Under the pieces are notes generated by a model that had not been told where the DNA came from, searched no databases, and saw only the letters and a program-made list of their open reading frames with translations. A stretch of 64,000 bases of DNA from Streptococcus alactolyticus (GTDB lineage Bacteria; Bacillota; Bacilli; Lactobacillales; Streptococcaceae): positions 62,001 through 126,000 of the forward strand of contig NZ_JAAXMT010000010.1 of the NCBI RefSeq assembly GCF_012277075.1, written 5' to 3'. This document shows, one piece after another, positions 1 through 64,000 of the stretch (positions are counted from its first letter, which is position 1; each line of letters starts with the position of its first letter). Both the position numbers and the translations under genes were made by a program.

Positions 1-212
1 ATATCTGTACGCCAACCAATTGTTTTTTCAGGGGCATATCCCTTGATAAAGACAAGAATACCTGTACGCCAAGTGTGTTGTTCTACAAAGTCTTTTCCAG
101 CCGTTATCTCTGCAATCCGCTCCAAAAGATAGGCTTGTGTTTTGAATTCTTCCAAACCAATTTCTGGAATTTGATGCAAATCGCGACGAATTTTCACTAA
201 ATCTAAAGTCAT
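1..212 (-). CDS. N-acetyldiaminopimelate deacetylase, N-terminal part (runs off the window)
   Basis: Only the first 70 codons are inside the window. The protein begins [20 protein letters not shown], and RRDLHQxPExGxEE is the typical opening of M20D amidohydrolases. By family and context it should remove the acetyl group from N-acetyl-L,L-diaminopimelate in the acetylase branch of lysine/DAP synthesis, in the cytoplasm. The metal-binding core lies beyond the window edge. The start at 212 has a GGAG about 11 nt upstream. A longer reading in another frame of the same strand is a shadow. The gene follows dapH by 21 bp, so the two are almost certainly one operon. Confidence 0.85.
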
Positions 213-233
213 ATCGCAAACTCCAAATGGGTT

Positions 234-932
234 TTATAAATGACGTAGAGCGTCTTCTAGGGCTGTTTTTTGTTGAGTTTTCGCATCGATTTCTTTAATG
301 ATGCGAGCAGGGACACCTGCTACCACGACATTTTCAGGAACATCTTTTGTAACAATAGCTCCCGCTGCAACGACCGAACCATTACCAACCTGAACCCCTT
401 CAATCACAACGGCATTCGCTCCCACAAGAACGTTATCACCGATACGAACAGGTTCTGCTGAAGCTGGCTCAATCACGCCTGCAAGGACCGCACCCGCACC
501 GATGTGGCTATTTTTTCCAACAATCGCGCGACCACCAAGAACCGCACCCATATCAATCATAGTGCCAGCACCGATTTCAGCACCGATATTAATCACAGCT
601 CCCATCATCACCACCGCATTGTCCTCAATGGTTACTTGGTCACGAATAATCGCACCTGGCTCAATACGAGCATTGAGATGACGTTTATCCAGCAAAGGTA
701 CCGCAGAATTACGCCCATCTTGTTCCACCACATAATCCTTGTTTTCAGTCAGATTAGCCAAAAGTGGCTCAATATCTTTCCAATCCCCAAAAAGCACATT
801 GCCAAGCTTGAGAACATTTTCTGGAACAGCCGCTGCCAACTCTCCCTCAAAAGTCACCTTCACATTTGTCTTTTTCTCCGCATTACCAATAAAAGCAATA
901 ATCTCTTGCGCCGTCATTTTTTGTGCAGTCAT
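234..932 (-). CDS. dapH: 2,3,4,5-tetrahydropyridine-2,6-dicarboxylate N-acetyltransferase
   Basis: This 232-residue acetyltransferase transfers acetyl from acetyl-CoA to tetrahydrodipicolinate, the committed step of the acetylase route to DAP and lysine. Residues ~1-85 form an alpha/beta N-terminal domain. Residues ~88-215 are a left-handed beta-helix of hexapeptide repeats (GAIIRD, GAVINIG, GAGTMID, GAVLGG, GANAVV and others), ending in the usual [11 protein letters not shown]. Length and composition match Firmicute DapH. The N-acetyl-DAP deacetylase follows 21 bp downstream. No good Shine-Dalgarno precedes the chosen ATG at 932, and an in-frame ATG five codons later is equally unsupported, so the start is uncertain by five residues. 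Confidence 0.93.
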
Positions 933-953
933 ATTTAAGATACCCAGAGCGTT

Positions 954-1045
954 TTAAAGACCTAGGAGAATCCTGATACCAAGACTTTCCAAGCCAAACA
1001 CCCTACTCCTTCCAATTCAAAATTAGTTAATTGTATATTATTATA
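954..1045 (-). promoter_or_regulatory. dapH promoter and leader with a possible mini-ORF
   Basis: An extended -10 (TGTTATAAT, hexamer at 1040-1045) puts transcription start near 1033, about 100 nt before dapH. The leader holds an AAGGAG followed by a GTG at 1001 that opens a 15-codon frame ending at 954, just before dapH. A leader peptide is speculative: the frame contains no lysine codons. Confidence 0.4.
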
Positions 1046-1080
1046 ACAAATATTCAGAAAATTTGGAAAGAAATTTTATT

Positions 1081-1110
1081 AAAAAAATCACTCAGTAAAA
1101 AACTGAGTGA
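1081..1110 (-). terminator. Rho-independent terminator of the EcsC-like gene
   Basis: TCACTCAGT (1088-1096) pairs perfectly with ACTGAGTGA (1102-1110) around an A5 loop. On the minus strand the stem is followed by a run of T. Confidence 0.85.
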
Positions 1111-1139
1111 CTAGGTATTATTAAAATACAAAATAACTT

Positions 1140-1979
1140 TTATTCACCAGCTAATTCTGTAAATTCTCCATCAATATCTTCTACGTCTTTAGCCATCTTT
1201 TGTCTAAAGTCTCCTCTATACTCATTCATTCCCGAAAGATCTTCTAAAATTTTTCCGTCCAATAAATCTACAAATGTATCGGCTAATTTATTTCCCATTG
1301 GTTTAAATGTCATATAAGTTAGACCCCCAGAAATCACTCCACCAAGTACTGGAACTACTTTAGTAATTGATTTTCCAACACTTTGTTTCGTAATTTTAAC
1401 TCCTATGGTACTGCCTATTTTCTTAACAAGCGGATACCACGCGGTTTTGGTTAAAGCTTGTTGTGTTACCTTCTTCCCAAGAGTTTTCCCAGCTGTTTTA
1501 GATATATTAGCAATTAGGGCAGATGAACCACTTGCCCCAAGCATAATACCTAGATAAGCAACAATACGAATTCGTGCTTCCTCTGGTAATTGATTATAAT
1601 CTCCGCCAAATAAATCATCTTCACCAAATAAATAAGCTATTTGCTGTGACAAATTTAGAGCAAAACCAAAATATTGAATAATATCTGCTCCTCCGGATGC
1701 CAAAGCAGTAACTGGATTAGATGGAAGCCCAGTTACAAAAGAAGCCACTGAAGTTTTATTAGTAGCGTTATTTATGACTTTTTTAGCTCTTTTTCGTAAA
1801 GCTTGACTAGTAAAAACACTTTGAGGACCATCCTTTATAATATTCTCTAAGTACTTATTACCAGCAAATTCCTTTCTTAGGAACTCTTCTCGATTCACTT
1901 TTACAAAAGGTAGCTGACTAGCAGCAGTGATTGTTTGAATCATTACCTCATACATTTGATTTTGGTCATTATTTGACAT
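1140..1979 (-). CDS. EcsC-family-like protein of unknown function
   Basis: This is a 279-residue protein that I place tentatively in the EcsC family (small-residue-rich, membrane-associated alpha-helical proteins). Residues ~75-175 are rich in Gly, Ala and Ser with hydrophobic stretches (NPVTALASGGADIIQYFGFA; GIMLGASGSSALIANIS), and ~205-245 contain another (VVPVLGGVISGGLTYMTF). The C-terminal ~35 residues are highly acidic. The start at 1979 has a GGAG 7 nt upstream. The gene is monocistronic, with its own consensus promoter and terminator, between dapH and pgi. The biochemical role is unknown. Its more AT-rich sequence than the flanking housekeeping genes could mean acquisition, but this was not measured. 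Confidence 0.6.
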   Translation of the reverse strand: MSNNDQNQMYEVMIQTITAASQLPFVKVNREEFLRKEFAGNKYLENIIKDGPQSVFTSQALRKRAKKVINNATNKTSVASFVTGLPSNPVTALASGGADIIQYFGFALNLSQQIAYLFGEDDLFGGDYNQLPEEARIRIVAYLGIMLGASGSSALIANISKTAGKTLGKKVTQQALTKTAWYPLVKKIGSTIGVKITKQSVGKSITKVVPVLGGVISGGLTYMTFKPMGNKLADTFVDLLDGKILEDLSGMNEYRGDFRQKMAKDVEDIDGEFTELAGE

Positions 1980-2014
1980 GCCTAATCTCCATTTTCCTTA
2001 AAATTTCCACAATC

Positions 2015-2043
2015 ATTATATATACATATATAATTTTTGTCAA
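2015..2043 (-). promoter_or_regulatory. Consensus sigma-A promoter of the EcsC-like gene
   Basis: On the minus strand TTGACA (2038-2043) and TATAAT (2015-2020) are separated by exactly 17 bp, both perfect consensus. The spacer and -10 contain an inverted repeat, ATTATATAT-AC-ATATATAAT, a possible operator. Confidence 0.8.
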
Positions 2044-2068
2044 TCGGTTTCAGAGAATTTTTTCACAC

Positions 2069-2096
2069 AAAAAAGCTCCCTTACGGAAGCTTTTTT
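2069..2096 (-). terminator. Terminator of pgi
   Basis: AAAGCTTCC-GTAA-GGGAGCTTT read on the minus strand, with one G-U pair, followed by T6. It lies 19 bp after the pgi stop. Confidence 0.85.
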
Positions 2097-2114
2097 ATCT
2101 ATGTTAATGATAAA

Positions 2115-3464
2115 TTAAAGACGTGCGTTCAATTCAGCTGACAAATCTTCAAATCCTGGTTTACCAAGAAGAGCAAACATGTTTTTCTTGTATGCTTCTA
2201 CACCTGGTTGGTTGAATGGGTTAACAGCGTTAAGGTAACCTGAAAGACCAATAGCCAACTCGAAGAAGTAGATTGTATAACCAAGAGTGAATTCATCTTG
2301 TTGAGGAAGTGTCAAGAACATGTTAGGTACTCCACCGTCAGTGTGAGCAAGAAGTACACCATCAGTTGCTTTTTTGTTTACGAAATCAACGTCTTTACCT
2401 TGAAGGTAACCAAGGCCATCAAGGTCTTCTGACAATTCAGGAATAACAACGTTTTTACGTGGTTTATCAACACGAACAACTGTTTCAAAGATGTTGCGGT
2501 AACCTTCTTGGATGAATTGTCCAAGTGAGTGAAGGTCTGTTGAGAAGTTTGCAGATGTTGGGTAGATACCTTTTTGGTTTTTACCTTCTGATTCACCTGC
2601 TAATTGTTTCCACCATTCACCAAAGTATTGCAGTGATGGTTCATAGTTTGCCAAGATTTCAGTTACATAACCTTTACGGTAAAGGATGTTACGGATAGCA
2701 GCGTATTGGTAAGCAATGTTTTCTGAAAGTTTGTCAGATGACAAATCTTTGCGCGCTGCGTTAGCACCATTCATAAGAGCTTCAATATCAATACCTGCAG
2801 CAGCAATTGGAAGAAGACCTACTGGTGTCAATACTGAGAAACGTCCACCAACATTATCTGGCACAACAAATGTTTCCCAATCGTTAGCAACAGCTTCTAC
2901 TTTAACAGCACCTTTTGCTTTATCAGTAGTTGCATAGATACGTTTGTTAGCTTCTTCTTGACCGTATTTTTCAATCAAAAGTTCTTTGAAGACACGGAAA
3001 GCAATCGCTGGTTCAGTTGTTGTTCCTGATTTAGAAATAACGTTTACTGAGAAATCTTTATCTTTCACGTATTCGACAAGATCTGCTAAGTAACTTGAAG
3101 AAATTGAGTTACCTGCGTAAAGGATTTGTGGACCTTTACGGTCTGCAGATGCTTGTAAGTTGTAGAAATGATTACTCAAAAAGTCGATAACGGCACGCGC
3201 CCCAAGGTATGAACCACCAATACCGATAACAACAAGCACTTCGCTGTCTGATTGGATTTTAGCAGCAGCTTTTTGAATACGAGCAAATTCTTCTTTGTCG
3301 TAGTTTTCTGGAAGGTCTAACCAACCAAGGAAGTCAGAACCAGGACCTGTTCCTTTGCGCAAGTACTCATCAGCGGCACTTACTTGAGCTTGCATAAAAT
3401 CAACTTCTTCTTGTTCAACAAATTGATCTAAAAGCTTTGAATAATCAAATGTAATATGTGTCAT
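2115..3464 (-). CDS. pgi: Glucose-6-phosphate isomerase
   Basis: This 449-residue cytoplasmic enzyme interconverts glucose-6-phosphate and fructose-6-phosphate in glycolysis. Both PGI signatures are visible: [14 protein letters not shown] in the middle and [15 protein letters not shown] near the C-terminus, with the sugar-phosphate loop [11 protein letters not shown] near residue 80. Length is normal for the short Gram-positive form. The start at 3464 is preceded by GAGGAGGATAAAA, an excellent ribosome site. An upstream in-frame extension of seven codons (MYSRRIK) is rejected because it overlaps that site. Monocistronic. Confidence 0.97.
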
Positions 3465-3495
3465 TTTTATCCTCCTCGAATACAATCTCTCTTCT

Positions 3496-3524
3496 ATATT
3501 ACTCTTTTATCCTTTATTTTTCAA
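3496..3524 (-). promoter_or_regulatory. pgi promoter
   Basis: TTGAAA (3519-3524), 17 bp, TAATAT (3496-3501) on the minus strand, about 25 bp upstream of the pgi ribosome site. Confidence 0.6.
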
Positions 3525-3665
3525 TGATTTTTAACAAAATAGATCAAATAAATAAAGCGTTTGCTATTTTCAGAAAACATTCAGAAAAAGTACACAAAAA
3601 TCAAGTTTTTTCTGTAAAAAAACAACATAAAAAGTCCTAAAAATTTAGGCACCTATTTTTAGAAA

Positions 3666-3746
3666 TAAAAAAAGAGCACACACCTACAATCGCTTAGGGC
3701 TGCTGGATTCCTCCCCTGACCCACTTCACGCGAAGATGTTGCTCCG
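3666..3746 (-). ncRNA. ffs: Signal recognition particle RNA, small bacterial type (4.5S/scRNA)
   Basis: The minus strand reads CGGAGCAACATC..., then GGGTCAGGGGAGGAATCCAGC... and ends in GTGTGCTCTTTTTTT. This is the conserved SRP domain-IV apex (GGTCAG / GGAA / AGCAGCC) on a long hairpin whose two ends pair (GGAGCA with TGTGCTC). It binds Ffh and targets membrane proteins to FtsY and SecYEG. The position directly after tadA is usual in streptococci. Ends are estimated from the promoter and the T run. Confidence 0.93.
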
Positions 3747-3752
3747 ATAAGT

Positions 3753-3780
3753 ATTATATCATAATTAAGAAATGATGCAA
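3753..3780 (-). promoter_or_regulatory. ffs promoter
   Basis: TTGCAT (3775-3780), 16 bp, TATAAT (3753-3758) on the minus strand, seven bases before the RNA start. Confidence 0.75.
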
Positions 3781-3787
3781 GCCAGAA

Positions 3788-4288
3788 CTATGCTTTTGCC
3801 TGTTTTTGTTGGGCTTTTTTCTTTTCGCGATTACGACGGAAAAAATCTTGCATAATTCCCGCGCATTCAGCTTCTAGAATCCCTGTTTCCACCTCAACTC
3901 GGTGATTGAGGCGAACATCGGTCAAAATATCGTACAGGCTCCCAGCACCGCCAAATTTTTGATTAGTAGCTCCGTAAATCACCTGCGGAATGCGAGCTAA
4001 TCCAATAGCACCGCTGCACATGACGCAAGGTTCAATGGTGACAAACAAGGTGCTATCCAGTAAACGCCAGTTGCCCTCTTTTTCGTTGGCTTCGTTAATG
4101 GCCATGATTTCAGCGTGTAAAATAGCTTTTTGCTGCTCCTCACGCGCATTGTGCCCACGACCGATAATCTCACCGTCTTTGACGATAACGCAACCGATAG
4201 GAATTTCACCTTTGGCTAATGACTTTTGTGCTTCTTTGAGCGCTTCTCGCATAAAATACGCCTTTTCTTCCTGCGTAAATGCTGACAT
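3788..4288 (-). CDS. tadA: tRNA-specific adenosine deaminase
   Basis: This 166-residue zinc enzyme deaminates A34 of tRNA-Arg(ACG) to inosine. The cytidine/adenosine deaminase signature is complete: H58-A-E60 (zinc ligand and proton shuttle) and P87-C88-V-M-C91 (zinc ligands). The C-terminal tail is very basic (NREKKKAQQKQAKA), as is common in this family. Its ATG overlaps the last base of the upstream MBL gene stop, so the two are translationally coupled. ffs lies just downstream. Confidence 0.96.
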   Translation of the reverse strand: MSAFTQEEKAYFMREALKEAQKSLAKGEIPIGCVIVKDGEIIGRGHNAREEQQKAILHAEIMAINEANEKEGNWRLLDSTLFVTIEPCVMCSGAIGLARIPQVIYGATNQKFGGAGSLYDILTDVRLNHRVEVETGILEAECAGIMQDFFRRNREKKKAQQKQAKA

Positions 4289-5064
4289 TACAAGTCACCT
4301 AATTGCCATGATTTGTGCGGCACGGCTAAATCAACAGGAACGTCTTTGGCATAGTGTTGGGTTTGTTCTTTCAGCACTTGCAAGTGTTTTGTCGCATCAA
4401 TGCCTTCTGGTGGAATTGGTGGGGTATGTGTCAAAACAAGGGATTTAACGGCTGCTTTATGGGCAATTTCGCCAGCTTCCTTGCTTGTCAAATGAGCTGG
4501 GTGGTTTTCATTGCCTTCATAAAGGTAAACATCCGCTAAAAAGAGGTCTGCATCCTTGGCAAATGCATCCAAGCCATCAAAGTAACCCGTATCACCAGTA
4601 AAGACTAGGACTTGACCAGTAGCTCTTTCAACGATACGAAAAGCGTAGCAAGGAACTGGGTGAACGGTTTTGATAAAGGTCACATCAAAAGGACCAATGT
4701 GTTCAACACCTGTCACATCATAAGCTCTACCTTCTGAAACGCCAAGCATAGTTAATTTGTCAAATTCATACAAGTCTTCCTTGTGTCCATAAATTGGCAA
4801 AACTTTTGGTGTCCAAAGGTGTTTTGGATACAATTGGAAATAGTGGCGCAACACACCCAAGTCAGCGATGTGGTCAGGATGATAATGCGAAATAATCACG
4901 GCATCCAAATCAATCGGGCTGATTTCTTTTTCCAGTTCTGTCACGGCACGACTACCGCAGTCCATCAATAATTGAAAACCATCTTCACCAGTAACGAGAT
5001 AAGAAGTTGTTCCACCGTCATCGTGTGGATAAGCTCCCCAACAACCAAGTGCTGTTAACTTCAT
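4288..5064 (-). CDS. MBL-fold metallo-hydrolase, RNase Z-like
   Basis: This 258-residue protein has the metallo-beta-lactamase signature S-H60-Y-H62-P-D64-H65, then later conserved H and D residues (TVHPVP near 145; FTGDTGYF near 165; VLTHTPP near 225). It resembles the phosphodiesterase/RNase Z-like branch, so a phosphodiester or cyclic-nucleotide substrate is possible. The actual substrate cannot be read from sequence. The start has AGGAGGGG upstream. An extended -10 (TGTTATAAT) lies about 28 bp before the start, beside the tgt terminator. It is coupled to tadA downstream. Confidence 0.85.
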   Translation of the reverse strand: MKLTALGCWGAYPHDDGGTTSYLVTGEDGFQLLMDCGSRAVTELEKEISPIDLDAVIISHYHPDHIADLGVLRHYFQLYPKHLWTPKVLPIYGHKEDLYEFDKLTMLGVSEGRAYDVTGVEHIGPFDVTFIKTVHPVPCYAFRIVERATGQVLVFTGDTGYFDGLDAFAKDADLFLADVYLYEGNENHPAHLTSKEAGEIAHKAAVKSLVLTHTPPIPPEGIDATKHLQVLKEQTQHYAKDVPVDLAVPHKSWQLGDL

Positions 5065-5100
5065 AGTACACCCCTCCTTTATTTATAAACCATTATAACA

Positions 5101-5135
5101 CAAAAAGACCCAACCTTGACAGGTTGAGTGAAGTC
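5101..5135 (-). terminator. Terminator of tgt
   Basis: On the minus strand an imperfect stem (TCAACC paired with GGTTGG, plus outer GAC/GTC) is followed by TTTTTGTG, directly after the tgt stop. The MBL-gene promoter begins just downstream. Confidence 0.7.
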
Positions 5136-6290
<1,155 letters not shown>

Positions 6291-6358
6291 CTACCACAAA
6301 AAACAGTTGTGGGCAATGTCAATACATTCTCAAAATAATGGTAAAAATAACCTTTACG

Positions 6359-6387
6359 ATTCTACCAAAAAAGTAGCTGTTTGTCAT
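6359..6387 (-). promoter_or_regulatory. tgt promoter
   Basis: ATGACA (6382-6387), 17 bp, TAGAAT (6359-6364) on the minus strand. The ~75-nt leader contains a CCACAA/TTGTGG hairpin just before the ribosome site. Confidence 0.55.
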
Positions 6388-6460
6388 GCAGTTCTTATTA
6401 TATGCTATTTCTAATACAATATGTTATAATAAAAAGCACGATTAAAGGAGGTTTTTTGAC

Positions 6461-7222
6461 ATGACTGCTTCAGAAACACGCCGACAAGCGCGAGAGTTTC
6501 TTAAAACACTGACTGGTAAATACCAGCTCTTTATTGTTACTATCATTTTATCTATTTTAACCATTTCCCTATCTTACCGTCAAACCATCGTTTCTTATGG
6601 TGATGTGACCATATTTGTGGATTTTGCAACCTCACTTCCACCACTTATTCAAATTTTATTGACCCTATTTTTAGCGTCAGCAAGTTATGCGGTGCTTGAT
6701 GTGCTACGTGCCAAAAGAACCGAAGTGAGCGTTTCAGACAATATGATTGTCTTTTCAAACGAACTCTTTTGGAAATTTCTTGTGACAGCTATTGTTAAAT
6801 GGTTCTTCATTTTCTTGTGGTCTTTGATTGCTATTGCTGGTGGTGTGATTTTATCACTTGGTATGGTCGTTAGCGTTGACAACAACCTAGCTGGTTCTGC
6901 TATCATTTTCGTTGGTTGCGCTATGGCTCTTATTGGAACATTCTTTGCCATCATGAAGCAATACGCTTATAGTATGACGACATACGTGCTTTACGACGAA
7001 GTCAACAACGGTACTTACCGAGGACCTCGTCAAGTGATTGCCAAAAGCCAAGCCTTGATGGATGGTAACAAATGGCGTTTCTTCTGCCTTGAGTTTAGCT
7101 TCATCGGTTGGGATATTTTGACCGCCCTTACCTTTGGTTTGCTTTGCTTCTACACGCTACCATACAGAACAACTGCAAACCTTATCTTCTACGAAAACTT
7201 GCTTGAACAAGAAGAAATCTAA
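6461..7222 (+). CDS. DUF975 family integral membrane protein
   Basis: This 253-residue protein has about five or six hydrophobic segments (around 20-40, 63-85, 105-130, 145-165, 195-230). The pattern and the RRQAREFLKTLTGKYQLF-type N-terminus match the DUF975 family of Firmicute membrane proteins. Function is unknown. The start has a strong AAAGGAGG. An extended -10 (TATAAT at 6425-6430 within TGTTATAAT) is ~30 bp upstream. It is monocistronic and diverges from tgt. Confidence 0.8.
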   Translation: MTASETRRQAREFLKTLTGKYQLFIVTIILSILTISLSYRQTIVSYGDVTIFVDFATSLPPLIQILLTLFLASASYAVLDVLRAKRTEVSVSDNMIVFSNELFWKFLVTAIVKWFFIFLWSLIAIAGGVILSLGMVVSVDNNLAGSAIIFVGCAMALIGTFFAIMKQYAYSMTTYVLYDEVNNGTYRGPRQVIAKSQALMDGNKWRFFCLEFSFIGWDILTALTFGLLCFYTLPYRTTANLIFYENLLEQEEI

Positions 7223-7262
7223 AAAAAGCCTTTCAGCCAGTAGTGGTTGAAAGGCTTTTTTA
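7223..7262. terminator. Bidirectional terminator between the DUF975 gene and perR
   Basis: AAAAAGCCTTTCAGCC pairs with GGTTGAAAGGCTTTTT. T runs occur on both strands, so it can end both convergent genes. Confidence 0.85.
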
Positions 7263-7269
7263 TTGTCCC

Positions 7270-7764
7270 TCATTCTTCATAAAGAGCAAGGGGTGAGCGT
7301 CCTGATTGCTTGACATCTTCTTGACACTTGGGGCAAAGACCGTAGGCGGTTACCTGTATTTTTGTGATTTGGTAGCCCGTTTGCTCGTAAGCTTCTTTTC
7401 CAATGTCAATCGCATCCACATCCATAAAATCAGTGATGGCACCGCAGCATTTGCAAATGATATTGATGTGCTGGTGTCCCATAAAATCATAGTAAGTGGT
7501 TGGATTGTTTGTGACCTTTAATTCCGTCACAAATCCCTCATCGACTAAAACTTTTATATTATTATAAACCGTTGCCAAACTCAAACTTGGGTGTTCTGGC
7601 AACAAATCTTTGTAAATTTTATCGGCACTAGGATGCTCGGTGCTATTTATCAGATAAGCAATGATAGCTTTACGTGTTTCCGTGATACGAATGTGTTTTC
7701 CCCTTAAATGCTCAATCACATTTTCATAAGCATCTAACGGACGATGATGGGTATGAATATCCAT
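7270..7764 (-). CDS. perR: Fur-family peroxide stress regulator
   Basis: This 164-residue metalloregulator has an N-terminal winged helix (~20-85; ITETRKAIIAYLI, then SLATVYNNIKVL as recognition helix) and a C-terminal metal-binding domain with the HQH motif and paired cysteines CKCCG and CPKCQ for structural zinc. Streptococci usually encode one Fur-like protein, PerR, which senses peroxide by metal-catalysed His oxidation. The call PerR rather than Fur or Zur is inference. The start at 7764 has AGGAGG seven bases upstream. An upstream in-frame ATG (11 codons longer) is rejected because it overlaps that site. Confidence 0.85.
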   Translation of the reverse strand: MDIHTHHRPLDAYENVIEHLRGKHIRITETRKAIIAYLINSTEHPSADKIYKDLLPEHPSLSLATVYNNIKVLVDEGFVTELKVTNNPTTYYDFMGHQHINIICKCCGAITDFMDVDAIDIGKEAYEQTGYQITKIQVTAYGLCPKCQEDVKQSGRSPLALYEE

Positions 7765-7903
7765 AGCAAAGCCTCCTTCCTCGTTTGCTGTATTCATTAT
7801 AACACAGTTTAAAAGCTAAGAAAGAAAGCGGTGCTCGTTTTATTTTTGTCTTTATCGACAAAAAATTCTTGAAATTCATTTTATATATAATGCAAAAAGA
7901 GCA

Positions 7904-7945
7904 TAAAAACTGAGAGTCGCTTTCTGCGAACTCTCAGTTTTTTCA
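7904..7945. terminator. Terminator of the CoA-binding protein gene
   Basis: AAAACTGAGAGT pairs with ACTCTCAGTTTT around a ~10-nt loop, with A and T runs on both sides. It lies right at the stop of the minus-strand gene. Confidence 0.8.
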
Positions 7946-8368
7946 TAATAAATTTTGATATTCAATCTTGATGCATTTATTCATGACGATGTTATCACGG
8001 CCTGCAGCTTGTAACAGATCAGCAGCTTCTTGGCTTTCTAGACCAAGTTGTGCCCAGAAAATATCGGCATCTGTTTCTAGGAAATCTTTAGCGACTTCTG
8101 GAAGAAATTCACTGCGTCTGAAAACATCCACAATATCAATGTGAACAGGAACATCTTGCAACCTAGCATAAGCTGTTTCATTTAAAACCTTCTGTCCTGC
8201 TAATTTGGGATTGACAGGAATAATGGTGTAGCCTGCTTCTTGCATGATCTTAGAAACACGGTAAGCAGCACTGTCCTCACGATGAGATAGCCCAACCACA
8301 GCAATGGTTTTAGCATTTTTCAGATAGTCCGCTATCACGGTTTGGCTCGGATTTTGGAAAGTAGTCAT
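7943..8368 (-). CDS. CoA-binding domain protein (YccU-like)
   Basis: This 141-residue single-domain protein has a Rossmann-type CoA-binding fold. The N-terminal KTIAVVGLSHREDSAAYRVS and the central YTIIPVNPKLAGQKVL, DIVDVFRR and FWAQLGLES match the succinyl-CoA-synthetase-like CoA_binding family. These stand-alone proteins have no assigned reaction. The start has AGGAGG seven bases upstream and an extended -10-like TGTTATACT. Monocistronic, between perR and polA. Confidence 0.85.
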   Translation of the reverse strand: MTTFQNPSQTVIADYLKNAKTIAVVGLSHREDSAAYRVSKIMQEAGYTIIPVNPKLAGQKVLNETAYARLQDVPVHIDIVDVFRRSEFLPEVAKDFLETDADIFWAQLGLESQEAADLLQAAGRDNIVMNKCIKIEYQNLL

Positions 8369-8455
8369 CGCAGAAACCTCCTAAAAATGTCTTTTCTTCA
8401 GTATAACACACTTCTTTCTAAAAATGAGATGACAAACCTTGCCATCTCATGTCTT

Positions 8456-11092
8456 TTATTTAGCTTCGTACCAAGTTTGCCCTACATTTTCGTCTGCAAT
8501 AAGTGGTACTGACAAATCAATTGCAGATTCCATGGTTTCTTTAACCAATTTTTTAACGGTTTCAAGCTCATCTTTTGGCACTTGAAGAATGATTTCATCG
8601 TGCACTTGCAGCAACATTTTAGTCTTGAATTGTCCCTCAACCAAGGCTTTATCAAGGTTAATCATGGCAATTTTGAGAATATCGGCAGCACTTCCTTGAA
8701 TAGGCGAATTGATAGCGGTACGTTCGGCAAATTGACGGACGTTGAAGTTGCGAGCATTGATATCTGGCAACTCACGGCGGCGGTGGAAGAGTGTTTCCAC
8801 ATAGCCTTTATCTTTGGCATCACGCACCACGCGCTCCATGTAATTCTTGATGCCTGGGTAGCGTTCAAAGTACGTGTCAATGTACTGCTTGGCCAATTTC
8901 CGCGGAATGCCTAAGTTGTTGGCAAGCCCATAGTCTGAAATACCATAGACAATACCAAAGTTTACTGCCTTAGCATTGCGACGGTCATTTGGCGTCACGT
9001 CTTCTGGCTTGTCAATGCCAAAGACACGCATGGCAGTTGAGGTGTGGATATCTGCTCCCTCACGGAAAGCCGCAATCAAATGCTCATCATTTGAAATGTG
9101 GGCAAGCACACGCAATTCAATTTGCGAGTAGTCCGAACTCAACAAGAGCTCATCTTCTGTTTCAGGCACAAAAGCTTTTCGAATCAAGCGCCCTTGTTCC
9201 AAACGCACAGGGATATTTTGCAAGTTCGGGTCCACACTTGATAGACGTCCTGTCTGCGTCAAATCTTGCAAATAGCGGGTATGGATTTTGCCGTCTTGTA
9301 AAATGAAATCCTGCAAACCAACGATATAAGTGGATTGGAGCTTGGCAATTTGGCGGTATTCCAAAATTTTAGACACAATTGGAGAAATCGGGGCCAAACG
9401 TTCCAAAACATCTATGGCCGTTGAATAGCCTGTCTTGGTTTTCTTGGTGTAGCTAGTTGGCAACTGCATCTTGTCAAACAACAATTCACCCAATTGTTTT
9501 GGTGAGTTGATGTTGAATTCCATGCCTGCTAGGTCATAGATTTCCTGTGTCAATTCGTCAATAACGGCTTGGTTGGCTGCTTCCATATCTTGCAAGGTCG
9601 CTTTTTTTACGGAAATACCTGCGATTTCCATTTTCGCCAAGACATTTGCTAAAGGTTGCTCCATGTCAACTAACAAACTGGCTTGTTGGTGCTCAGCCAA
9701 TTTATCTAACATGGCTTGTTCTGAATCGTTCAAAACAATAATTTTACGAGCTAAATGGCTGAGCAGCACCGCTTTTTCAGGAACAGCACGCTTAACGCCC
9801 TTGCCATAAACGGCCTCATCACTATCCAAAACGTGGTTGGTGTAAAGTCTAGCAATGGTTGACAATTCATTGTCCTCAACTGTTGATAAGAGGTACTTGG
9901 CAAGACGGCTGTCAAAGGCTGGCGCTGGCAAATCAATGCCTAAATGACTGAGTAGGACCTTGCTCCGTTTGAAATCGTAGGTCTTGATTGGCTTAGCCAA
10001 AGCGGCTTGGAACAAATCATCCTTGAGGAGTCCAAGATTGGTTGACGCATAAATCGCCTTGTCATTTCCCCAAGCAAAGCCAATGATAGGCTCAACGTGG
10101 TAATTGTCGCCCAAAATTTCAAAATAGAAAAATTGGTCATCTGTGAACATATCCGCACACAAGCTGTCCACTTCTGTATAAGCCACGTCAAATGTTTCTT
10201 GCTTCTTAGGAGCACCTAAGCTGTCTTTAAACTGCTTGAAGCCCATGTCATCGTAAAAAGGCACCAATTTATCCAAATTAGGTCCTTGGTAGGCAATATC
10301 ATCCAAACCAATGGTGATAGGAGCCGTCACATCAATGGTCGTCAAGGTCTTAGACAAGAAAGCTTGCTCTTTGTCGTTAATCAAGTTTTCCTTCATCTTA
10401 GACTTTTTCATGCCGTCAATGTTGTCATAAATGCCTTCCAGACTGCCGTATTCTAAGAGCAGTTTCAGACCTGTCTTTTCACCGATTTTGGTCACGCCAG
10501 GGATGTTGTCCGATTTATCCCCCATCAACGCCTTAAGATCAATGAATTGTTTGGGTGTGATACCCATTTTTTCCATGAGGTAAGCTGGGGTAAAGGCTTC
10601 AAATTCAGCCACGCCTTTTTTGGAAATCTCAACCGTGGTGTTGTTATCCGCCAGCTGAATCAAATCCTTGTCCCCGCTGACAATAGTCACATCGTACTCG
10701 TCTTCGTTTTCGGCTAATTTATCCAAAGTTCCGATGATGTCGTCAGCCTCGTAATTCACCAAATCGTAAAAAGTAATGCCCAAGGCGGTCAACATCTCAC
10801 GAATGTAAGGCAGCTGCTCACGAAATTCTTCTGGCGTCTTGGCACGACCAGCCTTGTAATCTTCGTACATTTCCGTACGGAAAGTGGTCTTACCCGCATC
10901 AAAAGCCACCAAAACGTGCGTTGGCTGCACACGCTCTAGCAAGTGATTTAACATGAGGTGAAAGCCGTAAATGGCATTGGTATGCAAACCTATTCGGTTT
11001 TTAAAACGGTCAATCTGATTGTATAAGGCAAAAAAAGCACGGTAGGCAACCGATGACCCGTCAATTAAAAGTAATTTTTTCTTGTTTTCCAT
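8456..11092 (-). CDS. polA: DNA polymerase I
   Basis: This 878-residue polymerase processes Okazaki fragments and fills repair gaps. The N-terminal ~290 residues are the 5'-3' exonuclease (LLLIDGSSVAYRAF; VSGDKDLIQL; LMGDKSDNIPGV). The middle region resembles the degenerate 3'-5' exonuclease of Gram-positive Pol I. The polymerase domain has motif A SDYSQIELR, motif B RRNAKAVNFGIVYGIS and motif C LQVHDEI. I chose the start at 11092 (MENKKKLLL), where a TGTTATAAT element ends six bases upstream, so the mRNA may be leaderless. An in-frame ATG at 11110 with AGGAG ten bases upstream would add MCYNKA. Confidence 0.95.
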   Translation of the reverse strand: MENKKKLLLIDGSSVAYRAFFALYNQIDRFKNRIGLHTNAIYGFHLMLNHLLERVQPTHVLVAFDAGKTTFRTEMYEDYKAGRAKTPEEFREQLPYIREMLTALGITFYDLVNYEADDIIGTLDKLAENEDEYDVTIVSGDKDLIQLADNNTTVEISKKGVAEFEAFTPAYLMEKMGITPKQFIDLKALMGDKSDNIPGVTKIGEKTGLKLLLEYGSLEGIYDNIDGMKKSKMKENLINDKEQAFLSKTLTTIDVTAPITIGLDDIAYQGPNLDKLVPFYDDMGFKQFKDSLGAPKKQETFDVAYTEVDSLCADMFTDDQFFYFEILGDNYHVEPIIGFAWGNDKAIYASTNLGLLKDDLFQAALAKPIKTYDFKRSKVLLSHLGIDLPAPAFDSRLAKYLLSTVEDNELSTIARLYTNHVLDSDEAVYGKGVKRAVPEKAVLLSHLARKIIVLNDSEQAMLDKLAEHQQASLLVDMEQPLANVLAKMEIAGISVKKATLQDMEAANQAVIDELTQEIYDLAGMEFNINSPKQLGELLFDKMQLPTSYTKKTKTGYSTAIDVLERLAPISPIVSKILEYRQIAKLQSTYIVGLQDFILQDGKIHTRYLQDLTQTGRLSSVDPNLQNIPVRLEQGRLIRKAFVPETEDELLLSSDYSQIELRVLAHISNDEHLIAAFREGADIHTSTAMRVFGIDKPEDVTPNDRRNAKAVNFGIVYGISDYGLANNLGIPRKLAKQYIDTYFERYPGIKNYMERVVRDAKDKGYVETLFHRRRELPDINARNFNVRQFAERTAINSPIQGSAADILKIAMINLDKALVEGQFKTKMLLQVHDEIILQVPKDELETVKKLVKETMESAIDLSVPLIADENVGQTWYEAK

Positions 11093-11098
11093 GGCTTT

Positions 11099-11107
11099 AT
11101 TATAACA
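11099..11107 (-). promoter_or_regulatory. Extended -10 abutting polA (possible leaderless start)
   Basis: TGTTATAAT on the minus strand (hexamer 11099-11104) is six bases before ATG 11092. No -35-like hexamer is visible. Normal start-site spacing would put +1 on or within a base of the A of ATG. Confidence 0.6.
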
Positions 11108-11161
11108 CATCTTGAGCTATCTCCTCTCCTCTTACGCACGATAGCTTGGCAAATGCTAACA

Positions 11162-11194
11162 TTTAAATTTTCTTTAAGGCAATCCTTTTATACT
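11162..11194 (+). promoter_or_regulatory. CiaR-type promoter of the small RNA
   Basis: TTTAAA (11162-11167), 5 bp, TTTAAG (11173-11178), 10 bp, TATACT (11189-11194). This is the CiaR direct repeat TTTAAG-N5-TTTAAG with one mismatch, at the distance from the -10 used by csRNA promoters. Confidence 0.7.
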
Positions 11195-11200
11195 ATAGTC

Positions 11201-11317
11201 ATTCCTAAAACTTTTCCAGTTAGTACCGCTAACTGACTATCATCCTAACAGACAGTTTCTGGAAGGATGTATCTTTTTCATAATCTCCTTAAAGTCTAGC
11301 CTAGCTAGGCTTTTTGT
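11201..11317 (+). ncRNA. Candidate CiaRH-regulated small RNA (csRNA-like)
   Basis: This predicted transcript of about 115 nt lies between polA and the AEC carrier. It starts with a perfect 7-bp hairpin (CAGTTAG 11217-11223 / CTAACTG 11229-11235), continues with a largely unpaired stretch, and ends with the self-complementary AGCCTAGCTAGGCT followed by T5GT4. The unpaired CATAATCTCCTTAAAG (11279-11294) is the complement of CTTTAAGGAGATTATG, a full ribosome site plus AUG. That is how streptococcal csRNAs repress translation. The promoter carries a CiaR box. Targets are not deduced. No protein-coding potential was seen. Confidence 0.7.
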
Positions 11318-11319
11318 TT

Positions 11320-12267
11320 TTAGCCTAACAAGCTAACCAAAGACATCAAAATAGGCACAACCAGCAAGGTGAGTAGGGTGGATTCGGTAACCATAATAGC
11401 CGCATAATCCGCATCGGCACCGTACAATTTGGCTACGACAGGAGCATTGGTCATCACGGGCATGGCTGATTGGAGGATAAAGACTTGTTTCATCAATTGT
11501 GGCATTTGGGTGTGTTTGACAATGATTAACATCAAAAGCGGAGCAATCACGAAACGCCCGACTAAGACCAAGACATTGTCTTTGGTAAATCGCAAACGTG
11601 ACAGCCCTACATTTGCCACCGAAATCCCAATGAAAATCATCGACAAAGGGATGGTCAAATTGCCCAAATATTGGAAATCACTCAATAAGAAAGCTGGGAG
11701 TTTGATATTTAAAAGAACCAAAATCACCCCAATGATGAATCCCATAAGTGGTGGCGAGAAGATTTTCTTCAAGGTTCCTCGCAAATCAAGCGTGACTTCT
11801 TTGCGACCATCTCTTTGAATCAAATAAGTCCCTATAGTCCAGAAAAACGTCGTGTTACACATGTAATAAACCAAGACATAAGGAATACTTTTATCCCCAA
11901 AAAGTGCTTGATTGATAGGAAGTCCCACAAAAATCGTATTAGAATTAAAAAACATAGAAACAAATAAGCCCTGATGCTTTTTATCAATCAAGAATAAATG
12001 AGCTACCGCTACAGCAATAGCTAATAAAATCACCATTGAAAGCGCTGGAAAACGCAATTGTGACAGCATTTCAAGCAACTCTTTTGCCGTAAAACGCCCA
12101 ACAATGGTTGAAATCATATAGCATGGTAATGCTACTTGTGTTACCAACTTGGCAATGAGATTCGGCGCTTTTTCATCGAACCAACCTTTTTTGGTTAGCA
12201 CATAACCGACTAATACCATGATAAGAATAATCAGAACACCCGAAAAACTACTCACAAACCTTGCCAT
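11320..12267 (-). CDS. AEC (auxin efflux carrier) family transporter
   Basis: This 315-residue membrane protein has about ten transmembrane segments in two five-helix halves. It begins with a hydrophobic helix (SGVLIILIMVLVGYVLTKKGW) and contains the family's conserved first-helix Gly and mid-protein LPCYMISTIV, FVGLPINQALFG and SAMPVMTNAPVVAKLYGADADYA motifs. AEC proteins export or exchange carboxylates such as malate or amino acids. The substrate is not predictable here. The gene is monocistronic, and its stop abuts the csRNA terminator. Its promoter overlaps a cre-like sequence, suggesting catabolite control. Confidence 0.88.
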   Translation of the reverse strand: MARFVSSFSGVLIILIMVLVGYVLTKKGWFDEKAPNLIAKLVTQVALPCYMISTIVGRFTAKELLEMLSQLRFPALSMVILLAIAVAVAHLFLIDKKHQGLFVSMFFNSNTIFVGLPINQALFGDKSIPYVLVYYMCNTTFFWTIGTYLIQRDGRKEVTLDLRGTLKKIFSPPLMGFIIGVILVLLNIKLPAFLLSDFQYLGNLTIPLSMIFIGISVANVGLSRLRFTKDNVLVLVGRFVIAPLLMLIIVKHTQMPQLMKQVFILQSAMPVMTNAPVVAKLYGADADYAAIMVTESTLLTLLVVPILMSLVSLLG

Positions 12268-12296
12268 TGCTTACTTCCTTTTCACCTTTTAGTTTC

Positions 12297-12325
12297 AGTA
12301 TAGCATATTTTTAGCGCTTTCTTAA
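12297..12325 (-). promoter_or_regulatory. AEC-carrier promoter with overlapping cre-like site
   Basis: TTAAGA (12320-12325), 17 bp, TATACT (12297-12302) on the minus strand. Between them AGAAAGCGCTAAAA (12309-12322) matches the CcpA cre consensus TGWAANCGNTNWCA at 12 of 14 positions. Confidence 0.45.
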
Positions 12326-12355
12326 CTACTTTTATGAATATTATCCCAGTCATTT

Positions 12356-12391
12356 AAAAAAGCTAGAAAAATAATATTTCTAGCTTTCTTA
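12356..12391 (-). terminator. Terminator of the YkvI-like gene
   Basis: AAAGCTAGAAA and TTTCTAGCTTT pair around a short AT loop just after the minus-strand stop. T-rich flanks are present on both strands. Confidence 0.7.
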
Positions 12392-12398
12392 TTCTTGA

Positions 12399-13646
12399 TT
12401 AATCATCATTTTCCGAATCGAACACTTGCTCAACGTGGTCATGAATATCTTTTTTAATTTCTTTTGTTTCAACGACAGATTCTTCACCTAGTTGTTGATA
12501 TTCTACTTTATCTTTCTTAGTAAATTTCTTATCATCGTCATATTTTTTAGAAATCAAGGAAATCATGCGGCGACGAAGATGTTTTTCGTCCTGCACATTA
12601 CCTTTTTCACGAATCCAAGCTTGAAGCAAAACAACCAACATAATCAAGCCAATGTAACCAAGGATTGGATACATGACAGAAACCAGTTGTTTAAAACCAA
12701 GGAAGGACAAGGCATAACCACTTACGACAAAAAAAATCATGTCACGTTTAAACTGACTTTCACCTTTATTTTCAGAAAAGCGTTTTGCTAAAGCATAGTA
12801 AAGACTAAAGGCTGTGTTGAAAATAAGCCCAAATACGACAAGGGAATAGGCAAAAGCAAACCAAGGATGGATTTCATTGGCAAGTACTAACATTGGAATA
12901 TCTGCAGAAGCAATCTTTCCAACATTGACAAACAAGACAAGTGAGGTAATCGCAATAATCAGACCGACAATTGCACCACCAAGTGTTCCCCCTTTTTCAG
13001 CAACGCCAATACGAATAATTGAACCACCAAGGACAAAAGCCATTGATACCCCAGTCATCACACAAATGGCGAAGTAATTAAGAACAGACACCCAAATATT
13101 TGGCATATTTGTCGGTAGAGTCTTAGCTACTATATTTAACTGTTCAAAGTCAAAAGAATGTCCAATCAGACTATGACCAGCAATGATCAATACCATGATA
13201 ATAACAATCGGCGTGAAAATCCCAATAATCTGAGTAATTTTCTCAAAATCAAGGAAACTTACAAAAATCACAAGGAGAACACAGATTAAAGCTCCTAACC
13301 AAGTGGGCAATCCAAATTGTTGATTAAGGTTAGAACCCGCTCCAGCAATCATGACAAATCCAATGACATAACAAGAAATAATCAAAGCAATGTCTAATAC
13401 ACGATTGGTAAAAGGATGGGCAATCTTTGAAAGCACCTCTGAGTGGTCATTCGAACGATAGTAACTTCCTAATGTCACGATAATACGTCCAAATATAGCA
13501 TTCAAAATCCCTAAAACAATAACGCCAATCATTCCCCAGATACCAAATCCGACAAAATATTGCATCAAATCCTGTCCCGAAGAAAGTCCAGCACCAACAA
13601 TAATACCAACATAAGCCAGTGCAATTGATAAAATTCGTTTAACCAT
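12399..13646 (-). CDS. YkvI family membrane protein (LeuT-fold carrier-like)
   Basis: This 415-residue protein has ~10-11 transmembrane segments in residues 1-345, followed by a ~70-residue charged cytosolic tail rich in K, D and E. The opening LSIALAYVGIIVGAGLSSGQDLMQYFVGFG, split by the glycine-rich unwound helix typical of LeuT-fold transporters, matches the YkvI group of uncharacterised carriers. Substrate is unknown. The start has an AAGGAGG. Monocistronic. A 16-bp perfect palindrome ~100 bp upstream may be an operator. Confidence 0.78.
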   Translation of the reverse strand: MVKRILSIALAYVGIIVGAGLSSGQDLMQYFVGFGIWGMIGVIVLGILNAIFGRIIVTLGSYYRSNDHSEVLSKIAHPFTNRVLDIALIISCYVIGFVMIAGAGSNLNQQFGLPTWLGALICVLLVIFVSFLDFEKITQIIGIFTPIVIIMVLIIAGHSLIGHSFDFEQLNIVAKTLPTNMPNIWVSVLNYFAICVMTGVSMAFVLGGSIIRIGVAEKGGTLGGAIVGLIIAITSLVLFVNVGKIASADIPMLVLANEIHPWFAFAYSLVVFGLIFNTAFSLYYALAKRFSENKGESQFKRDMIFFVVSGYALSFLGFKQLVSVMYPILGYIGLIMLVVLLQAWIREKGNVQDEKHLRRRMISLISKKYDDDKKFTKKDKVEYQQLGEESVVETKEIKKDIHDHVEQVFDSENDD

Positions 13647-13744
13647 TTTTCCTCCTTTTTAAATCAGGCAACATTAATAGGTTAACAAAAACAGATTAAG
13701 ACAAAATGACGATTGTAATCTCAGTATGACATTTGTTAAATTTC

Positions 13745-13760
13745 CGTGAAAATTTTCACG
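13745..13760. promoter_or_regulatory. 16-bp perfect palindrome upstream of the YkvI-like gene
   Basis: CGTGAAAATTTTCACG is fully self-complementary. It sits in an AT-rich intergenic region, outside any terminator, so it reads as a dimeric-repressor operator. The regulator is unknown; it is not a cre site because it lacks the central CG. Confidence 0.45.
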
Positions 13761-13829
13761 TTATTTACAACTCTTTTTCAAGCAAATGCCATTTAAAAAA
13801 TAAGGGTATTTCTTACCTTCATTTTAGCA

Positions 13830-13866
13830 CAAAACCCCGCCAGAAAGCTTCTGGCAGGGTTTGCTT
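13830..13866 (-). terminator. Terminator of purA
   Basis: AAACCCTGCCAGAA pairs with TTCTGGCGGGGTTT on the minus strand with one mismatch, followed by a short T run. Confidence 0.75.
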
Positions 13867-13890
13867 TTATAAAGATTTTTTTCAACTTAA

Positions 13891-15207
<1,317 letters not shown>

Positions 15208-15339
15208 TCACCTAGCGAGCAAATAAAAACGATACTAACTTATCCAGCCTGTCGTCTCCATCTCCAAGCTAAAATTCGTATCTTCGTCCTTTCTCTACAA
15301 CTTGGCAGGAATCTCACCTGCGAGTTTGTCTTACAATTT

Positions 15340-15368
15340 ATTATATGACTTTTCTGTGTTTTTTTCAA
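15340..15368 (-). promoter_or_regulatory. purA promoter
   Basis: TTGAAA (15363-15368), 17 bp, TATAAT (15340-15345) on the minus strand. Predicted start near 15333 gives a leader of ~150 nt. Confidence 0.75.
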
Positions 15369-15390
15369 TATTTGACCTTGAGATTTTATT

Positions 15391-15403
15391 TTTTCCGAAC
15401 TTT
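15391..15403 (+). promoter_or_regulatory. PurBox-like element
   Basis: TTTTCCGAACTTT fits the lactococcal/streptococcal PurR box AWWWCCGAACWWT except for its first base. It is centred ~64 bp upstream of the predicted purA start. Only one clear box is visible. Confidence 0.4.
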
Positions 15404-15592
15404 TTTTGAAAAAACGGCTTTTTTTCACATATTTTCTCTCATAGTTAAAATATTCAAACAACTCTTGGTAAAGCAAAAATTTTTTCATAGCAAATCTTTG
15501 CATTTTCAGACGCTTTTCCATAGAATAAATTTACATTAAAATGTATACCGTTTACATCATAATCATAGTAATTAGAGTAGCGAGGAATTACC

Positions 15593-17842
15593 ATGTCACT
15601 TAATGGTTTACTAGAAAAATCACCAGCGACTTTGCCTATTCTTCAAGCAACTTTTGGGTTAGAAAGAGAAAGTCTTCGAATTGGAAAAGACCACCGTATC
15701 GCACAAACTGACCACCCTGCTTTCCTAGGCAGTCGCTCCTTTCACCCTTACATTCAGACGGACTACAGTGAAGCACAGCTAGAACTTATCACGCCTATCG
15801 CTCATTCCACAAAAGAAGCGCTCCGCTTTTTGGGAGCACTGACTGATGTTGCTGGCCGTTCCATCGATAAGTCTGAATACCTCTGGCCTTTATCAATACC
15901 ACCAAAACTATGTGAAACAGACATTCACATTGCCAAGCTAGAGGATGACTACGAGTGCTACTACAGAAAACACTTGGCTGACGTTTATGGAAAAACACTG
16001 CAATCAATGTCTGGTATTCACTTCAACATGGAGCTTGGAAAAGATTTGGTCGCAAGCCTTTTTAAAGAAAGCGGCTATCAGTCTATTATTGATTTTAAGA
16101 ATGATATTCACCTTAAATTAGCTCAGAATTTCCTACGTTTTCGTTGGCTTTTAACTTATCTGTATGGGGCTTCGCCAATAGCTGAAGAAGGCTTTTTTAG
16201 TAAAACTTTAGCCAAACCCGTTCGCTCTATCCGAAACAGTCACTTAGGTTATGTTAATCATAAAGACATTCAGGTTTCTTACGAAAGCTTGGAAAAATAC
16301 ATTTCTGATATTGAGGCTTACATAGCTTCTGGCAAGTTGATTGCTGAAAAAGAATTTTACTCTGCGGTTCGCCTGCGTGGCAGCAAGCATGTTCGTGACT
16401 ATCTGACAAATGGTGTCACTTACCTTGAACTGCGCACTTTTGACCTCAATCCTTTTGATAACCGTGGAATTACTCAAGAGACACTTGATACCGTGCACCT
16501 TTTTGTTCTTGCGCTTCTTTGGTTAGATAGTAGCTCTGCTATTGACCAAGACATCACAGAGGCTAGCAAGCTAAATGACAAAATTGCACTTAGCCACCCT
16601 CTAGATAAATTGCCTGAAGATGCTCCCGTCGAAAGCATCCTTTTAGCTATGCAAGGAATTGTCGATTACTTTGAATTATCTGACTATTATCAAGGGCTTA
16701 TCGATGCTATCAAAAATCAGATTGAGCATCCTGAACAAACTATCGCTGGACGCTTGCTAGAAGAGATTGACACCCTATCATTAGAATCTTTTGGACAAAA
16801 ACAAGGTCAAGCCTTTCACGATTATGCTTGGCAAGCCCCTTACGCACTCAAAGGCTATGAAAACATGGAATTATCAACACAATTATTGATGTTTGATGCC
16901 ATCCAAAAAGGTGTTCACTTAGAGATTCTCGACGAAAACGACCAATTCATCAAACTTTGGCACGGTGACCACGTCGAATATGTTAAAAATGCCAACATGA
17001 CCGGCAAAGACAGCTACATCACACCACTTATCATGGAAAATAAAGTTGTCACTAAAAAACTATTGTCAAAAGCTGGTTTCCCAGTTCCAAAAGGTGAAGA
17101 ATTCGCTGATAAAGCTGCTGCGCTCCGCTATTTCTCACAAATCAAAGACAAAGCTATCGTCGTCAAACCAAAATCAACTAACTTTGGACTTGGTATTTCT
17201 ATTTTCAAGGAATCTGCCGACCTAACAGCTTATCAAAAAGCCTTGGATATCGCCTTCGCTGAAGATGATACTGTTCTTATTGAAGAATTCATTTCAGGTA
17301 CGGAATACCGCTTTTTCGTCCTAGATGGCAAATGTGAAGCTGTGCTACTGCGTGTTCCTGCTAACGTCGTCGGAGACGGCAAGCACACCATCGCTCAATT
17401 AGTAGAGATGAAAAATCAAGACCCACTACGTGGACGTGACCATCGTTCTCCACTTGAAATCATTGACCTTGGCGATGTTGAAAAGCTCATGCTCCAACAA
17501 CAAGGTTACACGCCTGATGATATTCCAGCTGACAGAGTCCGAGTTGATTTGCGACGTAACTCTAACATTTCAACAGGTGGAGATTCCATTGATGTGACAG
17601 ACATTATGCCAGACGATTATAAAACATTAGCTGCGCAAATGGCTAGAGCTGTTGGTGCTTGGGTGTGTGGAGTTGATTTGATTATTCCTGATAAGAGTCT
17701 TCCTGCAAGCAAAGAAGAGCCAAACTGTGCTTGTATTGAACTCAATTTCAACCCTGCTATTTACCTTCACACTTATTGTCACGAGGGTCCAGGACAAGCA
17801 CTTACACCAAAAATCCTAGCCAAACTTTTCCCTGAACTTTAA
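15593..17842 (+). CDS. gshF: Bifunctional glutamate-cysteine ligase / glutathione synthetase
   Basis: This 749-residue fusion enzyme makes glutathione from Glu, Cys and Gly. Residues ~1-470 are the gamma-glutamylcysteine ligase (FGLERESLRIG; SGIHFNMEL; TYLELRTFDLNPFD). Residues ~485-749 are an ATP-grasp domain of the D-Ala ligase type (VVKPKSTNFGLGISIF; LIEEFISGTEYRFFVL; CIELNFNPAIYLHTYCHEG) that adds glycine. This fusion is characteristic of streptococci and a few other Gram-positives. The start has GAGGAATT upstream. It diverges from purA and stands alone. Confidence 0.96.
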   Translation: MSLNGLLEKSPATLPILQATFGLERESLRIGKDHRIAQTDHPAFLGSRSFHPYIQTDYSEAQLELITPIAHSTKEALRFLGALTDVAGRSIDKSEYLWPLSIPPKLCETDIHIAKLEDDYECYYRKHLADVYGKTLQSMSGIHFNMELGKDLVASLFKESGYQSIIDFKNDIHLKLAQNFLRFRWLLTYLYGASPIAEEGFFSKTLAKPVRSIRNSHLGYVNHKDIQVSYESLEKYISDIEAYIASGKLIAEKEFYSAVRLRGSKHVRDYLTNGVTYLELRTFDLNPFDNRGITQETLDTVHLFVLALLWLDSSSAIDQDITEASKLNDKIALSHPLDKLPEDAPVESILLAMQGIVDYFELSDYYQGLIDAIKNQIEHPEQTIAGRLLEEIDTLSLESFGQKQGQAFHDYAWQAPYALKGYENMELSTQLLMFDAIQKGVHLEILDENDQFIKLWHGDHVEYVKNANMTGKDSYITPLIMENKVVTKKLLSKAGFPVPKGEEFADKAAALRYFSQIKDKAIVVKPKSTNFGLGISIFKESADLTAYQKALDIAFAEDDTVLIEEFISGTEYRFFVLDGKCEAVLLRVPANVVGDGKHTIAQLVEMKNQDPLRGRDHRSPLEIIDLGDVEKLMLQQQGYTPDDIPADRVRVDLRRNSNISTGGDSIDVTDIMPDDYKTLAAQMARAVGAWVCGVDLIIPDKSLPASKEEPNCACIELNFNPAIYLHTYCHEGPGQALTPKILAKLFPEL

Positions 17843-17939
17843 CCCATAAAATCTTTGCCACAATTACAGTCATCACTTGTCATTCTTAACCGTTTTACGA
17901 TAAAATAAAATCAATCTTAGATAGAAATGGATTGAATAT

Positions 17940-18758
17940 ATGTCTCGACCTAGAAAAAACGGAGGAGGCCTCATTATCGCTATTATCAGGGTTATCCTTC
18001 TCATTGCTTTGCTTGAAAGCTTGTTAGAAATCATTATCCCACTTGCAATCGTTGGTGGTATTGGATATGGTATTTATTATTTTGCGACCAAGCAATCACG
18101 TCTTGAAAAAGTTAATACTAAGCAACGCTTGCAAGATTTAAAAGATAACATTCGTATTACTGACCGCCAAGTCAAACTTTTGGACAGTTATCTCGATGAA
18201 AAAAATTACACCCAATACGTTGTCAATGCGCGCCAGCTATTGCCACAAATACGTCACATCAAGTCTGAACTTAGTGAGCTCAAAGCCAAAATGGATTTAA
18301 ACATCTACAAGCGTGTTCTCAAAAAAACTGAAACTGTTGAAAAAGATATCAAATTCCAACTAGACCGACTGGATGTCTCACCAGTAAATCCTGACATTTC
18401 TGAGGAAGAAGCTGATTTACTAGAACTCGCTCCAGAGTTAGCTCATCTTTACAATAACATTCAGCAAGACCATTTGACTATCTTGAAGAAGATTGAAAAT
18501 GCTGATAACAAAGAAGAACTCACTGCACTTCACGAGGCTGATATGGACCGCTTCCGCGATATTTTGGATGGCTATCTAAAAATCAAAAGAGCCCCGAAAA
18601 ATTATTACAATGCTGATGAGCGTTTAGCAAAAGCGAAAACCGCAATGGAAAAATTTGATTTGGCTCTCGATGAAACGCTTCGAAAACTGAATGAAAGTGA
18701 CTTAAAAAACTTCGATATCAGTCTTCGCATGATGGCTGACGACGATACAAACTTATAA
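17940..18758 (+). CDS. XpaC-like 5-bromo-4-chloroindolyl phosphate hydrolysis family protein
   Basis: This 272-residue protein has an N-terminal basic start (MSRPRKNGGG), two adjacent hydrophobic helices (~11-50, including LIIAIIRVILLIALLESLLE) and a long, charged, mostly helical cytosolic domain with coiled-coil character. It matches the XpaC family, named for a hydrolysis phenotype with no proven enzyme activity. XpaC is usually paired with TelA, as here (18 bp to telA), and the pair is linked to tolerance of toxic anions and antimicrobials. The start has GGATTGAATAT upstream, a weak site. Confidence 0.82.
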   Translation: MSRPRKNGGGLIIAIIRVILLIALLESLLEIIIPLAIVGGIGYGIYYFATKQSRLEKVNTKQRLQDLKDNIRITDRQVKLLDSYLDEKNYTQYVVNARQLLPQIRHIKSELSELKAKMDLNIYKRVLKKTETVEKDIKFQLDRLDVSPVNPDISEEEADLLELAPELAHLYNNIQQDHLTILKKIENADNKEELTALHEADMDRFRDILDGYLKIKRAPKNYYNADERLAKAKTAMEKFDLALDETLRKLNESDLKNFDISLRMMADDDTNL

Positions 18759-18776
18759 GTTTAATGGGAGGGTATT

Positions 18777-20051
18777 ATGGCTGATACTTTTAACTTTGAC
18801 ATTGATAAAATCGCAGATAATGCAATCACAAAAACAGACAAAACAACCGAAATCATCGTAGCAACTGATACTTCAGCAACTGGTCAAGTCTCTTTTTACG
18901 ACAAACTGACCCCTGAACAACAATCAGCAATCACAGCCAAAGCTCCTGCTTTAGTTGATAATTTTGTTGCTGACCAAAATGCTCTGCTTGATTTTGGAAC
19001 ATCTGCTGTTGAAGAAGTTAACACAACCGTCAACCGCATTTTGGCTGAGCAAAAAAAACTTGAAATTCCACAAGTTGATGACCTGCTCAAAAACGCTAAC
19101 CGCGAGTTAAACGGCTTTATCGCCAAATACAAAGACGCTAAGCCTGCTGAGCTCGAAAAGAAACCAAATTTCCTACAAAAGCTCTTTAAGCAAAGCAAAA
19201 ATAGCCTGCAAGAATTCTATTTTGATTCACAAAATATCGAGCAAAAAATGGATGGTATGGCTGCCGCTGTTGTCAAACAAGAAGAAATCTTGGCTCGCAA
19301 CATCGTCTCAGCAGAAATGCTAATTGAAGACAACAACAAATCTATTGAAAACTTGGTTGGCGTTATCGCCTTTATCGAAGCTTCTCAGACAGAAAGTGCC
19401 AACCGTGCGCAAACTCTTCAAAATGAACTTGCAACACTTGATAGCGCAACGCCTGATTACCAAGTAAAATCTGACGAGCTAGCTCGCATGACCGAAGTCA
19501 TCAATACGCTTGAACAACAGCACACTGAATACCTCAGTCGCCTTTACGTTGCTTGGACAACCACACCGCAAATGCGCAACATGGTCAAAGTCTCATCAGA
19601 TATGCGCCAAAAACTTGGCATGCTCCGTCGCAACACCATTCCGACAATGAAATTATCAATTGCACAGCTCGGTATTTTGCAACAATCCGTCAAATCTGGC
19701 GTGACTGCTGATGCTATTGTCAATGCTAATAACGCTGCGCTTCAAATGCTTGCTGAAACGAGCAAAGAAGCTATCCCTATGCTCGAACGCACTGCTCAAA
19801 GCCCAACCGTTTCTATCCAATCTGTCACAGCTCTTGCTGAGAGCCTCGTCGAACAAAACAACAGTATTATCGCAGCTATCGACAACGGTCGAAAACAACG
19901 TGCTCAACTCGAAGCAGCCGTTGTAAAATCCGCAGAAACCATTAACGACTCTGTTAAAATTCGTGACCAAAAAATCGTCGAAGCCCTTCTTAACGAAGGC
20001 AAAGAAAGTCAAGAAGAAGTCGAAAAAATAAACGTCACAGAAGAAAAATAA
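18777..20051 (+). CDS. TelA family toxic anion resistance protein
   Basis: This 424-residue soluble, almost entirely alpha-helical protein has extensive coiled-coil (AEQKKLEIPQVDDLL; TLQNELATLDSATPDYQ) and the TelA signature region VAWTTTPQMRNMVKVSSDM near residue 260. TelA homologues are linked to tellurite resistance and to bacteriocin/antibiotic tolerance in Gram-positives. Mechanism is unknown. GGGAGG lies six bases upstream of the ATG. It is co-transcribed with the xpaC-like gene and ends in a strong terminator. Confidence 0.88.
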   Translation: MADTFNFDIDKIADNAITKTDKTTEIIVATDTSATGQVSFYDKLTPEQQSAITAKAPALVDNFVADQNALLDFGTSAVEEVNTTVNRILAEQKKLEIPQVDDLLKNANRELNGFIAKYKDAKPAELEKKPNFLQKLFKQSKNSLQEFYFDSQNIEQKMDGMAAAVVKQEEILARNIVSAEMLIEDNNKSIENLVGVIAFIEASQTESANRAQTLQNELATLDSATPDYQVKSDELARMTEVINTLEQQHTEYLSRLYVAWTTTPQMRNMVKVSSDMRQKLGMLRRNTIPTMKLSIAQLGILQQSVKSGVTADAIVNANNAALQMLAETSKEAIPMLERTAQSPTVSIQSVTALAESLVEQNNSIIAAIDNGRKQRAQLEAAVVKSAETINDSVKIRDQKIVEALLNEGKESQEEVEKINVTEEK

Positions 20052-20088
20052 ACTAAAAAGCGAGGAGAACCTCGCTTTTTAGTTTATT
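20047..20088 (+). terminator. Terminator of xpaC-telA
   Basis: AAACTAAAAAGCGAGG-AGAA-CCTCGCTTTTTAGTTT forms a 16-bp perfect stem that includes the telA stop codon region. Confidence 0.9.
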
Positions 20089-20145
20089 TTTCACTGCATG
20101 ATTACGCTTTACAGCTCACAATACTAGCCCATCAATTTTGCTTTG

Positions 20146-20154
20146 TGTTATAAT
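20146..20154 (+). promoter_or_regulatory. Extended -10 abutting hslO (possible leaderless start)
   Basis: TGTTATAAT (hexamer 20149-20154) ends six bases before ATG 20161, the same geometry as polA. No Shine-Dalgarno lies before this ATG and no -35 is evident. Confidence 0.6.
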
Positions 20155-20160
20155 ATTCTT

Positions 20161-21027
20161 ATGGATAAACTTATAAAATCAATTTCAAAATCTGGTTCTT
20201 TCCGTGCTTATGTGCTTGATAGCACTGAGACTGTTAGAACTGCTCAAGAAAAACATCAAACACTTCCTAGCTCTACAGTTGCTCTAGGTAGAACGCTTAT
20301 CGCCAATCAAATCCTAGCCGCCAATCAGAAAGGAGACAGCAAAGTAACCGTCAAAGTCATTGGTGATAGCTCACTTGGTCACATTATTTCTGTGGCTGAT
20401 ACCAAAGGGCACGTTAAAGGCTACATTCAAAACAAAGGCGTTGACATCAAGAAAACAGCGACTGGCGAAGTTGTTGTAGGGCCTTTTATGGGTGCGGGTC
20501 AATTCGTGGTTATCACAGACTACGGCACTGGTAATCCTTATACTTCTTCAACACCGCTTGTTTCAGGAGAAATCGGTGAAGATTTGGCCTTTTATTTGAC
20601 TGAATCTGAACAAACACCTTCTGCCGTTGGACTTAACGTCCTTCTTAATGACGAAGACAAAGTCGAAGTTGCTGGTGGCTTTATGTTGCAAGTTCTTCCA
20701 GGTGCATCTGAAGAAGAAATCAACCGCTACGAAAAACGTATCCAAGAAATGCCAGCCATTTCAAAACTCTTGGAATCTGACGACCACATTGAAGCCCTTC
20801 TAAAAGCTATCTATGGCGAAGACGAATACAAAGTCCTCTCTGAAGAAGAAATCAGCTTCAGTTGTGATTGCTCTCGTGAACGTTTTGAAGCAGCACTTGC
20901 CACTCTTGGCAAAGACGAACTGCAAGCCATGAGAGACGAAGACCACAGCGCTGAAATCACTTGTCAATTCTGTGGCAAGACTTACACCTTTAGCGAAGAG
21001 GATTTGGAGGGACTTATCAATGACTAA
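20161..21027 (+). CDS. hslO: Redox-regulated chaperone Hsp33
   Basis: This 288-residue holdase is activated when its C-terminal zinc thiols are oxidised. The zinc motif is intact: CDC (in [10 protein letters not shown]) and CQFC (in [10 protein letters not shown]) near the C-terminus. The N-terminal core shows RALLANQ-type helices and [14 protein letters not shown] start it at MDKLIKSIS (20161). A TTG-initiated extension is rejected because it would lie inside the -10 element. The last codons overlap the dus start by 8 nt, so the two are translationally coupled. Confidence 0.95.
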
Positions 21028-21997
21028 ACTCAGTTCCTCATTCCAAATCGGTGATGTTACCATTCCTCACCGTACGGTTTTAGCACCCATGGCAGGGGTG
21101 ACCAACTCTGCTTTTCGTACTATTGCCAAAGAATTTGGTGCTGGCTTAGTTGTCATGGAGATGATTTCTGAAAAAGGTCTTCTCTACAATAACGAAAAAA
21201 CCCTTCACATGCTGCACATTGATGAAAACGAGCATCCCATGTCTATCCAATTATTTGGTGGCGATGCAGATGGCTTAAAACGTGCTGCTGAGTTTATTCA
21301 AGAAAACACAAAAGCAGACATCGTTGACATCAATATGGGCTGTCCTGTTAATAAGGTCGTCAAAAATGAAGCAGGGGCAAAATGGCTCAAAGATCCTGAT
21401 AAGATTTATCATATCATCAAAGAAGTCACTTCTGTCCTTGATATTCCACTAACCGTCAAAATGCGGACAGGTTGGTCAGATAACTCTTTAGCCGTTGAAA
21501 ATGCTCTCGCTGCAGAATCGGCTGGTGTTTCGGCTCTAGCCATGCACGGACGCACGCGCGAACAAATGTACACAGGTACTTGCGACCACGAAACGCTGGC
21601 TCGTGTTGCCAAAGCCATCACCAAAATTCCATTTATCGGAAACGGTGACGTGCGCACTGTTCACGATGCCAAATACATGATTGAAGAAATCGGTGTTGAT
21701 GCCGTTATGGTAGGACGTGCTGCGATGAATAACCCTTACATTTTCACCCAAATCAATCACTATTTTGAAACAGGTGAGGAACTGCCTGATTTACCATTTG
21801 TCAAAAAATTGGATATCGCAGAAGACCATCTCAAACGTTTGATTGACCTCAAGGGCGAAACCATCGCCGTTCGTGAATTTCGTGGCTTAGCCCCACACTA
21901 CCTTCGTGGTACCGCTGGCGCTGCCAAAATCCGCGGAGCCGTTTCACGCGCAGAAACCATTGATGAAGTCAAAGAAATCTTTGACAGCCTACGATAA
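21020..21997 (+). CDS. dusB: tRNA-dihydrouridine synthase (DusB-like)
   Basis: This 325-residue FMN enzyme reduces specific uridines in the tRNA D-loop. The TIM-barrel signature [12 protein letters not shown] is near residue 20. The catalytic Cys is in [18 protein letters not shown] (~100), and the FMN-phosphate-binding end reads [13 protein letters not shown]. DusB is the usual streptococcal type, but the subgroup is inference. The start at 21020 has GGAGGG nine bases upstream. The same-frame extension further upstream lies inside hslO and is rejected. The hslO-dus pairing is common in streptococci. Confidence 0.92.
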
Positions 21998-22025
21998 CAA
22001 AAAAGCAGCCTGCTGACTGCTTCAC

Positions 22026-22066
22026 ATACAAAAACTGCTAAGGTACTTTGCCCTAGCAGTTTTTTT
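22026..22066. terminator. Bidirectional terminator between dus and clpC
   Basis: AAAACTGCTA and TAGCAGTTTT pair around a 13-nt loop with a T7 run on the plus strand and an A-rich 5' side. It separates the convergent genes. Confidence 0.8.
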
Positions 22067-22068
22067 GA

Positions 22069-24510
22069 CTAAACAATATCAAATTTCAGCTGACCTTTGG
22101 CAACCCCGATTTTTAGAGTATCACCATTTGCTAATTCGTCTGATAAGATGAGTTCTGATAGCTTATCTTCCACCTTGTCTTGCAAGGTTCGGCGGAGCGG
22201 ACGTGCTCCCATTTCAGGGTCATAACCCAATTCAGCCAAATATTTAAGGGCTGATGGTTGGAATTTCAAGGTCACACCTTTTTCAGCCAGAGTTGCAATC
22301 AATGGTTTCACCATGATTTTCACAACTTCACGCATATTGTCTTGCGTCAAGCTATGGAAGACCACTTTTTCATCAATACGGTTGATAAATTCAGGACGGT
22401 AAGTTTTTTTGAGCTCTTCCATGATGCGTTTTTGCATGGCTTCGTAATCATGTGCCATATCACGCACTCCAAAACCAACAGTCTTTTCATCGCGCAAAGC
22501 TGTCGCACCAAGGTTTGAGGTCATGATGATAATGGTGTTTGAGAAATCCACTTTTCGACCACGACTGTCTGTCAAAACCCCGTCATCCAAAACTTGCAAA
22601 AGCACATTGAAAATGTCAGGGTGAGCTTTTTCCACCTCGTCAAACAAAAGCACTGAATACGGTTTGTTACGAACTTTCTCAGTCAATTCGCCGCCTTCTT
22701 CATAGCCGACATAGCCTGGAGGGGCACCGTTAAGACGGCTCGCCGCAAATTTTTCCATGTATTCCGACATATCAAAGCGGATAAGAGCTGATTCGTCATC
22801 AAAGAGCAATTCTGCAAGGGCTTTCGCCAATTCAGTTTTACCAACACCAGTTGGACCAAGGAACATGAAGGAACCAATTGGACGTTTGCCTGTGCGAATA
22901 CCTGCTTGATTACGGCGAATTGCACGGCTAATTGCTGAAATGGCCGCGTCTTGCCCAATAACACGCTTGTGCAATTCTTTTTCAAGGGTCAGGTATTTCT
23001 TGCTGTCGGCTTGGGTCATTTTTTCCACAGGAATACCTGACAAACGGCTTAAAGTCGCCATAATATCATCTTCTGTGACAGGTGTTGGTTTACGTTTCAC
23101 CTTGGTATCTGCCTTTTTGAGCAAGCTTGTCGCTAAAGCAAAATCGCCATCTAAAATGGCTTGGTCAGCAGGCGTCAACATCGCTGGCGCTTCTTTCTTA
23201 ACTAAACTTTGCACGGTTGCACTGGCTTCATCCAGCAAATCAATAGCAGAATCAGGTAGGTTTTTGCTGGTCAAATAACGGTGAGCAGATTTAACAGCTG
23301 TCAAAACAGCGGCATCTGAAATGGTAACATTATGGAAGTCCTCATAAGATTTCTTCAAGCCCAACAAAATCTGATAAGCATCTTCAACACTTGGCTCTTC
23401 AATCGTGATTTTCGCAAAACGACGAGAAAGCGCAGCATCTTTTTCAAGGTGTTTTTGGTATTCTTCTTGTGTTGTTGCACCCACCATGTGCAAGGTACCA
23501 CGCGCCAAGGCAGGTTTTAGGATATTTGCCGCATCTAAGGTGCTGTCAATGCCTGACCCTGACCCCATAATCGTGTGCACTTCATCAATAAACAAGATAA
23601 TATGACCATCTTCTTCAATATCTGAAATGATTTGATTCATGCGCTCTTCAAAATCCCCACGAAAACGCGTGCCAGCAACCACACTCATCATGTCCAATTC
23701 CAAGACACGCATATCTTGCAATTCATATGGAATCGCTCCATTGACAATGCGTTGCGCCAAACCATAAGCCAAAGCTGTCTTACCAACACCAGCTTCTCCC
23801 ACCAAGACAGGATTGTTCTTAGTTTTACGGCTAAGCACTTGCACCATTCGTGAAATTTCTTTGTCACGTCCGATAACGGGCTCAAGCTTTCCTTGACGTG
23901 CCATTTCCGTCAAATCACGCGTAAAATCAGACAGTTCTCCTGCAGTGGATTGCGGTTTCATCATGTCTGAAAAAGCACCGCCCATGCTTGCTTTTTTCGG
24001 TTTACGAAGCTCATGAATGGCTTTGATATTTTCCTTGGTAAAGCCCGCATGACGTGCCAAGCTCTTACGCAAATCAATCAAACGAACCGAATCGCCGTCT
24101 TCTTTCTGCTTGAAACCAGCCACTTCCAATAAACGTGTCGCAAACAAATCCAAGTTTAACAGCATGGCATAAAGTACGTGCTCTGTCCCAACTTCAATGT
24201 CGTCCGTCACAACACTAATCTCTTGTGCAAAGTCAAGAACATCGCTAAGCGCTTTTGATTGTTCCACAAAACGCATCTGCTCAACACGTTCCAACGGTGA
24301 CTTATTTAGTGCCAAAACAGCCGCTGCTTCGTATTCTTCATAAGGAATACGACTTTGGTATTCTGCAAAGGTAAGACCTGCTACTGAATCATGTACAGCT
24401 ACCATGGCCAATAGCACATGCCAACTCTCTAAATAGGGGCTTTCAAAACGTGCTGCTTGATACTGCGCGACATTGAAAACCTCCTGCATTTTTAACGAGT
24501 ACTCACTCAT
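22069..24510 (-). CDS. clpC: ATP-dependent Clp protease ATP-binding subunit ClpC
   Basis: This 813-residue Hsp100 unfoldase feeds ClpP. It has an N-terminal Clp_N repeat domain (~1-150), a first AAA module with Walker [11 protein letters not shown], a middle domain, and a second AAA module with Walker [12 protein letters not shown] and the [10 protein letters not shown] sensor region. The VGFG loop in KTVGFGVRD is the likely ClpP-docking tripeptide region. It overlaps ctsR by 4 nt, so it is co-expressed with, and repressed by, CtsR. Confidence 0.95.
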
Positions 24511-24968
24511 AAATGAAATCCTTTTCTATCTAATCTTTGTAAAATTCGGCGCAACATCCGCGCTCTAATCTCTGGGGCGTTTTCTCCGAGAACCTCATCT
24601 GAAGCCGTTGCCAAGATTAAATTCCCTTCACGCTCGCTGATAATCTTTTCTTCAAAAAGCTGCTGAATCAAGTCCGTAAAGACCTGTTCACTAATGCGCT
24701 CCCCAATATGTGCCATCAGATTACCAAACAATTGATGACGGTCTGAAAAACGCACCCTCGCGATACGAATATAGCCACCCCCACCTCGCTTACTTTCAAC
24801 CGTATAGCCACGACTTTCGGTAAAACGTGTCTTAATCACATAGTTAATTTGGCTAGGAACGACTTGAAAGGTATCAGCCAAGTTTGAGCGTTTGATTTCA
24901 GCAATACCTGATTGAGCTAATAGCTGCTTTATATATTCTTCAATACAGTCCGATGTATTTTTAGCCAC
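24507..24968 (-). CDS. ctsR: Transcriptional repressor of class III stress genes
   Basis: This 153-residue winged-helix repressor of clp genes carries the conserved N-terminal VAKNTSDCIEEYIKQLL, the DNA-contacting VESKRGGGGYIRI wing and the C-terminal degradation-control domain (QLFEEKIISEREGNLI). The start is GTG at 24968, with AAGGAGGAG seven bases upstream. A TTG seven codons earlier overlaps that site. Its stop overlaps the clpC start. A CtsR operator sits at the promoter, so it is autoregulated. Confidence 0.95.
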   Translation of the reverse strand: MAKNTSDCIEEYIKQLLAQSGIAEIKRSNLADTFQVVPSQINYVIKTRFTESRGYTVESKRGGGGYIRIARVRFSDRHQLFGNLMAHIGERISEQVFTDLIQQLFEEKIISEREGNLILATASDEVLGENAPEIRARMLRRILQRLDRKGFHL

Positions 24969-24990
24969 TAGACTCCTCCTTTCAAGCAAA

Positions 24991-25034
24991 AGACCTCAAA
25001 GGTCTGTCTTTGACTATAATTGACTATTATTATA
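24991..25034 (-). promoter_or_regulatory. ctsR promoter with CtsR operator
   Basis: On the minus strand AGTCAATTATAGTCAAA (25009-25025) matches the CtsR heptad tandem RGTCAAA-NAN-RGTCAAA with one mismatch. It lies directly after the -10 TATAAT (25029-25034), so binding would block initiation. A perfect repeat AGACCT-CAA-AGGTCT (24991-25005) follows in the leader. Confidence 0.8.
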
Positions 25035-25201
25035 TCAAAATTATGGTCTTTTATAAATGAAAAGCCCCCAAATATCATGAAACTCTTAGCAAACTTTCCA
25101 GGCTATTATTTTCATGCTATAATTATTCATTTTTAGTTGTGTTTGTTTTTAATATAAGATAAAATAAAATCTGAAACAAACGAAAGGTTATAAGTGACTA
25201 A

Positions 25202-25666
25202 ATGAATTATCTCATTACATTTCTAATTGCTATGGTACCTCTTATCGAATTGCGTGGTGCCGTTCCTTACGCTATCGCAACTGGTATCCCAATGTGGCAA
25301 GCACTTATTATCGGGGTCTTTGGTAACATGATACCTGTGCCAATCATTTTTTTCTTTGCCCGTCGTGTGCTTGAATGGGGAGCAGATAAACCTGTTATCG
25401 GTGGTTTCTTTACATGGTGCTTGAAGAAAGGTCATAGCGGAGGTCAAAAATTAGAAGCAGCTGCTGGCGACCGTGGGGTCTTTATCGCTTTACTTTTATT
25501 TGTCGGTATTCCAATTCCTGGTACAGGAGCTTGGACAGGGACTCTAGCAGCCTCAATCCTTGACTGGAATTTCAAACAAAGTGTTATTGCCGTTATGCTT
25601 GGAGTTATCCTCGCAGGTATCATCATGGGGACATTAACCGTCTTTGGTCTAGGGACAATCAGCTAA
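25202..25666 (+). CDS. Small multidrug export family membrane protein
   Basis: This 154-residue integral membrane protein has four or five hydrophobic segments (~3-22, 33-55, 98-115, 125-150). The motifs VPLIELRGAVPYAIATG at the N-terminus and FVGIPIPGTGAWTGTLAAS match the Sm_multidrug_ex (DUF-type) family. Despite the name, transport substrates are unproven. The ATG at 25202 has GAAAGG ~13 bases upstream. A nearby GTG runs into a stop. An extended -10 (TGCTATAAT) lies ~85 bp upstream. It is monocistronic and diverges from ctsR. Confidence 0.82.
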   Translation: MNYLITFLIAMVPLIELRGAVPYAIATGIPMWQALIIGVFGNMIPVPIIFFFARRVLEWGADKPVIGGFFTWCLKKGHSGGQKLEAAAGDRGVFIALLLFVGIPIPGTGAWTGTLAASILDWNFKQSVIAVMLGVILAGIIMGTLTVFGLGTIS

Positions 25667-25677
25667 AAAATCAATCA

Positions 25678-25709
25678 AAAGAGCTTAGGGGCAACCTAAG
25701 TTCTTTTAA
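25678..25709 (+). terminator. Terminator of the small export protein gene
   Basis: AGAGCTTAGG-GGCAA-CCTAAGTTCTTTT, stem with one mismatch, 12 bp after the stop. Confidence 0.75.
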
Positions 25710-25748
25710 ACGTCTTAACTTCTTATTTGAAAAATACTTTCTACCAAA

Positions 25749-25786
25749 TAAAAAAAGTCTGAGCTAGTAGCTCAGACTTTTTAGTT
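25749..25786 (-). terminator. Terminator of rpsB-tsf
   Basis: AAAAAGTCTGAGCTA-G-TAGCTCAGACTTTTT is a perfect long stem just after the tsf stop, with T runs on both strands. Confidence 0.85.
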
Positions 25787-25798
25787 AGACACCGTTTC

Positions 25799-26836
25799 TT
25801 AGTTGTTAAGAGCGGCTGCCATTGTTGCTGCAACTTCTGATTCGAAGTCGTTAGCTGATTTTTCGATACCTTCCCCAACTTCGAAGCGTTCAAAAGTTGT
25901 CACTTTAGCACCTACTGAATCAAGGTATTGTTCAACAGTTTTGCTGTCGTCCATGATGTAAACTTGTGCAAGAAGTGTATATTGTTGGTCAACTTTAGTG
26001 TTGTCAAGCATGAAGCGGTCCATTTTACCTGGAATGATTTTATCCCAGATTTTTTCTGGTTTGCCTTCTGCTTTAAGTTCTGCTTTGATATCTTCTTCTG
26101 CTTGAGCGATTACCTCATCAGTCAATTGTGATTTAGAACCGAATTTCAAGTGTGGAAGAGCTGGCTTATTAACCATTGCACGTGATTCGTTGTCTTGGTC
26201 GATTTTGTGGTTCATTTGAGCCAATTCATCGTGGATGAATTCTTGATCAAGTTCTTCGTATGAAAGAACTGTTGGTTTCATCGCTGCAACGTGCATTGAT
26301 ACTTGTTTAGCAAGAGCATCATCGCCACCTTCTACAACTGTGATAACACCGATACGTCCACCGTTGTGTTGGTAAGCACCAAAGTATTGGTCATCAGTTT
26401 TTTCAACAATAGCAAAACGACGGAATGAAATTTTTTCTCCGATAGTTGCTGTTGCGTTAACATAAGCAGCCTCCAAAGTTTCCCCTGAAGGTAAAGTCAC
26501 CTTAAGAGCTTCTTCATTGTTAGCAGGTTTTTGTTCTGCGATAGCTTTAGCTGTTGCTTCAACTAATTCAACGAATTGAGCGTTTTTCGCAACGAAGTCT
26601 GTTTCAGCGTTAACTTCAACAACTGCTGCAACATTTCCGTCAACATAAATACCAGTCAAGCCTTCAGCAGCAACGCGGTCAGCTTTTTTAGCTGCTTTAG
26701 CCATCCCTTTTTCGCGAAGCAATTCAATTGCTTTTTCCATATCACCATCAGTTTCAACAAGGGCTTTTTTGGCGTCCATGACACCAGCACCTGATTTTTC
26801 GCGCAATTCTTTTACTTGAGCTGCAGTAATTGCCAT
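25799..26836 (-). CDS. tsf: Translation elongation factor Ts
   Basis: This 345-residue factor is the nucleotide exchange factor that reloads EF-Tu with GTP. The N-terminal UBA-like domain contains [19 protein letters not shown], and TDFVAKN is the EF-Tu-contacting signature. Its 345 residues make it longer than E. coli EF-Ts (283), as is usual for streptococci. AGGAGGACTTAAG precedes the ATG. It lies 106 bp after rpsB, separated by an attenuator-like hairpin. Confidence 0.97.
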
Positions 26837-26869
26837 TTCTTAAGTCCTCCAGGAAGTTTGTTTTCATAA

Positions 26870-26908
26870 TAAAAACGAGACAGAGCGGTTTGCTTTCTGC
26901 CCCGTTTT
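26870..26908 (-). terminator. Intercistronic hairpin between rpsB and tsf
   Basis: On the minus strand AAAACGGGGCAGA pairs with TCTGTCTCGTTTT (two mismatches), followed by TTTTTATT. It is probably a partial terminator that sets the rpsB:tsf ratio. Confidence 0.6.
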
Positions 26909-26942
26909 AAAGCCTATTTAAGCCTATCTAAAGCCTAAAAAA

Positions 26943-27710
26943 TTAGTCGTTGTCTCCTTCTACAACTTCAACGATTTCTTCGATTGAATCAGCTTGTGCT
27001 TCTGATGCAAAATCAACATCTGCATCTTCACCTTGACGTCCTTCGATGATAGCATCTGCCATTTTAGAAGTGATCAATTTAACCGCACGGATAGCGTCAT
27101 CGTTTGCTGGGATGATAACATCGATATCATCTGGATCAGCGTTTGTATCAACCATTGCAACAACAGGGATACCAAGTTTTTTAGCTTCTTTAACAGCGAT
27201 TTGTTCTTTATGTGGGTCAACAACGTACATTACATCTGGGATACGAGGCATATCTTCGATACCACCCAAGAATTTTTCAAGACGAGCACGTTGTTTGTTA
27301 AGAAGAGCAACTTCTTTCTTAGGAAGAACTTCAAAAGTTCCATCTTCTTCCATGCGTTTGATTTCTTTCAAACGAGCGATACGTTTTTGGATAGTGTCCC
27401 AGTTTGTAAGAGTTCCACCCAACCAACGGTGGTTGATGTAGTATTGACCAGCACGTTCTGCTTCTTCTTTCACAGCATCAGCAGCTTGTTTTTTAGTACC
27501 AACAAACAAGATAACAGCATCGTTAGCAGCTGCATCACGAACGAAGTCGTAAGCTGCATCAGCCATTTTTACAGTTTGTTGAAGGTCGATAACGTGGATA
27601 CCGTTACGTTCTGTGAAGATGTATTTAGCCATCTTAGGGTTCCAGCGACGAGTTTGGTGACCGAAGTGAACACCAGCCTCAAGAAGTTGTTTCATTGAAA
27701 TTACTGCCAT
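26943..27710 (-). CDS. rpsB: 30S ribosomal protein S2
   Basis: This 255-residue small-subunit protein carries the S2 opening [20 protein letters not shown], the conserved [12 protein letters not shown] and, downstream, [29 protein letters not shown] and [18 protein letters not shown]. The acidic C-terminal tail is typical. The start at 27710 has AAGGAG upstream. A longer in-frame reading to 27800 would translate the leader and is rejected. Confidence 0.97.
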
Positions 27711-27714
27711 GAGT

Positions 27715-27865
27715 AGTTTCTCCTTTTTATAATGTTTTTTTCCTCTTCTAGACTTCATCTTGCAAATCCACTCGTGATGAGCAACAGAGTCACAATACAT
27801 CTAGAATGAGTATTTGTTGCATAATACAACAAGCTAATTTTACCACATCTACCCTTTTTTGACAA
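27715..27865 (-). promoter_or_regulatory. rpsB promoter and structured leader
   Basis: TTGTCA (27860-27865), 17 bp, TAAAAT (27837-27842) on the minus strand. The ~120-nt leader starts with the hairpin TTGTTG-TATTATG-CAACAA, and may host S2 autoregulation, as known for rpsB leaders in other bacteria. Confidence 0.65.
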
Positions 27866-27914
27866 GTCAAATATCCTATCACCAAGCGTTTATTTAGGGG
27901 GTGGGATTACTAGT

Positions 27915-28239
27915 CTAATTCGTTTTATTCAGACACTTTAACGATAACAAAAAACAGATGATTAACCACACAACTAACGTGATAATCTGACTAACTGAAA
28001 TAACTTGATCTCCAAAAACACTATTCCTAATTAAATCGCCAGATGGAACAAATGGCAAAAATCTATATACCTTCAAAATGATCATCGGAATTCTTCTTGC
28101 TGGAAAAAGAATGGGGAAAATAGTAAACCAATCATCAAAATTAACTGTGTTGTCAGAGTCATTAAATTAGGACTTGAACAATGCTACAAAGAATGATTAG
28201 CGATTTATTCCTGATATAACTCCACGTCATTAAACTCAT
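27915..28239 (-). pseudogene. ABC exporter permease remnant
   Basis: Reading leftwards from ATG 28239 gives MSLMTWSYIRNKSLIILCSI, a permease-like N-terminus that stops after ~25 codons. A second fragment in another frame reads ILMIGLLFSPFFFQ. A third gives a continuous C-terminal piece with hydrophobic VISVSQIITLVVWLIICFLL and ends at 27915. At ~110 codons in total it is far shorter than a normal permease, with frameshifts and internal deletion. It starts 12 bp after the ATPase remnant, as in an ABC-2 exporter operon. Confidence 0.7.
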
Positions 28240-28251
28240 GATTGTTGTAGA

Positions 28252-29016
28252 TTACTTTTCAGCCAACTCTCCATAACTATCGTTTAAAGTTTCAGTAGCC
28301 ACACTGTAATACGAAATCAATTTCTTATCAATTCTATCTGCCATCCATTCAAATAGCTTAGAAACCTTTTGATTATCCAATTGACACTCCACTTCACCAT
28401 TTATATTGATCGCATATTCAAATGGAAAATCCTCTAAAGTCCGCTTCGATTTAACTAAAAATCTTACGATACTTTTTGAACTAACCGATAATTTCCTTAC
28501 ATTTCCATATGTTTTAACTTTTCCATTTTCAAATAAGTAGTACTTATCTGCATACTTTTCAACTTCTAAGATATTATGCGTTACTATAACAACTATATGC
28601 CCTTTAGAAGCTAGCTCTTTTAGATATGACCATAGTTTATGCCTTCTTATTGGATCAACATCATTCGTTAGTTCATCCAATAAAATAATTTTAGGCGAAG
28701 AAATAACAGCCATCGCAAACGATGTTAGTCGTTTTAACCCACCGGAGAGCTTTTCCCCAGTTTTATTTTCCCTCTTTTTTATATCTAATTTTTGGAGTAT
28801 CTCATTAACTTCCTGTTGTAGTACTCCATTAGAAAGTCCCCTTATTCTACCGATTGCAGTTACTGATTGTTTAATTGATATTCCTTTTAGTGGAGCATGC
28901 AATTGAGGCATCATCGAAATATTCATTCTGGATAAAACTGGATTTTGAGTAAGAGAAATATCTCCAAAATAGACTTCATGTTTCCTGTGTCGATGAACAG
29001 ACAGCAATAAACTCAA
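28252..29016 (-). pseudogene. 5'-truncated ABC transporter ATPase
   Basis: The 254-codon frame has a Q-loop (MMPQLHAPL), signature LSGGLKR, Walker B IILLDELTNDVDP and switch HN (VTHNILEVEKYADKYYLF), but no Walker A. It begins at what would be the residues just after the P-loop (LLLSV...), using a TTG with no ribosome site. The missing ~40 residues include the ATP-binding lysine, so it is not functional as read. The break lies ~15 bp from the tRNA-Cys terminator. The permease remnant follows. Confidence 0.8.
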
Positions 29017-29028
29017 TTACGTATAAAA

Positions 29029-29065
29029 AAATAAAAAGCCCAACAAAATCGGACTTTTTATTTCG
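29029..29065 (-). terminator. Terminator of tRNA-Cys
   Basis: AAAAAGTCC pairs with GGGCTTTTT (one G-U) on the minus strand, followed by a T-rich stretch. Confidence 0.8.
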
Positions 29066-29075
29066 TGTCTTAAAA

Positions 29076-29145
29076 GGCGGTAGACGGATTTGAACCGACG
29101 ATCAAGCTTTTGCAGAGCCGTGCCTTACCACTTGGCTATACCGCC
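29076..29145 (-). tRNA. trnC: tRNA-Cys (anticodon GCA)
   Basis: The minus strand starts GGCGGTATAGCCAAGTGG. It has the acceptor ends GGCGGTA/TACCGCC, D-loop AGTGGTAA, anticodon loop CTGCAAA (GCA) and T-loop GTTCGAATC. The 3' CCA is not encoded. The last anticodon-stem pair is a C-U mismatch. It is a single isolated tRNA gene. Confidence 0.95.
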
Positions 29146-29157
29146 ATAACAAATAAT

Positions 29158-29186
29158 ATTCTACCTTAAAATCTAAATGGCGTCAA
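29158..29186 (-). promoter_or_regulatory. tRNA-Cys promoter
   Basis: TTGACG (29181-29186), 17 bp, TAGAAT (29158-29163) on the minus strand, 12 bp before the tRNA. Confidence 0.75.
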
Positions 29187-29282
29187 GTAGATTTCTTAAA
29201 TTCTGAACTTATCTTACCGATTCTATTTTCCTTGTAAAATACGGGATTTATGCTATAATACTAAAAATCTTTGGAGGTTTTT

Positions 29283-30236
29283 ATGAAAAAACTAAGTCCT
29301 AACAGTCACATTCGCGTACTCAGTCCGTCAGATTCAATTGCTCGCTTGGGTGGATTTGAAGCCAACCTTTCTGCCAAAGAAACGTTAGAAAATCTAGGAT
29401 TTCGTGTATCATTTTCAGAACATTACTTAGAGTCTGATATGCTCTATTCTTCTTCAATCAAGAGCCGTGTTGCTGATTTGCACGCTGCTTTTGCTGATGA
29501 CTCTGTTGATGCTATTCTGGCTACGATTGGTGGTTTTAATTCTAACGAACTGTTGCCCTATCTTGACTACGACTTAATTGCCAAACACCCTAAAATCATC
29601 TGTGGCTATTCGGATTCGACAGCCTTTTTGAATGCTATTTTTGCTAAAACTGGAAACCTCACTTACATGGGACCGTCATATTCTAGTTTTAAAATGAAAG
29701 AAGGTCAAGATTACCAGAGCAAGGCTTGGTTAAACGCCACGACAAAATCAGCTTACGACCTTGTTCCAAGTCAAGAGTGGTCAAGCGACCCTTGGTATGA
29801 CCCAACACAACCACGTCATTTTATGCCAACAGAATGGAAAATTTACAACGCAGGGAAAGCTTCTGGCACCATTATTGGTGGAAATTTATCTACTTTTGGA
29901 CTTCTTCGCGGAACACCGTATGCCCCACAGGTAGAAGACTATGTCCTTTTTTTGGAACAATCCGAAGAAGACGGTTATTACGAATTCACGCGCAATTTGG
30001 CAGCAATTTTGCAGGCTTACCCTCAGCCCAAAGCCGTGCTTATCGGACGATTTCCTAAAGAATGCCAAATGACCCAAGATATCTTGATCTACATCTTGGA
30101 CAAACACCCGATTTTGAAAACCATTCCTGTCATGTATGATCTTGACTTTGCCCACACCCAACCGCTTTTTACCATTACGATTGGAGCAAAAGCTAGCATT
30201 GACACGGACAGCTTCAGCATTTCCATTCGGGAATAG
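29283..30236 (+). CDS. LD-carboxypeptidase / MccF-like S66 family peptidase
   Basis: This 317-residue cytosolic serine peptidase of family S66 includes LD-carboxypeptidases that trim murein tetrapeptides and the microcin C resistance protein MccF. The nucleophile region IICGYSDSTAFLNAIFAKTG (Ser near 110), the GGNLSTFGLLRGTPY block, and late Glu/His residues (LFLEQSEEDGY; DFAHTQPLFTITIG) match. Which of the two activities applies is not decidable. The start at 29283 has TTTGGAGG six bases upstream. A TTG four codons earlier is part of that site. An extended -10 (TGCTATAAT) lies ~25 bp upstream. Confidence 0.88.
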   Translation: MKKLSPNSHIRVLSPSDSIARLGGFEANLSAKETLENLGFRVSFSEHYLESDMLYSSSIKSRVADLHAAFADDSVDAILATIGGFNSNELLPYLDYDLIAKHPKIICGYSDSTAFLNAIFAKTGNLTYMGPSYSSFKMKEGQDYQSKAWLNATTKSAYDLVPSQEWSSDPWYDPTQPRHFMPTEWKIYNAGKASGTIIGGNLSTFGLLRGTPYAPQVEDYVLFLEQSEEDGYYEFTRNLAAILQAYPQPKAVLIGRFPKECQMTQDILIYILDKHPILKTIPVMYDLDFAHTQPLFTITIGAKASIDTDSFSISIRE

Positions 30237-30320
30237 GCTTTTTCTCACCATTTGAAAGGGCTTGTGCTGTGGTATAATGGTCATACTGACTATTTTTACA
30301 TATTGAGGAAAACAGGACTA

Positions 30321-31835
30321 ATGGATACCATCAACAAATACTTTTCCCTAAGCGTGCGTTATGCGATTCGGGGAATTTTTGCATTTGCTTTTTTAGTTGC
30401 CGTAGGATTTTTAGGATGGACTTCTCCGCTTGGGTTGATTATCATTCTAGTTAGCTTTTGGCTGTTTAGAAAAGCCATTCTAGCATTTGGTTCGACACTT
30501 TTTAAGTTCATCACGCAACATAAAAGGGCAGTTATGCTCGTGGCAATTGCTTTTCAAATACTCCTGCTATTCTCGGCGAGATTACTCATCCGAAGAGATG
30601 CGGCGGTGGTTTTCACAGGAGCCTTTCACTACCTTGCCGAAGATTTAACCGTGAACTACATCACGCGCAACCCCAACAACCTCTTTTTGTTCTTGTACGA
30701 ACGGCTGTTTTTCAATCTTTTTCATGAAAATGGACTGTGGAGCATGATGGGGTTAAACATGCTTTATGTGAATGCCTCAGCCTATATTATCTATGCCACG
30801 GCCAAACGCTATGGCAATCAGAAGATAGCTGATCGTTGCTTTTTCTTCTTTACCTTCCTGTTTCTATTTTCGCCCTTTTTTATGAGCATGTACACGGACG
30901 TTTTAGCTTTGCCGCTGCTGTGTTTGCAGACTGCCTTGGCGCTTGCTTTGCTACAAACAAACCAAAAGACACAACTCCTAAAAAACGCTACTCTTTTGGG
31001 AATCGTGACAGGAGTGACTTATTTCATTCGTCCGACTGCGCTTGTCTTAATCATTGCACTTTTTATGATACTTGGGCTAAACCGTTACTGGAAGAAAGGA
31101 ATTATCATTTTCAGCCTTTTTCTCGTCAGCTTTGGTAGTATTTATGCTGGCGGCAAATACTTAGAGAGCCACCAAACCGAAATTCAACTGCTCAAAGGTA
31201 AAGGCTTAGCCAAATCAGCCCTGCTCTTTGTGGATTTGGGACTGACATTTTCAGGAACAGACCAAGCGGATATGAAAGCGGGATTGTTACAATACGTGGA
31301 TGAAAGCGAACGGGACAACTACAACAATGGGATGTTTGCCACGGAAAATATCATCAAAGACATCAAGCGTCGCTTAAACGACTACACACCTGTCACTTTT
31401 GGGGCACATTTGGTGGTGAAATTGGGAGCAACACTCATGGATGGCAGCTTGGGGTGGACGTATTTTGAAAATCCTGACGATGAAAAAACGCCTTACGTTT
31501 CCCCTCTTTATTCCTACACCAAAAACAATGCCTTTTTAAAAGCTGTTCGGCGATTCTGGATTAGCTCAGACACGGTGGAATACCAGCTGTCCTTTCTCAT
31601 CAGGCAAATCATTTGGTTAATCATGATTATCGGTATGATCAAAGCTACGCGCTTCTCATTTGAAAGCAATGATTTTTTGCTGCTGGCCTTACTTGGCGGC
31701 TTAGCCTTCCTCATGATTTTTGAAGGTGGGAAATCACGTTACCTCATTCAATTTATCCCACAAATTCTCCTGCTGGCAGGCAGAGGCTGGGAAAATAACG
31801 CTCTTTTTCCAAAAATAAAAGACCTCGACAGTTAA
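30321..31835 (+). CDS. Polytopic membrane protein, GT-C/mannosyltransferase-like
   Basis: This 504-residue protein has 11-12 transmembrane segments and an extracytoplasmic loop with charged residues between helices 1 and 2 of the catalytic fold (LLIRRDAAVVFTGAFHYLAEDLTVNY). The arrangement resembles lipid-linked-sugar glycosyltransferases of the GT39/GT-C type and a streptococcal conserved membrane family. GGKSRYLIQFIPQILLLAG near the C-terminus fits the usual E..SRYL motif of such enzymes. Donor and acceptor are unknown. The start at 30321 has GAGGAAAACAGG upstream. A longer in-frame reading to 30252 crosses the promoter and is rejected. Confidence 0.65.
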   Translation: MDTINKYFSLSVRYAIRGIFAFAFLVAVGFLGWTSPLGLIIILVSFWLFRKAILAFGSTLFKFITQHKRAVMLVAIAFQILLLFSARLLIRRDAAVVFTGAFHYLAEDLTVNYITRNPNNLFLFLYERLFFNLFHENGLWSMMGLNMLYVNASAYIIYATAKRYGNQKIADRCFFFFTFLFLFSPFFMSMYTDVLALPLLCLQTALALALLQTNQKTQLLKNATLLGIVTGVTYFIRPTALVLIIALFMILGLNRYWKKGIIIFSLFLVSFGSIYAGGKYLESHQTEIQLLKGKGLAKSALLFVDLGLTFSGTDQADMKAGLLQYVDESERDNYNNGMFATENIIKDIKRRLNDYTPVTFGAHLVVKLGATLMDGSLGWTYFENPDDEKTPYVSPLYSYTKNNAFLKAVRRFWISSDTVEYQLSFLIRQIIWLIMIIGMIKATRFSFESNDFLLLALLGGLAFLMIFEGGKSRYLIQFIPQILLLAGRGWENNALFPKIKDLDS

Positions 31836-31851
31836 TGTCGAGGCTTTTTTG
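31819..31851 (+). terminator. Terminator overlapping a stop codon
   Basis: CCTCGACA (31823-31830) and TGTCGAGG (31836-31843) pair around GTTAA, which contains the TAA stop of the membrane protein gene, followed by T6. It also separates the convergent pepO. Confidence 0.9.
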
Positions 31852-31858
31852 TTAGCCA

Positions 31859-33754
31859 TTACCAAATAATCACACGGTCTTCTGGAGCACGCCACATAGG
31901 GTCGCCAGCTTTAACATCAAATTCTTCATGGAAATCATCGAAGTTAGTTAAGGTGACGTTAGTACGAAGCTTGCCAGGAGCGTGAACGTCAATGCTTGCC
32001 AACATTTGCATGTACTCTGGACGAGCTTTCATGCGCCAAATGGTTGCAAAATTGATAAAGAAATCACGCGCAGAGAAATCGTCATCTTGTTTGGCTGCCT
32101 CAAGTGCGCAAGCCACACCGCCAAGGTCTGCCACGTTTTCAGAAACCGTCAATTTTCCGTTGACTTTCGCTCCGTAAGAATCCAAACCATCAAACTGCTC
32201 AACAATTTTATCCGTACGTTCCGTGAAAGCCTTGTAATCTGCTTCTTGCCACCAATTGTTCAAGCTACCATTTTCGTCAAATGAAGCTCCGTTGGTATCA
32301 AAGGCGTGAGAAATTTCGTGGGCAATCACTGCTCCGATACCACCATAGTTGGCAGATGAACTTTGTTCCAAACTGTAAAATGGTGCTTGTAAAATAGCAG
32401 CTGGAAAGACAATTTGGTTTTGTTGTGGGTCGTAGTAAGCATTGACCATGTGGGCTGGCATATGCCATTCGCTACGGTCAACAGGCTTGTTCCATTTGCT
32501 CCAACTATGAGCGATTGAAAGCTTAGCAAGATTTTGAGCATTTTCAACCAATGACAATGATTCGTCAATGATTTTCTTGGTATAGGTTTCAGGCAATTTT
32601 TCAGGGTAACCAATATGTGGCGTAATCGTGTTGAGTTTGACGATGGCCTTATCACGCGTTTCTTGAGCCAACCAATCTGCTGACGCCAAGCGTTTTTTGT
32701 AAACATCAATCATGGTAGCCACTTTGTGTTCCACATCGGCTTTGGCTTCTGGTGAGAATTTTTGACCTGCATACCACAATCCTAGAGCTTGGTTGTAAGG
32801 TCCTGAAGCCAAATAATAAGCCGCTTTTTTCTTGTCTATGGCTTGTGGCGTTCCTGAAAGGGCTCGACCATAAGTGCCTGAAAGCACACGAATCTCATCA
32901 GTCAAATAGCCATTATAATTACCTGCAGCTGAAAGCACCAAATCAGCCTTTAACAAATCCCAATTGTCTTCTGAGTAATAGTCAGACGCAAACTCTGTCC
33001 AAAAACGTTCCTCAGGTACAATAACCTTGTCAGGCACCTCACCCAAAATACGTGTGAAAATCGCATCCAAAGGCAATTCTGGAGCAAGTTTGACAAAATC
33101 TGCCCAATCATAAGGGTGGTATAATTTGACGTATTCTGATGATTCTTCACGTGACAAAACGTACTTAGCTAGTTTGGCATCTAAGGCAATCACCTTGTCC
33201 AACAAATCGCTGATTTCTTCAGCTGAAAAACCAAATTTTGCCAACAATTCTTCTTGCATGTGACGCCAAATAGCCAGTAATTCTTTCCCTTTTTCGTTAT
33301 CTTCTGCATAGTAAGTGGTGTCTGGCAAAATGGTTTCAGGAGCCTCAGCCCACAAAACATTTAATTGAGCGTTCATGAAATCAGGTGCCACACCAAATGG
33401 AAAGGCGTTTGGTTTGCCAGCCAATTCAAACTCCGCAATCTTACCTGCAAAGTCTGAAAAAGAACCCAAATCTTGGTATTCTTTGATTAAAGGAAGAACG
33501 GGTGCAACGCCCACTTCCTCACGTTTGTCGTAGTCTGCAGCCATGCGGTGCAACTTCACAAAGTTTTGCAAAATACTATCATCAGGCACATCCTTGCCAC
33601 TAAGCCACTTGTCTGTGTTTTCTAACATAAGGTCTTCAATCTCATCTGACAAGTCTGAAAAACCACCTGTGCGAGGCTTATCATCAGGGATGACCGCTGT
33701 TTTTTCCCATTCGCCGTTGACGGCATCATAAAAATCATCTTGATATCGAGTCAT
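31859..33754 (-). CDS. pepO: M13 family zinc endopeptidase (oligopeptidase O)
   Basis: This 631-residue neprilysin-type metallopeptidase has no signal peptide or N-terminal membrane anchor. That is normal for streptococcal and lactococcal PepO, which cleaves peptides of up to ~30 residues. Zinc motif HEISHAFD (HExxH, ~residue 480) and the third ligand in ENVADLGG are intact, as is the N-A-Y substrate motif in MVNAYYDPQQNQI. The C-terminal VKAGDPMWRAPEDRVIIW is typical. The start has AAGGAGAT upstream. Monocistronic, it diverges from the oxidoreductase gene. Confidence 0.95.
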   Translation of the reverse strand: MTRYQDDFYDAVNGEWEKTAVIPDDKPRTGGFSDLSDEIEDLMLENTDKWLSGKDVPDDSILQNFVKLHRMAADYDKREEVGVAPVLPLIKEYQDLGSFSDFAGKIAEFELAGKPNAFPFGVAPDFMNAQLNVLWAEAPETILPDTTYYAEDNEKGKELLAIWRHMQEELLAKFGFSAEEISDLLDKVIALDAKLAKYVLSREESSEYVKLYHPYDWADFVKLAPELPLDAIFTRILGEVPDKVIVPEERFWTEFASDYYSEDNWDLLKADLVLSAAGNYNGYLTDEIRVLSGTYGRALSGTPQAIDKKKAAYYLASGPYNQALGLWYAGQKFSPEAKADVEHKVATMIDVYKKRLASADWLAQETRDKAIVKLNTITPHIGYPEKLPETYTKKIIDESLSLVENAQNLAKLSIAHSWSKWNKPVDRSEWHMPAHMVNAYYDPQQNQIVFPAAILQAPFYSLEQSSSANYGGIGAVIAHEISHAFDTNGASFDENGSLNNWWQEADYKAFTERTDKIVEQFDGLDSYGAKVNGKLTVSENVADLGGVACALEAAKQDDDFSARDFFINFATIWRMKARPEYMQMLASIDVHAPGKLRTNVTLTNFDDFHEEFDVKAGDPMWRAPEDRVIIW

Positions 33755-33849
33755 AACAAATCTCCTTTATTCTGATTAGAACTATTTTATCAAAAAATGC
33801 ACATAATAGCAGATTTAAAAACGCCTGACTCAAATAATAATAGCAGACA

Positions 33850-33872
33850 TGATAGCGCTTTTTTGCTATACT
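33850..33872 (+). promoter_or_regulatory. Oxidoreductase promoter with weak cre-like overlap
   Basis: Extended -10 TGCTATACT (hexamer 33867-33872) lies 20 bp before the ATG. TGATAGCGCTTTTT (33850-33863) matches the cre consensus at 11 of 14 positions. Confidence 0.35.
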
Positions 33873-33891
33873 AATTTTTAAGGAGGCTTTT

Positions 33892-34872
33892 ATGACAACA
33901 AAACATTACAATTGGGCAACTTTAGGAACAGGGGTCATTGCTAATGAGTTAGCACAAGCCCTAGAACAACAAGAACGAAAGCTTTATTCTGTCGCTAATC
34001 GTACTTATGATAAAGGACTCGCTTTCGCTGAAAAATATGGCATTGACAAGGTTTATCAAAACATTGATGACGTTTTTGATGACCCTGAAGTTGACATTAT
34101 TTACATCTCAACACCACACAATACCCATATCAATTTCTTGCGCAAAGCTTTGGCCAAAGGCAAACATGTTTTGTGTGAAAAATCAATCACTCTAAACGCT
34201 GACGAATTAAACGAAGCCATTAAACTTGCCGAGGACAATCATGTCGTGCTGGCAGAAGCCATGACTATTTTCCACATGCCGATTTACCGTCAATTATCTG
34301 AAATCATTGCCAGTGGAAAACTTGGAGAATTGAAAATCATCCAAATGAACTTTGGTAGCTACAAAGAATATGACATGACCAACCGTTTCTTCAATCGCAA
34401 CCTCGCTGGTGGCGCTCTGCTTGATATCGGTGTTTACGCTCTTTCATTTGTTCGCTGGTTTATGACTTCAACACCCAACCAAATTGCTTCTCAAGTCAAA
34501 CTTGCCCCAACAGGCGTTGACGAACAGGCAGGTATTTTGCTGACAAATGACCAAGGCGAAATGGCAACCTTGACCTTGAGCCTTCATGCGAAACAACCAA
34601 AACGTGGGACCATCGCCTATGATAAAGGCTACATCGAGCTTTACGAATACCCTCGCGGTCAAAAGGCTGTGATTACCTACACTGAAGATGGGCACCAAGA
34701 AGTCATCGAAGCTGGCAGCACGGCACTTGCCCTTTCTTACGAAGTAGCTGATATGGAAAAAGCCGTTTCTGGTCAAGAAAATGTCATGCACCTTGACTAC
34801 ACCAAAGATGTCATGGACATCATGACCAAACTCCGCCAAGATTGGAACCTCACTTACCCAGAAGAAGAATAA
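33892..34872 (+). CDS. Gfo/Idh/MocA family oxidoreductase
   Basis: This 326-residue NAD(P)-dependent dehydrogenase has an N-terminal Rossmann domain (ATLGTGVIANELAQAL; YISTPHNTHINFLRKALAKG; HVLCEKSITLN with the conserved EK) and a C-terminal substrate domain (GGGALLDIGVYAL-like sequence at ~165-180). Such enzymes oxidise sugars, polyols or dihydrodiols. The exact substrate is unknown. AAGGAGG precedes the ATG. Monocistronic. The gene is followed directly by a DnaA-box cluster. Confidence 0.88.
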   Translation: MTTKHYNWATLGTGVIANELAQALEQQERKLYSVANRTYDKGLAFAEKYGIDKVYQNIDDVFDDPEVDIIYISTPHNTHINFLRKALAKGKHVLCEKSITLNADELNEAIKLAEDNHVVLAEAMTIFHMPIYRQLSEIIASGKLGELKIIQMNFGSYKEYDMTNRFFNRNLAGGALLDIGVYALSFVRWFMTSTPNQIASQVKLAPTGVDEQAGILLTNDQGEMATLTLSLHAKQPKRGTIAYDKGYIELYEYPRGQKAVITYTEDGHQEVIEAGSTALALSYEVADMEKAVSGQENVMHLDYTKDVMDIMTKLRQDWNLTYPEEE

Positions 34873-34878
34873 GCATAG

Positions 34879-35110
34879 TTATCCACAAATCCATCTCTGA
34901 CAAGGTCAAATTCAAGTTACTTTTGCAGTAACTGTGTTTTGGCATCGTCAGGGATACTTTTTTGTTCTTTTATCCACTTTTACACACAAGTTATGAACAA
35001 CCTGTGGATAACCATGCTCATATTTTGGGGATAACTTGTTTATAATTGTGAAATCCGACTCTCAAAACCCTTGATAAAACAACATAAGGCGTGAATTGTC
35101 TTGTGGATAA
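34879..35110. promoter_or_regulatory. Cluster of five DnaA boxes
   Basis: In 232 bp of non-coding DNA: TTATCCACA at 34879-34887 (+), TTATCCACT at 34970-34978 (+), TTATCCACA at 35003-35011 (-), TTATCCCCA at 35026-35034 (-) and TTATCCACA at 35102-35110 (-). Three match the DnaA consensus exactly and two have one mismatch. Two further perfect boxes lie at 35790-35798 and 36198-36206. No dnaA gene is nearby, so this is an accessory DnaA-binding locus, not oriC itself. Confidence 0.75.
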
Positions 35111-35143
35111 CACAAAAAAAGCAGCTCGTTTGAACTGCTCTTT

Positions 35144-35758
35144 TTAAATCAAATCATCGCGGCTAACTTGTTCAAAATTTTCCGTGCCATCATTTAATTT
35201 ATCCCAAATAACCACTTCGCCAGCTTTCAAAGACTTCTGAACATCGATAATACGCTGATTTGAAGACCCACGAAATTGCAACATCAAATTCTTCCTGGTG
35301 ATGTCAAAGCGACCATCCACCAAAATGTCAATCAAACTCAGCATTTCCAGCTTATCTGAGGTTTCTTGCATCATTTCTTCCCAAGTGTACCCTGTCCAAG
35401 ACCAAATGTCTTTTTCTGGCAATTCACGACGCACGCGCTTAATCAAGGGCAATAAAATCCCTGTATTCAAGAAGGGTTCACCGCCCAAAAGCGTTAAACC
35501 TTGGACATAAGGTTGTGCCAAATCCGCCATGATTTGCTCTTCTAGCTCCTTGGTATAAGGCATTCCTGCTTGAAATGACCAGGTCGCTGCGTTATAACAC
35601 CCCTTGCAGTGAAACATACAACCCGACACATACAAGGAATTCCGCACACCTTCTCCATCAACAAAGTTAAATGCTTTGTAATCAATGATACGCCCTTGGC
35701 TTAATTCTTCTGATTTCCATTCACCAGGCTTGGGAGTATTCCAATTTGCTTCTTCCAT
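35144..35758 (-). CDS. nrdG: Anaerobic ribonucleotide reductase activating protein
   Basis: This 204-residue radical-SAM enzyme generates the glycyl radical on NrdD under anaerobiosis. The [4Fe-4S] motif CMFHCKGC (CxxxCxxC) is near residue 47, followed by the SAM-contact GGEPF. Length is slightly above E. coli NrdG (154), as in Gram-positives. It is the last gene of nrdD-orf48-GNAT-nrdG, the standard streptococcal order. A perfect DnaA box lies 32 bp upstream of its start. Confidence 0.96.
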   Translation of the reverse strand: MEEANWNTPKPGEWKSEELSQGRIIDYKAFNFVDGEGVRNSLYVSGCMFHCKGCYNAATWSFQAGMPYTKELEEQIMADLAQPYVQGLTLLGGEPFLNTGILLPLIKRVRRELPEKDIWSWTGYTWEEMMQETSDKLEMLSLIDILVDGRFDITRKNLMLQFRGSSNQRIIDVQKSLKAGEVVIWDKLNDGTENFEQVSRDDLI

Positions 35759-35800
35759 CCTAGCCTTCTTTCTAATCTAATTATTTGACTTATCCACAAG

Positions 35801-36307
35801 TTATTCTTCAGCCAGATTGATCCAATAACGCTCAGTTGACTCACGGACATCTTCTAAAACACCACCATTTGCTAAAATCACCTTTCGGCTGGCAATATTA
35901 TCCGTGTGACAAGTCACCAAAGCTTGTTTGATGTTTTTCTTTTTAGCTTCTAGTAAACCTAGATGAAGCTGTTTCTTAGCCAATCCCTTATGACGCTCTG
36001 ACGGACGAATCGAATACCCAATATGTCCCCCCTTATTTAAGAGATTATCATTTAGACGTAAACGTAAATGCAAAAATCCTAGAGCCCTTCCGTTATCATC
36101 AAAAGAAACAAATTGAATCGCTGGAACAAACGTTGACGGCACATCAATACCCATTTCACTTAATTGATTTCTTTCAATCCAGTCCTCATAAACAAAGTTA
36201 TCCACAGACCAAAAACCGCCGTCATGAGCAGATTGACTTGCCTCAAATTCTTTCATCATGTCAATAACAGCTGCTTTATCTGATAATTCAGGTCTTCGTA
36301 ATTGCAT
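35801..36307 (-). CDS. GNAT family N-acetyltransferase
   Basis: This 168-residue acetyltransferase opens MQLRRPELSDKAAVIDMMKE and contains the acetyl-CoA-binding region HIGYSIRPSERHKGLAKKQL (R/Q-x-x-G-x-A type). The late VTCHTDNIASRKVILANGGVLE is standard for GNATs. The acceptor is unknown. Its fixed place inside the anaerobic nrd operon suggests a role tied to anaerobic growth, which is inference from context. A DnaA box lies inside its coding sequence at 36198. Confidence 0.88.
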   Translation of the reverse strand: MQLRRPELSDKAAVIDMMKEFEASQSAHDGGFWSVDNFVYEDWIERNQLSEMGIDVPSTFVPAIQFVSFDDNGRALGFLHLRLRLNDNLLNKGGHIGYSIRPSERHKGLAKKQLHLGLLEAKKKNIKQALVTCHTDNIASRKVILANGGVLEDVRESTERYWINLAEE

Positions 36308-36318
36308 AAACGGTACCT

Positions 36319-36465
36319 CTATTTACTTTTCTTTTTAGCTTTTTCTAAAAACTGCGCTTTCAACTGACTAACACGCGCTTTTTTGTCAGTTTTCACATTT
36401 GAATGTTTTTCATGAAAACGTTTCACTTGTTGCATCCCTTTATAATCTAACTGGTATTTTCCCAT
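36319..36465 (-). CDS. 48-residue basic protein in the nrd operon
   Basis: This small frame reads MGKYQLDYKGMQQVKRFHEK at its start and ends EKAKKKSK: 48 residues with about 13 Lys or Arg and no hydrophobic segment. AAAGGATATT lies upstream of the ATG. It sits between nrdD and the GNAT gene with 11 bp to the latter, the place where streptococci carry a short conserved hypothetical. No function can be assigned; a nucleic-acid or reductase-binding role would be a guess. Confidence 0.75.
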   Translation of the reverse strand: MGKYQLDYKGMQQVKRFHEKHSNVKTDKKARVSQLKAQFLEKAKKKSK

Positions 36466-36576
36466 TTGCTAATATCCTTTCTAGTCAGACCTCTAACCTG
36501 ACCCACCAAAATAATAAAGAAGCAGGGACGCATGGTCTCAGCTTCTCATCTTATCAATCAACGACGACTCCCAAAA

Positions 36577-38793
36577 TTAAGCACGGTGTTTGCTATAATC
36601 CCCAGGATTTTTAATAGTAGAGCCATTCATGTGTTTAACACGAGCAGAAATTTCTTTGTGGCGACCATTAACCATTGGGCGAGCTTGCGGATTTCCTAGG
36701 TAACCACATGTTCGTTTGACAACATCAACGGTTTTAGGGTCGCTATTACCGCAGTTTGGGCAGACAAATCCGCGTTCTGTTGGCGTGAAATCTCCTTCAA
36801 AACCACATTGGTAACAACGGTCGATTGGGGTATTGGTACCAAGATAACCAATACGTGTATATGCATAATCCCAAACAGCTTCCAAGGCTTTTGGATTTTG
36901 TTGAAGCACTGGGTATTCACAATAATGAATGAAACCACCAGTTGCACCAGCTTCTGGATAAGCTTTTTCAAAATCTAATTTTTCAAATGGTGTTGGGTTC
37001 TTACGCACATCGTAGTGGAAAGAATTGGTGTAGTATTCCTTATCGGTAATGTCTTTCACAAGACCAAATTTCTCTGTATCCAAGCGGCAGAAACGGTCAG
37101 TCAAGCTTTCAGATGGTGTTGAATATACTGAGAAATGATAATCAAACTCATCTGACCACTCTTCACAGAATTGTTTCATTTTGCGAACGATATCAACCGT
37201 AAAGGCTTTAGCTTCAGCATTGCTTTCCCATTCAGGACCATAGAAAACGGTACCCACTTCGTAAAGACCAATGTAACCAAGTGAAACTGTTGTACGGCGA
37301 TGACGGAAAAGTTCGTCCACATTGTCGTATTTGCCAAGACGTTGACCAAAGGCACCGTATTGATACAAAATAGGGGCATTGGCTGGCGTTGCTTCTTTGA
37401 CGCGTTCGACTCGGTAAACCAAAGCATCTTTGGCAATACCCATGCGTTCATTGAAAATATCCCAGAATTTGTTCATATCGCCATTTGATTCCATAGCAAT
37501 ACGAGGAAGATTGACCGTCACAACCCCAAGATTCATACGACCTGAGTTGACTTCAACGCCATTTTCGTCTTTCCACCCTTGCAAGAATGAACGGCAACCC
37601 ATTGGCGCTTTAAATGAACCTGTCAATTCAATGATTTTGTCATAAGACAAGACATCAGGATACATCCGTTTTGTCGCACATTCCAAGGCTAATTGCTTGA
37701 TATCATAGTTTGGTGTGCCGACTTCTAGGTTAAGACCACTCTTCAACGTGAAAATCAATTTAGGGAAAATGGCTGTGCGGTGTTCGCTACCAAGCCCTTT
37801 GATGCGGATTTCAAGAATGGCTTTTTGAATTTCACGTTCAAACCAGTTAGTACCAAGACCAAAACCAAGTGAGGTAAACGGTGTTTGCCCATTTGACGTG
37901 AACAAGGTATTGATTTCATATTCAAGGCTTTGCATCGCATCATAAATGTCTTTTTTCGTTTTGGTACGAGCATAGTCTTCACGAAGGTCTTCTGCTACCC
38001 AATCTTGAGCGTCTTTTAAGTGTTTTTTATAATTCAATTCAGCGTAAGGTGCCAAAAATTCATCAATGCGGTCTGCCGTACAACCACCGTATTGGCTAGA
38101 AGCTACGTTCGCGATGATTTGCGAAATTTGGGCTGTCGCTGTTTGAATTGATTTTGGACTTTCTACCTCAGCATTGCCAATCTTAAAGCCATTGGCCAAC
38201 ATCCCTTTAAAGTCAATTAAACAGCAGTTAGTCATTGGGGTATATGGGCTATAATCAAGGTCGTGGTAATGAATGTCCCCTTTTTGATGCGCATTAGCCA
38301 CGTGTGATGGCAACATTTTAAGACCAATTGATTTGCCAACGATACCAGCCGTCAAATCACGTTGTGTGTTGAAAACTTCGCTATCTTTATTGGCGTTTTC
38401 ATTGACAATGGTTTGATCCTTGTTCAACAATTTATCAATGGTAAAATTGATATCTGTTGCTTGCGAACGCGCAAAATCGCGCTTGGTACGGTAATTGATG
38501 TATTCTTGTGCGATGGCATATTCATTAGCTGCCAAAAGCTCATGCTCAACGATATTTTGAATTTCATAAATTTTAACATCGTCTTTAAAGCGGTCTATAA
38601 TTTCCGCAATGATGTTATTTGAAATGGTTTCTAATTTTGCCTCAACGAGTGGGGATAATTTAGTCACATTATTACTTGCTTTTAGTAAGGCATTGTATAT
38701 CTTTTCGGCTTCAAAATTAACAGAACGTCCATCACGTTTGATGACTTTGATTGCCGGTTGATCTGTTATTATTTCCTTTTCCAATGTAATCAT
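36577..38793 (-). CDS. nrdD: Anaerobic ribonucleoside-triphosphate reductase
   Basis: This 738-residue class III reductase makes dNTPs without oxygen using a glycyl radical. An N-terminal ATP-cone (IKVIKRDGRSVNFEAEKIYNALLKA) senses the dATP/ATP ratio. The barrel holds substrate-site cysteines. The C-terminal zinc ribbon has CYQC and CPNC pairs, and the radical glycine is in RTCGYLG near residue 705. Length is typical. It leads the operon nrdD-orf48-GNAT-nrdG and is preceded by two NrdR boxes. AAGGAGTG precedes the ATG. Confidence 0.97.
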   Translation of the reverse strand: MITLEKEIITDQPAIKVIKRDGRSVNFEAEKIYNALLKASNNVTKLSPLVEAKLETISNNIIAEIIDRFKDDVKIYEIQNIVEHELLAANEYAIAQEYINYRTKRDFARSQATDINFTIDKLLNKDQTIVNENANKDSEVFNTQRDLTAGIVGKSIGLKMLPSHVANAHQKGDIHYHDLDYSPYTPMTNCCLIDFKGMLANGFKIGNAEVESPKSIQTATAQISQIIANVASSQYGGCTADRIDEFLAPYAELNYKKHLKDAQDWVAEDLREDYARTKTKKDIYDAMQSLEYEINTLFTSNGQTPFTSLGFGLGTNWFEREIQKAILEIRIKGLGSEHRTAIFPKLIFTLKSGLNLEVGTPNYDIKQLALECATKRMYPDVLSYDKIIELTGSFKAPMGCRSFLQGWKDENGVEVNSGRMNLGVVTVNLPRIAMESNGDMNKFWDIFNERMGIAKDALVYRVERVKEATPANAPILYQYGAFGQRLGKYDNVDELFRHRRTTVSLGYIGLYEVGTVFYGPEWESNAEAKAFTVDIVRKMKQFCEEWSDEFDYHFSVYSTPSESLTDRFCRLDTEKFGLVKDITDKEYYTNSFHYDVRKNPTPFEKLDFEKAYPEAGATGGFIHYCEYPVLQQNPKALEAVWDYAYTRIGYLGTNTPIDRCYQCGFEGDFTPTERGFVCPNCGNSDPKTVDVVKRTCGYLGNPQARPMVNGRHKEISARVKHMNGSTIKNPGDYSKHRA

Positions 38794-38815
38794 AAGAACA
38801 CTCCTTTGCCCGTCT

Positions 38816-38889
38816 ATTATAACACGTTGACTCTAAAAAAATCAATATCTTGTGGCAAATCTTTTAGAAGAACACAAGATATTGATTTT
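38816..38889 (-). promoter_or_regulatory. nrdD promoter with twin NrdR boxes in a 17-bp inverted repeat
   Basis: Extended -10 TGTTATAAT (hexamer 38816-38821) and -35 TTGATT (38840-38845) are 18 bp apart on the minus strand. AATCAATATCTTGTGG (38840-38855) and ACACAAGATATTGATT (38872-38887) fit the NrdR box pattern CwAkATvTwG and are 32 bp centre to centre, three helical turns. The arms 38838-38854 and 38873-38889 are perfectly complementary. On the minus strand a T run follows, so the hairpin may also terminate the upstream gene. Confidence 0.75.
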
Positions 38890-38910
38890 ATCGTCATTTA
38901 TAGTTGTTTT

Positions 38911-40491
38911 TTACTTCTTACGATAAATCGTAAAGTCAGATACTTTTTTGACCGAAACGGTTTCGTAATTTGATTTTAAATCTTTTTGAACCACCTCAGG
39001 CAATTTCTCGTTTTTATGAACGATAACATAAGTCGCCACGTTTTGCAACAACTCATCTTCAAGCACTTTTTGATTGTCATCTTTTGCTGTATTGACAAGC
39101 GGTGATGAAAATTGCGAACTACTTGGTAAGCCACTTTCTAAATAAATCTTAGAAGAACCATCCCAAACATAAATAGAATCTTCATCAGAAGTATTTGATG
39201 CCAAATAAGTAGCAATCGTTGAACGCTGGCTATTATCACCAAAAGTGATGATATTTGACACGATTGGACGTCCTATCCCAACAATCAAAACCAAAACAGG
39301 AAGGTAGAGGAACGTTTTCACATAAAACTCAAATGCACCTTTAGTGTTTCGAGAAGACTTTTGACGGCGATGTGAAGAACGAACCATATAGCGTTTGTAA
39401 CGCTCGTCAAGTGCCACAGCAGTCAAAATCAAGCCAAAAGGCATCGCTGCCAACAAGTGATAGAACTCATACGTCTGTGATACCAAATCAAGCAGCAAAA
39501 AGCCGATAAATACCACGAAAATGAGGTATTTGACCATGCGGTCTTTGTTATCTTTAAGCACTTTGTTAAATGAAAGCAAGCCAAACAACAAGCCTGAAAA
39601 AAGCAGCAAGTCCACTTGGAAGAGCAAAGTCAAAAAGAAATTATGGTCACCTGTAGCAAAATAAGTAAATGGGTAAACAATGGCTTGTGAAATATAAGGC
39701 GATAAAATTTGCAAGTTCAACACAAAGTAACCAACAGTGTACAAAATGATAATCATCCCAAAAATAATACACAGTAATTGGTAAAAGCCTCGCGCCAAAT
39801 GTTTTTTTCTTGAGTTATAAACAATAATCGCAATAAAAGACAATAACCAAAAAACCAAGGTTCTTGGGTCTAAAAGCATTGACGCTGACCCTGCAAAGCC
39901 ATACAAAATAAAGGCTTCATCTTTAATCAGACCTGCAAAGTATTTCGTCAAGAACCATAAAGACACCAAGACAAACGGCATGGCAAATTGGACAGGATAC
40001 AAACCGCCAAAACCAAGAGCTACATTTAACAAGTAGAAAACACCACTCATACCCACGGCAAATCGTTGATTAGACGTGAAGTAATGGATGAGTTTGTAAA
40101 AATAAATCCCTGACACATAAAAAATGAGCACTTGAAGGGGAACCAGCCACAAGGTTGACCCTAGATAGTAAGCTAAGGCAATCAGGGTGTAATAAAGAAA
40201 ACCACCTGTCGCAAACATATCTGTAAACGGCAACTGCCCTTTAGTAAACATGAAACCAACGTACAAATTTTGAGATTGCAAACTATTGGCCCAGTCCGTA
40301 AGTAAAGGATTGGCTACGGATAAGCATCCCACAATAATACTGATGATTAGCAGAAAAAACTTATGGCGTCTAGGAACCTTGGTGCTGATAGCCGCACCTT
40401 GCCTTTTAGGAGTCAAACCACTCGTACGTGTCAAGCGACTATAAGACGGCACGCCATTTTGATTTAAATTCACTTCCTCTGATGTATTCAC
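38911..40491 (-). CDS. Large polytopic membrane protein, glycosyltransferase-like
   Basis: This 526-residue protein has a basic ~40-residue cytosolic N-terminus, about 10-11 transmembrane segments (~45-430) and a C-terminal extracytoplasmic domain of ~95 residues. The early loop after helix 1 contains QSQNLYVGFMFTKGQLPFTD, resembling the acidic first-loop motif of GT-C glycosyltransferases. No firm family can be named. Streptococci carry a similar membrane protein beside nrdD and ireB-ruvX-yrzB. The start at 40491 has an AAGGAG upstream. Confidence 0.6.
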   Translation of the reverse strand: MNTSEEVNLNQNGVPSYSRLTRTSGLTPKRQGAAISTKVPRRHKFFLLIISIIVGCLSVANPLLTDWANSLQSQNLYVGFMFTKGQLPFTDMFATGGFLYYTLIALAYYLGSTLWLVPLQVLIFYVSGIYFYKLIHYFTSNQRFAVGMSGVFYLLNVALGFGGLYPVQFAMPFVLVSLWFLTKYFAGLIKDEAFILYGFAGSASMLLDPRTLVFWLLSFIAIIVYNSRKKHLARGFYQLLCIIFGMIIILYTVGYFVLNLQILSPYISQAIVYPFTYFATGDHNFFLTLLFQVDLLLFSGLLFGLLSFNKVLKDNKDRMVKYLIFVVFIGFLLLDLVSQTYEFYHLLAAMPFGLILTAVALDERYKRYMVRSSHRRQKSSRNTKGAFEFYVKTFLYLPVLVLIVGIGRPIVSNIITFGDNSQRSTIATYLASNTSDEDSIYVWDGSSKIYLESGLPSSSQFSSPLVNTAKDDNQKVLEDELLQNVATYVIVHKNEKLPEVVQKDLKSNYETVSVKKVSDFTIYRKK

Positions 40492-40621
40492 TTATTTTCT
40501 CCTTGAATTTCGTCCTTAATAAGTATAACAGAAACTAAACATTAGTCAATTTGATGATTATACCATAAAAAGCTAAAGGATGGCTAAAATAATTGAAAAT
40601 AGGCTAAATCTCTGAACAAGA

Positions 40622-40656
40622 AAAAAGAACCGCACATCTTACGTGCAGTTCATCAG
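40622..40656 (-). terminator. Terminator of ireB-ruvX-yrzB
   Basis: GAACTGCACGT pairs with ATGTGCGGTTC (two mismatches) on the minus strand, followed by T6. Confidence 0.8.
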
Positions 40657-40677
40657 GAATCGCTTCATCCAGTATGA

Positions 40678-40977
40678 TTAGTCTTCATCAATGAAGCTAT
40701 TGAAAACTTCTTCAATCATATCCCACTCAGCGTCAGAGTCTTCAGGGATTGGTTGAAGGTCGCCTTCTGTTCCATCTTCATTTTCAGTGAAAGAATAAGC
40801 TTGGATTTCAATTTCACCTTGCTCATCTTCTTCAGCACCAGCAGGAACCAAAAGAACGTAATTCTTACCAAATTCTTCACGACCATCGATGGTCAAAAGA
40901 ATTTCAAATAAGGTTTCATTTCCGTGCTCATCGACTAAGGTAATAACTTCATGTTCGTGTTCATGATTATGTGCCAT
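40678..40977 (-). CDS. DUF1292 family protein (YrzB-like)
   Basis: This 99-residue, very acidic soluble protein has a His/Glu-rich start ([20 protein letters not shown]) and the DUF1292 core ([22 protein letters not shown]). Function is unknown. It is the third gene of the conserved ireB-ruvX-yrzB cluster, 12 bp after ruvX. AAGGAGAAAG precedes the start. Confidence 0.92.
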
Positions 40978-40989
40978 GGGCTTTCTCCT

Positions 40990-41409
40990 TTAAAACATTC
41001 TATCCAAATAATTTTGTAAAATAAGCTGCGCAGCCAATTTGTCAATCACTTTTTTACGTTTGCCTCGACTCACATCAGCTTGTTCTACCAACATACGCTC
41101 TGCCTGTACGGTCGTCAAGCGTTCGTCTTGGTAATCCACAGGGATACCAAATAAATCCGCAATCTTGTCACCATATGACTTACTGACCTCAACACGAGGA
41201 CCTTCGGTATTGTTCATATTTTTAGGCAGACCAACAACAAATTTATCGACTTTATATTCTTTAACCAGCTGACTTAATCGGTCAAAGCCAAATTCGCCAG
41301 CTTCTTCATCGATTTTGATAATCTCGACACCTTGAGCGGTAAAACCAAGTGGGTCACTAATGGCAACACCAACTGTTTTTGAACCGACATCTAGTCCCAT
41401 TATTCTCAT
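40990..41409 (-). CDS. ruvX: Putative pre-16S rRNA nuclease / Holliday junction resolvase
   Basis: This 139-residue RNase H-fold protein of the YqgF family is implicated in 16S rRNA 5'-end maturation and annotated as a Holliday junction resolvase by fold. Conserved acidic positions are visible in [16 protein letters not shown] at the N-terminus and [15 protein letters not shown] near residue 98. [12 protein letters not shown] is a further family motif. It overlaps ireB by 4 nt. Confidence 0.94.
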
Positions 41410-41675
41410 TTTAAATCAATTCCATTTCCTTTGAGATAATATCGAACAAGTTCTTCAACAATCTCATCACGTTCGTATTTGCGCATCTGATTTCTAGCAT
41501 TGTTATAACGAGGAACATAAGCAGGGTCCCCACTCAAAACGTAACCTACAATCTGATTAATTGGATTGTATCCCTTTTCATCGAGAGAACGATACACTGT
41601 TATCAAAGTCTCGCTGATTTCTTTTTTGTTTCTATCGTCTAAATTGAAGCGTACAGTTTCATCTGTAAATCCCAT
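41406..41675 (-). CDS. ireB: IreB family regulatory phosphoprotein
   Basis: This 89-residue protein of the UPF0297/IreB family (YrzL in Bacillus) starts [20 protein letters not shown], with conserved threonines near the N-terminus that are phosphorylated by the PASTA kinase in enterococci and affect cephalosporin tolerance. It includes [20 protein letters not shown]. It is the first gene of ireB-ruvX-yrzB with its own promoter. Confidence 0.93.
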
Positions 41676-41711
41676 ACTTACACCTTCTTTCTAAAACAGC
41701 TATCACCAACT

Positions 41712-41740
41712 ATTATAGCCTATTCAAAAGGATTTCACAA
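41712..41740 (-). promoter_or_regulatory. ireB operon promoter
   Basis: TTGTGA (41735-41740), 17 bp, TATAAT (41712-41717) on the minus strand. Confidence 0.7.
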
Positions 41741-41785
41741 GAATCTAACTTTATTTCAGTAAACTTTATCACCCTTTTTTCACAC

Positions 41786-41845
41786 CATGCAAAAACACCT
41801 CAAACATCAGCCCACAAAGCCTACGTTTAAGGTGTTCTTATCAAT
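41786..41845 (-). terminator. Terminator of spx
   Basis: On the minus strand AACACCT-T-AAAC pairs with GTTT-G-AGGTGTT, followed by TTTTTG. It is a long interrupted stem about 60 bp after the spx stop. Confidence 0.65.
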
Positions 41846-41902
41846 CTGTTGCTGGCTAATCCTAACTATCAGCCCACTGTTATATGACCTTGAAAAACAC
41901 TA

Positions 41903-42301
41903 TCATAGTGCGGCACGAAGACGGGCTTCTGTATTTTCTACATTACGAATAGAACGTGGTAGAAAAGCACGAATGTCATCTTCCTTGTAACCAACTTGAA
42001 GGCGTTTTTCATCAATCAAAATCGGACTTTTTAGGATACGTGGATTTTCTTGAATCAAGTCAATAACCTCACTCAAGCTCAATTCATCTAAATTGCAATC
42101 CAAGGCTTTGGCATAGCGGTTTTTAGAGGAAACAATACTCTCTATACCATTTTCTGTTTTTGTTAATATAGCTAAAATTTCTTCTCGGGTTAGCGGTTCT
42201 TTTCCTAAATTCTGTTCTTTATAAGGGAGCTGATGAGCGTTTAGCCAAGCTTTCGCTTTCTTACAGCTTGTACAACTAGAAATTGTATAAATTTTAATCA
42301 T
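41903..42301 (-). CDS. spx: Spx/ArsC-family transcriptional regulator
   Basis: This 132-residue regulator binds the RNA polymerase alpha CTD and redirects transcription under thiol stress. The redox switch CTSC (C10-x-x-C13) is intact. The NLGKEPLTREEIL and RILKSPILIDEKRLQVGYKEDDIRAFLPR blocks are Spx-like. Streptococci have two copies, SpxA1 and SpxA2, and I cannot say which this is. The start at 42301 (MIKIYTISS) is preferred over an ATG four codons earlier. An extended -10 (TGCTATAAT) lies upstream. Confidence 0.92.
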   Translation of the reverse strand: MIKIYTISSCTSCKKAKAWLNAHQLPYKEQNLGKEPLTREEILAILTKTENGIESIVSSKNRYAKALDCNLDELSLSEVIDLIQENPRILKSPILIDEKRLQVGYKEDDIRAFLPRSIRNVENTEARLRAAL

Positions 42302-42399
42302 GTGTACTCTCACTTTCTATCCCATGATAGTTGTATTATAGCACACTAATCTGAACGAAAACATGGGACCTAAGACCGATTTCTAACGAAAAACTGTTA

Positions 42400-43557
42400 T
42401 TATTCTTCAATTTCGATCGTATCTTCGAGGTCAAGAACCACTTCGTCTGATGGTTCTTTTTGAGTTGGCTCTTCGTTGTCGCTAGCAACTGGAGCATCAG
42501 GAGCATCAGCATCTTCAATTAAACCATAATGCACGCGCACTTTATGGTCAATTTCATCGAAGATTTCAGGGTGGTCACTCAAGTATTTCTTCGCATTCTC
42601 TGAACCTTGACCAATTTTGTCGTCATTGTAAGAGAACCAAGCACCAGCTTTCTTGATGATATTCAAATCACTGGCGATTTTAAGCAATTCACCCGTGCGT
42701 GAAATTCCTTCTCCGTACATGATTTCCACTTCAGCTGTTTTAAAGGGTGGAGCCACCTTGTTTTTAACGACTTTGATCTTGGTTTCTTTACCGATGCTGC
42801 TATCTTTTTGGTCACCTGTTCCCTTGATTTGTGTGTTACCACGCACATCTAGACGAATAGAAGAATAAAACTTCAAGGCACGTCCACCAGGAGTTGTCTC
42901 AGGGTTTCCAAACATCACACCAACTTTTTCACGCAACTGGTTAATGAAAATAGCAATGGTTTTTGTTTTGTTGATAGAAGCAGATAATTTACGCATGGCT
43001 TGGCTCATCATACGAGCTTGCAAACCAACGTGGTTATCACCAATATCACCATCAATTTCAGCACGCGGTACCAAAGCTGCCACTGAATCGACAACGACAA
43101 GGTCAACGGCACCAGAATCAATCAATTTCCCTGCAATCTCAAGTCCTTGTTCACCTGAATCAGGTTGTGATAACAAAAGTTCATCAATATTAACCCCAAG
43201 AGCTGCGGCATAAGATGGGTCCAAAGCGTGTTCAGCATCGATAAAGGCTGCCACACCACCTTCTTTTTGAGCTTGCGCAACGGCATGAAGGGCGACCGTT
43301 GTTTTACCTGAAGATTCAGGTCCATAGATTTCAATGATACGTCCTTTAGGATAGCCACCAGCTCCAAGTGCAATATCAAGAGCTAAACTACCTGAGCTCA
43401 TCACTTGAACTTTTTGTTCTGCACGCTCGCCAAGTCGCATCACAGCGCCTTTCCCGAAATCTTTTTCAATCATTTTCAAAGCATCATCTAGTGCTTTTTT
43501 ACGCTCGTCACCAAATTTTTTAGTAACAGCTTCTGTTTTCTTTGTTTTTTTTGCCAA
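42400..43557 (-). CDS. recA: Recombinase RecA
   Basis: This 385-residue strand-exchange recombinase has Walker [11 protein letters not shown] and Walker [11 protein letters not shown], with loop L2 region [13 protein letters not shown]. The C-terminal tail is acidic and longer than in E. coli, as in other streptococci. Translation starts at TTG 43557 with AAAGGG nine bases upstream; no in-frame ATG exists nearby. It follows cinA by 48 bp and also has its own extended -10 (TGGTATAAT). In streptococci cinA-recA is induced in competence. Confidence 0.97.
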
Positions 43558-43605
43558 ATTATTCCCTTTCTGATTATTCGAAATACGACTTTATTATACC
43601 AAAAA

Positions 43606-44865
43606 TCAAATGTCTAATAAAGCTTGACGTACTAAGTTAAAAGCGTACAAAGTCGCGATATGACGGACATCTGAACGACTTTTACCACCTATATGAAGAT
43701 AGATCGAACGGCAATCGTCTTTTGTCGAAATGCCAATAAAAATGGTTCCTGCTGGATGTCCTTCCAAACTATCTGGACCAGCAACGCCAGTCAAACCAAT
43801 GCCGATATCTGCACCTGTCAACAAACGTGATTGTTCCGCCATTTTTTCAGCGGTAAAGTGACTAACCACACCATGTTCTTGCAAATCTTCTAATGGAATG
43901 TGCAACAATTTTGATTTTTCTTCCATGCTGTATGTCACAAAACCGCCGTTAAAGACGGAAGAGGCACCTGAAAAGTCTGCGATAGTGGATTGAAATAGCC
44001 CTGCGGTCAAACTTTCTGCTGCTGTAATGGTTTTATGGTGTTCTTTGAGCAATTGAAAGACCACACGCGCCAAACTATTATCATCACCATAACCGTAAAG
44101 CAATTCACTCAATGGGACATTATCCAAGGTTGATTTAGCCAAAATAGCTTGTTCCAATTGGTCTAATTTTACCTTAGCGACAGCCTCATCTGCTGCTTTT
44201 GTTGACAAACGAAGTGTTACCTCACCTGTTTTAGCATAAGGAGCAATGGTTGGGTCTGTTTGATTGTCAATCAAGTCAGACAGAACGGTTACCAATTGGC
44301 TTTCCCCGATGCCAAAGAAACGCAAAACCCGTGAATATAGGCGTTCATTATGTCCTGACAAAAGAGGAACCAATTCATTTAAGACCATCGGTTTTAATTC
44401 ACTTGGCGGACCTGGTAGCACGACGTAAGTAACGCCATCAACAGTTACCAAGCCACCCACAGCTAAACCTGTGATATTTTGCAAGGGCGTTGCCCCCTCA
44501 ATTAACTGAGCTTGACGGTCATTGTTGGCCGTACGAACAAATTGGGGACGCGTTGCAAAATAGTCATTCAAACGTTGATTGGCTTCTTCGTTGATCACCA
44601 AATCGCGTTTGAGGTATTTTGCCAAAGTTTGTTTGGTTAAATCATCTTCCGTTGGTCCCAAGCCACCACACAAAACGATGAGGTCGCTTCTTTGACTGGC
44701 TAAATCAATAACCGACAACAGACGCTCTTCGTTATCACCTACGGTAGTTTGAAAAAAGACATCAATTCCCAATTTAGCAAATTCTTCTGAGAGAAATTGA
44801 GCATTGGTGTTGGTAATTTGACCTGTTAAAATTTCTGTTCCAACAGTAATCAGTTCAGCTTTCAT
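43606..44865 (-). CDS. cinA: Competence/damage-inducible protein CinA
   Basis: This 419-residue protein has an N-terminal MoaB/MogA-like domain (~1-170; [34 protein letters not shown]) and a C-terminal nicotinamide-mononucleotide deamidase domain (~255-419; [30 protein letters not shown]). It is implicated in pyridine nucleotide recycling and in bringing RecA to the membrane during transformation. A ComX-type box lies 19-26 bp upstream of the ATG. AGGAGGTC precedes the start. Confidence 0.95.
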
Positions 44866-44883
44866 AATGACCTCCTGCTTATT

Positions 44884-44891
44884 TATTCGTT
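44884..44891 (-). promoter_or_regulatory. CIN-box (ComX/SigX promoter) of cinA
   Basis: AACGAATA on the minus strand matches the SigX box TACGAATA at 7 of 8 bases, 19 bp before the cinA ATG. It supports late-competence induction of cinA-recA. Confidence 0.6.
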
Positions 44892-44900
44892 TTTTAACTG

Positions 44901-44916
44901 TGTTTCACATGAAACA
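44901..44916. other. parS-like ParB binding site
   Basis: TGTTTCACATGAAACA differs from the parS consensus TGTTNCACGTGAAACA at a single central base. It lies between cinA and the ruvA stop codon, in non-coding DNA. Confidence 0.6.
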
Positions 44917-45510
44917 TCAGCCCTTCATCAGCATCTTAAGACTTGATTTGATGTATTGTTCTGCTGTTTCATTGGTACCTTCAAAGAACTGGCGGATTTT
45001 CTTGAGTTCTGTGGCTTTATAGCCCAATGCCAAAAGAGCTTCCATGGCTTCTTCAAGCGGCTCGTTGCTTGCTGTTTTTGCCTGAGCAACTCTGCCATTT
45101 TCCACAGGAACATCGACGAACTTCCCTGCCAAATCCAAAACCATCTGTTGTGCTGTTTTTTTCCCGATTTTTGGGAATTTCATCAAGTACTTGATGTCGC
45201 TCGTGTCAATCGCATGAACCAAGCCTTCGTTGTCATCTACGGCAATAATAGCTAGCGCCGTCGTTGGTCCAATACCTGATACCGAAATCAAGTTCAAAAA
45301 GACGGACTTTTCATCTTCAGTATGAAAACCAAACAACAACTGAGCATCCTCACGAACAACTTGATGCACATAAATCTGCACCTCTTGATTAACTAAGTTT
45401 GAAAAACTGTAAGGGTTAGCCACATTCACGATGTATCCCAAACCGCCAGCCTCCACAACGATGTACTTGGCGGTGATTTTGGTTAATTTTCCTTTGATGT
45501 AATCATACAT
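44917..45510 (-). CDS. ruvA: Holliday junction DNA helicase subunit RuvA
   Basis: This 197-residue tetrameric protein binds four-way junctions and recruits RuvB. The N-terminal OB domain starts [12 protein letters not shown]. The helix-hairpin-helix motifs appear as [16 protein letters not shown] and [19 protein letters not shown]. The C-terminal RuvB-contact domain (~150-197) is present. It follows mutL with one base between the genes, in the block mutS-mutL-ruvA-cinA-recA. Confidence 0.96.
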
Positions 45511-45511
45511 A

Positions 45512-47452
45512 TCAATATTTTCCTAACTCTCTTAAACTAGTATGATTTTCTTGAATCCGACGGAACATTTTTTCCATATCTACTTTGGTGAAATGCACCA
45601 AGACAGGACGGCCATGCGGACAATTGTAGGGATTTTTACAGTGGGACAATTGAACCAACAAATGCCGAGCCGAGTAGTCGTCTAGTATATGATTGGCTTT
45701 AATTGAACGCTTGCAAGACATCATAATAGCCAATTCAGCACGGTACTTTTTCACCGATACATCATTAGTCAATAAAAGCATGTCGCACATTTCATAAACC
45801 GCCGACTCAATTTCTTCCTCCTTCATCCAAATCGGATGCTCACGTAAGATAAAAGTATTGTTGCCATACGGCTCCAAATGGATACCGACTTGCTGCAACA
45901 AAGGCATTTTTTCTTGTAAAGCAATGAAATCAGCCCCTGAAAATTCAAAAAGATAGGGCATGAGCAGTTGCTGTAAAGAACTGTCAACCTCTCCGATTTT
46001 TTCGCGGTAATACTCGTATTTCACACGTTCTTGCGCAGCGTGTTGGTCGATGATGTACAAGCCATCTGTTCCCTGAGCAAAGAGATAAGTTCCATGCATT
46101 TGCCCAAAATAGTCCAACTCTGGGAAGGTTGACGACTCCTCCGTATCAAGGGTTTCAATCATCCTAGTAATTTTAGCTTTATTGGCAAAATCCAAAGCAT
46201 CGTGTTCATCACCTGATGTTTCTGGCGTTAAACGTTGAGCGTATTTCACTGACGATTGCTTGTCAACTTCCTTGACAACCTTGTCAATGTCATTAAACAC
46301 CTGTCTTGGTTGCTCTTCGACGGTGTCAGATTTGACAAAAAAGTCTTGACGCTCCTTATCATAATACAAATCCGTTTGCTTTAAAGGAAGAGTGGTTTGT
46401 TCAGGTTTTGCTAACCCGCGTGTGCTTGATTTGGCAAGATTTTCAAGCGCATCTGGAATCAAATCCTGCTCTCGCAAGCTCTCTGAAATAGCCGAACTAA
46501 TCAAAACCATTAACTCTTTTTCCTTAGAAATACGAACTTCCTGCTTTGTGGGATGGACATTGACATCCGCTAAATAAGGGTCAATTTGAATATCAATAAC
46601 CGCAATAGGGAAACGCCCCACCATCAATTTCGAACCGTAGCCATCCAAAATAGCACGATTCAGCAAGAAATTTTTGATGTAACGGCCATTAATCAAAATG
46701 GTAATGTAATTCCGATTGGCACGTGTCAACTCAGGCAAACTAATGTATCCTGACACTTCAAAATCAAGGTCAGCATTAGAAATCTCAATCATTTTCTTCG
46801 CTGTATTGAGGCCGTAAATGCCTGCAATCGCCTGACGCAAATCCCCTGTTCCAGCAGTTGTCGTCATCTGACGACCGTCATTTATCAATTTAAAAGCCAC
46901 CTCAGGATGAGCCAAACTCAAACGATTGACCATATCCACAATGTGTGCCAATTCTGATTGAAGGCTTTTCATGTATTTGAGGCGAGCAGGTGTATTATAA
47001 AACAGATCCTCAACGGTGATTTTCGTACCCACAGGGGTTGAAATGGGTTCTTGCTTTTCAATTTCGCCACCTTTAGCCACCAAAAGTGTCCCGTAATCTT
47101 CGTCCGCCGTTGCCGTCTTTAGCGTGAAATGACTGATTGACGCAATAGACGGTAGAGCTTCGCCGCGAAATCCTAGCGTTCGAATGCGAAAAAGATCAGC
47201 TTGACTTTTGATTTTACTCGTCGCATGACGTTGTAAACTAAGAGCAACATCTTCTTGGGCGATCCCTTCCCCATTGTCAGTCACTTGAATTTTCTTAAGG
47301 CCTGATTTCTCAACCTCTATCGTGATTTGACTACTCCCAGCATCAATCGCATTTTCCACTAATTCCTTGACAACGCTGGCTGGTCGCTCGATAACTTCAC
47401 CCGCCGCAATCTGGTTAGCCAAAACTTCTGGTAACTCGATAATTTTACTCAT
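45512..47452 (-). CDS. mutL: DNA mismatch repair protein MutL
   Basis: This 646-residue GHKL ATPase links MutS recognition to strand removal. The N-terminal motifs are intact: [21 protein letters not shown]-like [30 protein letters not shown] and [19 protein letters not shown]. The C-terminal dimerisation domain reads [16 protein letters not shown] and CPHGRPVLV. The start at 47452 ([10 protein letters not shown]) is the family start. An extension of seven codons is rejected. A TGTTATAAT promoter lies upstream after the mutS terminator. Confidence 0.96.
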
Positions 47453-47524
47453 ATGATTCGTAGGGCTTTTCAAGCACCTTTATTCCTTTCGTTCTTGCTT
47501 GTTTAATTCTTATTATAACACAAA

Positions 47525-47556
47525 CTAAAGAGGCCATCTCTTTTGAGATCACCTCT
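47525..47556 (-). terminator. Terminator after mutS
   Basis: AAGAGGTGATCTC-AAAA-GAGATGGCCTCTT on the minus strand, with internal mismatches and a weak TTTAGTTT tail. It is probably leaky into mutL. Confidence 0.5.
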
Positions 47557-47561
47557 TGTGC

Positions 47562-50135
47562 TTACAGCATATTCTTCAGTTCATAAATAACATTCATGGC
47601 CTGCATGGGCGTCAAATTCATCAAATCAACTTTTCTGAGAGCCTCAATGACCTCTTGGTTAGCCGTGTCATCTGCAAACAAATTAAGCTGCTCTACCTTA
47701 GGCTCTTCGTTATTGACTGGAGTTTCTTCAACCACCGAAGAATCCACTTCTGGCAGCAACTGCAGCTTAGCAGCACCAGATTCTAAGCGCGTCAAAATGC
47801 TGTCTGCACGTTGCAACAAGGATTTTGGTAAGCCCGCAATTTTAGCAACATGAATGCCGTAAGACTTGTCTGCAGGTCCTTCTGCAATTTTGTGAAGGAA
47901 AGTCACGTCACCATCTTTTTCAAGAGTCGCAACATGGACATTGACAAGTTGTGTCAAGTTTGTTGACAGAGTTGTCAATTCATGATAATGGGTCGCAAAC
48001 ATCGTCTTTGCTCCGATGTGGTCGTGAATGTATTCGATAATAGATTGGGCTAGAGCCATACCGTCGTAGGTCGCTGTCCCACGTCCCAATTCATCAAACA
48101 AAATCAAGGATTGCTGGCTGGCTCGCTTGATGGCTTGGTTGGCTTCCATCATTTCCACCATGAAAGTGGATTGCCCTGAAATCAAATCATCTGCGGCTCC
48201 AATTCGCGTGAAAATCGCATCAAAAACAGGCAGATTCACTGCTTCCGCCGCAACGTAAGACCCCATTTGTGCCATGATAACCGTCAAAGCCAACTGACGC
48301 ATATAAGTGGATTTACCACTCATATTTGGACCAGTAATCAATTGAATCGTCGTTTGCTCATCAAATGTAATGGTATTTGGAATGTATTCTTGGGTCCCCA
48401 TGACTTTTTCAACCACCGCATGACGCCCTTTTTCAATATAGATTTCTTTCTGCTGGTTAAAACGCGGACGAACATAATGGTTATTTTCTGCGACAACGGC
48501 TAAACTTTGCAAGACATCAACCGTTGAAATGGCCTTTGCCAAATCCTGCAAACGTGTGATGTAACGCTCAACTTGCCCGCGCACGCGCATGAAAATATCG
48601 TATTCCAAGTTTGCTGATTCCTCGCGCGCCTCCAACATCTCCCCTTCGATTTTAGCTAATTCTGCCGTTCCAAAACGCTCTGAATTTTTCAGCGTTGCTT
48701 TACGGAAGAAATAATCAGGCACCAAAGACAGATTGGAATTGGTCACATGGAAATAGTAACCGTCTTTTTTGTTATAGTCGATTTTTAGATTGGCGATGCC
48801 ACTTGCCGCTCGTTCTTTGGCCTCAATTTCAGCAATCCAGCTGGTTCCCTCACGCATGACTTTGCGGTATTTGTCCAAGGTTTCATCAAATCCCGTCCGA
48901 ATAATACTGCCATCTGTAATAACCGCAGGCGCTTCTGGGTCAATCGCTGAGCGAATCAAGGATTCTAATTCTGGTAGGGTGTCAATATCCTTGACAAGCT
49001 TGTCAAGGTAAGGGCTGGCAAAGGATTCCAAAATAGCTTTGATTTTTGGAACTTGTGACAAGGTCTGACCCAGCTGCAACAAATCCTTGGGATTGGCTTT
49101 CCCAAAGGACACCCGACTGGCTAAACGTTCAATATCATAAACACCTTTGAGGCTGTCTGTCAAATCACTGCGCTCAAAGAAATGGTCCAAAAAGACTTGA
49201 ACAATATTTTGCCGTTCGTCAATCTGCTCTTGGTTCACCAAGGGACGGTCAATCCACTGGCGCAACAGACGCATTCCCATCGCCGTCTTGGTTTCATCCA
49301 AGAGCCAGTAAAGACTGCCGTGTTTTTTGCCTGTGCGTGCATTTTCCAACAAATCAAGGCTTGATTTTGTCGTATAAGACATTTGCAAGTAGTCTTTGAT
49401 GTCGTAGTGGACGAGCTTTTGCAGATGACTGAGTTCGCGTTTTTGTGTCGTATGAACATACTGCAATAATTTCTCTGCCGCAGAAATTTCCAAATCCGTC
49501 AAGGTTTGGTCCACCAAATGCACGTCTTCGTAGCGGTCTTTTTCAAAAGATAAGAGCAAATTCAACTGTTTCACCAGATGGTGTTGCTCTGTTTCAGACA
49601 AATCATAGCCCACCACAATTTCACGAGCCTTAAGATTGAGGATTTCACTGCGAAGGCTTGAAAAATCAGACAAAATCGTCGAGAAAAATTCCCCTGTTGA
49701 CAGGTCCATGTAGGCTAATCCAAGGGCTTTTCCGTCTGAATCAATTGCCACCAAAAAGTTATTGGCGCTGTCTGGTTTAGAAGAATCAACCGCCGTCCCT
49801 GGCGTGATAACTTGCACCACTTCACGTTTGACCACGCCAACCGCTTGTTTTGGGTCCTCCATCTGCTCAGCAATCGCAACCTTATACCCCATTTCAACCA
49901 AAACATCGATATACTGTTGGGCAGAATGGTAAGGCACACCAGCCATAGGAATTGGATTATCCGCATTTTTATTGCGACTAGTCAAACTAATCTCTAAAAT
50001 CTGTGCAGCCTTGACGGCATCCTCGTAAAATAACTCGTAAAAGTCTCCCATGCGAAAAAGTAAAAAAGCATCTGGATAATCTTTTTTGATATCCAAATAC
50101 TGTTGCATGCCTGGGGAAAGTTTATCTTTTGCCAT
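47562..50135 (-). CDS. mutS: DNA mismatch repair protein MutS
   Basis: This 857-residue mismatch-recognition ATPase has an N-terminal domain with the [17 protein letters not shown] mismatch-contact motif (Phe-x-Glu type). The core and lever domains follow, then the ABC ATPase with Walker [10 protein letters not shown], Walker [12 protein letters not shown] and ATHYHEL. The C-terminal helix-turn-helix dimer region is present. The start overlaps the 3' end of the ylbF-like gene by 14 nt, with its GGAGTTAA inside that gene. Confidence 0.97.
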
Positions 50136-50475
50136 TGCTTAACTCCTCGTTAATCTTTGTTTCCAAGCTATTTGTAATATATTGTACCAAATCACTGGCA
50201 TCTTGCATTTTGTCCCGATAATCTTTGACAATCGGCAGTTCTGACAAGTCTTTTTGCAGCTGGTCCGCTTGTTCGCCAGCTTTTTCTTTGGCAACCTGTT
50301 TGTCAATCTTCTGATAAAGCACCGCTTCTTGCTGATAAGCCTTCATCTTATCGACTTGTTGCTCCAATTCTGGGAAAGCCTTAATTTTTTGCTCTGCTTT
50401 TTGAAAATACCGCACGCTATCATGCTGTTTTATCGCTTGAAGGAGGTTTTCTACTGCTTTATCGTAAGAACTCAT
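50122..50475 (-). CDS. YlbF/YmcA family protein
   Basis: This 117-residue helical, highly charged protein of the Com_YlbF family ([48 protein letters not shown]-type central heptads) belongs to a family whose Bacillus members form the RicA/F/T complex affecting RNase Y and development. Its role in streptococci is unclear. It overlaps argR upstream (ATGA) and mutS downstream, so argR-ylbF-mutS is one coupled operon. Confidence 0.88.
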
Positions 50476-50909
50476 ACACCCGTCGCTAAATCTTTTTCAA
50501 AGGCTTTGGCCGTTTCTTCGTCTTTGCAAATAACCAACAAAGTATCCGCACCTGCCACCGTTCCGATAATTTCTGGAATCTCACTGTTATCAATCAAATT
50601 GGCTAAAACGTCAGCCTCCCCAAGATTGGTATGAAGGACCAGCATAAAACCAGCACGCGCAACTTTTAAAATGTAAGAGCGAACCGCAGCATCAAAAGTA
50701 GCTCCAACCACCTCAGCCAAGCTATAATACAATTTTCCAGACGCATCACGGAGCTTCAAAAGCCCAATTTCACGCAAATCACGCGACAAGGTCGCCTGCG
50801 TTACAGTAATACCTTCTTTTTGCAACAAATTTTTAATCTCTTCTTGCGTGCCAATATGACCCGTCTGAATCAAGTATTTAATACGGTTTTGTCGTTCTAT
50901 TTTATTCAT
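50472..50909 (-). CDS. argR: Arginine repressor family regulator
   Basis: This 145-residue ArgR has an N-terminal winged helix (~1-70; [31 protein letters not shown]) and a C-terminal hexamerisation and arginine-binding domain ([32 protein letters not shown]). Streptococci encode several ArgR paralogues. This one is diverged from argS, the usual place. AAAGGGAAAC lies upstream of the ATG, and a -10 TATAAT is at ~50942. Confidence 0.93.
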
Positions 50910-51098
50910 ATAAGTTTCCCTTTATGTATATTTATCCTTAGAATTATACCAAAAAAAAAGAACTTTTTCATCACAATTGTAGGTATTATCTCTATTTTTA
51001 TCCAGTTTTTAGACTTCAAGCGTTTTCTTTTCTTCCATCTCGTTTATTTTTTATTTTTATGTTAAAATAATATGAACTAATGACTTTAGGAGAACATC

Positions 51099-52790
51099 AT
51101 GGATACAAAACGTACTATTGCAGAACGCATTCACACTATTGTTCCAGAATTAGACCAAGAACAAGTTGTGAATCTGCTTGAAATTCCAAAAAATTCAGAT
51201 ATGGGAGATTTGGCTTTTCCTGCCTTTTCACTCGCTAAAATCCTCCGCAAAGCTCCTCAAATGATTGCAGCTGATATTGCAGGGCAATTGGATGCGACTG
51301 GATTTGAAAAAATTGAAGCGGTTGGACCATACATCAACTTCTTCCTTGACAAAAAAAGCATCTCTGCAGATGTTTTAGGAAAAGTTATCGCAGACGGTAG
51401 CCACTACGCTAGCCAGGACTTGGGACACGGACGCAACGTTGCTATTGATATGTCAAGCCCAAACATCGCAAAACCTTTCTCTATTGGGCACCTTCGCTCA
51501 ACTGTTATCGGCGATAGCTTGGCTAATATTTTTGAAAAAATCGGTTATAAAGCTGTTAAAATCAATCACCTTGGTGACTGGGGTAAACAGTTTGGAATGT
51601 TGATTGTTGCCTACAAAAAATGGGGTGACGAAGCTGCCGTCAAGGCTCATCCAATCGATGAGCTGTTAAAACTCTATGTTCGCATCAATGCTGAGGCAGA
51701 AACACAACCTGAGTTAGACGAAGAAGCACGCGAATGGTTCCGTAAATTGGAGGCAGGCGACGAAGAAGCTACTGCTCTTTGGCAATGGTTCCGTGACGAA
51801 AGCCTTGTTGAATTTAACCGCCTTTACAACGAACTTGGGGTTACCTTTGATAGTTATAACGGAGAAGCCTTCTATAACGATAAGATGGACGAAGTGGTGG
51901 ACATCTTGACAGAAAAAGGCTTGCTTGAAGAATCGCAAGGTGCCCAAGTGGTTAACCTTGAAAAATACGGTATCGAACACCCAGCGCTTATCAAAAAATC
52001 AGACGGTGCCACGCTTTACATTACGCGTGACTTGGCGGCTGCCTTGTACCGCAAACGTGAGTACGATTTTGCCAAAGCCATTTACGTTGTAGGTAATGAA
52101 CAATCAGCTCACTTCAAACAATTGAAAGCCGTTCTTAGCGAAATGGGATTTGAGTGGAGTGATGACATTACACACGTACCGTTTGGACTTGTGACCAAAG
52201 AAGGCAAAAAATTGTCAACACGTAAAGGTAACGTTATCCTACTTGAACCAACTATTGCAGAAGCAATCAAACGTGCTGAAGACCAAATCAATGCCAAAAA
52301 TCCTAACCTTGCTAACAAGGAAGCCGTTGCCCACGCCGTTGGAGTTGGTGCTATTAAATTCTACGATTTGAAAACAGACCGCCTAAACGGATATGACTTT
52401 GACCTTGACGCAATGGTATCATTTGAAGGAGAAACAGGCCCTTACGTTCAATACGCTCACGCGCGTATCCAGTCTATCCTTCGTAAAGCTAACTTTACAC
52501 CATCTGTCAACGATGTTTACAAACTTGACGATGCTGAAAGCTGGGAAATCATTAAACTCATTCAAGACTTCCCTCGTATTATCAAACGTGCCGCAGATAA
52601 CTTTGAACCTTCTATCATTGCTAAATTTGCAATCAGCTTGGCACAAAGCTTCAACAAATACTACGCACACACACGTATTCTTGATGAAAGCCCAGAACGT
52701 GACAGCCGCCTAGCCCTCAGCTACGCTACGGCAACCGTTCTAAAAGAAGCCCTTCGTCTTCTTGGAGTTGAAGCACCTGACGAAATGTAA
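51099..52790 (+). CDS. argS: Arginyl-tRNA synthetase
   Basis: This 563-residue class I synthetase has an N-terminal Add1-type tRNA D-loop-binding domain (~1-85). The HIGH-equivalent motif is in [21 protein letters not shown] (~120-140), the KMSKS-equivalent in [14 protein letters not shown], and the anticodon-binding helical domain carries [21 protein letters not shown] precedes the ATG. It is monocistronic and diverges from argR. Confidence 0.97.
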
Positions 52791-52794
52791 AACT

Positions 52795-52822
52795 AAAAAA
52801 AGCCGTTTATCACGGCTTTTTT
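52795..52822. terminator. Bidirectional terminator between argS and the esterase
   Basis: AAAAAAGCCGT-TTATC-ACGGCTTTTTT, perfect stem with A and T runs on both strands, between convergent genes. Confidence 0.88.
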
Positions 52823-52829
52823 GATGCCT

Positions 52830-54245
52830 TTAAAACGGTTTTTTCTGCACATTTAACCAGTCAAAAAGGTTGTGATAACATATGCCATTAACCTTCGCTT
52901 GGCTCCTTCCACCTTTGTCCGCATTATTTGGTGAAAATCCTGAAAGGTCTGTCGCCTTTTTAATATCAGCCAGGGATTGCACACCAAACACCTCGTCATT
53001 GAAGAAATACAACCATGACCAGTGTCCTGGATAAGTCATCCCTTTGATGTCTGATCCTTCCACGCTTTCATAATAAGAAAACCATGCATTAGTCGCACCG
53101 CTATCTAACAGCGATTTGTAAATGGGAAGAGAATAGTTTTCAGGAGCAACAATCGTGTCATCTGCTGCATGGATAAACCAAATGGGAGTATCTTTGATAG
53201 CATTTAATTTTGCTTCATCAAAATAGACTTCGTCGGTCTGGATAAAGGTGCCATTATCAGTAGAAAGGGCACAAGTCCCATCAGACTGTCGTTGGTAGCA
53301 ATGATAGGCATAAGCCGCAGCCTGCGGAATCAATGCCGCAAAATAATCAGGATTGTGAATGGCAAGATTTAAGGTCATGTAACCACCATTAGAGCAACCC
53401 GTCAGATACAGACGACTCTTGTCAACCTTAGGATTGCGGGATACAAAATCTTGAATGGCGTCCATAACGATGTCGGTATAACGAGAAACACCTGCTCCCA
53501 CACCATTTTTTCCATCGCCTTCATCCATCCAGTAAGTCGGACATTGGAGAGCTAAGATATAAGCTCCCGTGCCGCCCTCACCCTCAAAATGAGCTTGAAT
53601 CTTTGGTTGAGCCAGTGCCACAACCTTATTGCCCAACAAGGTGATGTCAACATCTGACCCACCTTCACCTTGCCCATGAAGCCAAATTAACAAAGGCAGT
53701 TTTTCTGCTGTTTTTGCAGTCTCAGGTTCATAAGCCACACACTGAAGCCTTAATGCTTCATCTTGCTTAGTCAAAGGATTGGTATAGGTTCCTGAGTACT
53801 CGCTATGATACTGGAAAGGAGCCACATCTGGTGATAAAAGGTTAGTAATAGCATTGTAATCCTCAATCTCAAGAGTTACAATCTCATGTCCCATAGTAAC
53901 TAGCAAGCCCTTAATAGACACCTTGTAGTCACGAACCCACTCATGATGATAATTCGCACCATTGAAAAGGAAAGGGCTGGAAACATTCTTCATCTGCTTC
54001 TGGTCAAAAGTGACTGGCATCTCAATCGTCAGATAAACACTCTCACCACGCCCAATCAAGTGTCCCTCATTATCTGAAATATAAACCTGACTCACCTGAC
54101 GGTTTTCACCAGCAGTGACCACAATCAAAGACTCCGTCGACACCGCTGAAATAGGCTTTGCCAAAGTCAAAATGATTTTTGGAACTCCTGGCCCAAACTC
54201 ATACCCCTTAATGTACAGTGCTATGCTATCAATACTATTTTTCAT
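52830..54245 (-). CDS. Alpha/beta-hydrolase esterase with N-terminal Ig-like domain
   Basis: This 471-residue protein has no signal peptide. Residues ~1-140 look beta-rich and resemble the Ig-like domain of EstA-type esterases. From ~170 onward an alpha/beta hydrolase follows, with the oxyanion loop PLLIWLHGQGEGG, nucleophile elbow GCSNGG (Ser near 298), an Asp in IHAADDTIV and a His in TYPGHWSW. It is probably a carboxylesterase acting on small acyl or plant phenolic esters; the substrate is inferred only loosely. A perfect cre site 24 bp upstream of the ATG predicts CcpA repression. Confidence 0.8.
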   Translation of the reverse strand: MKNSIDSIALYIKGYEFGPGVPKIILTLAKPISAVSTESLIVVTAGENRQVSQVYISDNEGHLIGRGESVYLTIEMPVTFDQKQMKNVSSPFLFNGANYHHEWVRDYKVSIKGLLVTMGHEIVTLEIEDYNAITNLLSPDVAPFQYHSEYSGTYTNPLTKQDEALRLQCVAYEPETAKTAEKLPLLIWLHGQGEGGSDVDITLLGNKVVALAQPKIQAHFEGEGGTGAYILALQCPTYWMDEGDGKNGVGAGVSRYTDIVMDAIQDFVSRNPKVDKSRLYLTGCSNGGYMTLNLAIHNPDYFAALIPQAAAYAYHCYQRQSDGTCALSTDNGTFIQTDEVYFDEAKLNAIKDTPIWFIHAADDTIVAPENYSLPIYKSLLDSGATNAWFSYYESVEGSDIKGMTYPGHWSWLYFFNDEVFGVQSLADIKKATDLSGFSPNNADKGGRSQAKVNGICYHNLFDWLNVQKKPF

Positions 54246-54268
54246 TTTAAATCTCTTTTCTTTTTGTT

Positions 54269-54282
54269 TGTAATCGGTTACA
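54269..54282 (-). promoter_or_regulatory. cre site (CcpA) of the esterase gene
   Basis: TGTAATCGGTTACA matches the cre consensus TGWAANCGNTNWCA at all constrained positions. It lies 24 bp before the esterase start, where bound CcpA would block transcription. Confidence 0.75.
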
Positions 54283-54290
54283 TTTGCTGG

Positions 54291-54334
54291 TTAAAAATTA
54301 GAAATCATCCTACAACGTAGGTACATTTCTAATC
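54291..54334 (-). terminator. Terminator of aspS-yitT-yitT
   Basis: TTAGAAAT (54298-54305) and CCTAC (54309-54313) pair with GTAGG (54317-54321) and ATTTCTAA (54325-54332). On the minus strand a TTTTTAA run follows. Confidence 0.8.
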
Positions 54335-54339
54335 GTGTT

Positions 54340-55200
54340 TTATTTCTTCCGTCTAATGTTAAAGTCTGACGATACAACTTCGTCAACGTCGATAATGGAG
54401 ATGAAAGCATCGGGGTCTAATTCTGCCATAATGGCCTTGACTTCTCGGACTTCTGTTGGATTGAGAACAACGTACAAGACGTTTTTATCTTCGCCTGAAT
54501 AAGCACCTTGACCATTTAGAAAAGTCACACCACGGTTGATTTCATTGAGGATAGCTGAGGCAGCTTCTTCTGATTTTTGGGTAATAATCAGCATACCACG
54601 TACAGTGTAGCCTCCATTTTGCACAATTGTCAAAACTTGACTATAAACAAAACTGGCAACCAAAGTGTAGAGCATGTGTTGTAAATCAATATAAACGAGG
54701 GAAGCTGTCAAAACAACGGCATCAATAAAGAGTAAGGTTTGCCCTAGTTTTAAGCCTAACTTTTCCTCAGCAATACGTCCAATGATATCTGTCCCACCAG
54801 TTGTAGCGCCGTAACGAAACACCAAACCACTTCCAGCACCTGAAAATAGCCCCGCAACAACAGCAACCAGCATCATATCATTTTCAAGGGTGACATGGAT
54901 AGGAACCCGTTGCCAAAACCAAATGAAAAACGACAAGAGAACCGTTCCGTAAATGGTCAAAGCAAGCGAACGTTTTCCCAAAATCCTAGCCCCCAAAATA
55001 AACAAGGGGATGTTCAAAATCAAGGAAGAATAAGCAGGGTTAATGCCATAAAGAGCATGGACAATCAGCGTCACACCGGCAACACCACCTTCAGCAAGGG
55101 CATTGGCCATGTTAAATTTTACAAACCCGAAAGTGTAAATCGCTACACCAACGGCAATCAACAAGAGACGTTTGAGTTGTCCCAATCGTTCAAATGACAT
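54340..55200 (-). CDS. YitT family membrane protein (copy 1)
   Basis: This 286-residue protein has five or six transmembrane helices (~10-175) followed by a cytosolic DUF2179 domain (~200-286; NGGYTVRGMLIITQKSEEAA, TFLNGQGAYSGEDKNVLYVVL). The conserved GALSGLAL-like G-rich segment is SGAGSGLVFRYGATTGGTDI. The function of YitT proteins is unknown. It follows the second YitT gene by 22 bp, in the aspS operon. Confidence 0.87.
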   Translation of the reverse strand: MSFERLGQLKRLLLIAVGVAIYTFGFVKFNMANALAEGGVAGVTLIVHALYGINPAYSSLILNIPLFILGARILGKRSLALTIYGTVLLSFFIWFWQRVPIHVTLENDMMLVAVVAGLFSGAGSGLVFRYGATTGGTDIIGRIAEEKLGLKLGQTLLFIDAVVLTASLVYIDLQHMLYTLVASFVYSQVLTIVQNGGYTVRGMLIITQKSEEAASAILNEINRGVTFLNGQGAYSGEDKNVLYVVLNPTEVREVKAIMAELDPDAFISIIDVDEVVSSDFNIRRKK

Positions 55201-55222
55201 TTTCCCACCTCCAAAATCCTAA

Positions 55223-56161
55223 TCAATCGTCCACAAAACGCCCAATAATATGGACATTTTCAGCAATTGATACAAAAGCTTTAGGGTCAGCTTTTTTCAT
55301 CAAATATTTAAAATCATTGTATTCTTCACGCGTAATAATAGCAAGCAAAACTGCTTTCTTTTCGTGATTATAAGTCCCTTCTGCTTCATTGATAGAAGTT
55401 ACCCCGCGGTGTAATTTCGTGTGAATCATCGTAATCACTTTTTCGGGTCTGCTAGTCACAATCATGGCCTGCATTTTCTTTTGTTTCGTGAAAATCGCAT
55501 CGGTAACGCGACTAGAAACGAAAATCGTCACCATTGAGTACAGAGCATATTGCCAACCAAATAACAAGCCTGCAAAGAACATGATAATGGCATTGACAAT
55601 GAGCGAGATGCTGCCCACATCATGCCCCGTTTTTTTCCGAATGGTCAAGCTGACAATGTCCGTTCCACCACTTGAGATACGAGATCTAAGTCCAAAACCA
55701 ATACCAGCTCCCATCACAAGCCCACCAAAAATAGCATTAATGAGCGGGTCTGTTGTCAAAGTAACTTCTGGAACAATCTGGATAAAGAAAGAACTCATGG
55801 TTACTGTGATTAGGGTAAAAACGGTAAATTTATGACCGATTTTGTACCAAGCCAATATCAGCAAAGGGAGATTTATCCCATAAAAGGCCAAGGAAATTGG
55901 AATTTTAAAACCAATCAACCGTTCACCAATTGCAGATAAAACCTGTGCAAAGCCAGTCGCACCACTAGAGTAAACATGCCCAGGTTGAAAAAAGAAATTA
56001 ACCGCAATCGCAGACAATATCCCATAAAGAATAGATGCCGAAATTTTTTCGGCATACTTTTCTCTGGAAATACTCTGCATGGTTCTCAGTAGGCCATATT
56101 TTTCTGCCCACCGACTAACGACAAACTTTGTTTTCTTCTTGATAGGTGTTTTTCTAATCAT
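55223..56161 (-). CDS. YitT family membrane protein (copy 2)
   Basis: This 312-residue paralogue has the same plan: a basic N-terminus ([15 protein letters not shown]), five to six membrane helices including the signature [19 protein letters not shown], and a C-terminal DUF2179 domain ([37 protein letters not shown]). Its ATG overlaps the aspS stop region (TGATGATTAG), so it is translationally coupled. GTG and TTG codons just upstream are alternative starts. Confidence 0.86.
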
Positions 56162-57902
56162 CACTTTCAATAGCTAAAGCCAATTCGTCTAATTGCTTGT
56201 CTGAAACAAGGCTCGGTGCCTGTGTCATCGGGTCTGCTGCTTTATTATTTTTAGGAAAGGCAATCACTTCACGAATATTTTCTTCGCCAGCAAGAAGCAT
56301 TACAAAACGGTCAAGACCAATAGCCAAACCACCGTGTGGTGGGAAACCGTAATTCATCGCTTCTAACAAGAAACCAAATTGGTCATTGGCTTCTTCTGCT
56401 GTAAAGCCAAGTGCTTTAAACATACGTTCTTGCAAGTCTTTGTGGTTAATACGCAAGCTACCACCACCAAGTTCGTAACCGTTAAGCACGATATCGTAGG
56501 CAACGGCACGCACTTTCGACAAATCACCTTCCAATTCATGTGCTGATTCTTCCGTTGGCAATGTGAATGGGTGGTGAGCTGACATATAGCGACCTTCTTC
56601 TTCTGACCATTCAAACATTGGCCAATCAACAATCCAAAGGAAATTGAATTGTGAAGTGTCAACCATGTCAAGTTCTTTGGCAATGCGTATACGAAGAGCA
56701 CCAAGTGTATTATTAGCCACTTCAAGCGTATCCGCAACAAAGAGCACCAAATCATTCTCTTCAAGTTGTAAACGTACTGTCAATTCGCTTTCAATACTTG
56801 TCAAGAATTTCGCAACTGGTCCACTGATAGCTCCATCTGTAAATTTGATCCAAGCAAGGCCTTTGGCACCAAATTGTTTTGCAAATTCTGTTAATTTATC
56901 AATGTGTTTGCGTGAATACTTGTCCGCATTTCCCTTAACCACGATAGCTTTGACTACTGGTGCTTGTGAAAATACTTTGAAGTCAACATCCTTGACAAGT
57001 TCTGTCAAGTCCTGTAAAAGCATTTCAAATCGTGTGTCAGGTTTGTCTGAACCATAATTGTTCATGGCATCATCATAAGACATACGTGGGAATGGTAGAG
57101 TTACGTCGATACCTTTGGTATCTTTCATAACTTTGGCAATCATTCCTTCAGTGATATCTTGGATATCTTTATCTGATAAGAATGACGTTTCCATATCCAC
57201 TTGTGTAAACTCAGGTTGACGATCTCCACGCAAATCTTCATCACGGAAACATTTTACGATTTGGTAGTAACGGTCAAAACCAGCATTCATCAACAATTGT
57301 TTTGTGATTTGTGGGCTTTGTGGCAAAGCGTAAAAATGACCTTGGCTCACACGGCTTGGCACCAAATAATCACGCGCTCCTTCAGGCGTTGATTTTGTCA
57401 ACATCGGTGTTTCAACGTCAATAAATTCAAGGTCGTCCAAGTAATTGCGGATAGAGTGTGTCACCTTCGCACGCAATTTAAAGTTGTTAAGCATTTTTGG
57501 ACGGCGAAGATCCAAGTAACGGTATCGCAAACGATTGTCATCTGTCACATCAACATCATCTTTGATTTCAAATGGTGTTGTTTTAGCAGTGTTTAGGATG
57601 GTCAATGCTGACACTTTCAATTCAACCGCACCTGTTGGCAAGTTTGGATTTTCTTGTTCGCGTAAGGCAACTTCTCCTGTCACCTCGATAACGAATTCGT
57701 TACGAAGGCTTTCTGCTGTTGCCATAACGTCGCTTGAAACTGTTTCAGGATTGATGACCAATTGCATAATCCCTTCACGGTCACGAAGATCGATGAAAAT
57801 AAGTCCACCTAAATCACGACGACGACCGACCCAACCTTTAAGAGTCACTTCTTGGCCAATATGTTCGCTACGAACACGACCCGCATACATTGTACGTTTC
57901 AT
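56154..57902 (-). CDS. aspS: Aspartyl-tRNA synthetase
   Basis: This 582-residue class IIb synthetase of the bacterial type has an N-terminal OB anticodon domain ([23 protein letters not shown]), catalytic motif 2 ([20 protein letters not shown]), the GAD insertion (~290-420) and motif 3 ([13 protein letters not shown]). An extended -10 (TGCTATAAT) lies ~40 bp upstream. It follows hisS but is separated from it by a hairpin terminator. Confidence 0.97.
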
Positions 57903-57960
57903 TGCTATCTTTCTCCGTTTTTTAATTTATTCATTCCCACCTATTATAGCAAAAAGCACG

Positions 57961-57993
57961 AAAAAACCCCACCCATGCGGTAGAGTTTTTTTG
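57961..57993. terminator. Terminator between hisS and aspS
   Basis: AAAACTCTACC-GCAT-GGGTGGGGTTTT on the minus strand with a T6 run. The A/T runs are symmetric. Confidence 0.75.
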
Positions 57994-58042
57994 CCTTTTC
58001 CCAATTAAGCCTTTTCACGTGCTTTCTTCATTGAAAAAGCAA

Positions 58043-59320
58043 TTAGCTTAGTTTTCTGAAAATATCTGAAAAGTTTGTTTCAATTTCTTCAAAGATTGCG
58101 GTCACTTCTTCGCGGGTTTGGTTATTTTTGACCGTTACTTGACCTGCTTCCACTTCACTTTCTCCCAAAGTGATGATGGTTTTAGCATGGAAAGCATCCG
58201 CAGACTTGAATTGTGCTTTGATTTTACGTCCGAGGTAATCACGTTCTGCTGCAAAACCTTGATGACGAAGGGCTTGAACAAGTTCTAAAGCTTTAAGATT
58301 TGCACCTTCTCCCAAAACAGCAATGTAAACGTCCAAATCATTTTCAATCGGTAATGCAATGCCTTGTTTTTCCAAGATAAGAAGCAAACGTTCAAGACCA
58401 AGTCCAAAGCCAAAACCAGGGGTTTCTGGACCGTCAAAGTAATCTACAAGACTATCGTAACGCCCACCCGCACAAATGGTCAAATCAGATTTGTCAACGG
58501 TTGTGATAAACTCAAAAATCGTGTGGTTGTAATAATCTAAGCCACGCACCATATTAGTATCAATAACGTAAGGAATATGGAGGGCTTCAAGCATGTCACG
58601 AACCGCATCAAAGTGATCTTGGCTTTCTTCATCGAGGTAATCTAAAATAGATGGCGCATTTTCAACAGCTTGCTTGTCCTCTTTTTCCTTCGAATCCAAG
58701 ACACGAAGCGGATTTTCATCCAAACGGCGTTGGCTATCTTTTGACAATTCATCACGCATTGGTGTCAAGTAATCAATCAAGGCTTGGCGATAAGCCGCAC
58801 GACTAGCCGCACTTCCTAGGGTATTTAAATGAAGAGTGACATCTTTGATCCCTAGGGTTTGGAACAATTGGTAAGCCATGGCAATGGTTTCCACATCTGT
58901 AGCTGGATTAGCAGAGCCAAAGCATTCCACACCAATTTGGTGGAACTCACGCAAACGACCAGCTTGTGGACGCTCGTAGCGGAACATTGACCCAATATAG
59001 TACATTTTCACAGGTTTTTGTACTTCTGGCGCAAATAATTTATTTTCCACAAATGAACGCACCACAGGAGCCGTACCTTCTGGACGCAAGGTAATGTGAC
59101 GGTCACCCTTATCGTAGAAATCATACATTTCTTTTGTCACAATATCAGTTGTATCACCAACTGAACGGCTAATCACCTCGTAATGCTCAAATATCGGTGT
59201 GCGGATTTCGCTGTAATGATATTTCTTGAATGTTTCACGCGCAACAGCTTCGACATATTGCCACTTTGCGCTTTCGCTAGGTAAAATATCTTGGGTTCCT
59301 TTAGGTTTTTGCAGTTTCAT
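58043..59320 (-). CDS. hisS: Histidyl-tRNA synthetase
   Basis: This 425-residue class IIa enzyme has family start [14 protein letters not shown] at 59320, then motif 1 with [10 protein letters not shown] and motif 2 [21 protein letters not shown]. The His-specific [13 protein letters not shown] and AGGRYDSL follow. The C-terminal anticodon domain runs from ~325. A longer in-frame reading (MVPVYLI...) is rejected. Upstream is a TAAAAT -10 near 59400. I see no T-box leader. Confidence 0.96.
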
Positions 59321-59485
59321 AATAAGATACACTGGCACCAAATTTTCAAATTTAGCCCTTTCATTCCTTTCTACTATTGTAGCGATTCAATCATTTCTAT
59401 TTTATCACAAAAACAAGTTCTAAAGAAGAAGCACAACCTTTTTTTAGGATTTCTTCGGCTATTTTTAAATTTTTTGTCAAGTAAC

Positions 59486-59514
59486 TTTACTTTACAAAAA
59501 AGATATGGTATGAT
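59486..59514 (+). promoter_or_regulatory. rpmF-rpmG promoter
   Basis: TTTACT (59486-59491), 17 bp, TATGAT (59509-59514). The leader contains the hairpin TTGATT-GAA-AATCAA before CGGAGG. Confidence 0.65.
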
Positions 59515-59566
59515 GTTAAAGTTGATTGAAAATCAAGAACTAAAAAATTATCGGAGGAAATAACAA

Positions 59567-59743
59567 ATGGCAGTACCTGCACGTCACACTTCAAAAGCGA
59601 AGAAAAACAAACGTCGTACACACTACAAATTGACTGCTCCATCAGTAAAATTTGACGAAACTACTGGAGATTACTCACGTTCTCACCGTGTATCACTTAA
59701 AGGATACTACAAAGGACGTAAAATCGCTAAAGCAGCTAAATAA
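59567..59743 (+). CDS. rpmF: 50S ribosomal protein L32 (zinc-free form)
   Basis: This 58-residue basic protein starts [20 protein letters not shown] and ends [12 protein letters not shown]. The four-cysteine zinc ribbon of the C+ form is absent; the region reads [17 protein letters not shown] instead. CGGAGGAAATAA precedes the ATG. It lies 15 bp before rpmG. Confidence 0.96.
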
Positions 59744-59758
59744 TAGAAGGGAGATACC

Positions 59759-59908
59759 ATGCGCGTAAATATCACACTTGAACACAAAGAATCTGGTGAA
59801 CGCTTGTACCTTACTTCAAAAAACAAACGTAACACTCCAGACCGTCTTCAATTGAAAAAATACTCACCAAAATTGCGTAAACACGTAATCTTTACTGAGG
59901 TTAAATAA
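59759..59908 (+). CDS. rpmG: 50S ribosomal protein L33 (zinc-free form)
   Basis: This 49-residue protein starts [20 protein letters not shown] and ends KHVIFTEVK with no cysteine, so it is the C- form that does not bind zinc. AAGGGAGATACC precedes the ATG. The 3' end of rpmG is a known integration target for integrative elements in streptococci. A diverged copy of this end lies ~540 bp downstream in inverted orientation. Confidence 0.96.
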
Positions 59909-59934
59909 GGATTCAATACGAATCAATACAAAAG

Positions 59935-59962
59935 AAAAACGCTGATTTTAAGCGTTTTTTTC
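59935..59962 (+). terminator. Terminator of rpmF-rpmG
   Basis: AAAAACGCT-GATTTTA-AGCGTTTTTTT, perfect stem and T run. Confidence 0.88.
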
Positions 59963-60006
59963 TTTATTCAGAATGCGACATATTGCACTGTATTTCAATT
60001 TAAACT

Positions 60007-60029
60007 CTACCTTTTTCTCTACCTTTTTC
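60007..60029. repeat. Left inverted repeat, itself two tandem 12-mers
   Basis: Two tandem copies of CTCTACCTTTTT (from 60005). The stretch 60007-60029 is the reverse complement of 60541-60562 except for one missing T. Confidence 0.75.
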
Positions 60030-60135
60030 TTAATTGATTTCTGTTCATAATGAGCCAAGTCAACTTAATCATGATTAAATAATAACAATATATCTTATCT
60101 AATACTTTTCCTGTAATTAATATACTCGGTTAATG

Positions 60136-60246
60136 TCATAATTGACAAATTTCCAGATTTATCTTCAACAATATATAAGAATCCTCTCTGTCAACAATAG
60201 CCAGAACAAGAAATTCAATAACAGTTGCTGAAGTTGGAAAATACAT
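60136..60246 (-). pseudogene. Truncated PadR-family regulator
   Basis: After AAAGGAGCAGGT the minus strand opens MYFPTSATVIEFLVLAIVDR then EDSY, the hallmark N-terminus of streptococcal PadR regulators. It then loses the expected GYKISQ helix and stops after 36 codons. A short different-frame piece follows, reading EDKSGNLSIMTLTEYINYRK and stopping at 60099. The winged helix is incomplete, so this is not functional. The strong ribosome site and an AT palindrome upstream (60265-60287) survive. Confidence 0.65.
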
Positions 60247-60400
60247 ACCTGCTCCTTTCTCTTATATATAAAAATTTTATATATAAAATAAAAATCCCTT
60301 CGGAATAGGCTTCAGAAAAGGGATAAGAAGGATTAAATGATTCTAGAAAAATGACTAATAGGCTCTAAATGAGGCAAGTCTTGTCTTTAATACAAAATAA

Positions 60401-60434
60401 AAAATCCCTGAAACAATCGTTTCAAGAGATTTTT
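60401..60434. terminator. Orphan hairpin terminator
   Basis: AAAATCCCTGAAAC-AATC-GTTTCAAGAGATTTTT, one mismatch, with A and T runs on both sides. No intact gene feeds it now. Confidence 0.6.
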
Positions 60435-60540
60435 AGGGTCTTCATTATTTAACTTCAGTAAATGTTAAATAATATCTTTTTCACAACTCTATAAACCTTG
60501 ATATTATCATGTTCTGAATAATATTTTATTTTTCGAGAAT

Positions 60541-60562
60541 GAAAAGGTAGAGAAAAAGGTAG
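60541..60562. repeat. Right inverted repeat
   Basis: Begins GAAAAGGTAGAGAAAAAGGT at 60541. It is the reverse complement of the repeat at 60007-60029 except for one missing base. Confidence 0.75.
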
Positions 60563-60633
60563 GATATGACACCCCTATCTTTTTCATACAGTAGTTTTAA
60601 AGATTTTGTGTGAAAAATCAATTGATTTTAGAA

Positions 60634-60837
60634 CTATTTATCGTCCTTTTTAACCATATTTTTAACGCCTTCGATAGCCCCTTCAACAGCCTCTTTGGCA
60701 TCTTTGGCAACTTCTTTAACTTTTGAAACGCCTTTTTCAGCGGCTCCTTCTTTTTCGGTTTTTTTATCATCAGTTACTTTTCCGACACCTTCTTTAATAG
60801 CACCTTTAGCTTGATTAAGTTTTTCTTCTACTGACAT
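60634..60837 (-). CDS. CsbD family stress protein
   Basis: This 67-residue hydrophilic protein opens [20 protein letters not shown] and is rich in Lys, Glu and Ala, with no hydrophobic segment, typical of CsbD proteins that rise in general stress. Function is unknown. TGGAGGGTACACT precedes the ATG. It is the last gene of the Gls24 operon. Its leader repeats the TTAGATTATT motif found before glsB. Confidence 0.9.
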
Positions 60838-60908
60838 AGTGTACCCTCCATTGGGAAATTAGATTATTGAAAATGAACGTTTTTAAACTTTTTTAGGCAT
60901 AAAAGAAT

Positions 60909-61466
60909 TTAGTGAACTCTTGGTTCTGCTTTAGCAGTCTCTTTAGTATCTTCGGCAACTCCTTTAACTTTTTCCTTTGCAGCCGAGAGGCCATCACTCA
61001 ATCCCTCTTTTGCGCTTTCAAACTTATCGGAAGTAAATTTACTTGTTGATTCAACAACTCCAGTTGCTCGATCTTGCAGGCTTACTGAGTCTGCTTCATG
61101 TTGCTCTTTAGTCTTGATATCAACAACATCTACATTAACTTCAACCACTTCCAAATTAGTCATATTAGAAATTTCTGAAACAACAATCTCTTTGATTTTC
61201 TTGTATAATTCAGGAACATTCTTTTGATATTCGACAACTACTTTCAAATCCACAGCAACTTGCTTTTTACCAACTTCAACATTGACTCCGCTTGCAACGT
61301 TATCAGTATTGATAAGTTTTCCAGTTAGTTTTGAGAAAAAGCCGCCATCAATATCCAGTAAACCTGGAACATTTTCTAAAGAAAGACCAATAATTTTTTG
61401 AATGACTTTATCTTCATAGGTCAATTCGCCTTTTACTTCTTTTACTTTTTGTTCTACATTTGACAT
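60909..61466 (-). CDS. Asp23/Gls24 family envelope stress protein
   Basis: This 185-residue protein has an Asp23 core at ~10-120 (LTYEDKVIQKIIGLSLENVPGLLDIDGG; VNVEVGKKQVAVDLKVVVEYQ) and a ~60-residue Ala/Lys/Glu amphipathic C-terminal tail (ESAKEGLSDGLSAAKEKVKG). Asp23 is held to the membrane by AmaP and protects the envelope at alkaline pH and other stress. The start at 61466 (MSNVEQK) is preferred over one three codons earlier. It follows the DUF2273 gene by 14 bp. Confidence 0.93.
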   Translation of the reverse strand: MSNVEQKVKEVKGELTYEDKVIQKIIGLSLENVPGLLDIDGGFFSKLTGKLINTDNVASGVNVEVGKKQVAVDLKVVVEYQKNVPELYKKIKEIVVSEISNMTNLEVVEVNVDVVDIKTKEQHEADSVSLQDRATGVVESTSKFTSDKFESAKEGLSDGLSAAKEKVKGVAEDTKETAKAEPRVH

Positions 61467-61480
61467 ATAAATCACCTTTA

Positions 61481-61651
61481 CTATTTAAATAATTGTTTCT
61501 GTTGAATATAATATCCAATTCCAACTCCTAGAGTGGCGCAAATCAAGACAAATAAAGTCTTAAAAAAACCATAGGATAGGATGAAGCACGCTAAGATAGC
61601 ACCTGCCAATCCGGAAAGAAATAGATATTGGTATTTTTTAAACCATTCCAT
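61481..61651 (-). CDS. DUF2273 family small membrane protein
   Basis: This 56-residue protein starts MEWFKKYQYLFLSGLAGAIL, with two transmembrane helices (~8-29 and 31-50) and a short polar end (QQKQLFK). It matches the DUF2273 proteins always found between amaP and asp23. Its size falls below usual ORF cut-offs, so it is easily missed. It sits 12 bp after amaP and 14 bp before asp23. Confidence 0.88.
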   Translation of the reverse strand: MEWFKKYQYLFLSGLAGAILACFILSYGFFKTLFVLICATLGVGIGYYIQQKQLFK

Positions 61652-61663
61652 TTTTTTACTTCC

Positions 61664-62293
61664 TTACTCTACACGACTAACAGTTTTTTTACGTGGTGGT
61701 TTAGGCTTGTATTCTTTTACAGAAATATACAGTTTTACACGATGATTCATTCCAAAAAACTGTTTCAATCCATCAGCTATCTCATCTTTAATTATTTGAG
61801 TTCGTTTAATAATGTTGTCTGATGGAAGCATTTGTCCTTCTACATGAACTAAACATTTATTCTTACGACAGTTTACCTTAATAGTAGGATCCTTTATAAA
61901 ATTGTGATTAGCAACCACACAACGTACAAATCCTTCAATAGCTGAATTTTTTAATTTTAGGTTCCCATCGGCATCAGGTAACTGAATCTCTAAATATTGT
62001 TTAGGATAAAAGAGTGTAACAAGCATTAGAAACAATACTACAGCTGAAAGTACTAGAGCACCCCAGAAAATATATCTTGAAAGATAAAATTCTAAAAAGG
62101 AATTTTTATTCCAACCAACTAAATGCAGTCCTAAGCCGCTGACTTTATGATAATCTAGCAAAATAGGAATCAAAATCGTCAAGATTAAAATACATAAAAT
62201 AAGGTAAAATATTTTTTGTTTTTTGACATATTGAATCCTTTCATCAATAGAATTTGAATCTATTCCTGTCAAGAAAGGTTCAAGTTCAATCAT
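61664..62293 (-). CDS. amaP: Alkaline shock response membrane anchor protein AmaP
   Basis: This 209-residue protein has two transmembrane helices (~27-46 and ~70-97) and a cytosolic DUF322-like domain (~115-195; NLKLKNSAIEGFVRCVVANHNFI, VKLYISVKEYKPKPPRKK). The layout matches AmaP, which tethers Asp23 to the membrane. CTAAGGAAA precedes the ATG. The end of the glsB gene runs into this start without a stop in one frame, probably because of sequence errors upstream. Confidence 0.9.
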   Translation of the reverse strand: MIELEPFLTGIDSNSIDERIQYVKKQKIFYLILCILILTILIPILLDYHKVSGLGLHLVGWNKNSFLEFYLSRYIFWGALVLSAVVLFLMLVTLFYPKQYLEIQLPDADGNLKLKNSAIEGFVRCVVANHNFIKDPTIKVNCRKNKCLVHVEGQMLPSDNIIKRTQIIKDEIADGLKQFFGMNHRVKLYISVKEYKPKPPRKKTVSRVE

Positions 62294-62478
62294 TTTCCTT
62301 AGGAAAAATGATACTACTGAAACAACAATAACCGCTCCTAGATTGATGGAATTAATGCCATTCCAGCTAGACTAGGTCCCCATGCACCGAAAAGTGATTG
62401 TCCAACAGATGAACCGACTAAACCTGCAAGATATTAGCGATTATTCCCATGGAATCTCCCTTTTTAGTGATTCCACCT

Positions 62479-62519
62479 CGTAATAACTCGTATAGCATAC
62501 ATTATACGAAGTTATACGA
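62479..62519. other. loxP-type linker, copy 1 (454 paired-end linker)
   Basis: A 41-bp sequence starts CGTAATAACTCGTATAGCAT and ends ATACGAAGTTATACGA. It contains the loxP spacer GCATACAT (62495-62502) between arms, the left arm missing one T of a TT pair. This is the Roche 454 Titanium paired-end linker with a homopolymer deletion. Confidence 0.93.
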
Positions 62520-62623
62520 GGTCCCCATGCACCGAAAAGTGATTGTCCAACAGATGAACCGACTAAACCTGCAAGATATTAGCGATTATTCCCATGGAAT
62601 CTCCCTTTTTAGTGATTCCACCT

Positions 62624-62664
62624 CGTAATAACTCGTATAGCATACATTATACGAAGTTATACGA
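62624..62664. other. loxP-type linker, copy 2 (454 paired-end linker)
   Basis: Identical to copy 1, including the missing T, and placed at the same junction (CCACCT before, GGTCCCC after). Confidence 0.93.
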
Positions 62665-62843
62665 GGTCCCCATGCACCGAAAAGTGATTGTCCAACAGAT
62701 GAACCGACTAAACCTGCAAAGATATTAGCGATTATTCCCATGGAATCTCCCTTTTTAGTGATTCCACCTGCAATAAGACCGATAAGTCCTCCTACGATAA
62801 TAGCCCAAAGCATAATTTCTTCCCCTTTCTAAATTGTGGAAAG

Positions 62844-62873
62844 TTAGATTATTTGGAAAATCAAATAATCTAA
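62844..62873 (-). promoter_or_regulatory. 12-bp perfect hairpin in the glsB leader
   Basis: TTAGATTATTTG (62844-62855), GAAAAT loop, CAAATAATCTAA (62862-62873), ~20 nt before the ribosome site of glsB. Confidence 0.6.
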
Positions 62874-62905
62874 AGAGTTATATTTTAGCTAAAGTATTTT
62901 TTATA

Positions 62906-62979
62906 TTAATCTTAACAATCATAAGATTAACATAAGATTAATATATATATAGTATAGGTTAATAAAAATGATAAGTCAA
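62906..62979 (-). promoter_or_regulatory. Promoter of the Gls24 stress operon with repeated operator
   Basis: TTGACT (62974-62979), 17 bp, TATACT (62951-62956) on the minus strand. At the start site, two direct 11-mers CATAAGATTAA (62920-62930 and 62931-62941) abut, and TTAATCTTA (62906-62914) is inverted to the first. This looks like a response-regulator (OmpR-type, 11-bp period) operator. Confidence 0.6.
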
Positions 62980-63029
62980 ATAAAATGATCGCGCTTACAA
63001 AAAAATAGAATGAAATCTGTTAATCGTTT

Positions 63030-63043
63030 TGCAATCGATTGCA
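63030..63043. promoter_or_regulatory. 14-bp perfect palindrome, LacI/cre-like
   Basis: TGCAATCGATTGCA is perfectly symmetric with a central CG, the general shape of LacI-family operators. It fits only a relaxed cre consensus. Confidence 0.4.
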
Positions 63044-63241
63044 TATATTTACAAGTATATTTCTGATATGATTCTTGTTGTTTTTTGAACAGTTTTGTAA
63101 ATACTCTACATATATTGGTTATTATTATCAGACCATTCTGACAATTGAATAATCCATCAATAAAACCTTTGATTATGGTGGTATGACCATAAGATTTTTG
63201 GCCAATTAAAACGTTAAAAAAAAACGCCCTAAGAAGTAAGA

Positions 63242-63298
63242 GTGACGAAAGTGGAAATAAAATGTATAATTGAATATGTAACCCCTTACATATTTTTT
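63242..63298 (+). promoter_or_regulatory. Promoter followed at once by a terminator-like hairpin
   Basis: GTGACG, 17 bp, TATAAT (63265-63270), then ATATGTAA-CCCC-TTACATAT (63274-63293) and a T6 run. A transcript would meet the hairpin within its first 25 nt, as in an attenuator. Confidence 0.45.
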
Positions 63299-63394
63299 CT
63301 TTATGAAGTATCATCCAATTAAAGAAGTCTAGATGATACACAGGATACTGTGTTATTTTCAGTAGGAGTTTAAAATTCAAAAAAGGAGATAATT

Positions 63395-63886
63395 ATGGAT
63401 ATTAGAGAAACATTGAATCGTCAGGATTACACTAAATTAGACGAATTTAGTAAACAGCTTGAGGGCTTTGAACGACTCTTTGCAGATAAGGATTTGCTTG
63501 AGATGCGTCAGGAATTGGCCAAAATTAATAAGGATGAGGTCGTTGGTTTATGCTCAGAAATTAATGGATATAAAACAGGTTTTATGGATGCATTAATCCT
63601 ATTGGATTCTGAAACAGATTTGCAAGCTTTCAAAGAATTGTTTGAGAAGTGGTGGATTGATTATGAATTTGATCAACGTATAAATACACTACTTGGTCAA
63701 TATCCTTATACCAATTTTGAGGAGAGAATTGATTATGAATTGAAAGAAGAATATGGAACAAGCTCTCGTAAAGAAGTTGCAAAAATAATGATTGACGATT
63801 TAGAAACATCATCAGAGGACGAAGCTAAAAAGTTATTTCTTCAGGAAATCCTTTCCTTACAAAAGAGATCAAACGATACCGATTAA
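63395..63886 (+). CDS. Hypothetical protein, 163 residues
   Basis: I do not recognise the family. It starts MDIRETLNRQDYTKLDEFSK. It is soluble, acidic (many Asp/Glu) and mostly helical, with no Cys cluster, signal peptide or membrane segment. The middle contains a possible helical-repeat region (LLDSETDLQAFKELFEKWW). AAAAAAGGAG precedes the ATG, and the hairpin unit at 63242-63298 plus the inverted repeat at 63338 lie upstream. The next gene starts 43 bp later with its own ribosome site, so they may form an operon. Confidence 0.7.
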   Translation: MDIRETLNRQDYTKLDEFSKQLEGFERLFADKDLLEMRQELAKINKDEVVGLCSEINGYKTGFMDALILLDSETDLQAFKELFEKWWIDYEFDQRINTLLGQYPYTNFEERIDYELKEEYGTSSRKEVAKIMIDDLETSSEDEAKKLFLQEILSLQKRSNDTD

Positions 63887-63929
63887 CTTCTTCAAAAGTT
63901 GACTATAGTAACAAAGAGGGAGTACTGTT

Positions 63930-64000
63930 ATGGAAAAAGTTTTGAAGGATGGTAAACTTTATTCTTTAATTGAATTTAGGGATAAAATCTATGGGGATTT
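63930..64000 (+). CDS. Start of an unidentified gene (runs off the window)
   Basis: GAGGGAGTACTGTT precedes ATG 63930. The 23 visible codons begin MEKVLKDGKLYSLIEFRDKI. They are too few to classify. The gene continues past the window end, probably co-transcribed with the preceding gene. Confidence 0.6.
   Translation, partial: MEKVLKDGKLYSLIEFRDKIYGD

Follow-up and report, generated by a model that had tools for sequence, protein, structure and literature searches.

Two loxP-bearing sequences interrupt glsB in this genome and separate three copies of one short gene segment, and the question is whether this arrangement belongs to the bacterium or was introduced during sequencing and assembly. 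The window analyzed here, meaning the whole stretch of 64,000 nucleotides, covers positions 62001-126000 of contig 19, within a genome of 1.698 Mb in 29 contigs. The gene names amaP, csbD and glsB are provisional, in part taken over from an initial annotation of this DNA. The region is almost certainly an artefact that stems from a Cre/lox paired-end (mate-pair) library, and not a biological feature. The argument starts from what can be read directly in the assembly, namely the identity of the linker, the array itself, the recurrence of the linker at other places and an intact paralogue of the broken gene.

Structure of the array

The initial annotation had described three segments and two linkers, and its coordinates and lengths were exact. 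The features are as follows.

62200..62374, no strand assigned: left flank, comprising the detached 3' part of glsB and the beginning of the neighbouring amaP-like gene; one base fewer than the paralogue at each of 62211, 62291 and 62339
62375..62478, minus strand: glsB segment copy 1, 104 bp, its A run shorter by one A than in copy 3 and in the contig-25 paralogue
62479..62519, no strand assigned: linker 1, loxP-bearing, 41 bp, equal to the 42-mer printed in PMC5199103 minus one T of a TT pair
62520..62623, minus strand: glsB segment copy 2, 104 bp, letter-for-letter equal to copy 1
62624..62664, no strand assigned: linker 2, 41 bp, same as linker 1 including the missing T
62665..62769, minus strand: glsB segment copy 3, 105 bp, running on without a break into the 5' part of glsB and, along all of the segment, the same as the contig-25 paralogue
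62586..62813, minus strand: chimeric ORF of 75 aa, the first part of GlsB (Transgly_assoc, PF04226) followed by linker-encoded RITSYNVCYT and out-of-frame sequence

The array has a period of 145 bp, and the distance from 62375 to 62665 is 290 bp, in agreement with the shortening of about 290 bp given in the initial annotation. When compared, copy 3 differs from copies 1 and 2 by a single extra A within the A run. Since copies 1 and 2 are identical, their errors arose once and were then duplicated. An independent homopolymer error in each copy was considered and ruled out, as the two copies agree fully with each other and so do the two linkers.

The ORF at 62586-62813 fuses the start of GlsB to the linker-encoded peptide. 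It scores 20.9 bits against PF04226, below the cut-off of 25.3, and the family is matched by the intact 79-aa paralogue on contig 25 (38.5 bits) and by one relative (39.7 bits).

Identity of the linker

The 42-mer is printed as a Roche Cre/lox circularisation adaptor in PMC5199103, which also places the same adaptor in Roche/Illumina hybrid libraries. For 454 Titanium paired ends, PMC6992861 describes the use of 42-bp loxP linkers together with Cre circularisation and re-shearing, and it likewise covers an Illumina Cre-Lox variant; in PMC3507753, read pairs are classified by the LoxP linker. The window copies share 41 of 42 bases, in order, with the Roche 454 Titanium linker as printed in PMC5199103, including both outer arms beyond the lox core. 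The sole difference is one deletion in 42 positions, a T of the TT pair absent from both copies, in agreement with the earlier reading of a Roche-type loxP paired-end linker minus one T. By chance, a sequence of 64 kb would contain a given 42-mer with one base deleted about 1e-18 times. A scan of the window for 21 bases of the linker, with as many as 3 mismatches allowed, matched the two array sites alone, with 0.01 matches expected, and a search of the window for the full 34-base lox site, allowing substitutions only, returned no match because one T is missing from the linker.

The lox core is common to the window linkers and to bacteriophage P1 loxP. A natural lox site of the phage P1 type, either by itself or within a mobile element, was weighed as an alternative source. 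In a phage collection, 14 records match the linker query; for 12 of these, which include P1-like phages, 33 to 37 of the 42 bases agree. Lox-like matches are also common on enterobacterial plasmids: 676 of 5426 complete E. coli genomes have a match, with 667 of 685 places on plasmids, and a plasmid collection yields 661 records. The bases adjoining the core differ, however. The 12 phage records cover query positions 3-39 at most (P1 record X03453.1 matches 3-39), whereas in both window linkers the two opening and the three closing bases of the adaptor are present; the P1 bases beside the lox core were not found in the window linkers, which continue to both adaptor ends. Since these outer bases match the adaptor and not the P1-like records, the linker points to the adaptor rather than to phage DNA. 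Moreover, Pfam, the one family resource applied here, gave no phage family among four neighbouring ORFs, two of which match (Transgly_assoc and Asp23); for the amaP-like ORF there was no Pfam family match. The site is also restricted to this assembly within the genus: a 23-base part of the linker (up to 1 mismatch) was absent from 146 other genomes, the present one being the only positive among 147 searched. A natural lox site is thus extremely improbable.

The remaining two phage records are of Lactococcus phage Q33 and match over 41 bases. In this complete record, the 41-base match to the 42-base linker (JX564242.1 17544-17584; L167:1501-1541) overlaps an annotated portal gene at its end and is probably the same artefact.

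Linkers elsewhere in the assembly

A search for the linker across the whole assembly, in line with a proposal of the initial annotation, revealed 11 linker cores, the two of the window included, at 8 places on 6 of 29 contigs (21-base core, up to 3 mismatches): two on contig 13, three on contig 14, two on contig 15, one on contig 17, two on contig 19 and one on contig 27. As a control, the pattern read backwards gave 0 matches in the assembly. The linker is therefore present at several unrelated places in this assembly and absent from the related genomes. None of the 11 is a perfect 42-mer (0/11); the TT pair is represented by one T in five cases and by three T in two, and the other four are shortened or altered.

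This distribution bears on the possibility that glsB carries a Cre/lox scar or cassette from real genetic engineering. The core is indeed loxP, and an in-frame loxP scar also encodes ITSYNVCYT; a real yeast Cre/lox scar reads TTLNITSYNVCYTKLL (PMC4704724). As the peptide is the product of any loxP read in that frame, it does not on its own mark 454 linkers, contrary to its proposed use as a linker signature in protein databases. Against an engineered scar, the outer bases equal the library adaptor (PMC5199103), linkers lie at 8 places on 6 contigs, one loxP arm is one T short, and the flanking segment is triplicated. Engineering is thus highly improbable, and these four points uphold the earlier rejection of a real scar.

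The flanks expected of one circularised fragment, its end before the linker and its start after it, were found at the window array, on contig 15, at position 335361 of contig 14 and on contig 17, and also, with a longer fragment, on contig 13. Contig 15 repeats the build of the window array, three segments with two linkers between them, but with a segment of 79 bp; here copies 1 and 2 agree and copy 3 has two substitutions. At contig 14:335361, a 110-bp segment occurs on both sides of one linker (3 mismatches in 108 aligned bases), and on contig 17 a 101-bp segment flanks one linker that lacks its first 10 bases (1 mismatch in 90 aligned bases). An additional partial linker in the opposite orientation was noted at contig 14:334837, where the arrangement of the flanks is ambiguous.

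On contig 13, the two linkers are 1273 bp apart. Between the copies on either side of the first linker there are 5 differences in 998 positions, so that an expectation of identical first two copies at all three triple sites failed here. Beyond the second linker, 16 of 751 positions distinguish the last copy from the adjacent one, with no gaps; this last copy encodes LTKIDGTAKGG, the other two LTIIDGTAKCV. The former is presumably the proper FtsY motif, and hence we take the last copy to be the right one. At contig 13:4800-8200 (L130), two linkers thus lie among repeats of an ftsY-like stretch, the last of which departs from the earlier copies by about 2% substitutions, and an ftsY-like gene is accordingly also misrepresented in the assembly.

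End-linker-start flanks were not found on contig 27 or at contig 14:23510, and no direct repeats surround the linker at either place. At both, the flanks have matches in multi-copy sequence at other positions of this assembly. At contig 14:23510, two flank matches on contig 14 sit 272 bp apart, and for contig 27 one match on contig 14 spans the linker, with an estimated 20 or so bases fewer on the linker side. These matches suggest false overlaps between linker-ended contigs.

The consequences are of data quality only: glsB is recorded as broken and triplicated without a biological cause, seven further places in the same assembly carry linkers, and protein records built on such ORFs would be chimeras.

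The linker in other public genomes

In a collection of species representatives, the exact linker occurs in 109 stretches, and the 80 stretches listed represent at least 9 organisms. Candidatus Paracaedibacter symbiosus PRA9, Legionella tunisiensis, Gemmata sp. IIL30 and Litoribacter populi carry this adaptor within contigs or at contig ends, yet their linkers are perfect 42-mers, in contrast to those of the present assembly. Among the matches listed for nine other linker-bearing genomes, which were picked because each holds a perfect linker, every row shows a two-base run at the TT position, and two have a substitution. The 109 stretches hold 138 exact linkers, of which 42 are no more than 60 bp from the end of their stretch; the other 96 were tested for repeats. 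A direct repeat within 1500 bp was found for 31 of the 96 and none in that range for 65, and long fragments would leave no direct repeats at this range. Repeats touching the linker on both sides are confined to 2 of the 96, both in one Litoribacter contig.

In L. populi XAAS-A1, L038:194-622 and L063:147-557 each contain four perfect linkers with three identical units of 87 bp or 81 bp between them, near the start of small scaffolds. Such tandem linker-segment arrays resemble that of the window.

Among viral contigs, the exact linker was present in 4 stretches. Of 20 E. coli records listed, 15 match positions 3-39 alone, like P1, and 4 match all 42 bases; the full match is seen in NZ_CP010242.1, NZ_CP011343.2, NZ_CP011342.2 and NZ_CBTO010000001.1, and two of these, the records of E. 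coli K-12 GM4792, have two linker places each. In the plasmid collection, six places in NZ_LT559118.1 (Nonomuraea gerenzanensis, 11.85 Mb) match the linker query. Among the titles and abstract openings listed in a literature search, no description of the linker as a contaminant of bacterial assemblies was recognised, and such a paper may exist.

Origin of the tandem arrays

We infer a small-circle origin as the most likely mechanism. A glsB fragment of about 104 bp would have been given loxP adaptors and closed into a small circle through a single linker, and reads from this circle would run segment-linker-segment. Linkers bearing indels may then have slipped past trimming, such that untrimmed reads reached the assembly. 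The loop consisting of the end of the segment, the linker and the start of the segment would have been entered twice in the contig, between a left contig and a right contig holding its own, different copy. The lack of perfect linkers here, and the one or three T at the TT pair in seven of the 11 against two bases in every row listed for the nine other genomes, fit trimming having removed those that were perfect, but do not prove it.

Three observations count against this explanation. The linkers on contig 27 and at contig 14:23510 are without flanking direct repeats, and another route is therefore needed there; the substitutions at contig 13, contig 14:335361, contig 15 and contig 17 are atypical for pyrosequencing; and the rarity of both-side repeats in public genomes with perfect linkers argues against a general rule.

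The same letters in copies 1 and 2 imply one common source, which may be a single consensus reused by the assembler or a single physical concatemer. In the latter case the artefact would be the same, yet the tandem unit would have been formed in the library, from a nicked small circle by strand displacement or by PCR, rather than by the assembler. The shared errors of copies 1 and 2 fit a shared template, and the identical units in L. populi L038 and L063 are of the same kind. However, an assembler reusing one loop consensus gives the same result, and the third copy is different on both contig 19 and contig 15, as would be the case if the right contig had a consensus of its own. A library concatemer is thus a real possibility, though not the expected outcome. 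A broader proposal is that arrays whose first units share their errors (glsB and contig 15, together with the identical units of L. populi, where contigs with three such linker-segment units indicate that tandem arrays recur elsewhere) reflect a recurrent physical side-product of the Cre/lox procedure, in which short circles are copied to give concatemers before sequencing. This proposal is doubtful at present; if true, tandem arrays could serve as markers of genes that were damaged in public assemblies.

The initial annotation attributed the missing bases to pyrosequencing homopolymer errors. Homopolymer shortfalls are indeed seen, on contig 19 and in the TT runs of the linkers, although those in the array arose once and not repeatedly. 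A pyrosequencing origin of the reads is likely but unproven, because hybrid libraries use the same adaptor and the copies at contig 13, contig 14:335361, contig 15 and contig 17 differ by substitutions.

The contig-25 paralogue and the flanks of glsB

Contig 25 carries an uninterrupted 79-aa GlsB ORF, and this intact paralogue in the same assembly, together with the printed linker and its 8 places on 6 contigs, supports the reading that an assembly artefact breaks glsB. Of 21 genomes searched, counting this one, 20 have a GlsB homologue, and the present genome has one more on contig 17 (67%); the gene is intact in both relatives whose ORFs were inspected.

Contig 25 is 98.2% identical to the left side of the array over 1888 aligned positions and 97.8% identical to the right side over 462, both alignments extending a few bases into the linker. 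The right alignment has no gaps and the left one six. Setting aside the gap at the first linker base (62479), each of the other five corresponds to one base missing on contig 19, at 60842, 62211, 62291, 62339 and 62427; that at 62291 adjoins a substitution and that at 62427 lies inside copy 1. Four of the five fall within 279 of 1875 bp (p about 0.002 under an even spread, for an interval picked after seeing the data). The initial annotation, which describes the array, is too narrow an account of the damage: judged against the paralogue, it extends beyond the array through one-base shortfalls in the left flank, at 62211-62339. Owing to these shortfalls near glsB, the start of the neighbouring ORF (61664-62293) differs from that of the paralogue and of two relatives.

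A cassette of about 2.2 kb (csbD-like, asp23, amaP-like and glsB) occurs twice in the genome, at contig 25:31698-33924 and at 60604-63116 of the window, with about 98% identity, and on sequence grounds looks like a recent duplication. Apart from this region, a near-perfect 50-bp palindrome (92% self-complementary) at 20043-20092 of the window overlaps the end of the ORF at 18777-20051 and is possibly a terminator.
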